Positions 1 through 64,000 of a DNA stretch of 64,000 bases are shown here, in pieces (position 1 is the first letter of the stretch; every line of letters begins with the position of its first letter). A program made the translations under genes and the position numbers. The notes below the pieces were generated by a model. It had not been told where the DNA came from and searched no databases. It saw only the letters and a program-made list of their open reading frames with translations. Origin of the DNA: Sanderia malayensis (lineage: Eukaryota; Cnidaria; Scyphozoa; Semaeostomeae; Pelagiidae); contig RQOL01000519.1 of NCBI GenBank assembly GCA_013076295.1, positions 3,338,488 through 3,402,487 of the forward strand, written 5' to 3'.

Positions 1-1
1 C

Positions 2-949
2 GTTAAGAAGGGTGGTGTTTTGGAGACTGACCTCTACTGCAAACCCACTGATACTCATCAGTATTTGCATAGGGAGTCGTGTCATCCATGGCATGTTAAG
101 AAGGCTATTCCGTATGGTCAGGCTCTTAGGATTCGGAGGATTTGTTCGGATGATGGTAAATTTTTAGCTAGGTCGAAGGAATTGGTTGGTTGGTTTAAGG
201 ATAGAGGTTATGATGAGGGCTTTGTTAAGGAGCAGGTTGAAAGGGTTAGGAATTTGGACAGGCAAGTGTTGATAGAGCAAGATGTTGGACGTAATCGGGG
301 AAGGGGGGACCGCATCCCATTTGTAGTTTCTTATCATCCAGCCCTTAATGGGATTCGCCGGGCTGTTGGTAAGCTTCAGCCTATGCTGGCAGTGACTGAG
401 GAGCACAAGAGGGTGTTTCCTGAACAGCCTTTAGTTGCCTTCAGGCGTGCCAGCAATCTCAAGGATAGTCTTGTGAGGGCGAGGCTTCCTCCGGTCGAGG
501 GGGGTTCTGTTAAGGGTTGTTTTCCTTGTGGTAAGTCTAGGTGTCAGGTTTGTAGGTTTATGTCGGAAGGAGATCGGTTCGTTTGTCATGTTACTGGTAA
601 GGAGTATAACATAGGTTCTAGGTTTGATTGTGATTCGTCGGGTGTTGTTTATTTGTTAGGTTGCAAGGTCTGTGGAATGCAGTATGTTGGTAGCACATTT
701 ACCCCCTTTCGTAATAGGTTTAATAATTATAAGTCATCTTGTAGGAAATTTGAGAAGGGGGAAATGGTTGGACAGGCAGATTTTTATAGACATTTTGAAT
801 TGGCAGGTCACCATGGGTTTATGGAGGATGTTGGGGTCCAGGTAATTGATAGATTATTAGGTGAATCTAGGGTTAGGGAAGGTTTTTGGCAATTTAAGTT
901 GGATAGTTTTGCACCTAAGGGGCTTAATGTCAGACTGGTAGATTCTTAA
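2..949 (+). CDS. Penelope-like element, C-terminal RT region plus GIY-YIG endonuclease (5' partial)
   Basis: The frame is open from base 2, so the protein continues upstream of the window; the TTG at 20 is an internal Leu codon, not a start. The first part (TDLYCKPTDTHQYL..., then SIPYGQAL-like and LRIRRICS) is the typical post-catalytic/thumb region of Penelope-like reverse transcriptases. A CxxC-x4-CxxC cluster (CFPCGKSRCQVC) follows, then a GIY-YIG nuclease core seen as GVVYLL...MQYVGST with the Arg of FRNRF. This order (RT, zinc cluster, GIY-YIG) is known for endonuclease-bearing Penelope-like elements, which copy themselves by target-primed reverse transcription. No frameshift is seen in the visible part, and the stop is at 947-949. 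Confidence 0.88.
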   Translation, partial: VKKGGVLETDLYCKPTDTHQYLHRESCHPWHVKKAIPYGQALRIRRICSDDGKFLARSKELVGWFKDRGYDEGFVKEQVERVRNLDRQVLIEQDVGRNRGRGDRIPFVVSYHPALNGIRRAVGKLQPMLAVTEEHKRVFPEQPLVAFRRASNLKDSLVRARLPPVEGGSVKGCFPCGKSRCQVCRFMSEGDRFVCHVTGKEYNIGSRFDCDSSGVVYLLGCKVCGMQYVGSTFTPFRNRFNNYKSSCRKFEKGEMVGQADFYRHFELAGHHGFMEDVGVQVIDRLLGESRVREGFWQFKLDSFAPKGLNVRLVDS

Positions 950-1891
950 TCTTTGCGTCTCTTGTCTTTTCTTTTTGTTAGAACGTGTTGCTCGTTTTGT
1001 TCTTTGGCTTTCTGTGTCTTTTTGCTCCTACTCTCTTTGTGTATTTACCGCGGTTCTTCAATGCACGCGCTGCTATCTATTATTTTGTTTTTTTATTTCT
1101 TTATCATCCCGCTTTTCCATTGTGTAGCGGTCCTATTATTTTTTCATTTGTGTTTAGCTTTATTTTCATTTCTGAGGTGTTACAGCGGCATTTCCCAATC
1201 CAATATCCTAATTCTTCACTTTTCCTCACTTTTTCTGCACCTGTTAACTTATCTTTGTTTTCTCAGCCCAACCTTTGTTTTATTTTTAGTTTAACCATTA
1301 TTGTATTAAGTAGGTCCTTGTTTAGGTTTATCTCATTGTAACCCTGTGCTTTGTAAATTAGGTTTTTAAGTAAGTCCCCAAATCATTGTAAGAACAGTTA
1401 CTGATGAAGATTTATATCGAAACGTTTATACAAGCATGGTTTATTTTTGAATTAATCTATTAAGAAGTTTATAAACTTAGATAGTTAGGCTCTCGTATTA
1501 TGATAATATATTCGTGTGGAGATGGTGGCACGGATTAAGCCCTTCATTAACACGTATGGCTAATTCAGTAAGACCCCAGATATTGGGGCACTGGGAGACT
1601 TGCCACGCGGCTACTGCGCACGTTTGTAGGGATTAAATCCTTGGGGGCATATAGGAGTACACATATAGCATTTCTAATCATTCTTTGTTTGAACTCAGAG
1701 AGCTAGCACAATTTCTCTCACCCTCCCTCTCCTTATCATTGTTTATTGGTTTGCATTATGATTTCAGTCATTGTTCTGTAGTTTGACCATTCGGTCAGTA
1801 CTGCCTGGTGTACCGACCGGGGTTTGTCGGAATCACCGACCGTAAATGCCTTTCTTTGCTCAAGCTAACCGCCCAATTTCTTGAGATAGCT
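950..1891. other. T-rich 3' flank of the Penelope-like element and unassigned sequence
   Basis: Downstream of the Penelope stop lies a pyrimidine/T-rich stretch to about 1380 that gives only low-complexity Leu/Phe/Ser-rich frames, most likely 3' untranslated sequence. From about 1500 to 1891 I see no gene, terminal repeat or RNA. Confidence 0.5.
1386..1433 (+). ncRNA. hammerhead-ribozyme-like core, probably degenerate
   Basis: CTGATGA at 1401-1407 is followed by GAT-TTAT-ATC (3-bp helix II) and GAAAC at 1419-1423, the order of a minimal type I hammerhead. TTGTA at 1386-1390 could pair with TACAA at 1429-1433. Penelope-like elements are known to carry minimal hammerheads in their flanking repeats. 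However, helix II has an unpaired A and helix III lacks a clear second pair, so this may be a decayed copy or chance. Confidence 0.3.
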
Positions 1892-1894
1892 TAA

Positions 1895-2578
1895 AGGCCC
1901 GAATACACCTGGCTATTTTGCATTATTTATTCTCCAGACATCCCAAAAATAGTCCGTCAAGGGGGGATCGAATTAACACCTTGTCAAAATAAGCAAAAGA
2001 AGCCGAGAATATTCGATGGAATAAAATCAAAACGTTTTGATTCCATCCGATATTCTCAGCATGATTTTGTATTTCTAGCATAAAACTGCAGACATAAAGA
2101 AACCGACTGTCTGGTGACGCACTTCTGTAGAATTTCAGAATTTCCAGTACTGAAATTCCAGTTTTTGGGCAATCAACATAAAAGAGACAATGTTCTTATG
2201 TTCCATCACATCTCTTGTCAATGCATGTTCATGGTAATTTATACTTTCCACGTTCTTCGCGCGGTTGTCTCAAATCAACCTCACGCTGTACACCTTTATG
2301 TTCTTTTCTGTATTTTCAACCAAATGAACATTAAAGTGCTTGCGAAACTAAGAATGGTACAAATGAGGATTGTTTAAAACTCATTTAAATGCCCTATATC
2401 GATCATGTCCCCATATTTAGGCCAAGCAGTGCTCAAATGAATGGGTTTATTGAATATAGAATGGAATGTAGAATGGAAAATAGAACGCGCATATACACCT
2501 TGCAATATTCCGTTATTTATTCTAGCCGCGGCTATTTTGGGAATAAATAATGCGAAATAGCTAGGTGTATTCGGGCCT
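1895..2578. mobile_element. Harbinger-type MITE, 684 bp
   Basis: The ends form a roughly 38-bp imperfect inverted repeat starting AGGCCCGAATACACC on the left, with its complement ending at 2578. The element is flanked by the direct repeat TAA (1892-1894 and 2579-2581), the 3-bp TWA duplication typical of PIF/Harbinger. There is no transposase frame inside. A second inverted repeat at 2005-2057, centred on AATCAAAACGTTTTGATT, could form a hairpin in the element interior. Confidence 0.7.
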
Positions 2579-2594
2579 TAACTATCTTTACTAT

Positions 2595-2640
2595 GGCTAT
2601 CTGTAAAAGGGGGAACAGGGAATCAGGGAACGGGGAACGG
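2595..2640. repeat. left terminal inverted repeat with GGGAAC sub-repeats
   Basis: GGCTAT (2595-2600), three variable bases, TAAAAG, then GGGAAC/GGGAAT/GGGAAC/GGGGAACGG. The reverse complement of 14717-14756 reads the same: GGCTAT, TAC, TAAAAG, CGGGAACGGGGAACGG. Confidence 0.6.
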
Positions 2641-3580
2641 TTTCACCTCTCCTGAAGTGAAATAGCACTATACCAGTAGCGTGGAATGATTTCATATTTG
2701 TCTCATATATAAGCGCAAGTTTAAAAATACAAAGGATCCTATACGGTTGATGAACAATACATCAAATGAGTAGTGATGTGACTGGAAACCAGCTATTTGA
2801 CCCAGCGCGTGTGCGTTCTTTGGTTTCATGTTTACTTTTAGAATTTCTAATTATAAAAACCATTACAAAGTGAGATACATTTATTTTCAATACATCCAGA
2901 TAGACTTCTAGAAATATTTTTGGTCAGTTGTTAGTTGTTCATCTTGTATGGTGGTTACATGTTATGCTCACAAAACGTGCTCGTTCAGCTCACAGCTGTG
3001 TTATTATCTTTCTGTCAGCTTTTATGTCTGACAGCCCAGGGTTTTGTTAGCCTGCGTGCACTCTTTGAACAGTTCTAAGCCCCAACAGTCTGCGATTTCA
3101 GAAAATTATGTATTGTTTCGTGATTGTGGAACAACAACGATTAGCCAACTTTTTGACTAACCAGCTGGTAAATTGTGAACATCGATACCGAAAGGAAAAA
3201 AATTGAAATCTCAGGATGTTATGAAGTGCTAATTTTAATGTGTCGTAATTTCAATTGTGTAAGTCTTGTTCGGTTCTCACACTTAATCGGTGATCTTTGC
3301 TATTTCGCATGAATGACGTCAGTTCCATAGAAAAATAGAACCTTGGGAATTTTATTTTTAAAACAATGGATATCTGGATTTTTTGAGCCTCGACTTGGGA
3401 GTTTTGAAGATTTCAATCTGACAGCCCTGGCGATGGGTTTGGCAGGTGAAGTATTATTTTCAAAATAGAGGTACCATGCCAAATACCGCAAGGGCATAAG
3501 ATGTGACAAAGACTAAAATTTTGAGGCAGGATATTAGTCGACACACAACCGCTCTGAGTTCATTCAACGTCTTTCTTGCA
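2641..3580. other. presumed 5' region of the kinase-transposase gene
   Basis: No supported coding sequence or repeat. A TATA-like CATATATAAGC lies near 2705-2715, but its link to the gene is unproven. The frame preceding the chosen ATG at 3581 is open back to 3503 without an ATG, so an upstream exon is also possible. Confidence 0.35.
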
Positions 3581-5410
3581 ATGGCAGAGAGAAGTCTTCC
3601 GAAGCCAAAGCACAAAGTGCTTGATGGTCTTGACGGCGTACAGAAATTTAATTGGAATGAAGTCAACCTTATCAGTACTATCGGCACTGGAAGCTTTGGT
3701 TTCGTTATGTTGGCGAAATACAAAGAAAATCATGTTGTGCTCAAACAGCCTTTGTGCGGCGAAGAAAATAAAAAGGAATTCATAAAGGAAGTGAAATTGC
3801 TTAATAGCCTAAAGGGGCATGACAACATAGCTGAATTTAAGGCAGTGTGTTGGAGTCCATTTGCTATCATGCAAGAGTATGTTAATTTTTCTTTTGCTGC
3901 CTTTGAAGACGGGACGAACGTCAGCTCGCTATCCATGTTTCTGTCTCATATAAACGAGGTATATGACTTTGCCGGCTTTGAACATGTTACAGATTTTATA
4001 GTTAACGATATCCTGAACGGAATGCTTTATATCCACGAACGTGATATCATTCATCGTGATTTGAAACCAGCGAATATTTTGGTGAGTAATCAGCATATAT
4101 TTAGCGAAGATAAGACCTCGTTCCTTGCCAAATGGATATCAGAGACACAGCCCGTAATATGCAAATTAAGTGACTTTGGTGAGAGCAGATCGCGGCTTGT
4201 TCAAACTCAGACGGTATTGGTATCGAAGGTTGCACAAATAGATCGAGGCAGTCCGGTGTACATGGCACCTGAAATATTGCTGAAAAATTTGAGACCCGCA
4301 TTAGCAGACATGGAGACATTGAAAGCAGCTGATATGTGGGCAGTTGGCATGTGCATTTTTGTTGTCACTAATGCGAACCAGCCGTATCCATTTCATAACG
4401 CTCTTTTAAAGTGCACCAACGACAACATCAGGGAAGCTCTTGAAGATCTAGTATCAAAACAACAGCGCCCGTCGCTATCAACAAAGTATGAAAAGCTGCA
4501 TGCTACAGCTTGGTGGCCGTTAGTAAATCTATCAGAAAGACTAACATCATATGACCAGGATGAGCGAATAACATCTGTAGAGAGTGCTGTTGGAGCTCTA
4601 AAGGAACTTAAAAGAAAGTCAACTTCTGCAACTTTCAATTTAAAGATACATCAAGGCAGTGCATTCGAAATGGTATGTGAAGAATCGGCAAAGCAACTCC
4701 AGCAAGGCCTGCATCTTCCTGGAAACATCGATGTCACTAACGATGGCACAAATGGGTGTGTTTTCCTGGCCTTAAAATTGTGCGATGAATTGAGGAATTT
4801 TACAATGGAGATAAATGACGATGCAAGTCTCTCTACGATTTGGTCTAAAATTGCTGATTTGACACATGCCATTATAAACGACTTTCCTGGAATTATAAAC
4901 CCGCTACGCGATAGAGATCAAATATATACACCATCGGAGGCAAAGGTAATTATGGCCAAGCATGGATATTTAGAAGCAGGTACTGAACTATCAGAAGAAA
5001 TGCCATTCATTGATCCTTTGTTAAGTGCAAAAGGGCGAAAGAATTTGATGAACTCTTTGAATCGTCTAATGAAAGAAAAAAACTCTTTTCTTTCTATTTA
5101 CACATTTGAACCATACAGTATCATCATAGGTAAGGCGAGGCGTATTGTTTTTTCGGTCGACACCCATGCGGTGCCCAAATTATGTGATGGAGATGGCAAC
5201 GCTCAAGTGAATGTTTATGACTGTGAAGATGTCAAGACACCGACTGCAGTTTGTCTATGGATATGGTCAAGGGCAGCAAACAGTGGAATATCAGCTGAAA
5301 CTGCACAATCGCTTGCAATAGTGTCCACATCAATTGTTTCCGAAAATGCAGAAAAGCAAGCATACAATCCCTTTGCTGTTGAGTCCTGCTTCATTAATCT
5401 GACTGTTGAA
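3581..5410 (+). CDS. protein kinase domain plus cysteine-protease-like domain (exon 1 of the transposon gene)
   Basis: 610 codons from the ATG at 3581 (context TTGCAATGG) to a strong splice donor GTAAGTAT at 5411. Residues about 30-340 form a complete Ser/Thr-type protein kinase: glycine loop GTGSFG (35-40), VVLK lysine 55, HRDLKPAN with Asp160, SDFG with Asp198 and MAPE at 228-231. All catalytic residues are present, so it should be able to phosphorylate. Residues about 350-610 form a second domain with GTNGC (Cys393) and VDTH (Asp527, His529). That Cys plus Asp-x-His layout resembles peptidase C76-type deubiquitinases; this is inference from motif layout only. Reading past the donor gives a stop at 5528-5530 inside the intron. 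The next exon (9956) joins in phase 0. It could instead be a separate host gene captured beside the transposase. Confidence 0.82.
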
Positions 5411-5519
5411 GTAAGTATCAGACACAATTTATATGCTTCCAATACCTTGTTTGTAGCTGCTTTTTCGTTGCGGCACATCCGAAAGAGAAATGCGTCTCCA
5501 GATTGCAAACTACTATTTA

Positions 5520-5927
5520 ATGTTAGTTAATACATGAAATTTATTAACTTTAGTTAATTAGGCACGGATTTTTCATATTGCGTGACTGTTTTTTAATGCT
5601 AATCAACAACCAAAATTAACAGGGCCACACCAAGGGTGCGTTGATTACTTGACACAGGCAAGGTATTTTAATCTGGCACCAATCGTAAAATATCACGCAT
5701 AGCGATGCTGCCTGTATCTAATCTCAGCTTGATGAAAGTGACAAGCACAATAAACCAATCAGAGCTCCCAACACAGCAGGCTAACCAGCGACAAGCCAAT
5801 CAAATTAAGCGAATCACCACGCAAAATACTCCCTTTATAAGACAATGCAAAGCCCTCAAAGGGCAACAATTTACAAACAAAGCAACATATACATAGTTGC
5901 CAAGCAAATCAAGGAAACAAAAATTTA
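5520..5927 (+). repeat. Ngaro A1 direct repeat
   Basis: 408 bp, starts ATGTTAGTTAATAC and ends ACAAAAATTTA. It repeats at 8788-9195 with no difference that I noticed, a constant offset of 3268. Confidence 0.85.
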
Positions 5928-5949
5928 ATTTGAACGAAAGCTAGGTGAG

Positions 5950-6375
5950 ATGGCTAAAAGCAAGTCAATTAAACAAGGCATACGGAGAAGTACGCGACCT
6001 TCTACAGCGGCGACTACTGCTAGTTCATGGCCCAGTGTTGCAACCGAAGCCAACACGGCAATAGAAGGCTCTCTGGCTACCATCGTCCGCGAACTGATGA
6101 CCGCCAACAAGCCTCCACAGACGGATAGACCAGCCAATACGCCGCAGCCAGTTTCACTCGAAACGTTGCATCTTCCAAGCAGTTCAGCCCCACCGATGAT
6201 GCCGGCCACGTACACCATCAATGCCTTCTCGCCGGAGGTTTCCAACAGCCTCGTCAGACAAATCCAGAGCGGTGAGTTTTTTGAATTATCAAAAATTAGT
6301 CACTCAGAACCTCCAGAAATTATCTCCCCCGGCACCACAAGTTTTCCATTTGAATGGGGGATGATAACGACTTGA
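5950..6375 (+). CDS. Ngaro gag-like ORF1, short
   Basis: A 141-codon frame starting just after A1 (MAKSKSIKQGIRRSTRPS...), basic at the N-terminus, then Ser/Thr/Pro/Ala-rich, with a SLVRQIQSGEFFEL-like segment. Position and composition fit the gag-like protein of DIRS/Ngaro elements, but there is no zinc knuckle and the frame stops early. I do not recognise a specific fold. The coding strand continues as broken frames to the RT fragment at about 6959, with a poly-T/G low-complexity run at 6658-6711. Confidence 0.45.
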   Translation: MAKSKSIKQGIRRSTRPSTAATTASSWPSVATEANTAIEGSLATIVRELMTANKPPQTDRPANTPQPVSLETLHLPSSSAPPMMPATYTINAFSPEVSNSLVRQIQSGEFFELSKISHSEPPEIISPGTTSFPFEWGMITT

Positions 6376-6958
6376 AGATTGTTAAGCACGATGTACTGGG
6401 GAAGGATCGACCAACAATTCTGGTTGATGACGTTTACAGCCGGCCCACAAGATCAAGAGGATTGTATTTTTAACAAAGAACCCTTTAACAGTAAATCCCT
6501 TGCGGCAAAAAGGGACGACGTATGCCGCAGGTTTAATATCGAACGCTTTTGTAAAGACTTTACTACTTTACATTACTACTTCGTTATCTCGTAGTTTAAA
6601 ACCGTTGAGTAGAATTGATGTCGTTCATCTAGAACTCGCTTTAGACACCCATCCTGATTGTTTTTTTTTTGTTTTTTTTTGTTTTTTTTGTTTTTTTTGT
6701 TTTTCGCTTCTGACCTGTGTACCGGACTACGGGAGGGTGTTTCAATTAGCGACCACAGCCCTAGAATACCCAGGCGTTCTCCGAATCCACCCACTGCTTC
6801 ACTTCACCCGGACAAAATTACCGAAAATCTTAACAAAGAGGTCTCCTTAGAGCGCCCAGTGGGCCCCTTTTTCAGAGCCGCCGTTTCCAAACCTGCAAGT
6901 TTCCCCCCTGGGGGTAGTTCCGGCAAACTGTTCCGAAAAATTCCGCACAATTTTTCAT

Positions 6959-7606
6959 TTGTCTTATCCGAATTCGATCAATTCTTTCCTTGACAAGGAC
7001 TCGCATTCTTTAAAATATGTAATAATCGATGAAGCAATTGCAGAGCCTCAACGTCTCGGGCTTGGTTCATTTATGGCCAAAACAGACATCGAATCTGCCT
7101 TTCGTCTAATTCAAGTCCATCCAAACGACTGGGAATTATTGGGTATGAACTGGAACGGGGGTTTCTATTTCGAAAAATTCTTGCTTATTGGCCTACGCGG
7201 CGGTCCTTTTCTCTTCAATCAATATGCTACCGCGATTCACTGGATACTGGAACATAAGTGTGTAATTTCCTACGTGACACACTTCCTAGACGATTTCTTG
7301 ATTATCGAACCTAAAAATCCTGATTCCCCGTTTGACAAAATTTGTAAGGTCAGCCTTCAAGAAACAGGCATTTCCATCGCGTGGCTAGAGTTGTATGCTA
7401 TTGTTATGGCCTGCCTTATTTGTGCACCACGCTGGTTTACGAAAAGGATTTATTTTAATGCAATAACGAGTCTGTTGTTTATATCATTACCTCAAAACGT
7501 CCCCCTTCCCAAAGTGATGGCTCTGGTCCATCACCTAACGCTTCTCACTATGCAATATAATTTCTATTTTTTGCTAAACACATCCCGGGAGCAAACAACG
7601 AAATAG
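6959..7606 (+). pseudogene. DIRS/Ngaro reverse transcriptase fragment
   Basis: The frame contains MAKTDIESAFRLIQVHP, LLGMNWNGGFYFEK, the GLRGGPFLFNQ segment and FLDDFLI, the order and spacing of DIRS-type RT motifs with catalytic LDD. Soon afterwards it reads IAWLELYAIVMAC, which resembles the RNase H part, so the thumb/connection region looks deleted. The N-terminal fingers are also missing or frameshifted. An intact element would copy RNA to DNA before circular integration; this copy cannot supply that function itself. Confidence 0.75.
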
Positions 7607-7830
7607 CTGATTCTCTCTCACGTTTCCAGGTCGATTGTTTCCGACCATTGGCGCCATGGGCCGACCCCCTGCCTCAACAACTCCCGGAGGAAATTTCGCA
7701 CCTTTGACGCCTTTGTTACACCATTTTCAAGTTTTTCACTCGCCCAAAATACACAAGACTCACACCGCACGGGGGTCAAGCAGTTCCTTACTTTTGCTAA
7801 GCGTTCAAAGCTCATGGATTTTAGGGTATT

Positions 7831-8235
7831 TTGTCCGCCGACGGAATTACTCTATGTTATTTTGCTACTCACATGGCCCCGACTGTCTCACATGACACAA
7901 TAACAATGTTTCTGGCCGCAGTGAGAGACTTTCATTTACAACACGTTTTTACTTGCAACTTGCAAGATTTCTGTCGACAATATATATTCTTTGATCACTT
8001 TCACATTTCCGGGCTGCTTCAGCTGGACACTGCACGTGATCTCGATAACCAAATGATATGGGCCATAATTTGCTCCGCACAATTGGATACAATTGCACAT
8101 CTAATTTCACGCATTTCTCTATACTCGTTTTTATGGGCAATCGCTGGACGCAATTTGTGGGCAAAAGTGCAAACACTTCATATCACAAAAACTCGGAATA
8201 GCACATCAATAACCTATACTGATACAAATCAGTAA
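7831..8235 (+). pseudogene. tyrosine recombinase N-terminal fragment
   Basis: The frame reads YFATHMAPTVSHDTITMFL, then AAVRDFHLQHVF, matching the SAM-like N-terminal segment of DIRS/Ngaro tyrosine recombinases (tHxTIkxYlaAVR). The catalytic Arg...His-x-x-Arg...Tyr part is not recognisable before B1 begins at 8160, so the enzyme is truncated. Its place after the RT fits the Ngaro gene order. Confidence 0.6.
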
Positions 8236-8787
8236 AGTATTAGGCTCAACGAGGCCTCGCGTACCTCGTTATGGTTTCGAATCGGGGCCTCGCGTACCCC
8301 GTACAAATTAATGGCAAGGCCTCGCGTACCTTATAAAAAGCCAGGGGCCTCGCGTACCCCATCGCAAAATATGTCAAAACAAAACGGACAGCGTCCGTAA
8401 ATTCCGAGTCAGGGACAGCGTCCCTAAATTCCGAGTCAGGGACAGCGTCCCTAAATTCCAAGTCAGGGACAGCGTCCCTAAATTCCGAGTCAGGGACAGC
8501 GTCCCTCAGGGACAGCGTCCCTGCCCCTCCGCTCGCACTTCGTTCCTTGCAAATGCGTTTCCTACACCGCCCACAATATCGTAATTAACTGTTTTAATTT
8601 ATGTATAACATCATTGATATATTTACGTATTATTACCTAACAATTATGTTGTAAATTATAATGATGATGAAGATGGCTATGTTGTAAATTATGATTATGA
8701 TGACTATTATGATGATGATTATGATGACTCAAAGCATATCGCAATGGTTTGTTCTTGCGATTCTCTGCGGTAGGAGTGAATAATTAA
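8160..8787 (+). repeat. Ngaro B1 direct repeat with internal minisatellites
   Basis: 628 bp, repeated at 9316-9943 (offset 1156). Inside, GGCCTCGCGTACC occurs four times at about 8251-8360, and a 27-bp unit built on the palindrome-like GGGACAGCGTCCC occurs about five times at 8388-8522. Confidence 0.85.
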
Positions 8788-9195
8788 ATGTTAGTTAATA
8801 CATGAAATTTATTAACTTTAGTTAATTAGGCACGGATTTTTCATATTGCGTGACTGTTTTTTAATGCTAATCAACAACCAAAATTAACAGGGCCACACCA
8901 AGGGTGCGTTGATTACTTGACACAGGCAAGGTATTTTAATCTGGCACCAATCGTAAAATATCACGCATAGCGATGCTGCCTGTATCTAATCTCAGCTTGA
9001 TGAAAGTGACAAGCACAATAAACCAATCAGAGCTCCCAACACAGCAGGCTAACCAGCGACAAGCCAATCAAATTAAGCGAATCACCACGCAAAATACTCC
9101 CTTTATAAGACAATGCAAAGCCCTCAAAGGGCAACAATTTACAAACAAAGCAACATATACATAGTTGCCAAGCAAATCAAGGAAACAAAAATTTA
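8788..9195 (+). repeat. Ngaro A2 direct repeat
   Basis: Copy of A1 at the same orientation, directly abutting B1. It is followed by 120 bp (9196-9315) of unique sequence before B2. Confidence 0.85.
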
Positions 9196-9315
9196 CCCGC
9201 CCACCTCCCTATCCACCGATAGAGGCATATCCAAGGTTCTACGAGCTACCTTTCACGAACCACCTGATTAATTGAAAGTCGCAATGCATCTGAGACGCCA
9301 AACTTTGCAGGAACT

Positions 9316-9943
9316 GGCAAAAGTGCAAACACTTCATATCACAAAAACTCGGAATAGCACATCAATAACCTATACTGATACAAATCAGTAAAGTATTAGG
9401 CTCAACGAGGCCTCGCGTACCTCGTTATGGTTTCGAATCGGGGCCTCGCGTACCCCGTACAAATTAATGGCAAGGCCTCGCGTACCTTATAAAAAGCCAG
9501 GGGCCTCGCGTACCCCATCGCAAAATATGTCAAAACAAAACGGACAGCGTCCGTAAATTCCGAGTCAGGGACAGCGTCCCTAAATTCCGAGTCAAGGACA
9601 GCGTCCCTAAATTCCAAGTCAGGGACAGCGTCCCTAAATTCCGAGTCAGGGACAGCGTCCCTCAGGGACAGCGTCCCTGCCCCTCCGCTCGCACTTCGTT
9701 CCTTGCAAATGCGTTTCCTACACCGCCCACAATATCGTAATTAACTGTTTTAATTTATGTATAACATCATTGATATATTTACGTATTATTACCTAACAAT
9801 TATGTTGTAAATTATAATGATGATGAAGATGGCTATGTTGTAAATTATGATTATGATGACTATTATGATGATGATTATGATGACTCAAAGCATATCGCAA
9901 TGGTTTGTTCTTGCGATTCTCTGCGGTAGGAGTGAATAATTAA
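9316..9943 (+). repeat. Ngaro B2 direct repeat
   Basis: Copy of B1. One visible substitution disrupts a GGGACAGCGTCCC unit (near 9595, GAGTCAAGGACAGC instead of GAGTCAGGGACAGC). It ends at ...GAATAATTAA, after which the host intron resumes with TGTTTGTTATAG, the acceptor of exon 2. Confidence 0.85.
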
Positions 9944-9955
9944 TGTTTGTTATAG

Positions 9956-12900
9956 ACTGAGGATGTGATAGACGATCATGATGCTTCATCAGCCTTTTGC
10001 AGCATTGCCGATGAACCAATTCATCAACTTCGTAAGCCCATCATCGAGGTAAGAATGGGGACGGGATAATTTCCAATATACTCCAAGCTGTGCTCTCTAG
10101 TCGTAAAGTCATTGTCATGTATTATTATTCTCTGATAGCCTAATTCACAAGATTCAAGTCTTCTGCACCAACAATCAGCATTTGATGATAATATTTACTC
10201 AAGTAGACATGTAGAATCCAGTAACAGTGCCAGCAGCGTAATCTCCCTTGGCTCGACTCTCTCAGGGCGAAGCACAAATGAGCGGTAAGCTTGGGTGCAT
10301 TAGTTTTTTTTGTTGCACAAGTTTTCTTTCAACTTTTCTTCTATTATTTCAATGCTGAGCATTGCTCTGGGATACTTACATATCTATATTGCTTAAATTT
10401 TGTTTCAGAGAAGAACATTCTACTGGAAAGGAAAATACGTCACTGCAGCCTGATGGAGAGGCTTATAACGGCGATACACGCACACCAGTTTTTTCATGGC
10501 GAAAAGAACCATACGAATTTGCGGACATTGCAAAAATCATGCTGTCGACTTACACAAGGGAATCCCTGTGTGTTGCACCACCGATTAATGTGTCTCACAA
10601 CGTATCTTTTCTCGCTGAATATTCCAGCTTTACCAACTGGGAAGATTTGAAATGCGATGACATGGGAGCATGGAAGCATACAGGCTCACCAAAGCGCTAT
10701 TACCATGTGGACATGATTGACGAGAAGCCTGCCACGGTTACCCCAGTGACAAAATCAGAGTTCGGAGAGCAAGGTGTATGGCGAATGAAGAGGATTTATT
10801 ATAAAAACAAATCGGATTGCAGCATCCGCAAGACAATTTCCATCATGCAAGGTTGGTGTTATGGCTGTATATTTCATCGTGCATATATGAACCATATTGC
10901 TAGGTTACTTGTGTTGTTTGCTTGAATTGCTCTTCTAAATCATCATTCCAGATGCAACAGAGAAATGTGGGGAGTACATATTTTTAGAATATCGATTTAA
11001 AGGAGAGGAACACGAGATAACAGCAATAAAACCTCATGGCAATAGCAAAAGCAGGAGACAGTATATCCGCGTATTTCCAAGTGTAAGAGACAAGCTGCGA
11101 GATTCAAAGTCAAAGAAACAAAGTAGCGCAAGTGGTGAGTTGGATAAGGTGTATCTATCCTCAGGAGACGTACTGGGAGCTAGAAGTCTGGGAGAGTTAC
11201 CACGTGGACGTAGTGATCTCTACAATGCAAGAAGATCTGCTAGCAGCTCAACAAGTACAGGCAAACAGAATGGCAATGAAAAGGTATTGTGCGACGAATT
11301 CTGGTCGCTGCTGGAGAAAGCAAAAAGAGAGAGTTTGTCGGGAAAGGGTGGGTCATTTATAAGAGAATGTAGCGCACACCCAGAGCTTTTTGTTGTTCTG
11401 GCTACCGATCGGCAGTTGCAAGATATAGAAAAGTTCTGTACCGATCCAAGAGAATTCTGCGTGTATGGTATCGACCCAACGTTCAACATATTCAAAGAGA
11501 ATATCAGTCTCACCGTTACAACATACAGAAATCTCCGCTTAATGAAACGTGATACCAACAAGCCACCAATGTTCATTGGTCCTGTGTTAATGCATCAGCG
11601 CAAAGATTGGAGAACGTATTCTAGATTTGCTCACCGCATTGTCTTGGAAAACCCAGCGTTGGAAGCAATTATAGCTTGTGGTACGGACGGTGAAAAGGCA
11701 ATAATGGATGGCTGCAAAAGAAATTTTCCCTTTGCAATTTTCTTGCGATGTTTCATTCATTTCAAAGGTGAATATTTCAAAAGTACTTTTCTGTACCCCC
11801 TATGTAGATGAACAGTTTACCCATCTTGATTTCATCATTGTATCTGGTATCAGCATTACTGAAATGTTTTCTGCGCTAGGTACCATCGAACGAGAGATTA
11901 CGCGAAGAGGTCTTGGCACAAGCTTCAAAAAAGCCGTTATGAATGATATATTTGGCAAGCAAGAAGATCATACAAAGTTCTATGGATTAGTGGACTGTGA
12001 TGATGGAATTTAATTTGACACCAAACTGGAGGCATTGCAGGATGATTGGGTCGAAAAGGAAAAATGCGATCCATGTAAAAAACTTCCAGGTCAATCTTTC
12101 CATGCTTGGTTTACAAAAGAAAAGGTACGGTCTAGCAAATGCATTGTATTTTATTTAGAAATTCACATATGGTGCTAGATATTATAGACTTTGAACCAGG
12201 AGGTAGAATGTTATTATTTTTGTATTATATTGTCATTTCTTTGCTATACTTTTACAGGCAGAAGACATAAAGGATTTCCTTTTGAAGCCGGTGCGCATCG
12301 AAGCTGGGCTGGGAAATCCGCCAGACGAGTACACAACAAACGACAACGAGGCAGCAAACCAGGTGATAAAGAAATCGCTGCACTATGATCCTCAAGACCC
12401 ACAGAAATTCATCGAACATATCCAGGATATGATCGAGGGCCAATCCCGCAACGAAGATCGTGCAGTATTTGGCAAGGGACCTTACAAAGTGAGGGATCAA
12501 TACTCACACCTAGAAATCGACGATCGAAAATGGGGGAAAATGACATACGATTAAAAAATGGCACAGGCTGTGAAGTTTCGCAATGCTGGAATGGACAACG
12601 CACGGCGTGAGCTACCGGAGAAGGACAGCGACGATGATGGTGTTGATGATGATGATCATGATGACGATGCAAATCACCGAAACAGAAAATTGTCAATATC
12701 TGCAGTACAAAGTGGTATTAAGGTAGTTATGTATGTATGTTGCTAACCGAGACAAGTGCCCAGCACAAGTATACAAATTCATATATACATTCTGTGATAA
12801 CAGTGATGGGTACGCAGAACTTAAAAATTATTCCTTGCAGAGCGATTCGTTTGCAAAACATGTTTTCATATGACATCGGTAACGTTATTTTCTGCTTTAT

Positions 12901-13893
12901 GCTCACTGCAAATATAGATGTGTTTGCTTTATTATACAGGTAATTACACCGGCGATTCTGGAGTCAATGTGGGACAAATCATCAGATCTTCTGCGGCAAC
13001 CCAAACACGTGTTCCCACAGCCAGGTGCAACAAATGGTGCATTTAGTGTCGTAGCAGCCAACAATAAGCTTTACAGTGTAATACCCGGCAAAGGTGGCTC
13101 ATTTACCTGCGAGAAAACTTGTATTCATTACAGTACAAAGGTAGGGCATACTAATTCTAGACACTTTTATAGCTATCCACGATTCACAAAGGTTTCCTGG
13201 CAATAACAAGATGTTATGTATTTCCTTCAGATCTGTGAGCATACATTAGCAGCAGCACAGGCAAACGGTACTATTCACAGTTTCATAAATTGGTTCAAAA
13301 GATCAAAAAAGAAAAAAAGCCTGGTCGATCTAGCTCTTGTAGGTGGGCCAAAAACAGCTGGAAAAAAGCCCTCCAATCGCAAACGGTCCAACAACAAGCG
13401 CAAATCAATTGAAGATATGGTGGACATCCACAAAGATAAGATGCCTTTGCAGACACACAGTGCTCATGTTCAGACACCTCCTGTAAGCACGTGCCACCCA
13501 ATACAACATGTGTTGCCGCCTGCTTCACTGCACCCTAGCCTTGCCCTTTCTGGAAAAGGTAACCGCTTTTCATTGAAATGGGTTGCAGGTACTCGTATAT
13601 CAAAATGCTATGGTTGTCGTGGGGATATAATAAACCCCCCTACCCAAGTTCCAGAGGATCTCGTGGTTGTATACCAGGACATGCGACAGTATCGAGACAG
13701 AGCTACAGGAAACATGGTGTTTACATCTGAAGCCCAAAATGTACATTTTCATTTGCGACTAAGATGCATCCTAGCAAAATATATGTTTTTCAATCCTGGT
13801 TTGCTGGAGATCCCTCCAGAATTCATCGCCTACTTTCAGGAGGCACATTTGCAACGACTTTCTTCCGAATTTGGGTTGATTTTCCATTTATAA
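9956..13893 (+). CDS. MULE-family transposase with SWIM-like zinc finger (exons 2-9)
   Basis: Exons 9956-10048, 10139-10284, 10409-10851, 10952-11767, 11880-12124, 12258-12722, 12940-13140 and 13231-13893 all have GT/AG borders and join in consistent phase. Exon 2 starts in phase 0, matching the kinase exon end. Exon 5 carries the DDE-type core: YGIDPTFNI, an FIGPVLMHQRKDW segment, CGTDGEKAI and CFIHFK. Exons 8-9 carry TCEKTC...ICEHTLAAA, a SWIM-like Cys/His finger, then basic KKKK/RKRSNNKRK stretches and a C-terminal CYGCRGDI motif. Two in-frame TAA codons (12011-12013 and 12552-12554) would stop translation, so this copy is probably inactive. Family role: cutting and reinserting the element through its terminal inverted repeats. 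Confidence 0.78.
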
Positions 13894-14041
13894 CTTTGCA
13901 ATATTTACATAATTGTTTTTCATCATTCTCTTCAGTTAAAGTTCGGTTGCCAATGTGCGCATTTCCACTTTTTTTATATTAATCCAATTTTACATGTTTT
14001 GTTGATGTTTCAGTGTATTTCCAGTTTAAGGGATAAGAACG

Positions 14042-14082
<41 letters not shown>

Positions 14083-14640
14083 AATTTATTTATAGTTGGC
14101 TGGGAATATAGCAAATGCTAATAAAGGCCAACTCTACTCTACCCTACTTACAAATGTACAATGAAATTAATTAAATTTAATTACAGATGCGGCAGTTACA
14201 TCCGAATCCCTTCCAACTTTTGATTTTACTCAATCACATTTTTCTAATTCTACATATTATAAGATGGCCCAGAAAAGATAAGATGGCGCATCCTTTCTAC
14301 ATTCTTCGAGTTTGTTTCATGGGGCATAGTATATTTTTTCATTATATGTTATTGGTTAGGCGAGTCATTAATTCTGAATTACAGTCTACCCCCTGACCAC
14401 TAAATTATTGGTGTTGAACAGACATCGTTGACAGCTCGCATTGGACGGAGTGATGATACAAACAGCGAATCGGAAGTCATCAAAGCGGGCGATATTCACA
14501 TTCACAAAATGCATCTGGTCTTTCGTTGTTTACATATTAAAACTATAAAGTTTACCTTGTTTACCTATTAAGACTGTAGATTTTATTTACAGTTATGATA
14601 GGTAAACGTTTCGTAACGTTTCATAAACGTGCAAAAACTT
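13894..14640. other. 3' region of the transposon gene, with an (AAT)n microsatellite
   Basis: No further coding exon can be supported, although acceptor-like AGs occur near 14186 and 14421. A perfect (AAT)n run of about 38 bp lies at 14044-14081. Confidence 0.5.
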
Positions 14641-14661
14641 GTAAATTTCAAACGGTTTCAT

Positions 14662-14756
14662 ACTTCCGCTCCCCGACCGTTCCCCGACGGTTCCCCGACC
14701 GTTCCCCGGTCGTTCCCAGGTTATTCCGTTCCCCGTTCCCGCTTTTAGTAATAGCC
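14662..14756. repeat. right terminal inverted repeat with GTTCCCCGACC units
   Basis: Tandem CGTTCCCCGACC/GG-type units (14668-14715), then GTTCCCCGTTCCC and CTTTTAGTAATAGCC ending at 14756. It is the inverted partner of 2595-2640. The next base, 14757, is already Gypsy RT coding sequence on the minus strand. Confidence 0.6.
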
Positions 14757-14899
14757 GTAAATCTAGTTTACTGAAAACTGTGGCGCCATTTAAGGCGTTA
14801 ATTAGGTCATCAACTGTTGGACTTGGATGGCGCTCCCTTTGAATGGCTTTGTTGGGCAACCGCATGTCCACACAGATTCTGATATTACCATCCTTTTTG
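14757..14899 (-). pseudogene. Gypsy reverse transcriptase fragment (palm start)
   Basis: On the minus strand this reads IRICVDMRLPNKAIQRER, then HPSPTVDDLINALNGATVFS and KLDL, a classic Gypsy RT segment. It is broken upstream by the 14900-17388 insertion (the frame resumes at 17389) and ends abruptly after KLDL at the right terminus of the kinase transposon. The rest of pol is missing. Confidence 0.85.
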
Positions 14900-14915
14900 G
14901 GCTATCTTTAAAACA

Positions 14916-15038
14916 CCGAATCCGAAATCCGGAATCCGGAATCCAGAATACGGAATCCGGAATCCGGAATACGGAATCCGGAATACGGAATCCGGAATCC
15001 GGAATACGGAATCCGGAATCCGGAATACGGAATCCGGA
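14916..15038. repeat. GGAATCC/GGAATAC heptamer minisatellite, left arm
   Basis: About 17 tandem 7-bp units GGAATMC (M is C or A). It is read through by spurious Asn-Pro-Glu-Ser-Gly-Ile-Arg frames. The same array occurs inverted at 17264-17372. Confidence 0.9.
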
Positions 15039-15704
15039 ATGATAATAGTAATAATGATTATTATCATTCAACCATTGAACATAACTATAAAGATATTTAC
15101 AAAAAAATTATTACGCTGCTTTTTATCACATCTGGTATGCTATTTTAGAGTATGTTACCCCTAATAAATACAGAATTCATGCCGATGGCCACAATGGATG
15201 TGCTAGGAAGTAGACGTATATCATAACTTGGCGTTACCAACCAAATATCACTTAACACATCCCTCATGTGATGATATTTGAAATGTGCTAACTTATTGGG
15301 GATCCAACTGAGCCACCGACTAGTGTATTACGAATATGACAAACAACCTATGCTTAATATCAAGTGCTGACACCCAAAATGTATTAGCCAATTAATGCCA
15401 AGTTTTTTAAGTAACCAAGTTTTTTAGTTCTTAACCTTTTATGTGGTATTCTTTAGTTATATGTAGAGAAAAATGGATTCTTTCTTGTAACACCACACGT
15501 TTTTTTATATAAGAAACCGCTTTATAAGAAACTCACTGGTAAAAGGCCAAGAAATTTAAGAAACTTTCACTGGTAAATGAAAAATCACTAAGAAACTTTT
15601 CGATTTTTTATTCTTGTTTGAAATACCACTGTGCATGGTAATATCAATATCAGGGGAGTAGATATGATGCTTGTTGATTAATGTTAGATAAACAACTATA
15701 CTAA

Positions 15705-16476
15705 GGCTCTGTTTATATGGAGAAAATAGCCCCGGCTATCCGAGGTTATTTTCCATGCTGGGATATCGGCATTGTTACAAACCACTGTAGTTTTTATTTT
15801 ACGTTTACATGAGAAATGCAAATAGTCCCACCCAGGTGAGGCTATTTTCAACTGCCGATATCTCACCTGAATGAGCCGGAATATCGGCTTGCTGAGACTA
15901 TTTTTGACTCATATAAACACAAGCTGGAAATAGCCTCACTCAACTGATATTAAATTGCACATACTGCGCAAGCGCGAGCGACCATCACAATAAAATGGCG
16001 AAGGAACAAGAAGTTAGATCTGGCTCAAAGAAGAAAGAAAAAAGGTCTTTTCGATGGGGTTATGCTTTAATGAAAGAACTCATCGACATTTTACTGAATT
16101 ACAAGAATATATGTGCGTACAACAACACAGATTTTGATGCCGATAAAACAACTTATTTCTCACAAAGTTGAATCTTGATGTTCTGATTAAGTTTCCAGGT
16201 AGAGCTGCGATAACATAACTAAGCTATTGACCTGGTTTAATGCCAAAAGAAACGAGGAACAGTTAATTAAAAGCAGTAACAAATGCTTTTTGTTATTGTG
16301 AGCAGCCATTTTACTTTTTGAATTCCCACCACAAAACAGGAAGCATTTTGGCGCCAAATTAAAATAGCCCCACTTGTCTGAGACTATTTTCCCTTCATAT
16401 AAACAGAAGTTGAAAATAGTCTCACCAAGAAATAGTCTCGGTTAGCCGGGGCTATTTTCTCCATATAAACAGAGCC
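15705..16476. mobile_element. Harbinger-type MITE, 772 bp
   Basis: Inverted ends GGCTCTGTTTATATGGAG / complement, continuing through AAAATAGCCCCGGCTA, are flanked by TAA direct repeats (15702-15704 and 16477-16479). The interior is non-coding, with further ATAGTCTCA/TGAGACTAT repeats. It is nested in the 2.5-kb MULE. Confidence 0.8.
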
Positions 16477-17263
16477 TAAATCGATTTTCCAGCCTAACCT
16501 TACTTTTCACTTGTTTTCCGATGTTTTTGATTCTATGCGTGCGCTTTTCAAATATCCAAAAGAAACTTTTACTGGTAAAATGTATCAAAATTGCCCTGAA
16601 ATTAAGAAACTTTCACCGGTGAAGCTTTAGCCAAGTTTCTTATAAAAAACGTGTAATAGCTACATGATTATGATTGGAACAAAGCTTATTAAGAACTCTC
16701 TGCTTTTATCTCCTGGATAGGAGTAAAGAATTAATGAAAGATCTGAAGTGATGTTTGCAATTTGAAAGCTCAATAAGCTTCATCCGTATCCATAGATCAA
16801 AATATTTTTTTCCACAGCCACAAAATAACTGCAAAAAGCTGAACTGACAGCTGTTCATCCACGTTATAATGACATTTGCTGGTGAATAATTTGAACGCTA
16901 TATATTTTAATAGAGGTGAAAGGTGGACATCCATTAACCACGAGAGGGTTACAAAACAATGGTTTTGAGACAAGCAAAAAGGATTTGCTTGATGACAAAG
17001 TTCGGGGTGATACTGTATATTTTCACAAAGACTGACGATAGAGATTTGCAAGACATTATATCATCAGAACCCTGTATTTTTGCCTGAACTATTCCAGAGA
17101 AGAGAAATCAGATACAATGTCAGGACAAAGGTCACAGCGTAACAATAGCTTCCTTTAAGCATGGGCTGGCGAAGCATGCACTTGCAAGTTTTGCTTTTTT
17201 TGTAAATATCCTTATAGTTATGTTGAAGAGTTGAATGATAATAATCATTATCATTATTATCAT

Positions 17264-17372
17264 TCCGTATTCCGGATTCCGTATTCCGGATTCCGTATTC
17301 CGGATTCCGTATTCCGGATTCCGGATTCCGGATTCCGTATTCCGGATTCCGGATTCCGGATTCCGGATCCGG
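17264..17372. repeat. heptamer minisatellite, right arm (inverted)
   Basis: Tandem GTATTCC/GGATTCC units, reverse complement of the left array, directly inside the right MULE terminus. Confidence 0.9.
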
Positions 17373-17388
17373 TGTTTTAAAGATAGCC

Positions 17389-17725
17389 TCCTTTTTGGGA
17401 ATAACAACCAAAGGAGAAACGTTAGGTGTGGGGCCGTCAACACGCTCAATGATGTCTTGTTTTTCTAGATCATCCAACGCGTCAGAAACTTTTTTTCGCA
17501 AGTGGAATGGAATGCGACGCGCGGTTTGAACAACCGGAGAGATCGAAGTATGGATGTGTAGCTTGACTTCATAATCGTTAAGCTTTCCTATGCCTTGAAA
17601 CAGCTCTGGATGACGGGCCTGAAGCTGCGTACTGTTGAGGGACTGCTCTTGTACAGCATTTAAATGTAGATCAATTAAACCAAGGTCCCTAGCGGTGTTG
17701 AAACAGAGAAGTGAGCCAGATTGGC
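17389..17725 (-). pseudogene. Gypsy pol, N-terminal RT region
   Basis: The minus strand reads FNTARDLGLIDLHLN, then RHPELFQGIGKLNDYEVKLH, PVVQTARRIPFHLRKKVSDA and DIIERVDGPTPNVSPLVVIP, the linker and start of a Gypsy RT. It continues into 14757-14899 after the MULE insertion and is preceded by the protease fragment at 18693 after the LINE insertion. One decayed Gypsy copy thus holds two later insertions. The extra bases at 17389-17397 are the target duplication. Confidence 0.85.
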
Positions 17726-18692
17726 TTTTGTTTGTTTGTCATCATATTTTAATTCGATATCTCTAATAGCTTTACAGAAAAACTAATCTAAATCGAATAT
17801 TTAACTACCATAATTTATTACGAATGAGGAGACAAATTAACCGCATACAATACAAGCGGGGATGACTACATACAATCCTCATTTAAGTTGAATGACTACA
17901 TACAATCCTCATTCAAGTTAACTACTTAACTACCATAATTTATTACGAAATGAGGAGACAATTTAACCGCATACAATACAAGCATGGCATTTACAAGCTG
18001 GCCCGTTCCACTGTTTTATTTGTCTCTTGAAAGTTTGGACATTTTCAGCCATTTTAAGTTCTTTTGGCAAAGCATTCCAGATTTGTGGTCCCAATGACAA
18101 GAGACGTTTCGAGCCAAATGTTACTTGGTTTGGTCTATGATGAATCAATTCTTTTGGATTCCTTGCTGACCTTGTTGTTTGTTTTAGTTTAAAAATGTTT
18201 TGTATAAAAGGGGGATTCAGCTTTGCGACAGTTTTATAAATTTCAATACAAAGAGTTCTGAGACGGCTGATCCTCATTGTGCTTTTTCCTGCTTTTGAAA
18301 GTAAGGTGTCATACGAGCTTGTAGTATCGTTAAAAAGAAATTTGAGAGCTCTTTCTTGGATCTTCTCAATTTTTTCAATAGATTTCGCAGAGGAAAAATG
18401 CCATACTAAAGGGCAGTAATTAAAGTTCGAACATACAAAACTTTGGACCAATATCTTTTTGGCATCAAAACCCATGTAACTCTGAAGTCTTTTTAATGCA
18501 TTTAGTTGTGCAGCGGCTTTTCTGCACAGATCGGAAATATGTTCATCAAAAGTTAGGTTGTGATCAATTTTTACCCCCAATAGTTTGACTATGTTTTCAG
18601 ATTTTATCTGCTTCCCATGTATGGTTATTGTTTTTCCAGTTGTGTCGTTCTTGCTTTTGTTAACAAGTAGGGCATGAAATTTATCTGGGTTC
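17726..18692 (-). pseudogene. LINE (non-LTR retrotransposon) 3' fragment, RT C-terminus
   Basis: The minus frame at 17963-18580, open upstream to about 18690, reads LLGVKIDHNLTFDEHISDLC, LNALKRLQSYMG, FNYCPLVWHF and ERALKFLFND...YDTLL, then a KCHAC-like end. This is the C-terminal part of a LINE RT protein. The 5' end is truncated at 18692, as usual for target-primed insertion, and sits inside Gypsy sequence. The 3' tail (17726-17962) contains a duplicated ACCATAATTTATTACGAA segment. It cannot be active. Confidence 0.85.
17806..17990. repeat. short direct duplication in the LINE tail
   Basis: AACTACCATAATTTATTACG plus the next roughly 30 bases (GAGGAGACAAATTAACCGC...) occur at about 17810 and again at about 17933. 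Two TGACTACATACAATCCTCAT copies lie between. Confidence 0.75.
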
Positions 18693-18992
18693 TATATCCA
18701 ATGGCCTGCAATAACGTGAATAGTTGACGTAGTGAACTTGCTCTTTGATTCAATGTGAGTCTCAAATTTGCCAAGTGTTTTTAACGGGGTATTAGATCCA
18801 TAAGCGTAAAGGCGAGTAGAAGATTTTTGTAGAGAAACAGGATTGTTTCTGGTGAGGAAAGCAAATGTTTCCTGGTCGATGATGTCCGTACTAGCACCTG
18901 TATCTAAAACCATCGGGACAAATTTGTTGAAAATTTTTACCTTGACGATAGGCATTTTTGTCGGTGGTAATTGATTTTGCAACGTAAACAAA
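18693..18992 (-). pseudogene. Gypsy aspartic protease fragment
   Basis: The minus strand reads KMPIVKVKIFNKFVPMVLDT followed by GASTDIIDQETF, so the catalytic DTGAS motif is present; it ends ...STIHVIAGHW where the LINE begins. The Gypsy reading resumes at 17725 with SLLCFNTARDLG. Gag is not found upstream (19000-19260), so the element is truncated there. Confidence 0.8.
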
Positions 18993-19259
18993 AATTCAAC
19001 ATAAACATTACAAAAGGTGTATAACAATAGTTGGATAGAATGCATAGCAAGTCAATTGGTATTTTGTGGCATGAAATCCAATATTTGGGGATATAAGGTT
19101 CTGGTCCTTTCTGTTATTTTGAACAGTGACAGCAAACAACTTCCAACAGTGAAAATGTGTGCACTATCGCAGATAAATCTACTTGTATCTGTCACTTTGA
19201 TCAGTTTTTATAACCAAAGGGTTAGTGTTATGTGTATTAGTTGAAAAAAGTCATACACC

Positions 19260-19985
19260 TCTGTTCACTATATCCAATCCAAACCTATGCAAAGACATAT
19301 CCTATGTACCTCCATCATCCTTGTATACACCTTATACATATATCCTATGCAGATCATACACCATATACAGGTATCCTACATTGTACTTCTACCGTCCTTA
19401 TACACACTTTATACATTATATCTACTGTTATATACGTTTGTTTAGGATATATTCAGAAATATATCCTAGAATGTATTTGACCGTCCTTATATACATTGTA
19501 TTCATTCTACCTACTATTACATACGCCTGTTTACTATATCTACATTTATTCTATTCAGAAATATATCCTAGAATGTACTTCCGCCATGTTTGTATACATT
19601 ATATACATTCTATCTATAGCTATATACGTCTGTTTACTATATCTACACATATTCTATTCAGAAATATATCCTAGAATGTACTTCCACCATGCTTATATAC
19701 ACTATATACATTCTATCTACAGCTATATACGTCTGTTTACTATTCCTACACTTATTCTATTCCGAAATATATCCTAGAATGTACTTCCACCATGCTTATA
19801 TACACTATACACATTCTATCTACTGTTATATACATCTGTTTACTATATCTACAATTATTCTATTCCGAAATATATCCTAGAATGTACTTCCACCATGCTT
19901 ATATACACTATACACATTTTATCTACTGTTATATACGTCTGTTTACTATATCTAGGCATATTCAGAAGTATAATTTAATGCATTG
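19260..19985. repeat. tandem array, unit about 103 bp, six to seven copies
   Basis: The phrase ATATATCCTAGAATGTA recurs at 19459, 19561, 19664, 19767 and 19870, a period of 102-103 bp, with diverged units on both sides. Because 103 is not a multiple of three, it produces overlapping Tyr/Ile-rich frames that are not genes. Confidence 0.9.
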
Positions 19986-21260
19986 TACCTCTATACATTG
20001 TTTCAGGACCCTTTAGGATATATATGACTTGAACAATGTTTCTGGACCTTTAGTTCCTATAGGATATATATGAATTTAAAAGTTCGGGACCTTATAGGAC
20101 GCATACATTGGGAACTAACCGCGTTAGAGGTGTCGGAGTTGCAATATACATTTTGACTCCTTTCGTTGTTGATACATTCTACTGCTAGATTTAGTTTCTA
20201 GCAGAATGTTGGTTGGTAAAAGAAAAAAAGTACAAATAATACAAAAAGAGTACAACAAGCCTCGCAAATAAAAACAAACTTTCGAGTCGCACTTTAATAA
20301 TGGAGTTCCATTTACATAAAATGCCTCTGTGAGATACATGTTCTATTTTCGTACGGATCACATTTTAAGCACATGATTCTTGTTCTCACGCCCGCCATGA
20401 TAATTGCCGTGTTGTTTGACGAGAGAATCTCAACGCCCAACTGATGGGATGCTTGATGCTTGAAATAGGAAAAATAATTGGTTTCGATGTTTGTGCATTC
20501 TGAGTTTTGTCAATGTGCATCGAGTTATTCACAAGAAGCCTGTACATTTAGTCATTTTTTGCATGAAAACAAGCTGGAAAATGTCATCTCTACTCAATGA
20601 AACTGTGGTAAGAAAATTTATCAAATCATAAGTTAATTTTCTCTGTTATAATTATGAACCACCTGTCAGATATCGTGGAAAAGATGCTTCATCAACAATA
20701 AAGAGTAAACAAGAAAGTAATTTTGGGGCACATGAAATAAAACCTTTCAACCAATAACTTCACTACAGCAGATATGACCAACTGCCTAGCAGCATTAATT
20801 GAGTTACTACAAACGAGTCACTAGTTTCTCTGGAATCTACTCTCCTCTAAATGTGATACTGATTACACGATTGAAATCTCAAGCACTTCAGTTTCCACTT
20901 GTTAGTATTGTTAGTCACTTATTGTTACTTGGGTTTATTTAATCGCTTACTGTAATGGCGACTAACTACGTGTTAGCAGTACATTGTTGAAAATTGTTGA
21001 CTGATTTGAACTAGATCATTAAATACTCACGTTATTAATTAACTAAGTAAAGGGATGAAGCAAAACTTGATAAAGAATAATTATGTCTACACATTGTTTA
21101 TTTGCAACAGACAAATAATGCGTGCTGGCTGAAGGTGTGCCCCCTATTTCTCCTTCACTGACCTGAAGATCCTCGCTTATCATAACCATTAACAACAATA
21201 AAAAACATTACCTCACAGAGTTAAAGAGCTGCCAAAACATCTCAGTTAAGTGAATGGCCA
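19986..21260. other. unassigned AT-rich sequence
   Basis: I see no coding frame with domain character, terminal repeat or RNA here. It could be intergenic sequence or old unrecognised repeat. Confidence 0.5.
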
Positions 21261-21302
21261 TGACAAGAAATGCCATCTGCCCAAAGATGGCATTTCTTGT
21301 CA
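21261..21302. other. perfect 18-bp-arm hairpin
   Basis: TGACAAGAAATGCCATCT, a 6-base loop GCCCAA, then the exact reverse complement. There is no T-run after it and no coding neighbour, so the role is unknown. Confidence 0.8.
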
Positions 21303-21356
21303 CCTTTAGATGCCTTAAGCCATCCTATATATTAAGCACGTATTAAAAAGCATTTA

Positions 21357-21745
21357 TGCTGCGCTTACACGAGAACTTTCGAACGGTTCCATTGGAACTA
21401 TTCGAAATTATTGCTCAAAGCTCTGCTGTGGAGGCGCGCTTGACAAACTTAAAGGGCGCCATTTTTGTGATTCCCTTTCTTCACGACCACATGACGCTCA
21501 CAATTTATGCCTCATTTCCTATCCGTACTCATTTTGGAACCGTTCCACGTCCACCTGTTTACACGAGCATTTTGGAACGGTTCCGTGAAGTGGTTCCAAA
21601 TGGAACTTTCTTCTAAGCGATCCCATTTGTGTACGGCTAGCAGTTACATTTGGAACGGTTCCGACAGATCTCGTGTAATAGGAACGCCTAATCCTACTCA
21701 TTTTGGTACGGTTTCAAATGGAACCGGTCCTGTGTAAACACAGCC
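21357..21745. mobile_element. Harbinger-type MITE, 389 bp
   Basis: The left end TGCTGCGCTTACACG and right end CGTGTAAACACAGCC-like (GTGTAAACACAGCC) are imperfect inverted repeats, flanked by TTA on both sides (21354-21356, 21746-21748). The interior is built of repeated GGAACGGTTCC palindromes. Short Leu/Phe-rich frames across it are spurious. Confidence 0.65.
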
Positions 21746-22586
21746 TTAATTTTTGGGGCTAGCACATTCTAGTAAGAAGAGATACCATTAAGCAAATGTA
21801 AGTAGTTTATTTTTTCTAAGAATGTGCTAGAGCGTTTCAGTTTCCTGTATGCAAGTGTCATTTAACAGAGTTTCTACCATATTTCATCCAGCAAATGAAG
21901 TATATAAAAGGAAAAATAATTCAAATGATTTACTCATGAATGCCAGTTATGGCATCAATCTCCAGAACGGCTGCTTATTATTTTCTTTAAATTTGATTTT
22001 TAAGGAAGGTGTGTTTTGCATGAGTTCCTCGATGTATAATATTCTATTCGAAAGCATCTACTTTTATAAGAGAATGGCTCGAGTGCTCGAAGAAGCTTAA
22101 CAGCTATATAAAACATAAATGCTTGTTTCCCAAATTGTGGGAATACCTTCAATTTTTTCGAGAGTATTTGAGATTGAATAGATTAACTAGACAGAGAAAA
22201 GCTTATTCGTAGTAAACAAAGGAGCTGGCCACGCAGAACAAAGTGCCTATATACCTCGTATTGATCAGTGGAATACCTTTTCAATGCGAAACATGCTTAT
22301 CGACAACCATTATACAAGTAATTCTGGAGAAATAATTCCATTGTAGTCTCATTAAGTTAAGAAAGAAATTTCTTCCAATGAACAAATGGACCTCACTTAG
22401 AGGATTGATGACAAATAAAGACAGTATTTGTAAAAAAATGGCGGGTTTCTAAGCTCCAATATCTATTTTTCATACTTTACTTCATAGAATAATCCTAATA
22501 TCAAAGCAATGTTACTTTATCATGACATAGTCCTTGGTTATTGTGCTGTGACAACATTTAATACTACTGCGCGATGTACTTTAACA

Positions 22587-22636
22587 AATCATTCAAGATC
22601 CACATTGAATGCATTCAATGTGGACCTTGAATGATT
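22587..22636. other. 50-bp near-perfect palindrome (copy A)
   Basis: Arms AATCATTCAAGATCCACATT / complement meet without a loop at GAATGCATTC. There is one mismatched position here; the same site in copy B (36306-36355) is perfect. Confidence 0.85.
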
Positions 22637-23879
22637 GGATAGTTACAATTGTTGCGGAATATATCCTGCTCTGATTCTTTAGTTTGAAAGAACTTAGCCT
22701 TGATGTTGCTACCGAGAAACACATACACATGTCGTTTCGTAATTTTCTCAATTCTCAATACAATCTCTGCTTAAATTTCACAAAACCAAGTTACTTAAAG
22801 GTATGAAAAGGAAATTACGTGATTGTTGTTAATTGAAATTGTCCAATAGGAGTAAGCTAGGAAGAGTTTACCCATGAAAAACAAGTTAGTCATTTCCCTA
22901 ACCTCGTCTTGTGTTAGAGGCTATTACGTAAATGTTACAATGTATTACAATAGAAAAAAAATTTCATGACTAATAAAGCATGCCGTACCTGTAGTCAAAC
23001 TATGAATGAAGTAAGTAGTTAAATGAATAAAGGTAAAAAACATATAAAGGTCTAAGGGTCTGGAAGCTATATTCGCAACAACAATATTAGACAGGGAATT
23101 TATCATAACATTCTAGCAAATCGGGTAACGGAAAATCTGAAGGCAGTTTTGGCATCTGTGGGGGTTGGTGGTCATTTTAAGCCTTGGGAACATTCTGGCA
23201 AATTTGCCATTGTGACGTAATCGATGACGTCATGTGACCGCGGTCACAAGAAATCCGACCTCCGAATATCCGACCTCTGATTAGTTCATTGGAAAGAGTA
23301 TCGGAAACCGAACAAATAATTATAAAACACTAATATATTTTGACTTATCTTTCGAGAGATATAGCCATTTCAAAAGTGTCGAAAAATTCAAAATGGCGGA
23401 TAGAAAATTTTGCTCGATTCGGATATCTGAGCCGAATTAAACGAGTGGAGGGTTTATTTCATTGTTAATGCAATAAAACAGTAACATAATAAGCAAAACA
23501 TTTAAATGGGAGCTGCTGACCTGAAATTAAAGCTTTATAAAAACTAAGTTTGATTGTTACGTTATGGAAGCCATTCATCAAAGGAATCGTCACTTGAAGA
23601 GAAATCAGACATTTCCCGACATACTTTCTTCATCATAAAATCGAAAACTTCTGGCCCTTTTGTTCTACTTACTGCACTTTCCTTATCACCCTCCTCACCT
23701 CCGTTGTACATTTCTTCATCTGTGCCTACCTGCTTCGTCAAAAAATTAGACTTGCTTCCAACTTTTTTCCCTTCTTGGTCTTTCCCCTTATTTGGTGCTG
23801 CCATCATCATTCATTTCCGAATCTGCGTCTTGTGGATCCCGTTGCTTAGCCCCCAGCCCCAAACTTCTTTGGTTTCCCA

Positions 23880-24650
23880 TGCAGTGACAGAGATGGTGGC
23901 AACTGCTTCTATTTGAACCCAACAGGCGCAACAAGCTGGACTTCTTCATCCCATTTCCATCCATTCATTTCCATTGAATCATCTGGCATCATTATTTCAG
24001 TGCAGCGAAGCCAGTGGAATAGCTGATAATTCACTCCTTTGGTTGCTTCTTCAGCTGAATCTGGATCCGAAGGAATGGCACTTGACAACTTTACCTTCGA
24101 CTCTTTGTAAATTCGCAATCGGGTCGTGACATATTTCTGTTGTCTTTTCATTGTAGAAAACGGTTCTAATGAACTTCTTACTTTTTCTAATTCAAACTCT
24201 TTGATAGTCGATGGTTTTCCTAATCTATCTAGCAGACGAAATTTTCTAATGCTTTAAGCAATTTTTTCAAAACTTTAACTTTTCCAACCTTAAAGAAGTA
24301 AGACGTTGTGTCGTATCCGACAGAGCATGGATTGCTGACAAGGCATTTTGCACATCTCAGCAGGTCCCATAGCAACAGATATTGAGTGAAGTCAGTGACC
24401 CTTCTGTCATGACGAATGGTTGCTGCAATTACTTTCTTCCATCTTCACAATGAATGTAATTGAAAATTATTATTATAATGTCTTCTTTGTTTTCCCATCT
24501 GTAAAAACTCATTCCAATTTGCTCCCAGGGGCATGTGCTGACCGAAACCTTCTAGCCTGACATTTAATCCTGTCTCCCCGCGAGCCTTTCTTGTGCTGCT
24601 CTTTACAATTCGTTCGCTATACGTATAGTTGATTATCCCCAAAACAGATG
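23880..24650 (-). pseudogene. repeat-borne ORF fragment, left arm of the foldback element
   Basis: On the minus strand, broken frames read INYTYSERIVKSSTRKARGE, NVRLEGFGQHMPLGANWNEF, GYDTTSYFFKVGKVKVLKKL and PDPDSAEEATKGVNYQLFHW, then CTEIMMPDDSMEMNGWKWDE. I recognise this as the C-terminal half of an uncharacterised protein type common in cnidarian repeats, whose enzymatic role I cannot name. Frameshifts and stops are present. The inverted twin is at 25085-25815. Confidence 0.55.
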
Positions 24651-25084
24651 GTGTTGACCCTTAAGGTGGCTGCAGAAAACGAAGCAAACTGATAATCCAC
24701 TCCCTGTAAATGTTTATTTTTTTTGAGATTTTAATGTCCTTACTGCTGCAAGTCCATCTACTTTTGGGAGAGGTGCTTGTTGACAAATTCGATTTGGAGA
24801 TCAATACATTTTGTAGCGAGGCTTTATCTGACTGTCGAAGTGAACCAGTCGGAGTGGCTAAAGGAAGGGCAACAGATATGATAGGGAAGCAAAAAGCATC
24901 CTCCGAACTCATTGCTTTTACTAAAATGAGATCAAACGCTTGGAAATCTTCTTTTAATAATGACACGGAATGATACAGCAATCGTCTTCTAACAATGATG
25001 GTATCGGACTTGACATGCGCAATGCCTTGTATACGACCGAGCAATCCATGCTCGGTCGTATGCGACACAACGTCTTACTTCTTT

Positions 25085-25815
25085 AAGGTTGGAAAAGTTC
25101 AAATTTTGAAAAAATTGCTCAAAGCACTAGAACATTTCGTCTGCTAGATGGATTAGGAAAACCATGGACTACCAAAGAGTCTGAATTAGAAAAAGTAAAG
25201 GAGTTCATTAGAACCGTTTTCTACAATGAAAAGACAACTGAAATATGTCACGACCCGATTGCGAATTGACAAAGAGTTGAAGGTAAAGCCGTCAAGTGCC
25301 ATTCCTCCGGATCCAGATTCAGCTAAAGAAGCAACCAAAGGAGTGAATTATCAGCTATTCCACTGGCTTCGCTGCACTGAAATAATGATGCCAGATGTTT
25401 CAATGGAAATGAATGGATGGAAATGGGATGAAGAAGTCCAGCTTGTTGCGCCTGTTTGGTTCAAAGGGAAAAAGTTGCCCCCATCTCTGTCATTGCACGG
25501 GAAACCAAAGAAGTTTGGGGCTGGGGGCTAAGCAACGGGATCCACAAGACGCAGATTCGGAAATGAATGATGATGGCAGCACCAAATAAGGGGAAAGACC
25601 AAGAAGGAAAAAAAGTTGGAAGCAAGTCTAATTTTTTGCCGAAGCAGGTAGGCACAGATGAAGAAATGTACAACGGAGGTGAGGAGGGTGATAAGGAAAG
25701 TGCAGTAAGTAGAACAAAAGGGCCAGAAGTTTTCGATTTTATGATGAAGAAAGTATGTCGGGAAATGTCTGATTTCTCTTCAAGTGACGATTCCTTTGAT
25801 GAATGGCTTCCATAA
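25085..25815 (+). pseudogene. repeat-borne ORF fragment, right arm of the foldback element
   Basis: Plus-strand frames 25226-25531 (KEATKGVNYQLFHWLRC, NGWKWDEEVQLVAPVWFKGK, LPPSLS) and 25567-25815 (an acidic tail ending FSSSDDSFDEWLP) are the inverted copy of the left-arm fragment. This copy reads VAPVWFKGKKLPPSL without the stop found in the left arm (VAPVGFK then stop). It is a fragment of a larger gene, with no catalytic motif that I can assign. Confidence 0.55.
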
Positions 25816-26639
25816 CGTAACAATCAAACTTAGTTTTTATAAAGCTTATTTTCAGGTCAGCAGCTCCCATTTAAATGTTTTGCTTATTATGTTACTGTTT
25901 TATTGCACTAACAATGAAATAAACCCTCCACTCGTTTAATTCGGCTCAGATATCCGAATCGAGCAAAATTTTCTATCCGCCATTTTGAATTTTTCGACAC
26001 TTTTGAAATGGCTATATCTCTCGAAAGATAAGCCAAAATATATTAGTGTTTTATAATTATTTGTTCGGTTTCCGATACTCTTTCCAATGAACTAATCAGA
26101 GGTTGGATATTCGGAGGTCGGATTTCTTGTGACCGCGGTCACATGACGTCATCGATTACGTCACAATGGCAAATTTGCCAGAATGTTCCCAAGGCTTAAA
26201 ATGACCACCTACCCCCAGAGATGCCAAAACTGCCTTCAGATTTTCCGTTACCCGATTTGCTAGAATGTTATGATAAATTCCCTGTCTATATATCTTGAAG
26301 CCCCAAAGCATTTGGTATACTATTTAACGTGTCTAAGACTAGAAATGGATTAATAATTCTAATACTTGTTTGCTATTAATGTAATGTCTAAAATTATGCT
26401 ATTTGAGATGCTTCTAAAACCCTTGACTGAGATGAAACATAGCTCACCAGATACGTCGAAGATACGTCGAGTCTAATCACAACGGTCTAATCCATAAAAT
26501 CTTTGCTTTTCCTATTCATACTTTTTATTATAGAACTTTACGCCAAGTCGAGTTGAGGTTGAAGATTCAGAATGCCTTTCATAAAGCTGTGCTATGTGTT
26601 AATAATAGTTGATAAAACTTAACTTAACTCTTTTTACAG

Positions 26640-29600
26640 GCCCCAATAGAAAAAGCAGACAATCGAGACTCACAGGAAGGTAGGAAAAACCATCATAGAA
26701 AATGTTTAATTATTTTCATATATAGATAAAGAGAGGGCTGCTGCTAGTAATCAAATTGAAAATTATTGGCAATGAAAGGCCTTTATGTGAAGCAACTTCA
26801 CAAAATCAGGGAATCAAACATTCAGCCGACAAGCGTATTTACATTTAACATTTCTACAATGCTTCCATTAACGATTTCTTTTCATTACTGACGGCGAGTA
26901 ATGTTCAATGCGTTATGCAGGCAGATTATCATATAGTAGATTTATATTATCATACTCATTTTTTTCCTTTGCTCAACGTCACTAACACGTTGTTTAAACC
27001 TGTTTCATTTTAGAGAGAGAACCTGATGGATCCCCTGCTAAAAAGAAGTATCGTCACGGAGAGATACAAGGTCAAGGTATCACATTTATTTTGCTCTGAA
27101 AAACTGTATTTTAAGAAAGGGAACGGTAAGCATCACAGCTGGGATTGTCTAAGCAACAAGCACTACATATTTATTCAAAAACCTACAATTCATGATATTT
27201 AGGAGACATATTCCAGCAGTTATTCAAGTAAAAATATAACAAAACAGCAGAACAGAAACAAATTGATGAAAGAGCGTGTACATATAATAATATATTTTGG
27301 CCCAGGCGCCACGCAGCCGATCCGTTAGTGGCCTGGCAGTAATCCTCAAATGAGGCAAAGGACGTCGACATGAAGCCACAAGCCCAAAGAGTGGCATAAC
27401 TGTTTGTGCTTAGTATGGGCCAAGTGGGAAAATTGCCAGTATAGTGTGCGCGCGGATACGCACAGGGAACTGTCAATTATACTAAAAACAATCCGCAGTT
27501 TGTATGTGTCACGCGCATCACCCAATGAACCCTGACTCACATTTGCCCCAAAGTTGCATCCCTTGGAAAAGCCATTTATTTTGGGTAGGAAGCAGCATTT
27601 GTTCTAAAAATGGCAACAATATATGAAATAGCAAATATTCAGTGGTGAGGAGAGGGGGGTCATGAGGGTCTTTTTGTGCCTAAGTAAGAAACAAAATGGG
27701 AAGAAGATTAATGCCCTTTCGAAATTATATGACGTAGCAATGAGAAACAAAAAGGAACAAAAACATATCACTAATTTTTTTGTTTAACAGAACAGAAAGA
27801 AATAAAAGTAGATGAAATAAAATAGTAATGGAAAAATTGACATCATGTGGTAATATCGACTTTGCTTTGTGATGTGAAACATGTTTCAGGGGTTTTTCCT
27901 GTTGCAATCTATCACAGCAATGACTGTTGTCATCCTGTAAACTGTTTTTGGAACAATATAGTGTGCCATTTAAGCGCGAATACTTGAGGGGGGTCCAACA
28001 GACATTCTGGCCCATTTGTGTTTGGAATTCTTCACAAAAATGTCCCTACTGTACAACGAACTCCCGCTATTGCGAACTGTTTTATCGGCTCCTACAGAGT
28101 TCGTTATAACGGGATTCTACTGTAACTGTTTTTATAATAATGGCTCACAGTTGAGCAAACTCCTCATATAATAGATATAGCACTAGAAACTGTGGCTAAG
28201 CCCAAATTATAATTACTATTAATAAACAAAACAATACATCTATGAAAATATCAGCTTTGCAGTGTTTTTGTTCCAAGGAAATACAACAATACAATAAATG
28301 TAATTAATCTGTGGCATAGAATCAGCTTTTCTGCCCACCAAAAGGATAATTTTTGGGTTGACACAAGTTTATTGTTGATTGTTCGGCCACTTGGTATAAA
28401 AATTTGGTTGGGTAATGCTTTTCTCAAAACATATCCAATGCTACCAGATCTCTCATAACTTTGCCTCAACAATTCTCAGCTTCATGTACATAAAATTAAT
28501 TCCTATAGACGTACTTTACGTATTCTCTTCATGAGCATGTTGTTTCTATCTGAAAATTGTAGAGGCGGAAGGGACAAAGCATAAAGGCATAAGTGAAAAA
28601 AGTCCAATACCAGCAAACCAAAATGGACATGTCATGCTCTCTTATCAATGGGACAGCCAAAAAATTGTCATGCGTGTTAGAGACAAGCTTCAAGAACTGG
28701 GATGCTTAACCTGGATGGATGTCGACAAAATTCAAGGGAACATTTATCATAAGATGGCAGAAGGAGTCGAAGAAGCAATTGTTATTGTTCCTTTTTTATC
28801 GTCCAAGTATGACAGCTCTGAAAATTGCATGAGGGAATTAAACTACGCTGCCGTAAGACACTGCTGCTCTTTTTTATTCATCTTGCATTATCATGGAAAC
28901 GTTACACCAATTGTTTTATATTTTATCACTCAAAATTTACTTTTTAACTTTTTAATGCACTCACAGGACCATAAAAAGAGGATTGTCCCAGTCATTCTTG
29001 ATGAGAGTTACAAAAGGAAAGGGCCATCTGGTTTAATTATTTCAGGAAAGCTTTACATAGATTTCTCAGATGAGTTACGTTTTGATTCAAATATCAAGGC
29101 ACTGAAAAGAGAAATTGACGCAGCACTCGGTGAGAGTTAACATGCTAAGAAATTACCAAATGTTAAAATGGTATAAAAAGTGGAGTGAAAAGAAACATAT
29201 GTCTTTCTTCCTTATGTTAATTATATATTTATATATTATTGTGTTTAACAAACTATTGTATACGATACTTCACAAATAGGAACTGCAAGTCACATAAAGT
29301 TGACTACTTATTAATGACTGCATAACAAAGTTGAATAAGAAAACTACACGTATTTCTGACGACACATCAATTAACAGCAAATTTCGCAATGATTGTAAGC
29401 TTTTCCAATTTAGGGCATTATTGAATAAAGTGAATAAACCGTTTTATGCCAATAAGACAATTAATTAACAACGTAATTTAAATTTGGTAATCCATGATAT
29501 TGTTCGACTGATGTCAGGAACTATCGTTTTCATACGAGACAGATCTCAACAACTTGAGTGTTTTTCATTCATTCACAATCACCATTTTTCGATTGGACTA

Positions 29601-29810
29601 GAGAAAGTGTAATTACATTAAGCCCAGTCACTAATGCTATTACCTTTCTTTGTTTTTAGGTAAGCAGTTACCACCAACGTCAAAGAACCGCGACTCAGGT
29701 ATGAGTTTAAAGTTCTAATCGTGTATCACAACTTTTTCAAAAATGTTATAGATTTTGAACATAATATTTTTTCTGTTTTGCAGAAAAAAAAGAAGAATCA
29801 TTGCTCGACA
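26640..29810 (+). CDS. TIR-domain exons of a probable TIR-NACHT receptor gene (copy A)
   Basis: Exons: 26640-26679, 27014-27076, 28563-28852, 28967-29129, 29660-29698 and 29784-29810, all with GT/AG borders. From 27014 the exon joins read in phase 1, apart from the phase-0 intron splitting the TIR domain. The TIR domain starts GHVMLSYQWDSQKIVMRV, has a WMDVDKIQG loop, ends VPFLSSKYDSSENCMRELNY, and after the intron reads KKRIVPVILDES...LYIDFSDELRF. The Glu in CMRELNYA aligns with the catalytic-Glu position of NAD-consuming TIR domains, so NADase activity is possible (inference). The flanking small exons encode polar linkers with recurring NRDS motifs. No start codon exon was identified. The last exon leaves one base that fits the NACHT exon at 50488. 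Confidence 0.72.
28046..28122. repeat. pogo/Tigger-like terminal fragment (copy A; also about 38585-38662)
   Basis: The complement of the right end reads CAGTAGAATCCCGTTATAAC then GAAC, resembling pogo/Tigger ends, with TA following. A related CGAACTCCCGCTATTGCGAA motif precedes it. Too short to classify firmly. Confidence 0.3.
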
Positions 29811-30882
29811 GTGAGTAAAGTAATTTATTTATTTGTTATCAAATTTAAGTAATTTGCACAAGATAGCTCATGGATGCATTACAATTCCAGGCTCTTTAAT
29901 TGTGAAAACAGCGTGCAAGTTTATCTCTAAAATTAAACGACACTAAACTGTCTGGGCAGGTCTACTTGTAGTAAAGGTAGATTATCCTAATTATCGCCCC
30001 TAATAATTATCCTAATAATTAGATTCTTTTGCTGAGAAATGCAGTTGGTCCTCTTTATGTTCATATGAGGTGAGCTATCTCACTTCAGCGAGATCTCACT
30101 GTCGCGGCAGTGGGATTTCACAATGAAGTATATTCTCTTTTTCCAACAATTCAACATGTTCGCCGAAGAGAAAACTTTCTTAATATTTGTTTACGTGCTG
30201 GAAGAACGAGATTCTTGAAGGGTGATCCTTACTGACTACGCATTGTCTATATCAATGCAAGCAGAAATAAACTTGCCCCAGGGTACTGCCTCTCAAACCT
30301 CTAGGACTGAAACCTCAAACCTCTCATATCGCAATAGCAAAGATAATAACGAAAACATGGCATATCTTCATTGTTTTTCCTTATTTCTTGCCTGAATTCA
30401 TTAGCAAGAGTAAATACACATTGTTGTTTATTTAAAATATGGCGAAATTCATGAAAATCCATGAATGACATGCCATGTTTTTGTTCTCATATCTTTGTTA
30501 TTAGGATGAATTCTAAAATTCAGGCCGATGGAAATTTAGAAAAACTATTGCTCTTTTGAAAAATGTTTGTTTGAAGTTGTTTTTTGAAACTATATGTGGC
30601 AGCAACGTTAAATGAAAATATCACTTTCTCACAGCTCGGCGGGATTTTTGCCTCCATGACAGGCACTTTTGTTGCGTTTTGTTATCTTTTATTCTCTACA
30701 CAACTCATGTTCGTTTTCCCCATAAACATGCCACGGATATGGATTGAATATTCACATAAACAATAGCTTATGTTGATTGACTTTAAGGAATTGTCTGCCC
30801 TAAACACAACAAGTAAAACAATATGATTATATATAAGTAAAGGCGTGTTTTGAATGCTCATCAAAGCAATGATGTGATAACT
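29811..30882. other. intronic or intergenic sequence without recognised gene
   Basis: Follows the last small TIR-gene exon. Only short inverted motifs are visible (GTGAGCTATCTCAC near 30070, GAGATCTC). The copy B equivalent is 40379-41893. Confidence 0.5.
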
Positions 30883-33600
30883 TGTTGTAATGGGTTCGGG
30901 AGACCAATAGAATGACTCACCTTATCACACACTCCCTTTATTTCATCTGCAACGTAATATAACATATGTTTAGTACTTATGAAATAACAACAATTTTCTT
31001 AAACCTTCAAGTCCTTTCAACAAAATGTCTTTATATAGAATATAATTGTGCATAGGAATACAAACATAAATAAACAATTAGTTGAAGTGTGTCTTTTCCA
31101 ATACGTTACCCCATCAGAGCAGAATTCCTACGTGGTCTGGACTCCAACGTGGCAACTACTGGTGGCGCTTGCGGTTGTACTTATTGCTGTGGTTGTACTG
31201 TGGCTACGACGGCGCTTGCCCCTGTGTACTTCACTGACTACCCGGACTACGCACTTCCGACGGTACCAAATGTCTTAAAGTTCGCTTCAGCACTACCTTG
31301 CCATTTTTTTCAGCTCTGATCTCGTGGATTTATCATTCCCGACAATTAAGTTGATGATCTTCCCAATTTTCCAAAATTCTTTTTTCCAATACTTCCCTGA
31401 TAACAGCAATGTCATTCAGCTTAATTATAGGATCACTCAACGAGCTATCCCTTCATTTTGGTCGTACGCTTCCAGAAGACCCAATAGGTATTCTTTCTTC
31501 CACAATAATGCAAATTTGTTTAGCACCTGTGATTAAATTGTACCCGTTTTGAAAAAAGTTTCTTACGTATTGCAAGTATCGAGGTAGCTATGCATGTTTT
31601 GGCAAACGACTTAAATGTTAATGAATGTTAATATCACCGAGAACATGTACAAAAAGGTGTATTTTACTTAGTTTTAACTGTATTTACGTGGATTTATTTG
31701 TAATTAGTGTGAATGCTCCGGCCTTTAATCTAATGGCATTATGTTAATGGGTACAATATCCCCTTGTTATCGTCAAATACGAAAGTCAATGTGCGTGAAT
31801 TCACTACACTTTCAATTCAATCAGAATTGTATTAATTATGTTTAACACTTTGCAGTAACCTTTCCCAAGATTCCCCTTCCAAGGGTCCTAATTTTGGTTC
31901 TGCCAAAAATTTCCACTCGACACCTTTTGTTACAAATTATTTTTTCAAACGAGGGGTGCAAACCAACTTCTTGATTTCCTTCGAAGCAGATTTGAGTTTA
32001 GCGTTATCTTAGCGTTATCACTAATGATAAGGCATAGCTAGTAAACGACGTCTTATAAATCAAAGTGCCCTCTTGGCAAACTCACAGTTGACAAAGTGCC
32101 CTTGTTGCAAAGTTGGGAGATTGGGAGACATTGATAGGATGTTGTGTTACTGGCAGGAAGTTGTGAGCAAATTGCTGTGGTGAAACTCGATTACGATTAG
32201 GGGTTAATCGCGGTGTGAGCAGAAATTAAAAATTGTTTCCCTGCAGCATACATGACTAGATTTAATGCAAAAAGCTAACACATTACCAGCGATATTAAAG
32301 TAACAGTAATCGAAGTTACAAAAAGGCTAACAACACACAAAACCTGGTTGTGAAAAATAATTTTATATACAGTACTGTCGAGCCTTCAAGAGCGAGCAGA
32401 GAAGCAACAAGCAACACAAATCTAATCGTTCGCTTCGTTTGTTCACCTGCAGGATTCACCGACCAGCCTAGTCTAAATAAATGAAACAGCCTAACTTTAC
32501 AAGCAAAACAAAAACAAATTTAAAATGAAATATGATAGCCAGTGAAGGTTCTGCATGCAGGTACAGGCAGTGCCGCATTTACCCATGGGCCAACTGGGCC
32601 CGGGCCCAGAGGCCCCCTAAGATTCTTAGATTTAGGGGCCCCGAGCAAAATTTCGGAAAACCTATGAACTATTGTTGATTTTATTCTTGTGTTTGAATTG
32701 AGAACTAATGTCTTCAAACAACACAGTGGCTTCATTTTGTGACAATATGTGATCCTCTAAATGACACATTATTCCTTGAAGTTGGATGTCATAAACTGAT
32801 TTTGGCGCCATCAGCCAGAAATCATGATTTTCTTTTTATTTTACTTCCATTAGCAAGTTGTTAGTATGCTAATAAAATTATGCTTACAGGGTACTGAGGA
32901 CTATACACGTGACAACAATTTTTGTTTACATATTTCAAGGGGCCCAAATCAATTTTGGGCCCAGGGTCCCAACTGACTTAAATGTGGCCCTGGGTACAGG
33001 TACATGTAGTAGCCAGCTAGGCCCAAGCTAGTCCAACCAGGTTGGCTAACCCTCAATCTGTCTCTGCAATAAATCATTAAAATATTGATTCAGATAAATC
33101 CTATTTTCACGAAAACCAGCAAAATGTAATCAACGCTTCATATCCCTCTACGCACAGAGATATAACAACAGTTAATAAAAAATGAAACGACAACATACCT
33201 TTCTAATTTGCCACTCCCAAAATTTATGATTTCTGCACTGCAGAATGTGGCAGAATATGGCAACTGATTGCAACATTTCAAAACATTGGGCCACAAAGGC
33301 CTGTGGGTCTCAAGTCGCAAGGGCATGTGGGTCCAACATTAAAGAGACCGACGCGCTATTGTTTCAGTTAAGACGATTTGGTAATCTCACATTTTCCATT
33401 TTCTGGAAAACTGTGAGTTAAAAACGACAAAACACCCAAATGAAGTCTTTAACAATTAGATTTGCAACCAAGTCGAGATTTACGGTTTTAGCTGAAACAC
33501 ATGTAAATAAATATATGTAGCATTTGACATTTTCTTTGTTTTCCGTATTTGAATTACTCTTTACCGTTAAATTAAAAGAACTCTGACTCACGATTTCATT
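30883..33600 (-). pseudogene. decayed BEL/Pao element (copy A)
   Basis: It starts with an LTR remnant TGTTGTAATGGG (30883) and a CACTCCC polypurine-tract complement, as in the better element at 59506. At 31110-31540 the minus strand matches the BEL C-terminal DUF5641 region, and 31700-32060 matches the integrase C-terminus coding region. After a roughly 1.3-kb interruption holding a hAT MITE, 33418-33600 reads NKENVKCYIYLFTCVSAKTV, the integrase core. Many stops and frameshifts make it dead. The plus-strand hydrophobic frame at 31048-31278 is antisense to it and not a gene. Confidence 0.75.
32568..32992. mobile_element. hAT-type MITE, 425 bp (copy A)
   Basis: Termini CAGTGCCGCATTTA and TAAATGTGGCCCTG are imperfect inverted repeats, flanked by a perfect 8-bp duplication GGTACAGG (32560-32567 and 32993-33000), diagnostic of hAT. 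The interior has GGGCCC-rich ends. Non-coding. Confidence 0.9.
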
Positions 33601-33825
33601 AAAGCCCTCAAGGCATTCTATGCTAAAGCTCACATCAAAAAAGTAATGCGCAAACTGTGCCTGACTTAAGGCCCTGTTACAATGATGAGCACTTTTCGCA
33701 AAATCACACTCTTTTCTCTCTTTGCTTCCACGTTGGCATATTCTTATCTTCATTATCGATATATTTATCTTCGCAGCGAAATTTGTTATGTGGTTCAATG
33801 TAAGCACATTTTCATTGGTTACTCC

Positions 33826-35637
33826 CCAGTGGGCAGACAACGTTAGTACAACGTCGAGAAGACGTTCAAGTCTAACGTTGCTTCTACGTTGAATTTACGC
33901 TGGCAATGAACGTTTTTGTCAACGTTGATGATCAACGTTGGTTGACACAACATTTCCCTTGGAGTCATTTTTCAACGTTCATATTATGTTGAATCAACGT
34001 TTAATTAACGTTTTTTCCACGCACGTCCACCTATAAAGCATTCATTGTTTATTTCACAATGTTTAGTTCAACATAATCCTCACAAGCTCATAATAGAGCT
34101 AAACGTCTTTCGTGTATTTCGAAAAGGGGAAGTTTCGTATAGATAAATAAAGACAAATTATACATTTGCAACAATTCATTGTAAATTCGTCCTTGTATGT
34201 TTACACAAAAACTAAAAAAGTTCGTATACTTTTTTAAACCAAATTATATCTTTTCTTATTTTGTTTTATTCCACCACCTTTTCTAAGTTTTTCAACTTTT
34301 AGTAGTTGACAAGAATGCTGTTAATTTCAGTTTCCATTGCTTTGCTCCTCGACTTTGGAGAGGAGAACCACAACTAGAAAAAAAGAGAATGCAAAATTTA
34401 GTACCTGAGAAAGCTCACAACATGTTACTCGCAAATTTAACTGTTTTAAATAGTTTCTAGTTCTGAAACTATCAAGGAATGGCAATTGGAGAGTTGATGT
34501 TAATTAACACTTAAAAACATGATAGGCCTACAGAATAGGGCTTTTTGTTCTTTCTCTTTATCAACTTCAACTGTGTAAGGCACTTTCTGTTTTAATATTC
34601 TGCATAAATCAACCAAATCTATTGTTATAAAATACCCTTACATATGTAAACGCTTTAAATAATTATTTGCTTTACGATTATCAAAGCATGAAAATGTGAA
34701 TAATTGATGTTCATAAAAGCTTGAAAATACAATACTTACCAAATGAAGTTCTTTGTTATATTTTATGTTGCAACTTTTGCTTTGCATTTTTCTCCAAGTA
34801 TCAAAGCAACTAAATGGTTGAGACTTTTGCAAAACACAGCTTTAAAATTACAACGCCAGTGTAACTTTACTCAGATATATTTTTCTCAGATGTTACTAAA
34901 CTTTTCTGTCAAGGAATAGTTATAATTTAAATATCAAACATTGAACTAACCGCCAAAAATCCCTCACTTCGAAACTCTGTCAAAGTGTAAAAGTTTTGTT
35001 GCTTGGAAGAAAAAGAATAGTGCCTTCATTTTCGCACCGTAGTAAAGGCAAAAGGAAAAGCAGGAATAATCTGCGACATCGCAGACGTTGTGTAAACATA
35101 GAAGATTGAATTTACAATTAATTATTGCCAATATTAGTTCTTTTTATTTATCTACACGAAACTTGCGCTGTTCCAAATACACGGAATACGTTTAGCTCTG
35201 TTATGAGCTTGTAAGAGGATTATGTTCAATTAACAATTATGAAACATATAATGAGTGCTTTGGGTGGACGTACGTGGAAATAACGTTGATTAAACGTTGA
35301 TTCAAGAACATAATGTGAACATTGAAAAATGGTTGCAAGACAAACGTTGTCTCAACGTTGATCTTCAAAGTTGACAAAAACTTGTCTTTAACTTGGCTTT
35401 CATGGAAATAGTAAACTTTTTTACCATATTCGAGTTATTCATTCACATTAAACTTCGCTATTCGATCGATGTTAGAAAAATACTAAAATCTATTCAACGT
35501 TGCATCAACGAAATATCTCAACGTTGTTTTCAGGTTGAGATATCGACGTTGATAAAACGTTGAATAGACGTTGATGAACGTGCTAACCAAATTTCAAACT
35601 CATCTCCACTTTGAATCAACGTCGTATTGCCCACTGG
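33826..35637. mobile_element. 1.8-kb non-autonomous element with CCAGTGGGCA ends (copy A)
   Basis: Begins CCAGTGGGCA and ends TGCCCACTGG. Roughly 200 bp inside each end hold many AACGTTGA/TCAACGTT motifs in both orientations, likely transposase-binding repeats. No coding frame of note. I see no clear target duplication, so the superfamily is undetermined. Confidence 0.75.
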
Positions 35638-35685
35638 ATCGTGCGCTATATAAGTCTCTAGACTATCCGCGTAGATTGTAATATA

Positions 35686-35785
35686 NNNNNNNNNNNNNNN
35701 NNNNNNNNNNNNNNNNNNNNNNNNNNNNNNNNNNNNNNNNNNNNNNNNNNNNNNNNNNNNNNNNNNNNNNNNNNNNNNNNNNNNN
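35686..35785. other. assembly gap, exactly 100 N
   Basis: A fixed-size scaffold gap placed exactly where copy A ends and copy B begins. Confidence 0.99.
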
Positions 35786-36305
35786 ATAGAGAATGGCTCG
35801 AGTGCTCGAAGAAGCTTAACAGCTATGTAAAACATAAATGCTTGTTTCCCAAATTGTGGGAATACCTTCAATTTTTTCGAGAGTATTTGAGATTGAATAG
35901 ATTAACTAGACAGAGAGAAACTTATTCGTAGTGAACAAAGGAGCTGGCCACGCAAAACAAAGTGCCTATATACCTCGTATTGATCAGTGGAATACCTTTT
36001 CAATGCGAAACATGCTTATCGACAACCATTATACAAGTAATTCTGGAGAAATAATTCCATTGTAGTCTCATTAAGTTAAGAAAGAAATTTCTTCCAATGA
36101 ACAAATGGACCTCACTTAGAGGATTGATGACAAATAAAGACAGTATTTGTAAAGAAATGGCGGGTTACTAAGCTCCAATATCTATTTTTCATATTTTACT
36201 TCATAGAATAATCCTAATATCAAAGCAATGTTACTTTATCATGACATAGTCCTTGGTTATTGTGCTGTGACAACATTTAAAACTACTGCGCGATGTACTT
36301 TAACA

Positions 36306-36355
36306 AATCATTCAAGATCCACATTGAATGCATTCAATGTGGATCTTGAATGATT
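36306..36355. other. 50-bp perfect palindrome (copy B)
   Basis: AATCATTCAAGATCCACATT... is exactly self-complementary over 50 bp with no loop. Confidence 0.9.
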
Positions 36356-37176
36356 GGATAGTTACAATTGTTGCGGAATCCTGCTCTGATTCTTTAGTTT
36401 GAAAGAGCTTAGCCTTGAGTTTGCTACCGAGAAACACATACACATGTCGTTTCGTAATTTTCTCAATTCTCAATACAATCTCTGCTTAAATTTCACAAAA
36501 CCAAGTTACTTAAAGGTATGAAAAGGAAATTACGTGATTGTTGTTAATTGAAATTGTCCAATAGGAGTAAGCTAGGACGAGTTTACCCATGAAAAACAAG
36601 TTAGTCATTTCCCTAACCTCGTCTTGTGTTAGAGGCTATTACGTAAATGTTACAATGTATTACAATGAAAAAAAATTTCATGACTAATAAGGCATGCCGT
36701 ACCTGTAGTCAAACTATGAATGAAGTAAGTAGTTAAATGAATAAAGGTAAAAAACATATAAAGGTCTAAAGGTCTGGAAGCTATATTCGCAACAACAATA
36801 TAGGGATCTTGAAGCCCCAACGCCAAGTTTCAAACAAAGATTTAAGCATTTGGTATACTATTTAACGTGTCTAAGACTAGAAATGGATTAATAATTCTAA
36901 TACTTGTTTGCTGTTAATGTAATGTCTAAAATTATGCTATTTGAGATGCTTCTAAAACCCTTGACTGAGATGAAACATAGCTCACCAGATACGTCGAAGA
37001 TACGTCGAGTCTAATCACAACGGTCTAATCCATAAAATCTTTGCTTTTCCTATTCATACTTTTTATTATAGAATTTTACGCCAAGTCGAGTTGAGGTTGA
37101 AGATTCAGAATGCCTTTCATAAAGCTGTGCTATGTGTTAATAATAGTTGATAAAACTTAACTTAACTCTTTTACAG

Positions 37177-40100
37177 GCCCCAATAGAAAAAGCAGACAAT
37201 CGAGACTCACAGGAAGGTAGAAAAAACCATCATAGAAAATGTTTAATTATTTTCATATATAGATAAAGAGAGGGCTGCTGCTAGTAATCAAATTGAAAAT
37301 TATTGACAATGAAAGGCCTTTATGTGAAGCAACTTCACAAAATCAGGGAATCAAACATTCAGCCGACAAGCGTATTTACATTTAGCAATTCTACAATGCT
37401 TCCATTAACGATTTCTTTTCATTACTGACGGCGAGTAATGTTCAATGCGTTATGCAGGCAGATTATCATATAGTTGATTTATATTATCATACTCATTTTT
37501 TTCTTTTGTTTAACGTCACTAACACGTTGTTTAAACCTGTTTCATTTTAGAGAGAGAACCTGATGGATCCCCTGCTAAAAAGAAGTATCGTCACGGAGAG
37601 ATACAAGGTCAAGGTATCACATTTATTTTGCTCTGAAAAACTGTATTTTAAGAAAGGGAACGGTAAGCATCACAGGTGGGATTGTCTAAGCAACAAGCGC
37701 TACATATTTATTCCAAAACCTACAATTCATGATATTTGGGAGACATATTCCAGCAGTTATTCAAGTAAAAATATAACAAAACAGCAGAACAGAAACAAAT
37801 TGATGAAAGAGCGTGTACATATAATAATATATTTTGGTCCAGGCGCCACGCAGCCGATCCGTTAGTGGCCTGGCAGTAATCCTCAAATGAGGCAAAGGAC
37901 GTCGACATGAAGCCACAAGCCCAAAGAGTGGTATAACTGTTTGTGCTTAGCATGGGCCAAGTGGGAAAATTGCCAGCATAGTGTGCGCGCGGATACGCAC
38001 AGGGAACTGTCAATTATACTAAAAACAATCCGCAGTTTGTATGTGTCACGCGCATCACCCAATGAACCCTGACTCACATTTGCCCCAAAGTTGCATCCCT
38101 TGGAAGGCCATTTATTTTGGGTAGGAAGCAGCATTTGTTCTAAAAATGGCAACAATATATGAAATAGCAAATATTCAGTGGTGAGGAGAGGGGGGTCATG
38201 AGGGTTTTTTTGTGCCTAAGTAAGAAACAAAATGGGAAGAAGATTAATGCCCTTTCGAAATTATATGACGTAGCAATGAGAAACAAAAAGGAACAAAAAC
38301 ATATCACTGATTTTTTTGTTTAACAGAACAGAAAGAAATAAAAGTAGATGAAATAAAATAGTAATGGAAAAATTGACATCATGTGGTAATATCGACTTTG
38401 CTTTGTGATGTGAAACATGTTTCAGGGGTTTTTCCTGTTGCAATCTATCACAACAATGACTGTTGTCATCTTGTAAACTGTTTTTGGAACAATATAGTGT
38501 GCCATTTAAGCGCGAATACTTGAGGGAGGGTCCAACAGACATTCTGGCCCATTTGTGTTTGAAATTCTTCACAAAAATGTCCCTACTGTACAACGAACTC
38601 CCGCTATTGCGAACTGTTTTATCGGCTCCTACAGAGTTCGTTATAACGGGATTCCACTGTAACTGTTTTTATAATAATGGCTCACAGTTGAGCAAACTCC
38701 TCATATAATAGATATAGCACTAGAAACTGTGGCTAAGCCCAAATTATAATTACTATTAATAAACAAAACAATACATCTATGAAAATATCAGCTTTGCAGT
38801 GTTTTTGTTCCAAGGAAGTACCTTTTTTTGTAAAAAAAAGCATGGCTTAGAATCAGCATAGATAATAAATGTAATTAATTTGTGGCATAGAATCAGCTTT
38901 TCTGCCCACCAAAAGGATAATTTTTGGGTTGACACAAGTTTATTGTTGATTGTTCGGCCACTTGGTATAAAAATTTGGTTGGGTAATGCTTTTCTTAAAA
39001 CATATCCAATGCCACCAGATCTCTCATAACTTTGCCTCAACAATTCTCAGCTTCATGTACATAAATTAATTCCTATAGACGTACTTTACGTATTCTCTTC
39101 ATGAGCATGTTGTTTCTATCTGAAAATTGTAGAGGCGGAAGGGACAAAGCATAAAGGCATAAGTGAAAAAAGTCCAATACCAGCAAACCAAAATGGACAT
39201 GTCATGCTCTCTTATCAATGGGACAGCCAAAAATTGTCATGCGTGTTAGAGACAAGCTTCAAGAACTGGGATGCTTAACCTGGATGGATGTCGACAAAAT
39301 TCAAGGGAACATTTATCATAAGATGGCAGAAGGAGTCGAAGAAGCAATTGTTATTGTTCCTTTTTTATCGTCCAAGTATGACAGCTCTGAAAATTGCATG
39401 AGGGAATTAAACTACGCTGCCGTAAGACACTGCTGCTCTTTTTTTGTTCATCTTGCATTATCATGGAAACGTTACACCAATTGTTTTATATTTTATCACT
39501 CAAAATTTACTTTTTAACTTTTTAATGCACTCACAGGACCATAAAAAGAGGATTGTCCCAGTCATTCTTGATGAGAGTTACAAAAGGAAAGGGCCATCTG
39601 GTTTAATTATTTCAGGAAAGCTTTACATAGATTTCTCAGATGAGTTACGTTTTGATTCAAATATCAAGCACTGAAAAGAGAAATTGACGCAGCACTCGGT
39701 GAGAGTTAACATGCTAAAAATTACCAAATGTTAAAATGGTATAAAAAGTGGAGTGAAAAGAAACATATGTCTTTCTTCCTTATGTTAATTATATATTTAT
39801 ATATTATTGTGTTTAGCAAACTATTGTATACGATACTTCACAAATAGGAACTGCAAGTCACATAAAGTTGACTACTTATTAATGACTGCATAACAAAGTT
39901 GAATAAGAAAACTACACGTATTTCTGACGACACATCAATTAACAGCAAATTTCGCAATGATTGTAAGCTTTTCCAATTTAGGGCATTATTGAATAAAGTG
40001 AATAAACCGTTTTATGCCAATAAGACAATTAATTAACAACGTAATTTAAATTTGGTAATCCATGATATTGTTCGACTGATGTCAGGAACTATCGTTTTCA

Positions 40101-40378
40101 TACGAGACAGATCTCAACAACTTGAGTGTTTTTCATTCATTCACAATCACCATTTTTCGACTGGACTAGAGAAAGTGTAATTACATTAAGCCCAGTCACT
40201 AATGCTATTACCTTTCTTTGTCTTTAGGTAAGCAGTAACCACCAACGTCAAAGAACCGCGACTCAGGTATGAGTTTAAAGTTCTAATCGTGTATCACAAC
40301 TTTTTCAAAAATTCTATAGACTTTGAACATAATATTTTTTCTGTTTTGCAGAAAAAAAAGAAGAATCATTTCTCGACA
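37177..40378 (+). pseudogene. TIR-domain exons, copy B, with disrupted frame
   Basis: The same exon set as copy A: 37177-37216, 37551-37613, 39133-39421, 39537-39698, 40228-40266 and 40352-40378. Compared with A, one A is missing from a homopolymer near 39230 (frameshift at the start of the TIR domain), one G is missing near 39667, and the linker exon has TAA at 40236-40238 where A has a Leu codon. The two indels lie in short homopolymers and could be base-calling errors; the TAA is a substitution. If genuine, this copy makes no full TIR protein. It lies on the same strand, upstream of the NACHT exon at 50488. Confidence 0.7.
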
Positions 40379-41247
40379 GTGAGTAAAGTAATTTATTTAT
40401 TTGTTATCAAATTTAAGTAATTTGCACAAGATAGCTCATGGATGCATTACAATTTCAGGCTCTTTAATTGTGAAAACAGCGTGCAAGTTTATCTCTAAAA
40501 TTAAGCGACACTAAACTGTCTGGGCAGGTCTACTTGTAGTAAAGGTAGATTATCCTAATTATCGCCCCTAATAATTATGCTAATAATTAGATTCTTTTGC
40601 TGAGAAATGCAGTTGGTCCTCTTTGTGTTCATATGAGGTGAGCTATCTCACTTCAGCGAGATCTCACTGTCGCGGCAGTGGGATTTCACAATGAAGTATA
40701 TTCTCTTTTTCCAACAATTCAACATGTTCGCCGAAGAGAAAACTTTCTTAATATTTGTTTACGTGCTGGAAGAACGAGATTCTTGAAGGGTAATCCTTAC
40801 TGACTACGCATTGTCTATATCAATGCAAGCAGAAATAAACTTGCCCCAGGGTACTGCCTCTCAAACCTCTAGGACTGAAACCTCAAACCTCTCATATCGC
40901 AATAACAAAGATAATTGAACGAAAACATGGCATATCTTCATTGTTTTTCCTTATTTCTTGCCTGAATTCATTAGCAAGAGTAAATACACATTGTTGTTTA
41001 TTTAAAATATGGCGAAATTCATGAAAATCCATGAATGACATGCCATGTTTTTGTTCTCATATCTTTGTTATTAGGATGAATTCTAAAATTCAGGCCGATG
41101 GAAATTCAGAAAAACTATTGCTCTTTTGAAAAATGTTTGTTTGAAGTTGTTTTTTGAAACTATATGTGGCAGCAACGTTAAATGAAAATATCACTTTCTC
41201 ACAGCTCGGCGGGATTTTAGCCCCATGACAGACACTTTTGTTGCGTT

Positions 41248-41705
41248 TTGTTGCATTTCTATTGTTCTTACAGTGCAATGATTGGTCAGTTCATATAAAG
41301 TAAAATAATAGCTGAACGTTCAAAACATTTCCCCCCTTGCTGATAACAGTACAATTTTGCTGCGAAAATTGAGTTTTCCTTTGCAAAATCTGCAATTCCC
41401 GAATCAAATCAAACCTTACATGAAGTAGAGATTTGCGGTGTCTTTGAAAAATGGTGTGAACTGAAAAATTTTTGACATCGAGTCAAAAATAGTTCGACTG
41501 TGATGGAGGATTAACGTCAATCAAAACAATAGGCGTGGACAGAATTTTAGGGCATTTACACGATACAAGTTCAAGTTTTCAGTCCAATATCGAAAAAACT
41601 TGTAGCCAACTTGTACCGTGTAAATCCGACTTAAGCGGAACAAGTTTCAGTTAATTAACAACTCTCAGAGAGTAGGTACAGTTACCAGGATAGCATTCAC
41701 ATTTT
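41248..41705. other. segment present only in copy B
   Basis: About 450 bp absent from copy A near 30690. It contains a hairpin-like pair TTTACACGATACAAGTT / AACTTGTACCGTGTAAA (41552-41627), suggesting a small MITE inside, but the outer borders show no clean duplication. Confidence 0.5.
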
Positions 41706-43432
41706 TATTCTCTACACAACTCATTTTCGTTTTCCCCATAAACATGCCACGGATATGGATCTTCACATAAACAATAGCTTATGTTGATTGACTTTAAGGA
41801 ATTGTCTGCCCTGAACACAACAAGAAAAACAATATGATTATATATAAGTAAAGGCGTGTTTTGAATGCTCATCAAAGCAATGGTGTGATAACTTGTTGTA
41901 ATGGGTTCGGGAGACCAATAGAATGACTCACCTTATCAAACACTCCCTTTATTTCATCTGCAACGTAATATAACATATGTTTAGTACTTATAAAATAACA
42001 ACAATTTTCTTAAACCTTCAAGTCCTTTCAACAAAATGTCTTTATATAGAATATAATTGTGCATAGGAATACAAACATAAATAAACAATTAGTTGAAGTG
42101 TGTCTTTTCCAATACGTTACCCCATCAGAGCAGAATTCCTACGTGGTCTGGACGTGGCAACTACTGGTGGCGCTTGCGGTTGTACTTATTGCTGTGGTTT
42201 TACTGTGGCTACGACGGCGCTTGCCCCTGTGTACTTCACTGACTACCCGGACTACGCATTTCCGACGGTACCAAATGTCTTAAAGTTCGCTTCAGCACTA
42301 CCTTGCCATTTTTTTCAGCTCTGATCTCGTGGATTTATCATTCCCGACAATTAAGTTGATGATCTTCCCAATTTTCCACAATTCTTTTTTCCAATACTTC
42401 CCTGATAACAGCAATCTCATTCAGCTTAATTATAGGATCACTCAACGAGCTATCCTTCATTTTGGTCGTACGCTTCCAGAAGACCCAATAGGTATTCCTT
42501 CTTCCACAATAATGCAAATTTGTTTAGCACCTGTGACTAAATTGCACCCGCTTTGAAAAAAGTTTCTTACGTATTGCAAGTATCGAGGTAGCTATGCATG
42601 TTTTGGCAAACGACTTAAATGTTAATGAATGTTAATATCACCGAGAACATGTACACAAAGGTGTATTTTACTTAGTTTTAACTGTATTTACGTGGATTCA
42701 TTTGTAATTAGTGTGAATGCTCCGGCCTTTAATCTAATGGCATTATGTTAATGGGTACAATATCCCCTTGTTATAGTCAAATACGAAAGTCAATGTGCGT
42801 GAATTCACTACACTTTCAATTCAATCAGAATTGTATTAATTGTGTTTAACACTTTGCATTAACCTTTCCCAAGATTCCCCTTCCAAGGGTCCTAATTTTG
42901 GTTCTGCCAAAAATTTCCACTCGACACCTTTTGTTATAAATTATTTTTTCAAACGAGGGGTGCAAACCAACTTCTTGATTTCCTTCGAAGCAGAATTGAG
43001 TTTAGCGTTATCTTAGCGTTATCACTAATGGTAAGGCATAGCTACAATCCTCGCCATAAGTTGTGAGACAGTTAAAAAATTTCTCATATGTCCCGAAAAA
43101 AACAGACCCCCCTCCCCCTATTCAGTGTTGAGGATGTTTAGAAAGTGTTTTTAGCACTCCCTGATAAACCTGTCCATCAAAAATAACAACATTGATTTGG
43201 GGGGAGGGGAATGGCTCGGTATTTTCCAAAAATATTATGTTTCTCATTGAAAAGTGACGCAAATTTTTCAATGTCTCAAGACCTTTTGTCAAATAACGGG
43301 CATACGCCTGAAACGTCAGTGTTTATATTTCATGATTCACATGGTACTATTCATTCAATTGTGTTCATTTATTTGCCTCACCTTAACAGTACCACACGCA
43401 TTAAAGAATTTTCAACCTTTTGTCAATGATTG

Positions 43433-44729
43433 TCTTTGGTGAAAATTCCTAAATATAAGGCCAGCATGCCCGATTTTATCTACTGTGGGTAATTTCAACC
43501 TGCTGAGTTCGAATATGGTGCTCAAAATGGTGTAACTAATGTCGATTAGCTTTTGTGACGTCACACATTTTGAAAACGAGGCTGCTTCTCTTTGAGTACA
43601 TTATTGCGTTCAAAAAGGTCTGTTAGGCATTTGTGTTTATAGATAATATACAATTGTGCTTGAACAAGTCACATCTTAACTTTTTTCTATTCTCGTCTGT
43701 GTTCAGATACAAAATTGATGCCACACATGTTTAAAATTAAAGTACTCCAGCAAAGTGCAGCGCTGCGCCAAGCTTGTGGGATAAAGTAAGAATGCATAAT
43801 TTCTCCATCTCTTCCCCATCCTGATGTTTCTCTTGACTACACACCCGATGAGCCACACTCACGCGAGATTCGTTTGAGTAAAAGCCTCCACAACAGACTT
43901 TCCAAATGATTTCCTGCTGGGAAACTTCGTCAAATCTGCCCTACTGTACGTTATTAGATACCTATTGCGCAAAACCTTAAATTTCAATTCGAAATCACCG
44001 TGATCCATAAAAAAAAACAGTTGCAACGCACACAAATTATTTGGCTGTTCTGAGAAATGCAAGTTTTGTTTGAGAGAACATGCACTGATGCAGTGCCAAA
44101 TAAACAAACAGACAGTGGAATATCACCCCTGTTGAGCATGACAGTTTAATTTTAGAATCCTAAGGTCATTTCAATCAGTGACACATACTAAACGTCCATA
44201 ACGTGGCACCACCCACCATGTTGAATACTTGGAATCGTGGCAACAATGCACGGTTAACGGACGATTAACGGACGGATAACACTATGGTCTATAGTTATTC
44301 AGTACTAAATTTGACGAATAACACGGTTAACGGCATATTCTTATAAATATTATCACTAATATTTTAAAATAATTGCCGTTAACCGTGTTAATCGTTAAAT
44401 TTAGTACTGAATAACTATAGACCATGGTGTTATCCGTCCGTTAATCGTCCGTTAACCGTGTATTATTCGTTGGCCAGACTAATTGTTTTGTCTATTTTCC
44501 ACTTTGGTATTCTGTTCATAGTTTCAATGATTCTATCCTGAAACTCCTGCTTTGACAATCTCGTGATATTGTGTTGCACAGCATCTTTTTCTAATTGTTT
44601 TTGTCACAAAAGCTAATCAACATTAGTTACACCATTTTGAACACCAGATTCGAACTCAGCGGGTTGAAATTGCCCACAGTAGATAAAATCGGGCATGCTC
44701 GCCTTATATTTAGGAATTTTCACCAAAGA
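43433..44729. mobile_element. element E, first copy, with about 128-bp inverted ends
   Basis: TCTTTGGTGAAAATTCC... at the left returns inverted at the right end, ...GGAATTTTCACCAAAGA. Nested inside is a 212-bp palindromic MITE-like unit (44249-44460) built on CACGGTTAACGG. The second copy is at 45116-46412. Confidence 0.75.
44249..44460. repeat. palindromic unit CACGGTTAACGG...CCGTTAACCGTG
   Basis: Two arms of about 80-90 bp (…GGATAACACTATGGTCTAT… and complement) around an AT-rich centre. Repeated at 45932-46143 in the second E copy. Confidence 0.8.
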
Positions 44730-45115
44730 CAATCCTCGCCATAAGTTGTGAGACAGTTAAAAAATTTCTCATATGTCCCGAAAAAAACAGACCCCCTCCC
44801 CCTATTCAGTGTTGAGGATGTTTAGAAAGTGTTTTTAGCACTCCCTGATAAACCTGTCCATCAAAAATAACAACATTGATTTGGGGGAGGGGAATGGCTC
44901 GGTATTTTCCAAAAATATTATGTTTCTCATTGAAAAGTGACGCAAATTTTTCAATGTCTCAAGACCTTTTGTCAAATAACGGGCATACGCCTGAAACGTC
45001 AGTGTTTATATTTCATGATTCACATGGTACTATTCATTCAATTGTGTTCATTTATTTGCCTCACCTTAACAGTACCACACGCATTAAAGAATTTTCAACC
45101 TTTTGTCAATGATTG

Positions 45116-46412
45116 TCTTTGGTGAAAATTCCTAAATATAAGGCCAGCATGCCCGATTTTATCTACTGTGGGTAATTTCAACCTGCTGAGTTCGAATATG
45201 GTGCTCAAAATGGTGTAACTAATGTCGATTAGCTTTTGTGACGTCACACATTTTGAAAACGAGGCTGCTTCTCTTTGAGTACATTATTGCGTTCAAAAAG
45301 GTCTGTTAGGCATTTGTGTTTATAGATAATATACAATTGTGCTTGAACAAGTCACATCTTAACTTTTTTCTATTCTCGTCTGTGTTCAGATACAAAATTG
45401 ATGCCACACATGTTTAAAATTAAAGTACTCCAGCAAAGTGCAGCGCTGCGCCAAGCTTGTGGGATAAAGTAAGAATGCATAATTTCTCCATCTCTTCCCC
45501 ATCCTGATGTTTCTCTTGACTACACACCCGATGAGCCACACTCACGCGAGATTCGTTTGAGTAAAAGCCTCCACAACAGACTTTCCAAATGATTTCCTGC
45601 TGGGAAACTTCGTCAAATCTGCCCTACTGTACGTTATTAGATACCTATTGCGCAAAACCTTAAATTTCAATTCGAAATCACCGTGATCCATAAAAAAAAA
45701 CAGTTGCAACGCACACAAATTATTTGGCTGTTCTGAGAAATGCAAGTTTTGTTTGAGAGAACATGCACTGATGCAGTGCCAAATAAACAAACAGACAGTG
45801 GAATATCACCCCTGTTGAGCATGACAGTTTAATTTTAGAATCCTAAGGTCATTTCAATCAGTGACACATACTAAACGTCCATAACGTGGCACCACCCACC
45901 ATGTTGAATACTTGGAATCGTGGCAACAATGCACGGTTAACGGACGATTAACGGACGGATAACACTATGGTCTATAGTTATTCAGTACTAAATTTGACGA
46001 ATAACACGGTTAACGGCATATTCTTATAAATATTATCACTAATATTTTAAAATAATTGCCGTTAACCGTGTTAATCGTTAAATTTAGTACTGAATAACTA
46101 TAGACCATGGTGTTATCCGTCCGTTAATCGTCCGTTAACCGTGTATTATTCGTTGGCCAGACTAATTGTTTTGTCTATTTTCCACTTTGGTATTCTGTTC
46201 ATAGTTTCAATGATTCTATCCTGAAACTCCTGCTTTGACAATCTCGTGATATTGTGTTGCACAGCATCTTTTTCTAATTGTTTTTGTCACAAAAGCTAAT
46301 CAACATTAGTTACACCATTTTGAACACCAGATTCGAACTCAGCGGGTTGAAATTGCCCACAGTAGATAAAATCGGGCATGCTCGCCTTATATTTAGGAAT
46401 TTTCACCAAAGA
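45116..46412. mobile_element. element E, second copy
   Basis: Same 1297-bp sequence as 43433-44729 at an offset of 1683, including the nested palindrome. Confidence 0.75.
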
Positions 46413-47195
46413 CAATCCTCGCCATAAGTTGTGAGACAGTTAAAAAATTTCTCATATGTCCCAAAAAAAACAGACCCCCCTCCCCCTATTCAGTGTTGAG
46501 GATGTTTAGAAAGTGTTTTTAGCACTCCCTGATAAACCTGTCCATCAAAAATAACAACATTGATTTGGGGGGAGGGGAATGGCTCGGTATTTTCCAAAAA
46601 TATTATGTTTCTCATTGAAAAGTGACGCAAATTTTTCAATGTCTCAAGACCTTTTGTCAATGATTGTAGTAAACGACGTCTTATAAATCAAAGTGCTCTC
46701 TTGGCAAACTCACAGTTTGCAAAGTGCCCTTGTTGCAAAGTTGGGAGATTGGGAGACATTGATAGGATGTTGTGTTACTGGCAGGAAGTTGTGAGCAAAT
46801 TGCTGTGGTGAAACTCGATTACGATTAGGGATTAATCGCGGTGTGAGCAGAAATTAAAAATTGTTTCCCTGCGGCATACATGACTAGATTTAATGCAAAA
46901 AGCTAACACATTACCAGCGATATTAAAATAACAGTAATCGAAGTTACAAAAAGGCTAACAACACACAAAACCTGGTTGTGAAAAATAATTTTATATACAG
47001 TACTGTCGAGCCTTCAAGAGCGAGCAGAGAAGCAACAAGCAACACAAATCTAATCGTTCGCTTCGTTTGTTCACTTGCAGGATTCACCGACCAGCCTAAT
47101 CTAGATAAATGAAACAGCCTAACTTTACAAGCAAAACAAAAACAAATTTAAAATGAAATATGATAGCTAGTGAAGGTTCTGCATGCAGGTACAGG

Positions 47196-47610
47196 CAGTG
47201 CCGCATTTACCCATGGGCCAACTGGGCCCGGGCCCAGAGGCCCCCTAAGATTCTTAGATTTAGGGGCCCCGAGCAAAATTTCGGAAAACCTATGAACTAT
47301 TGTTGATTTATTCTTGTGTTTGAATTGAGAACTAATGTCTTCAAACAACACATTTTTTGACAATATGTGATCCTCTAAATGACACATTATTCCTTGAAGT
47401 TGGATGTCATAAACTGATTTTGGCGCCATCAGCCAGAAATCATGATTTTATTTTTATTTTACTTCCATTAGCAAGTTGTTAGTATGCTAATAAAATTATG
47501 CTTACAGGGTACTGAGGACTATACACGTGACAACAATTTTTGTTTACATATTTCAAGGGGCCCAAATCAATTTTGGGCCCAGGGCCCCAACTGACTTAAA
47601 TGCGGCCCTG
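47196..47610. mobile_element. hAT-type MITE (copy B)
   Basis: Counterpart of 32568-32992 with the same 8-bp flanks GGTACAGG (47188-47195, 47611-47618); slightly shorter through small deletions. Confidence 0.9.
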
Positions 47611-48443
47611 GGTACAGGTACATGTAGTAGCCAGCTAGGCCCAAGCTAGTCCAACCAGGTTGACTAACCCTCAATCTGTCTCTGCAATAAATCATTAAAA
47701 TATTGATTCAGATAAATCCTATTTTCACGAAAACCAGCAAAATGTAATCAACGCTTCATATCCCTCTACGCACAGAGATATAACAACAGTTAATAAAAAA
47801 TGAAACGACAACATACCTTTCTAATTTGCCACTCCCAAAATTTATGAGTTCTGCACTGCAGAATGTGGCAGAATATGGCAACTGATTGCAACATTTCAAA
47901 ACATTGGGCCACAAAGGCCTGTGGGTCTCAAGTCGCAAGGTCATGTGGGTCCAAGATGAAAGAGACCGACGCGCTATTGTTTCAGTCAAGACAATTTGGT
48001 AATCTCACATTTTCCATTTTCTGGAAAACTGCGAGTTAAAAACGACAAAACACCCAAATGAAGTCTTTAACAATTAGATTTCCAACCAAGTCGAGATTTA
48101 CGGTTTTAGCTGAAACACATGTAAATAAATATATGTAGCATTTGACATTTTCTTTGTTTTCCATATTTGAATTACTCTTTACCGTTAAATTAAAAGAACT
48201 CTGACTCACGATTTCATTAAAGCCCTCAAGGCATTCTATGCTAAAGCTCACATCAAAAAAGTAATGCGCAAACTGTGCCTGACTTAAGGCCCTGTTACAA
48301 TGATGAGCACTTTTCGCAAAATCACACTCTTTTCTCTCTTTGTTTCCACGTTGGCATATTCTTATCTTCATTATCGAGATATTTATCTTTGCAGCGAAAT
48401 TCGTTATGTGGTTCAATGTAAGCACATTTTTGTTGGTTACTCC

Positions 48444-50252
48444 CCAGTGGGCAGACAACGTTAGTACAACGTCGAGAAGACGTTCAAGTCTAACGTTGCT
48501 TCTACGTTGAATTTACGCTGGCAATGAACGTTTTTGTCAACGTTGATGATCAACGTTGGTTGACACAACATTTCTCTTGGAGTCATTTTTCAACGTTCAT
48601 ATTATGTTGAATCAACGTTTAATTAACGTTTTTTCCACGCACGTCCACCTATAAAGCATTCATTGTTTATTTCACAATGTTTAGTTCAACATAATCCTCA
48701 CAAGCTCATAATAGAGCTAAACTTCTTTCGTGTATTTCGAAAAGGGGAAGTTTCGTATAGATAAATAAAGACAAATTATACATTTGGAACAATTCATTGT
48801 AAATTCGTCCTTGTATGTTTACACAAAAACTAAAAAAGTTCGTATACTTTTTTAAACCAAATGATATCTTTTCTTATTTTCTTTTATTCCACCACCTTTT
48901 CTAAGTTTTTCAACTTTTAGTAGTTGACAAGAATGCTGTTAATTTCAGTTTCCATTGCTTTGCTCCTCGACTTTGGAGAGGAGAACCACAACTAGAAAAA
49001 AAGAGAATGCAAAATTTAGTACCTGAGAACGCTCACAACATGTTACTCGCAAATTTAACTGTTTTAAATAGTTTCTAGTTCTGAAACTATCAAGGGATGG
49101 CAATTGGAGAGTTGATGTTAATTAACACTTAAAAACATGATAGGCCTACAGAATAGGGCGTTTTGTTCTTTCTCTTTATCAACTTCAACTGTGTAAGGCA
49201 CTTTCTGTTTTAATTTTCTGCATAAATCAACCAAATCTATTGTTATAAAATACCCTTACATATGTAAACGCTTTAAATAATTATTTGCTTTACGATTATC
49301 AAAGCATGAAAATGTGAATAATTGATGTTCATAAAAGCTTGAAAATACAATACTTACCAAATGAAGTTCTTTGATATATTTTATGTTGCAACTTTTGTTT
49401 TGCATTTTTCTCCAAGTATCAAAGCAACTAAATGGTTGAGACTTTTGCAAAACACAGCTTTAAAATTACAACGCCAGTGTAACTTTACTCAGATATATTT
49501 TTCTCAGATGTTACTAAACTTTTCTGTCAAGGAATAGTTGTAATTTAAATATCAAACATTGAACTAACCGCCAAAAATCCCTCACTTCGAAACTCTGTCA
49601 AAGTGTAAAAGTTTTGTTGCTTGGAAAAAAAAGAATAGTGCCTTCATTTTCGCACCGTAGTAAAGGCAAAAGGAAAAGCGGGAATAACCTGCGACATCGA
49701 AGAGGTTGTGTAAACATAGAAGATTGAATTTACAATTAATTATTGCCAATATTAGTTCTTTTTATTTATCTACACGAAACTTGCGCTGTTCCAAATACAC
49801 GGAATACGTTTAGCTCTGTTATGAGCTTGTAAGAGGATTATGTTCAATTAACAATTAAAACATATAATGAGTGCTTTGGGTGGACGTACGTGGAAATAAC
49901 GTTGATTAAACGTTGATTCAAGAACATAATGTGAACATTGAAAAATGGTTGCAAGACAAACGTTGTCTCAACGTTGATCTTCAAAGTTGACAAAAACTTG
50001 TCTTTAACTTGGCATTCATGGAAATAGTAAACTTTTTACCATATTCGAGTTATTCATTCACATTAAACTTCGTTATTCGATCGATGTTAGAAAAATACTA
50101 AAATCTATTCAACGTTGCATCAACGAAATATCTCAACGTTGTTTTCAGGTTGAGATATCGACGTTGATAAAACGTTGAATAGACGTTGATGAACCTGCTA
50201 ACCAAATTTCAAACTCATCTCCACTTTGAATCAACGTCGTATTGCCCACTGG
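48444..50252. mobile_element. CCAGTGGGCA-ended element (copy B)
   Basis: Counterpart of 33826-35637 with the same ends and AACGTTGA-rich subterminal regions. Confidence 0.75.
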
Positions 50253-50487
50253 ATCGTGCGCAATATAAGTCTCCAGACTATCCGCGTAGATTGTAATATA
50301 ATGTGTTTTCACCATCCTTTATCGGCATTCATTGTATACAACAATATTTGAATAGCATTCAGTCTATAGATGTATTTGAACTCAGTTTGCGTCCCCAAAC
50401 CTAAATTATTAAAACCAAGGCTAAAGCCGGTCTTTAACCATAGCTACGCTATTGCTAACAATTGCGCGTTCTTCTTTGTTCTTCCAG

Positions 50488-52588
50488 AAATGTCCACAAC
50501 GTTAAAAGAAAAACTGTGGAAGGAGCTTGAAAAATGGAGCATAAGCTTGGTTGACACAAACGGAAGTGACGAAGGAGGATTTTTTATCGAAAAAGAAGAG
50601 GATCGTGAAAACTATACAGCCGAATTACGTCTTTCGTATACAAGAAAGCTAAATCAAAACTTACCCGGAGAGTTATCGACTTTTTTAGAGCACCCAGGGA
50701 AAGATGAAGGATGCCTTGATTATGAAGAATTGATCACGTCTAGAATTAGACAATGCTTTATTAGGGGAGTTCCTGGCGTAGGAAAAACAAGCTTAATTGA
50801 ATACATTGCATTGAAATGGGCAAAGGGGGAGTTATTCAACGATGACAAGGGGAATGCCCGGTTGACTTCCTTTTTGTGATAAAGTGCAGAGAACTAGACG
50901 AGGAAGACGAAGAAACTATTGAGGGATTTTTTAAAAGAAAATTTGATGTTAACGTAAACGAATTGCGTAACAACGGCGAAAAAGTTCTGCTAATTATAGA
51001 TGGCCTGGATGAAGGTGCAGACTTGCAAAAGTCTTTGCAGGGAAATTCGAAGTTAAGAGAGCCAATGCTTGAAAATGGCTCTTTTTTGAAAGGCCATGCA
51101 ACACTGGCAACAGGAAGACCACATATTGAGTCAATAATTGACGCTTTAAAGAAGGTTATTGGGGAATACAAAAGGATAGAGGTTACAGGTCTTTCGGCCA
51201 AAGAGGTTCATAAGCAAATTGATAGGATTGCAAACAACAACGAGATGACTGCATCGAAAATCAAACAGAAAGTCGAAAGCTCCGCATGTATGAGGGCCCT
51301 TGCCGCTATACCACAATATCTGAAAACCCTTTGCTATGTGACAACAATCCAAGGGAAGAGTTCAGATGTTGAGGACACAATGACATCTTTGTATATTTGG
51401 ACATTATATTCATTTTGGACCCAGCACGTAAATGATAAAGGCAACTATGAAAGAAATGGAGTATATGATTGCTTTAATGATCCTGAGACAAAAACATTCA
51501 TCCGTGTGTTATCAAACATTTCTTATGAGCTGCTGAAGCAAGATAAAATTATCTTCAAACACAAAGATTTTCCTGAAATAGCTAAACTGACAGCCGAAAA
51601 CCAGCAATGTTCAATACTTTTTTCGTAAAGAAAAAAAGACATCACCAGCCATTATACCAGTTCAAGCATTTAACAATGCATGAGTTTTTTGCTGCAACTC
51701 ATTGTTTTCTCACGAAAATACAAGCTGAAGTTGTTCTAGAGAGAAAGTTCTATGAAGTTGCACGTTTCATTGGAGGATTCATAGCAGCCGAAGAATCTGA
51801 TAATGATGAGAGCATCACGACAGGTTACATCAACTGCCTCAAAGATGCTAATGCAAATGAATGCAAGAAGGGAAAAGCTGTTTCATATTTCAATTCAGTG
51901 CTTAATTGTTTGCAGCGACTCAAGGTGCAAGGTGAATTTGCACAGCACTTTGCTTTGGGCCTATTTCGTGAGATGTTTAAAGGTGGAGAAAATCTTCACG
52001 ATGCATCTGTTCACACAATTCCACGTTTTCAGTGTGTTGTGGGAGATCCAGCATTTGTCTATTATGACATGACGCAAATCCAGTTGGATGTGCTTGTGCA
52101 CTTTATAAAATTGATGAAAGAAAATAATTTGCTGAATAAGCTAAATGAAACAACACTCAGAATTCGATTCTCTGATCTAACTCAGCATAGTTACTATGGC
52201 GATGGTGATAATGCATTAAATGACTTATTTAAAACTTTCCTAAGTTTTAAAAACGTTTGGTTCACATACTGTGAATCCAACTCATTCCCGTGGATGAAAA
52301 TGGTCGAAGTAAAATGCCCGACACAGTCAAAACTTGACCATTTGTACATCAACAGATGTTTCATGACAGAAGAGGATACAATTCAACTTGTAAAAATTAT
52401 TCCATTTGCAGCCAGAGTTGAGCTTACGCGATGATGTGCTAGAAAAGTTACTCGTTGCAATAAAAGAAGAGCAGAATCAAAAGAGAGCAAGACTCACAGA
52501 GCTGAAGATGAACTACTGCAGGATCAAGAGTGACTTTAAGAAGAAATTCATGAGCTTGAAGGGTGTAGAGACAAAGATCATTAAATAA
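50488..52588 (+). pseudogene. NACHT-domain NLR-type receptor, frame-disrupted
   Basis: It begins after a pyrimidine-rich acceptor TTCTTCCAG (50487), in phase 1, so the last small TIR-gene exon (ending 29810/40378) can join it; alternatively the ATG at 50490 is a start. Walker A is GVPGVGKTS (about 50764-50792) and Walker B LLIIDGLDEG (about 50988-51017). These are followed by ATGRPHI, an LKTLCYVTTI helical region, YQFKHLTMHEFFAA of the winged-helix region, and a short leucine-rich tail (VLEKLL...LTELKMNYC). NACHT proteins are ATP-driven oligomerising sensors of innate immunity. The frame shifts near 50860, 51615-51650 and 52415; each is explained by single extra bases beside short homopolymers, so assembly error is as possible as pseudogenisation. 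The leucine-rich part is unusually short. Confidence 0.8.
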
Positions 52589-53590
52589 AAGATGACTTTG
52601 CCATGTTATCAACTCATTTCTTCTTGGAAAGAAACTTTCAACTAAATCTTGTTCAAGTTATGTTACAACTTATACGATGTAAGTTATTATTAAAGCATTT
52701 ACATTGCACATGTTCTGCTTTCTTCGAAGTTTGTTATTTCTTATGAGATCTTCATTAAATTTTCCGAATATATATTGGAACGAAACATTTCATTTTCCAA
52801 GTATTCAGTATATAGTTTCATTTATTGACCCTAGTAACATATTTATTTCTTCGTGAATTGTTTGTAATAATTTTTTGCCAGAAAAAACATAGCGTTGAGA
52901 CTTCAAGAGGACAACGTTCATGGAGGGGAACAAATATTCAAATAGGGAGGATGCAGCATCTTATAACATAAATACGCGAAATCTACCCACGTCATCTCTC
53001 CTAAGCCAATAGGAACACAATACACTCTAGCGCCTAGCAGCTAGATCAAGTACTATGTTTCTCTACCTCCCCTCTACTTCGAGTTTTACTAGCAACAAAA
53101 ACACAACCTCTTTTTGAACATGAAAACGTCCCGCCATCTCACCTTCATTCCGCCATCTTGTGTACCCTAATATAGTCCCTGCTCTACTTGATATTTAATT
53201 GATTATTACTATGTTTACTATTATCTTAATTAGATTTTCATATTTACCTACCTTATAGTTTAGAACACCGGACACTGCAAAACTTTGTAAGTATCAAACA
53301 TTCGCTGTTTTGAGCTTTTTTATGTGTTGTTACAGCTCAGATATGCTTGGTAATGGTAGTTGAATTTTGAACGCTTTGCAATTTTTTCACACAATTTTAA
53401 AAGCATTTGTCGTTTTTAAATCCATGAACATGAGAATTGATGACCTATACAAACTTTGCAATGTGTGTTGCACGTTTTTGATAATGTCCTTGTCTAGGAG
53501 ATATTCTATTTGTATCTTAATGAGAATTCTGTTGTATCGTGATGATATTGCGCCACACCAAATGGGTGTGAAGAGCACGTAATCGGCATG
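52589..53590. other. non-coding region including a repeat shared with 54100-54430
   Basis: No gene seen. The part at about 52960-53270 (ATAAATACGCGAAATCTACC, GCCAATAGGAACACAATACA, then GTTTACTATTATCTTAATT) resembles 54105-54370 (ATAGGAACGCGAATACGGC, ACCAATAAGAATACGGCAAA, then GTTTAATGCTATCTTAATT). The two are diverged copies of one unidentified repeat, possibly solo LTRs. Confidence 0.4.
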
Positions 53591-55625
53591 CAGCAATCAA
53601 CAACGAGATCTATGTCAACAAGCTAGCTGGATATTCAATTGCTAACAAATTTGGAAGTTGAACAAATCGCTCTACGGACTGAAAAAGAGTGGTAGAAATT
53701 GGCATCAAACACGGTCTGGTTACCTAATGAAACTTGGGTTCAACCAATCTGCTGCTGAGCCGTGGATATTATTAAAACGTGATGGCAAGGCAACGACACT
53801 ACAATTCTACCTAATCGTATGTATTCAATAAAACTTTTCGTTATAGGTTATACGGTTACCACGCTAATCTCAACACCTTAATTGTCCAACATCCGCAAAT
53901 TGGACAATTTTGAAGCATGTTTTTCGTTAAAGCAAAGTGTTTCTTATAAATTGACTTTCACCAAATCAACAAATTTCTCAATTCCTGCCTGTCATGAATT
54001 GTTGTTAATAATTTTGTAGCCCCCAAATAAATTAATTAACGTTTAGGTGACAAGAAGCCAAATCAATGGCGGGGCGCCATTATCTATGCGAAAAGGACTT
54101 AACATGTTATAGCATAGGAACGCGAATACGGCATACGCCAATTCTCTTTAACCAATAAGAATACGGCAAACACACTCGTGACTCACCTAGCATTCAGAAC
54201 AAAACACGAATTCGAATTCTTATTCAAGACAAAATTTCCCACCATCCCACCCTCCTACTGTTACCTAGCGTACCTTTTAGGGATTGATTTTACTAGTTCC
54301 TTTACTATTATTATTATCGTGTTTAATGCTATCTTAATTCTACTGCCGTACGTAGATGTATTATAGTTTTTAAAACATTAACTTTGCCAGGACATCTAGC
54401 GTGCCAGACTCTGTCTTTTTCGATTTTGTTATGTCTTATCGCATGCCAGTATATCAGTAATATTAAGTTTAATTTAGAGAATTTATCCGATTTTTCTGTA
54501 AAATGATCTGCAATAAATATCTATCTTGCATTATCAATAAATATGAAATGGTTCCTCTGGTGGCAAGCCTCACTCATACGACCCGGTCAGATTTTGTTGT
54601 CGAAATTTTTGAATAACATTGGGGATCTTCGCCTGGCAACGGGGCACTCCCCTGTGCGCGTGACATGCATTTCCAAAGATATGGTCAAAGAAAACAGGAT
54701 TGTATTTTAAAGGCCTTGCCTCATCATACCTATGCATCGCCTAGCAACGGGGCACTCCCCTGTGCGCGGGGCATGCGTTTCAAAATTTGTCGCAGATTGT
54801 GTTACTCGTGGTTTTACCTATGCTAAACTCGCACCCGTTGTCATATAAACTAGTTTCACTTCTTCTACGCTGTGGCCAGCAGAAAGTGCTCGCTCAATCT
54901 TTAGCTCTCACTTTTCATAGAATCACCAAATTACACTTTACAAAGGGGGATCAGATATTGAATATAAGAGCCCCCGCGTAGGGCTGATGAGATGTTTGCT
55001 ACCATGAACCATCTCCGCGAACTCCCACATGAAACTTGTGTTGTTTTTCTTGTATTCAGGCTTCGCTGCCAAATGCTAAAGATAAGCTCGCTTCCAACTA
55101 CACTTGGGGCGAAAAAAGGATTAATTGAGAATCAATGCGTTTTTTGGTGCAGATTGGGCATCCTCTTTACAAGATCGACACGGAATCAGTAGTTACGTCA
55201 TTAGTCTAACTAAGAATGGACCACCAATTAGCTGGAAGTCTAAGAAGCAGTCATCAGTGGCCCTATCAACATGTAAAGCTGAGTAGATAATTTATCTATT
55301 GCATGTCAAGAAACATTCTATTTTACTAGATTATTAAATGAGTCACTGTCATCTAATCTTCAACCTCCGATCATCAATTTTGACTTTAACGCCACTATTG
55401 AGCATTGCCAATCAAAAGTGACAACCAAGGAGCTTTAGCTCTTGTGAAGAAATCTGTGAAACATATCAAGTGAAAGCATATTGACATCCATTATTATTAT
55501 GTGTGTAAATGTTTCAATGGTAATAAGATCACTTTGGACCATGTTCAATCAGATAAAAACATAGCCGATATTCTTACAAAGCCTCCGAAAAAACACTTTT
55601 TACCTCAATTCGGACAATTCTTATA
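53591..55625 (+). pseudogene. Copia retrotransposon relic (RT and RNase H pieces)
   Basis: At 53600-53820 broken frames read NEIYVNK, FGKLNKSLYGLKKSG and RNWHQTRSGYLMKLGFNQSA, the Copia RT. After about 1.2 kb of inserted non-coding sequence (53830-55070, including the repeat at 54100-54430), the RNase H part resumes: DWASSLQDRHGISSYVISL, PPISWKSKKQSSVALSTCKA, then DKNIADILTKP and HFLPQFGQFLYG near 55550-55630. Stops are frequent, including one where the RNase H Glu-Tyr follows ALSTCKAE. A dead copy. Confidence 0.75.
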
Positions 55626-56145
55626 TGGAAAACAGAAATATGACATCAAGAGCTGATATTTTATCCAGCCGCAAAGGCCACCATATTTGTTTCCGTTTTT
55701 ATGCTTATCCAGCTTTCTTATTTTCCCAATTTTTCTTTTGTTCTTACCTTTTTTTCATAACGGCAGCGCGTTATAGCGTGTTTCGAGGTTCTCGGAGATA
55801 TTCTGCTGTTGTATTGAACGTTCATGATTTTATGCAAAATTAAGTGATTGCTCTATCGCAAGTGCAACAAGTATTAGTGTAGCATTTCGGATTCTTGTAC
55901 AAATTTGTATCTATGTGTTAATCTTGCGTGTTTGTATGTCATGTTCCGGTACCGTGTCTGTCTGTCTGAGTAACACCATCGTGTCGTCCAATATGTTCCC
56001 TCTGTATTTGCCGCACGTGTATGTGTTTGATTAAGCGATATATTCTGATCTTAATGTGTAATTTATTCAGTTGGTGATTAAAGCTTGAACAGGCAACATC
56101 TTGTGTTTTTCTTATTTGAATATCTGTTTCATCGCCACGCTACAA
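55626..56145 (+). repeat. probable 5' LTR/leader of the Gypsy element
   Basis: The sequence between the Copia end and gag ends ...CGCCACGCTACA followed by AATTGGTGACAGGAGC, the usual LTR end plus a primer-binding-site-like segment just before gag. The LTR start was not located because the second LTR is outside or lost. Confidence 0.4.
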
Positions 56146-56173
56146 ATTGGTGACAGGAGCAAAACCAAAGAAA

Positions 56174-57106
56174 ATGCCTTCAATTATATCACCCGATCGA
56201 TTTCCCTCAGGTGATTTTAATGCCTGGCTCCGCCACTTTACACGCTGTGCACAGGCCAACGATTGGGACGAGGAAATCCAACTGACGAAGCTACCAGCGC
56301 TTCTGCAAGGCCCTGGGGCGACCTACTATGATACCATTGATGAAGATGATAAAGATTCTTTGGATCATCTCCTTACCAGTCTGAAAAGTTGCTTCGCACC
56401 CGCCGCGGACCGAGAAAAATACTACCGTGAATTCGAAGAAAAACGTCTCCGGACTGCCGAAGACCCGGCAATTTTCCTGTGGCGCCTGAAGGAAGCTCTG
56501 AAAAACGCAGAACCGGACTTATCCCCGTCCGCCTTCGACGCTCTTTTGCGTCGTCAATTTTTCAGAGGTTTGCCGGAGGAGATCCAGTTGAAATTATTGG
56601 AATCTGACCCTACTCCTTCATTAACGACGATGACCCACTTTGCACAAAGATTTCGCTCATTACGAAACCTGCCGGCGTCTTCATGCTCCGCCGTCATGTC
56701 AGACAGCTCGTTGCCAACCAACAATCGGGAAAGTCACAAGCCGCCTAACCAGTTGAAAACGATTACAAACATCGTCAAACAGCTTGCAGAAAATCAGGCC
56801 CAACTTGTTGCTGCCATCAGCCCTCAGCCGTCTCAAACTCATGCCTCACACGGCCCTGGACGACGCCCCACACACCCCGTCCGTTGTTTCTTTTGTGGTG
56901 AAGAGGGACATGTTGCTCATCGGCGACGATCCCCACGCTGCACGCTTTGTTCTGGGTGGGGGCATAACGCCACCATCTGTGCCAACAACAACAACCACCA
57001 CAACAACCACAACCACATCCCCAGCGAGGACGAGCACCAACATCGTGATGGCCTACGCGCCCACCAACAGACTCATCGTGATTGTAGTAAGTCTTTAAAC
57101 TATTAA
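56174..57106 (+). CDS. Gypsy gag
   Basis: Starts at the ATG in AAAGAAAATGCC (56174); upstream open frame is leader. The matrix/capsid part reads FNAWLRHFTRCAQANDWDEE, KLPALLQGPGATYYDTI, REKYYREFEEKRLRTAEDPA and LRRQFFRGLPEEIQLKLL, typical of Gypsy gag. The nucleocapsid has two zinc knuckles: CFFCGEEGHVAHRRR, with the fourth Cys lost, and CTLCSGWGHNATIC, intact. The end runs into His/Asn repeats and a likely frameshift, since the pol region starts in another frame. The protein would package the element RNA into particles. Confidence 0.85.
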   Translation: MPSIISPDRFPSGDFNAWLRHFTRCAQANDWDEEIQLTKLPALLQGPGATYYDTIDEDDKDSLDHLLTSLKSCFAPAADREKYYREFEEKRLRTAEDPAIFLWRLKEALKNAEPDLSPSAFDALLRRQFFRGLPEEIQLKLLESDPTPSLTTMTHFAQRFRSLRNLPASSCSAVMSDSSLPTNNRESHKPPNQLKTITNIVKQLAENQAQLVAAISPQPSQTHASHGPGRRPTHPVRCFFCGEEGHVAHRRRSPRCTLCSGWGHNATICANNNNHHNNHNHIPSEDEHQHRDGLRAHQQTHRDCSKSLNY

Positions 57107-57987
57107 GGGATGCCTCACTTTCTGGCTGGAGTGACGAGCATCCCTCTTTATTTTTTGTTGGGCATACCTCTGTTTTTGTAGTTTTTCTGGTGTGCAACTG
57201 CCAGCTCTTGTTGACACTGGATCTATGAAATCTATTGTCGACTTTCAATCGTTCCAGCGTATTTTCGAACACTGCACCCAGAACAATCTTGAACACCCCG
57301 TCCTCAGAGGTACGTCGAACTCTTGTGTGTCTATTACCGGACAACCACTTCAATTCGTTGGTGAAGCGGTTGTCACGTTTTCATTGCCTGATAGTAATTT
57401 CAAATTTTCATATTTGATTTTCTTGTATGTAATAATGTGCTACAACCCTTCCAATGCCTGCTGGGATGGGATTTCATCACTAAGTTTCGGCTCTCCCTTG
57501 GATTTTCTGGGCATCAGTATTTGTTAAATGGGCCTCATGGCAACACACCTCTGACACCCTGGATTTCTTCTTCGGGTTCCCCTTCTTCTGGTTGTGTTGT
57601 TCTTTCCAGTGCTCCTCGGGTAGAAGCAACTCCTATCCTTATACAGTCTTCCAACCAAGTACCCATCTCGCTTACTCTTGTTGATAGTTTTTCTATACCT
57701 AGGCGTAGTGAGTGCATTGCATTGTGAATACAGACAATGCTGCCTAGGAAGTATTCTGATCAGTTAGGCATGGTGTATCCATTAGAAGCAACAGATTACA
57801 CCACTGCATTCACAGTTAGTAGGGCCAATAAGGGTATTGTTATGTGCGAGTCATGAATTCTTCAGAATCAGATAAACAGCTATACGCAGGCTAGCAAGTA
57901 GGTAAGTTTGTACCTGTAGTTGAGTCAATAGACCCTTCACAGCATCATTCAGGAGACAGTGTCTGTGCCAGTGTTAGTTGTCAGTCA
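57107..57987 (+). pseudogene. Gypsy protease and linker, frameshifted
   Basis: SGVQLPALVDTGSMKSIVD at about 57185-57245 contains the catalytic DTGS of an aspartic protease. A frame change near 57430 leads to CLLGWDFITKF, the end of the protease. The linker to pol (57730-57985) contains several stops. The element therefore could not make a continuous pol from this copy. Confidence 0.75.
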
Positions 57988-59505
57988 GTGATAGAGCCTT
58001 CCACTTTGAAAGAACTGCAGGCCGCTATTAGTCCTTGCTTGACAGCTAATGAGAGAGAACAGCTCTTGAACACATTACTTGAATTTCCTGATGTTTTTAA
58101 CAACCGTCTTGGTCATACTTCTGTCACTATGCACAAGATTGATACCGGTAATTCACCCCCAATTCGTCAATACCCCCGTCGTCTGCCCTACCATTATCGA
58201 AGTGAAGTTGACCAACAAGTTGCTGATATGCTTGCACAAAGTGTCATTCAGCCTAGCACAAGCCCATGGGCATCCCCAGTTGTACTTGTTAAGAAAAAGG
58301 ATGGGTCATATCGTTTTTGTATTGATTACCGCAAATTAAACTCAATTACCAAACAAGATGCCAGCCCTGTGCCCCGGGTAGATGACTTGTTAGATGCCTT
58401 AAATGGCTACAGTATGTTTAGCACATTAGACCTTCGAAGTGGGTACTGGCAAGTGAGTATGACCCCTGAAGACAGAGAGAAAACAGCCTTTATGACCCCA
58501 AATGGTCTGCATGAATTTTTGCTGATGCCCTATGGATTATCTACTGCCCCTGCTACTTTTTCAAGAGCTATAGGCATTGTTCTTTCGGGCCTCACATATG
58601 AAACTTGTTTGTGTTACTTTGATGACGTCATCATTTTCTCTAAGGACATCCGCCAACACTGGGAACGTTTAAAAGCTGTTTTAACTCGCTTTCGTAATCA
58701 AAACCTCCGAGTTAAAGCCTCAAAATGCTCTTTTGCTTCTGATAAAGTTGTGTACTTAGGCCACACTGTTTCTAAACAAGGTGTGCATACTGACCCTTCA
58801 AAAGTGCATGCCGTTAAACAACTAACTGCTCCTTCTACGTTAGATGAACTACGTTCTTTTTTGGGTTTGGCTGGATATTATAAACGATTTATTCCTCAAT
58901 TTGCTACTATTGCTTCGCCATTAACTGACCTCACTAAGAAATCAACCAAATTTATGTGGACGGACAGCACTGAACACGCATTTCAACAACTTAAGTCCTG
59001 TCTCTGCACGGCCACGATATTAGCTTATCCCAACTTCGAAAAACCTTTTGTATTACAAACCGATGCGTCTGACGTGGGTCTGGGAGCTGTTCTAACGCAA
59101 TGTGACACGTCGGGTCATGAAAGGGTAATTTCTTATGCCAGCCGCACTCTCACTAGCAGAGAAAGAAATTATACAGCGATGGAAAAAGAAGCCTTAGCTG
59201 TTGCATTTGCTAGTCAGCATTTTTGCGTATATCTTCTTGGCCGACAATTCTATTTGATCACTGATAACAGTGCGTTAAAATGGCTGCATTCCATTCAACC
59301 CAAGGGTAGGATTGCTCGATGGATAATGGATCTTCAAGAATTTGACTTTACCATAACACATCGCCCTGGGAGCCACAACCAAAATGCCCACGCTCTCTCC
59401 CGCCTTAATCATAAACCTTTAGCTTCCGCTGAGTCACTTGACAGTAGTACCGTCAATTCTTTTGTCGGCCTTTCCCCAGACACTGATTTGTATTCGGCCC
59501 AACGC
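57988..59505 (+). CDS. Gypsy pol: reverse transcriptase and RNase H, truncated
   Basis: An uninterrupted frame of about 506 codons. RT motifs are QSVIQPSTSPWASPVVLVKK, FCIDYRKLN, STLDLRSGYWQV, MPYGLSTAPATFSRAI, YFDDVIIFS (catalytic DD) and KASKCSFASDKVVYLGH. RNase H motifs are LQTDASDVGLGAVL, MEKEALAVAF, ITDNSALKWL and HRPGSHNQNAHALSR. Integrase should follow but the frame is cut after DLYSAQR by the BEL LTR beginning TGTTGTAG at 59506. The last residues before the stop at 59518-59520 come from that LTR. The catalytic residues are intact, so the copy was young when interrupted. Confidence 0.92.
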
Positions 59506-59688
59506 TGTTGTAGAGTTTGAGGTCGGAAGCAAAGAAAACACACTTCTTGCAAATATCTACAGAAACAACTGATTTACAGTATAACTACAATGATTTTTAT
59601 ACTACCCAAGGCGTGTGTGGAAGCTCGCCAAGACTATTACTACGACAATACGAGGACTGGGTCCAAGCGAATGACTCATTTCACAACA
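59506..59688 (-). repeat. BEL/Pao LTR, 183 bp
   Basis: Begins TGTTGTAG and ends CACAACA (TG...CA with matching 6-bp inverted tips). It is followed by CACTCCCCC, the complement of a polypurine tract, as expected at the 3' LTR of a minus-strand element. AACGC (59501-59505) may be the target duplication; the partner lies outside the window. Confidence 0.75.
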
Positions 59689-59835
59689 CACTCCCCCGGT
59701 TTGATTTACACGTAATCAAACATATATCGAATACAAATATAATAACAAAATTTCAAAACTTTCAAGTCCTGAACCAAATGTCTCTATATAGAATATAATA
59801 TAACATGAATAAAAATACTGATATAGAATAAGGAA

Positions 59836-60293
59836 TTAGATAACGTTGTTCTTTCGGATGAGTTCTCCGACCACAGCAGCGTTCCTGCGAGGTCTGCTGG
59901 ACTCCAACGTGACTGTAGCTTGCGGCTGCGCTTGCTGCTGCTGCGGTGGCGCTTGTTGCTGCGGTGGCGCTCCTTGCTGTTGTGTATCTGACTGACTACT
60001 CTGACTACGTATTTCTAACGGAACTAGATGTTTTAAGGATCGTTTCAGCACTGTCTTACCATTTTTCGAAATTACCTCTACCTGGGCGGATCTCGTTGAG
60101 CCATCATTTCCAACTATCAATTTGATGACTTTGCCAATTTTCCAGAATGTCCTTTTCTCCTGTTCGTTCCTGACAACAACAATGTCATTCAAGTTAATTA
60201 TGGGATTGCTTGACGAGTTATCCCTTCCTTTCGGTCGGTACGCTTCTAAAAGACCTAACAAGTATTCATTTTTCCACAATAGTGCAAACTTAT
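59836..60293 (-). pseudogene. BEL/Pao C-terminal DUF5641 region
   Basis: The minus frame starts WKNEYLLGLLEAYRPKG, then DIVVVRNEQEKRTFWKIGKV, EVISKNGKTVLKRSLKHLVP and a Gln/Pro-rich tail, stopping at 59836. This is the C-terminal region of BEL/Pao integrases. It is separated from the rest of the polyprotein by the TTAA-flanked insertion at 60298-61795. The related decayed copies lie at 31110 and 42120. Confidence 0.85.
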
Positions 60294-60297
60294 TTAA

Positions 60298-61795
60298 AGT
60301 GCCCCTACACCTTATTTTTTTATTCTTTATATCGATAAAACTTTCTTCGCCGATTTTAGATACGAAAATATTTTTTAAATCTGACGTCTAGTTAACGAGT
60401 TATAACGTGGGGAAGTGTCGATGTTTCGTCATTTTCGCCATTTTTTGTGGTCAACTTTTAGGACTGGATCTACCTACTATGACATCATAGTTTGGTGCAT
60501 TGTGCCCGTTCATTTTCCCGTACTGAAGCAACAAATCGGCATCAATTTTCTGTCATACGATGCACTCGATATTTGTTTTTTTGACTTTGATGATTAGAAA
60601 CAGGTGGCGCATTATGACATTGAATTTGAAAGGCTTGCGATGAGTTTGCAGCTGTGGGGAGGAATTACAAAATTCCATGTAGTGGCTGCTCGTTGTGCTC
60701 AGTGGAGGCGGGCGTGGGCCGTGCAATGTTAAAACTGTACGGGAGCGGGGATGCCAAGAAGAGCATCAAAACATGATATAAACTGGGAAAATATGCCATA
60801 TCGATGTGTTTTGCTAGCCATGGAAATACACCGATAAATCAAAATTTGTATGGTCACAAAATTCTCCTTTATCAGAATGATCGCCCTAAAACTGTGAGGA
60901 GAAGGAGATGGATAGATTTCATCAATTCGCACGACGGAAGAAATTCTATGGACGCATCATCATGAATGAAATAATCAAACACAAAGCGCATAATTTCGTA
61001 CAATAACGAAATTCATGTGTAGTATAAGGAATTGTGTTGCAGATTTTCTACACTTGCTGTTCCAAATGAAAATCGAATCGTTTCAAGCTTCCTCAACCCC
61101 AAAGGTTTAGACTGACACGGATATGATGGCTAAATTATTGCGTATATTGAATTTTGATATACACTTTTGCTTCATCACAAACACAACAAAAGACAATAAT
61201 TCAGATCTAGTCAAATGCCCAGAAAGTTTTCTTTCAACATTTCTTTTCTTGCTCACATCTCTTTCATGGCTTTGACTGAAAGAGTTCTCAGCCAAATGGC
61301 ATCAAATGCATCAGGTTTCTCCTTCATCGGTATCACTATCAACGATCTGCTTTGCTCTACGATACGATCAATCCTATCCCTCGCCATCTTCGCATTCCTC
61401 GCACTGCAATCCCTACTGTCATGAACTACTATCCGACAAAGAATGTTAATTCATGGAAACTTTCTATTCGATTCTGATCACCAAAATTGCACAAATACCC
61501 ACGAATACACATAACGAGACACGACAAAAGCGCAACGCAAACACTATTTATTATACTGAATGTAGGCCTACGCCCGCCGCCACTGAATACAACGAGCAGC
61601 CACTACATTGGAGTTTACCTACTATGATGTCATAGTAGGTAAATTACGGTCCTAAAAGTTGACCACGAAAAAGTGGCACGCGTTGCCTCGTATCTCAAAA
61701 ACTACTTGTCATATCAAAAAAATATAAACGGATTCAGAATCAGCGCATTCGAATCTATAGTTTTAGCCAATAAAAAAATAAGGTGTAGGGGCACT
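60298..61795. mobile_element. TTAA-flanked (piggyBac-like) non-autonomous element, 1.5 kb
   Basis: Ends AGTGCCCCTACACCTTATTT and its complement are flanked by TTAA at 60294-60297 and 61796-61799. Inverted homology extends about 190 bp inward, to ACCTACTATGACATCATAG near 60470 and 61620. The TTAA duplication suggests piggyBac, although the tips do not start with CCC; a TA duplication reading is also possible. No transposase frame. It splits the BEL coding region. Confidence 0.8.
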
Positions 61796-64000
61796 TTAAC
61801 AATCTATGATTATACTGCGCGCGTTTTGACAAACTTTCGTACGTGTTACGAATCTCGAAGTATGCATCACTGGGTAACCGATTTAAGTTTCGACCGTTAA
61901 TCAAATGGGACGGTGTTAAAGGGTACGAGATCCCTTCGTTATCATCGAAACGTAAGTCAGGACGAGATCACTACATTTTCAATTTCAACGAGAATTGTAT
62001 TCAACTCTGTAAAACTTAATAATGCGCGACCGATTATCTTGATTAAACAACGTTTAACGCTTCGTATTAACCTTTCCCAAAATCCCCCTTGAAAGGGTGT
62101 AATTCAACTATAAATTACTTAAACTCTTTCAAACGAGGAGTGCGAACTAATCTCTTGATTTCCTTCGAAGCGGATTTAAATGTCTTAGCGTTATCACTAA
62201 TAATTGTAGCTGGTAAACCGCGTCGTGCACAGAAAAGACGAAATGCCCAAATGAAAGCTTCAAAAGTTAGGTTTTCAACCAATTCGAGATGTACGGCTCT
62301 TGTTGAAGCACACGTAAATAAACACACGTAACATTTGGCATTTTCCTGGTTTTGAGTATTCGAATTAATCTTTACAATAAGTGGTCCTGCAAAATCTATT
62401 CCTACATGTGTGAACGGTGAATCTTTGTCCACTCTAACTTTCGGTAATTCTGGGCAGAACACTGTTTTGTACGGTAGACCTTCGATCTTTTTACACACAA
62501 TACATTGACGAACAACCTGCTTTACTCGTTCTCTCCCCCGAAGTACCCAGTATTTCTGTCTAAGTAGGTTCAACGTTTCTCTCAAGCCGTTGTGAAATAC
62601 CTTCTCGTGGCAATCGTTAATTAATAATATAGAATATTTAGATTTCGACGGTAATAAGATCGGTTTTTTACTTTCATCTGGCAACGATGCCTTACTTACT
62701 CGAGATCTACAACGAATTATACCGTTTTCGTCTAAATAGAGATTAAACTGGTTGACGTGTGGAGGTACCTTGACGTTATTTCTACCTGCTGAACTTAATG
62801 ACAAATAACGAATTTCCGATTCAAAACTCTCTAGTTGGATGAACTTGATCAATACGTTTTCTGCTGAATTTATCTCGTTTACGCTAATTATGTTGTCTAG
62901 GGTTACTTGCTCTTGTTTTACCTTGGCTTTCAAGTTATTAATGAATCTGAACACCCATGACACTACTTTCAGCAGCTTACTTTTGTTACTAAATCTCTCT
63001 AAGTTTATGACTTGGCTCCAATTGTTTTTCAACTGACTTCCTTCTGCAAGCATTGCATGCGTAATAATTGGCTCTGATTTCACTTTCTCTTTCAAGGCCA
63101 GATCTGTTTCTAACTCTGTACTGCCCGGGGTTTTAGGCCATTCTGAGGGTTCTAATTTCAGAAATTGAGGACCCTCCCACCACAAGAGATTGTCATCGAG
63201 ATGACAATAAATACCACGTGACGGTAAATCTGGCGGATTCTGCGATCCCGGGCAATGAAACCATTGTTCTCTTTCTGACGTAGAAAGAATTTGTGAAGCT
63301 CGATGACGAACGTATTGTATCCAAGGCTTCACATTACGGATCCAACATAACACAGCACTAGAATCTACCCAATAATAGGTGTCCAGCGAGATGTTTTTCT
63401 TTAATTCTTCGCTCAGAACTATACGAATTGTGTCAACTAAGTCAGCCAACAAACACGCTCCCAATAATTCTAACCGTGGTATGCTTTGGCTACGAATCGG
63501 ACATACCTTCGATTTTGACGTGACAAATCTAACATTGATTAACCCTGATTCATATTCGACTTTGACGTAAACGACGGCTGCGTAAGCCTTTTCACTCGCA
63601 TCTGAAAACCCATGTAATTCTACCTTTCGAACAGATTGATTACCTTGTAAAAGACCTCTTGGGATGGATACGTTATTACATAATTTGAGATCTTTAATTA
63701 ACGCGTCATACGATTTACGATACGATCCCTGCAACTCTTGATCCCAACCGAGCTTATCAACACATAATTGCTGCAACAAAATCTTCAAGTTAATGGTAAA
63801 AACGGTTAAACAACCAATGGGATCGAAAATCTTAGCTGCTAATTTTAGCAGAGAACGCTTTGTGGGTATCAGAGTCTGTGCAAATTCTATAATACTCGAT
63901 AAATCGAAATTTAAACAATCTGAAAGACTATTCCAGCAAACTCCTAAAACCTTCGAATTTCCTTTACTTTGCGGAGCCCCTATGGCATATTGCGTGTAAG
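61796..64000 (-). pseudogene. BEL/Pao polyprotein: RT end, A17/RNase H region, integrase (partial)
   Basis: On the minus strand the frame is open from the window end to 62115. Order: KVLGVCWNSLSDCLNF (end of RT), LAAKIFDPIGCLTVF and VELHGFSDASEKAYAAVVYV (Pao A17/RNase H region), ETLNLLRQKYWVLRGRERV with QCIVCKK (integrase zinc domain, HEKVFHNGL His pair), VGIDFAGPL (first Asp) and TIISDNAKTFKSA (second Asp). A stop/frameshift after LKEFK at 62115 precedes GGFWERLI (third acidic Glu) and then SYPL..SHLING pieces with several stops down to 61800. Probably inactive though recently so. It lies in opposite orientation within the Gypsy at 56-59.5 kb. Confidence 0.9.

Follow-up and report, generated by a model that had tools for sequence, protein, structure and literature searches.

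In Sanderia malayensis, a single gene of a Mutator-like (MULE) DNA transposon probably joins three parts in one protein: a protein kinase at the N-terminus, a viral-tegument-like deubiquitinase (VTD) domain after it, and the transposase at the C-terminal end, with both putative enzymes acting together with the transposase. The kinase-VTD-transposase architecture is well supported by sequence comparison, namely by the order of the domains, a nine-exon open frame in a sister copy, sister ends with 9-10 bp target-site duplications, and two diverged fusions. DNA transposons usually supply a transposase and depend on the host for regulation; in this case two protein-modifying enzymes stand ahead of the transposase in one gene, in fused proteins that are now just 23-28% identical.

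Gene structure and decay of the window copy

The stretch of DNA analysed here (the window) comprises 64,000 nt of assembly GCA_013076295.1 (contig RQOL01000519.1, positions 3,338,488-3,402,487 of the forward strand), and its copy of the element is the one on contig C464 in the labels used below for loci of the same genome. The window locus is best read, from its sequence, as a decayed copy of an autonomous MULE. In the region 2595-14756, nine forward-strand exons have GT/AG borders at all introns and a total length of 4902 nt, a multiple of three (Table 1), which bears out the model of nine exons between 3581 and 13893 proposed in an initial annotation of this DNA. The same annotation called the kinase intact, and its catalytic residues (Lys55, HRD Asp160 and DFG Asp198) are present; the gene as a whole is interrupted by in-frame stops in exons 6 and 7, which that annotation missed. 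These two stops, a nested insert and a foreign right end rule out an intact element in the window.

Table 1. Features of the element in the window (positions are those of the window)
Feature	Position	Strand	Basis or remark
Left terminal inverted repeat, starting GGCTATCTGTAAAAG	2595-2640	+	Both ends of L039 and of L040 match at 94-98%
Exon 1, kinase and VTD-like domain	3581-5410	+	610 residues; open reading frame with GT donor
Protein kinase domain	3668-4576	+	Residues 30-332; Lys55, Asp160, Asn165, Asp198
VTD domain (predicted)	4652-5335	+	About residues 358-585; AlphaFold2 model, fold search
VTD catalytic codons (predicted)	Cys393 4757-4759; Asp527 5159-5161; His529 5165-5167	+	Residue conservation
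Nested DIRS/Ngaro-like retroelement	5520-9943	+	Split direct repeats, reverse-transcriptase remnant; empty site in L039 and L040
Exon 2 (linker)	9956-10048	+	Splice sites and length kept in L039 and L040
Exon 3 (linker)	10139-10284	+	Gene-model comparison with L039 and L040
Exon 4, N-terminal part of transposase	10409-10851	+	Homologous to P0079 and P0081
Exon 5, transposase core with first and second catalytic Asp and CxxH	10952-11767	+	Motif alignment
Exon 6	11880-12124	+	In-frame stop 12011-12013 in window copy
Exon 7, TNxxExxN motif with catalytic Glu	12258-12722	+	In-frame stop 12552-12554 in window copy
Exon 8, first part of SWIM-like finger	12940-13140	+	Motif alignment
Exon 9, remainder of SWIM-like finger and C-terminal region	13231-13893	+	Gene model
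Right-hand inverted end, L041 type	14227-14756	+	14227-14717 98% identical over 491 bp to L041 terminal repeat

The proposal that kinase and transposase lie between inverted ends is correct for the left end only. Similarity to two sister copies, L039 and L040, ends at 14044, and 14227-14717 matches the terminal repeat of a third locus, L041; the right end at 14756 therefore derives from a related, different element. A target-site duplication flanking 2595/14756 was looked for at the window copy and none was found. Exact duplications flank L039, L040, L043 and L044 (10 bp each) and L041 (9 bp), and the inverted repeats of L041 (about 660 bp) are longer than those of L039 (218 bp); duplications of 8-11 bp are given for the MULE superfamily in the available text of PMC6446971. 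To the right of the element, window positions 14900-15214 hold GGAATCCGG-type repeat DNA with an 85-93% match to both ends of L044.

Intron 1 of the window copy is long only because a retroelement sits inside it, as is seen from the empty site in L039 and L040, where this intron is about 121 nt. Between 5411 and 9955, two pairs of direct repeats of 99.5-99.8% identity are ordered A1-B1-A2-B2 (5515-5927, 8160-8797, 8783-9195 and 9316-9952), and there is a remnant of a reverse transcriptase (RVT_1, E 1.1e-6; its 28.9 bits fall just short of the 29.6-bit cut-off). This layout with a reverse transcriptase is known from DIRS/Ngaro-type elements, and the insert appears DIRS/Ngaro-like, as judged by its repeat layout and the sub-cut-off reverse transcriptase, with no tyrosine recombinase identified. 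Elsewhere in the window there are a TIR-domain reading frame (28538-29137, +; PF13676, E 2e-18), NACHT-like reading frames (50370-51625, +; one PF05729 match narrowly misses the cut-off at E 8.1e-6 and another narrowly passes it at E 3.6e-6), and retroelement pieces with a reverse transcriptase and RNase H (57898-59517, +; RVT_1, E 5.8e-35) and with DUF5641 (59839-60387, -; E 6e-11).

Sister copies and survey of the genome

A search of the same genome (184 Mb in 918 contigs) with the core transposase exon gave 85 listed matches. Two of the copies, L039 on C155 (8,231 bp) and L040 on C481 (8,098 bp), are 98.1-98.7% identical in nucleotide sequence to the window element over the main blocks, and both open with GGCTATCTGTAAAAG and close with its inverse. 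The frame of L040 is open across 1,633 codons, and in L039 a single base of exon 1 is missing.

Upstream DNA was read at 19 of the 85 matches, mostly the top ones. A kinase lies upstream on the same strand at 11 of these (C464, C155, C481, C103, C836 near 562,500, C849, C303 near 2,403,000, C303 near 2,773,000, C569, C778 and C686, the last counted as kinase-positive from about 1.5 kb of upstream DNA); at one (C836 near 540,500) there is a VTD remnant only, and at seven (C613, C616, C866, C45, two on C859, and C728) neither domain. The outcome that the initial annotation named as refuting it, kinase and transposase never occurring together in other copies, was not observed. L041, 57% identical to the window element in the transposase core, and L043 are both bounded by inverted ends and have kinase sequence inside (partial in L043), and the L041 transposase lies between the same ends as its kinase. 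Chance proximity to a host kinase is ruled out, since copies elsewhere in the genome and diverged fused proteins show the same order, and presence of the kinase in every member of the MULE clade is ruled out by the seven loci with neither domain. One of these, L044 (its positions 3459-8365, on C613), spans 4.9 kb between its two ends, is flanked by a 10-bp duplication and contains no kinase; a MULE of the window element's clade can therefore move without the module, using its own or another's transposase.

Predicted domains of the fused protein

The kinase half is a Ser/Thr-type protein kinase, with activity predicted from its domain match (PF00069, E 6.3e-31, 108.2 bits against a cut-off of 31.7) and its catalytic residues. 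All of the residues named in the initial annotation are present, and the HRDLKPxN sequence is that of Ser/Thr kinases. Exon 1 is conserved across 33 sequences, in which Asp160, Asn165 and Asp198 are invariant; several older copies, in frames with stops, have lost some of the kinase residues. Among NCBIfam models the kinase (exon-1 residues 140-386) matches best to that of the antiphage kinase MAD6 (E 2e-17), at 63 bits far under the membership cut-off of 460, and MAD6 is also the top match of P0085, a diverged fused protein described below.

The second domain of exon 1, resembling in shape a herpesvirus enzyme that removes ubiquitin, is a VTD fold with Cys and Asp-x-His, and on its AlphaFold2 model is a predicted deubiquitinase. 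The initial annotation noted neither this domain nor the nested retroelement. The top matches of this model in a Foldseek search are deubiquitinases, with modest TM-scores of 0.34-0.48. Cys393 and Asp527 are kept in all 18 sequences compared and His529 in 17; a catalytic Cys with an invariable Asp-x-His is the hallmark of the VTD family in the available portion of PMC9741609. Among the matches listed, a fold search with the entire exon 1 and a PDB search with the sequence profile labelled A2 returned kinases only, and a single-sequence PDB search gave no match at E 1e-10.

The DDE core of MULE transposases has two Asp residues, a CxxH that follows the second Asp and precedes the Glu, and a TNxxExxN motif. 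Asp1012, Asp1083, Cys1104 and His1107 are invariant in the seven transposase sequences compared, and six of the seven have the Glu motif, P0078 being gapped there. Of the HMM searches of both halves proposed in the initial annotation, that of the kinase succeeded, while that of the transposase with PF10551 (MULE) stayed under the cut-off in the window copy (E 0.066) as well as in P0081 (E 0.0021) and P0085 (E 1.9e-4); matches of P0083 to SWIM (PF04434, E 0.011) and IS256 (NF033543, E 3.1e-4) are also under cut-off. The lengths of the duplications, the ends and the DDE motifs support placing the element among MULEs, with profile matches below the curated Pfam cut-offs. A Pack-MULE, in which host gene pieces replace the transposase gene, is ruled out because the transposase shares the gene in the window copy, L039 and L040.

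Fused proteins and co-inheritance of the two halves

Searching with the L040 protein identified two gene models in a public proteome, P0076 (1,670 aa) and P0077 (1,510 aa). P0076 equals L040 plus 37 residues from a retained intron, and P0077 equals the window copy over its first 1,146 and last 288 residues, the gene finder having bypassed the stops; since they match L040 and the window copy, independent annotation has joined the two halves. Two further predicted proteins have the kinase-VTD-transposase order, P0083 (1,484 aa; 23% identity over 96% of the L040 query) and P0085 (1,324 aa; 28% identity over 65% of the query, with the transposase cut short), and both retain the kinase Lys, HRD, Asn and DFG and the VTD Cys and DTH. 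Introns were probably not modelled when these two proteins were called, as their longest contigs are 6.3 and 5.3 kb. The central proposal of the initial annotation, a MULE-like gene joining a kinase to a transposase, is supported by L039 and L040 with their proper ends and duplications, by 11 of the 19 related loci read, by the public gene models matching two copies, and by these diverged fusions. No relative of the fusion was found in viral contigs, where the kinase profile gave two weak matches.

We consider it unlikely that two adjacent genes make two proteins, the kinase-VTD part coming from its own transcript that runs into intron 1 as far as the stop at 5528-5530, and the transposase being separate. 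The exon 1 frame does stay open in the intron until 5530, and many relatives in protein databases are kinase-VTD only, though each of these could be one exon annotated with no introns. Against this, P0083 and P0085 are each fused in one predicted protein, three copies share the splice donor and acceptor of intron 1, and public gene models join the halves.

The kinase-VTD and transposase-core identities are correlated among eight elements, six of this genome together with P0083 and P0085 (r 0.742; 4 of 40,320 permutations as high in a Mantel test). Coverage was too low for L043 and L049 to be used, L040 was omitted for its near-identity to the window copy, and L039 was not entered; an earlier run that included P0078 gave r 0.763, and P0078, which probably represents the C569 locus, was then replaced by P0085. 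A tree built from 23 transposase cores divides the kinase-bearing members of this genome among five sub-lineages. The kinase-less C866, C45 and C616 stand beside kinase-bearing sisters (support 100, 100 and 74) and are best read as losses in those copies; support is low for C613 (62), and is 33 for the placement of the P0083/P0085 pair.

Among the three young copies, the ratio of non-synonymous to synonymous change lies at 0.27-0.42 in the transposase and 0.35-0.53 in the kinase, and in the VTD part ranges from 0.47 to 2.14, values from few changes that by themselves do not demonstrate constraint; the value of 2.14, from the window-L040 pair, counts against recent constraint on the VTD part.

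Proposed function and alternatives

The N-terminal kinase-deubiquitinase module probably acts on transposase stability or on host factors. The kinase would phosphorylate the transposase or nearby host proteins – within a fused chain it could modify the transposase itself, or create or remove degradation signals – and the VTD domain would strip ubiquitin from the kinase's targets. The transposase, or factors that it needs, might then escape degradation; alternatively, host silencing may be weakened. A related suggestion by the authors of PMC9741609, in the available text, is that VTDs of Helitrons prevent degradation of proteins required for transposition. Against the joint action of kinase, VTD and transposase stand the seven of 19 loci with neither domain, including the bounded element L044.

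A different role for the VTD domain, as a processing protease that cuts the fusion to free kinase and transposase and is not directed at ubiquitin, seems to us improbable: its best fold matches are deubiquitinases, and transposon VTDs assayed by others cleave ubiquitin (PMC9741609, available text). Least credible is a passenger with no role in transposition, a host kinase gene captured Pack-MULE style. MULEs do capture genes and kinase-less members exist, but the transposase lies within the kinase's gene, the same kinase-VTD pair is fused to a transposase in proteins just 23-28% identical, catalytic residues are retained across 33 relatives, and the two halves diverge in step.

Discussion

With a kinase, a VTD domain and a transposase encoded in one gene, the element suggests mobile DNA that interferes with host protein control in order to move, and provides a way to test whether transposons target phosphorylation and ubiquitin control in their hosts in order to move. 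More tentatively, it may represent a MULE lineage new to the literature, one whose transposase has a kinase-deubiquitinase cassette stably fused to it; such a lineage would couple its own two-enzyme signalling unit to the DNA-bound transposase, counter host degradation or silencing by a viral-tegument-like logic, and have persisted across distant hosts. The MULE joins the carriers among transposons that spread VTD domains, and is a possible source of eukaryotic kinase-VTD genes.

VTD, OTU and ULP1 domains are already known on transposons, and what is new, within the open-access literature searched, is the kinase joined to a transposase. No kinase-transposase gene was found in that literature, subscription journals and Repbase lying outside its scope, and the word 'kinase' is absent from the main texts of PMC9741609, PMC6446971, PMC6431247, PMC13317346, PMC8277862 and PMC13359780.

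As far as the available text of each source extends, the element shares features with several known systems. Invertebrate MULEs (PMC6446971) likewise have a DDE transposase with CxxH and a SWIM-like finger, inverted ends that run to hundreds of bases, and 9-10 bp duplications, and some MULE groups bear extra domains (e.g. OTU in the cnidarian MuDR-6_HM group and SET in Phytophthora); unlike in the window element, a kinase or VTD is not mentioned in that part of the source. A transposon-spread VTD domain is shared with the deubiquitinases of Helitrons and Cnidaria (PMC9741609, in part), where cnidarian VTD genes fused to transposon-associated domains are also mentioned, whereas Helitrons as described there have Rep/helicase instead of a DDE transposase, and no kinase. 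The plant MULEs Kaonashi/KIU (PMC13317346, in part) are also MULEs that carry a ubiquitin/SUMO-type cysteine protease, but theirs is ULP1, of another family, and is located in a VANC-type gene of non-TIR MULEs, with no kinase in the portion available. Pack-MULEs and Pack-TIRs (PMC8277862, in part) similarly have host-like coding sequence between inverted ends; theirs is non-transposase cargo, whereas the extra domains of the window element lie within the transposase gene itself and persist over deep divergence.
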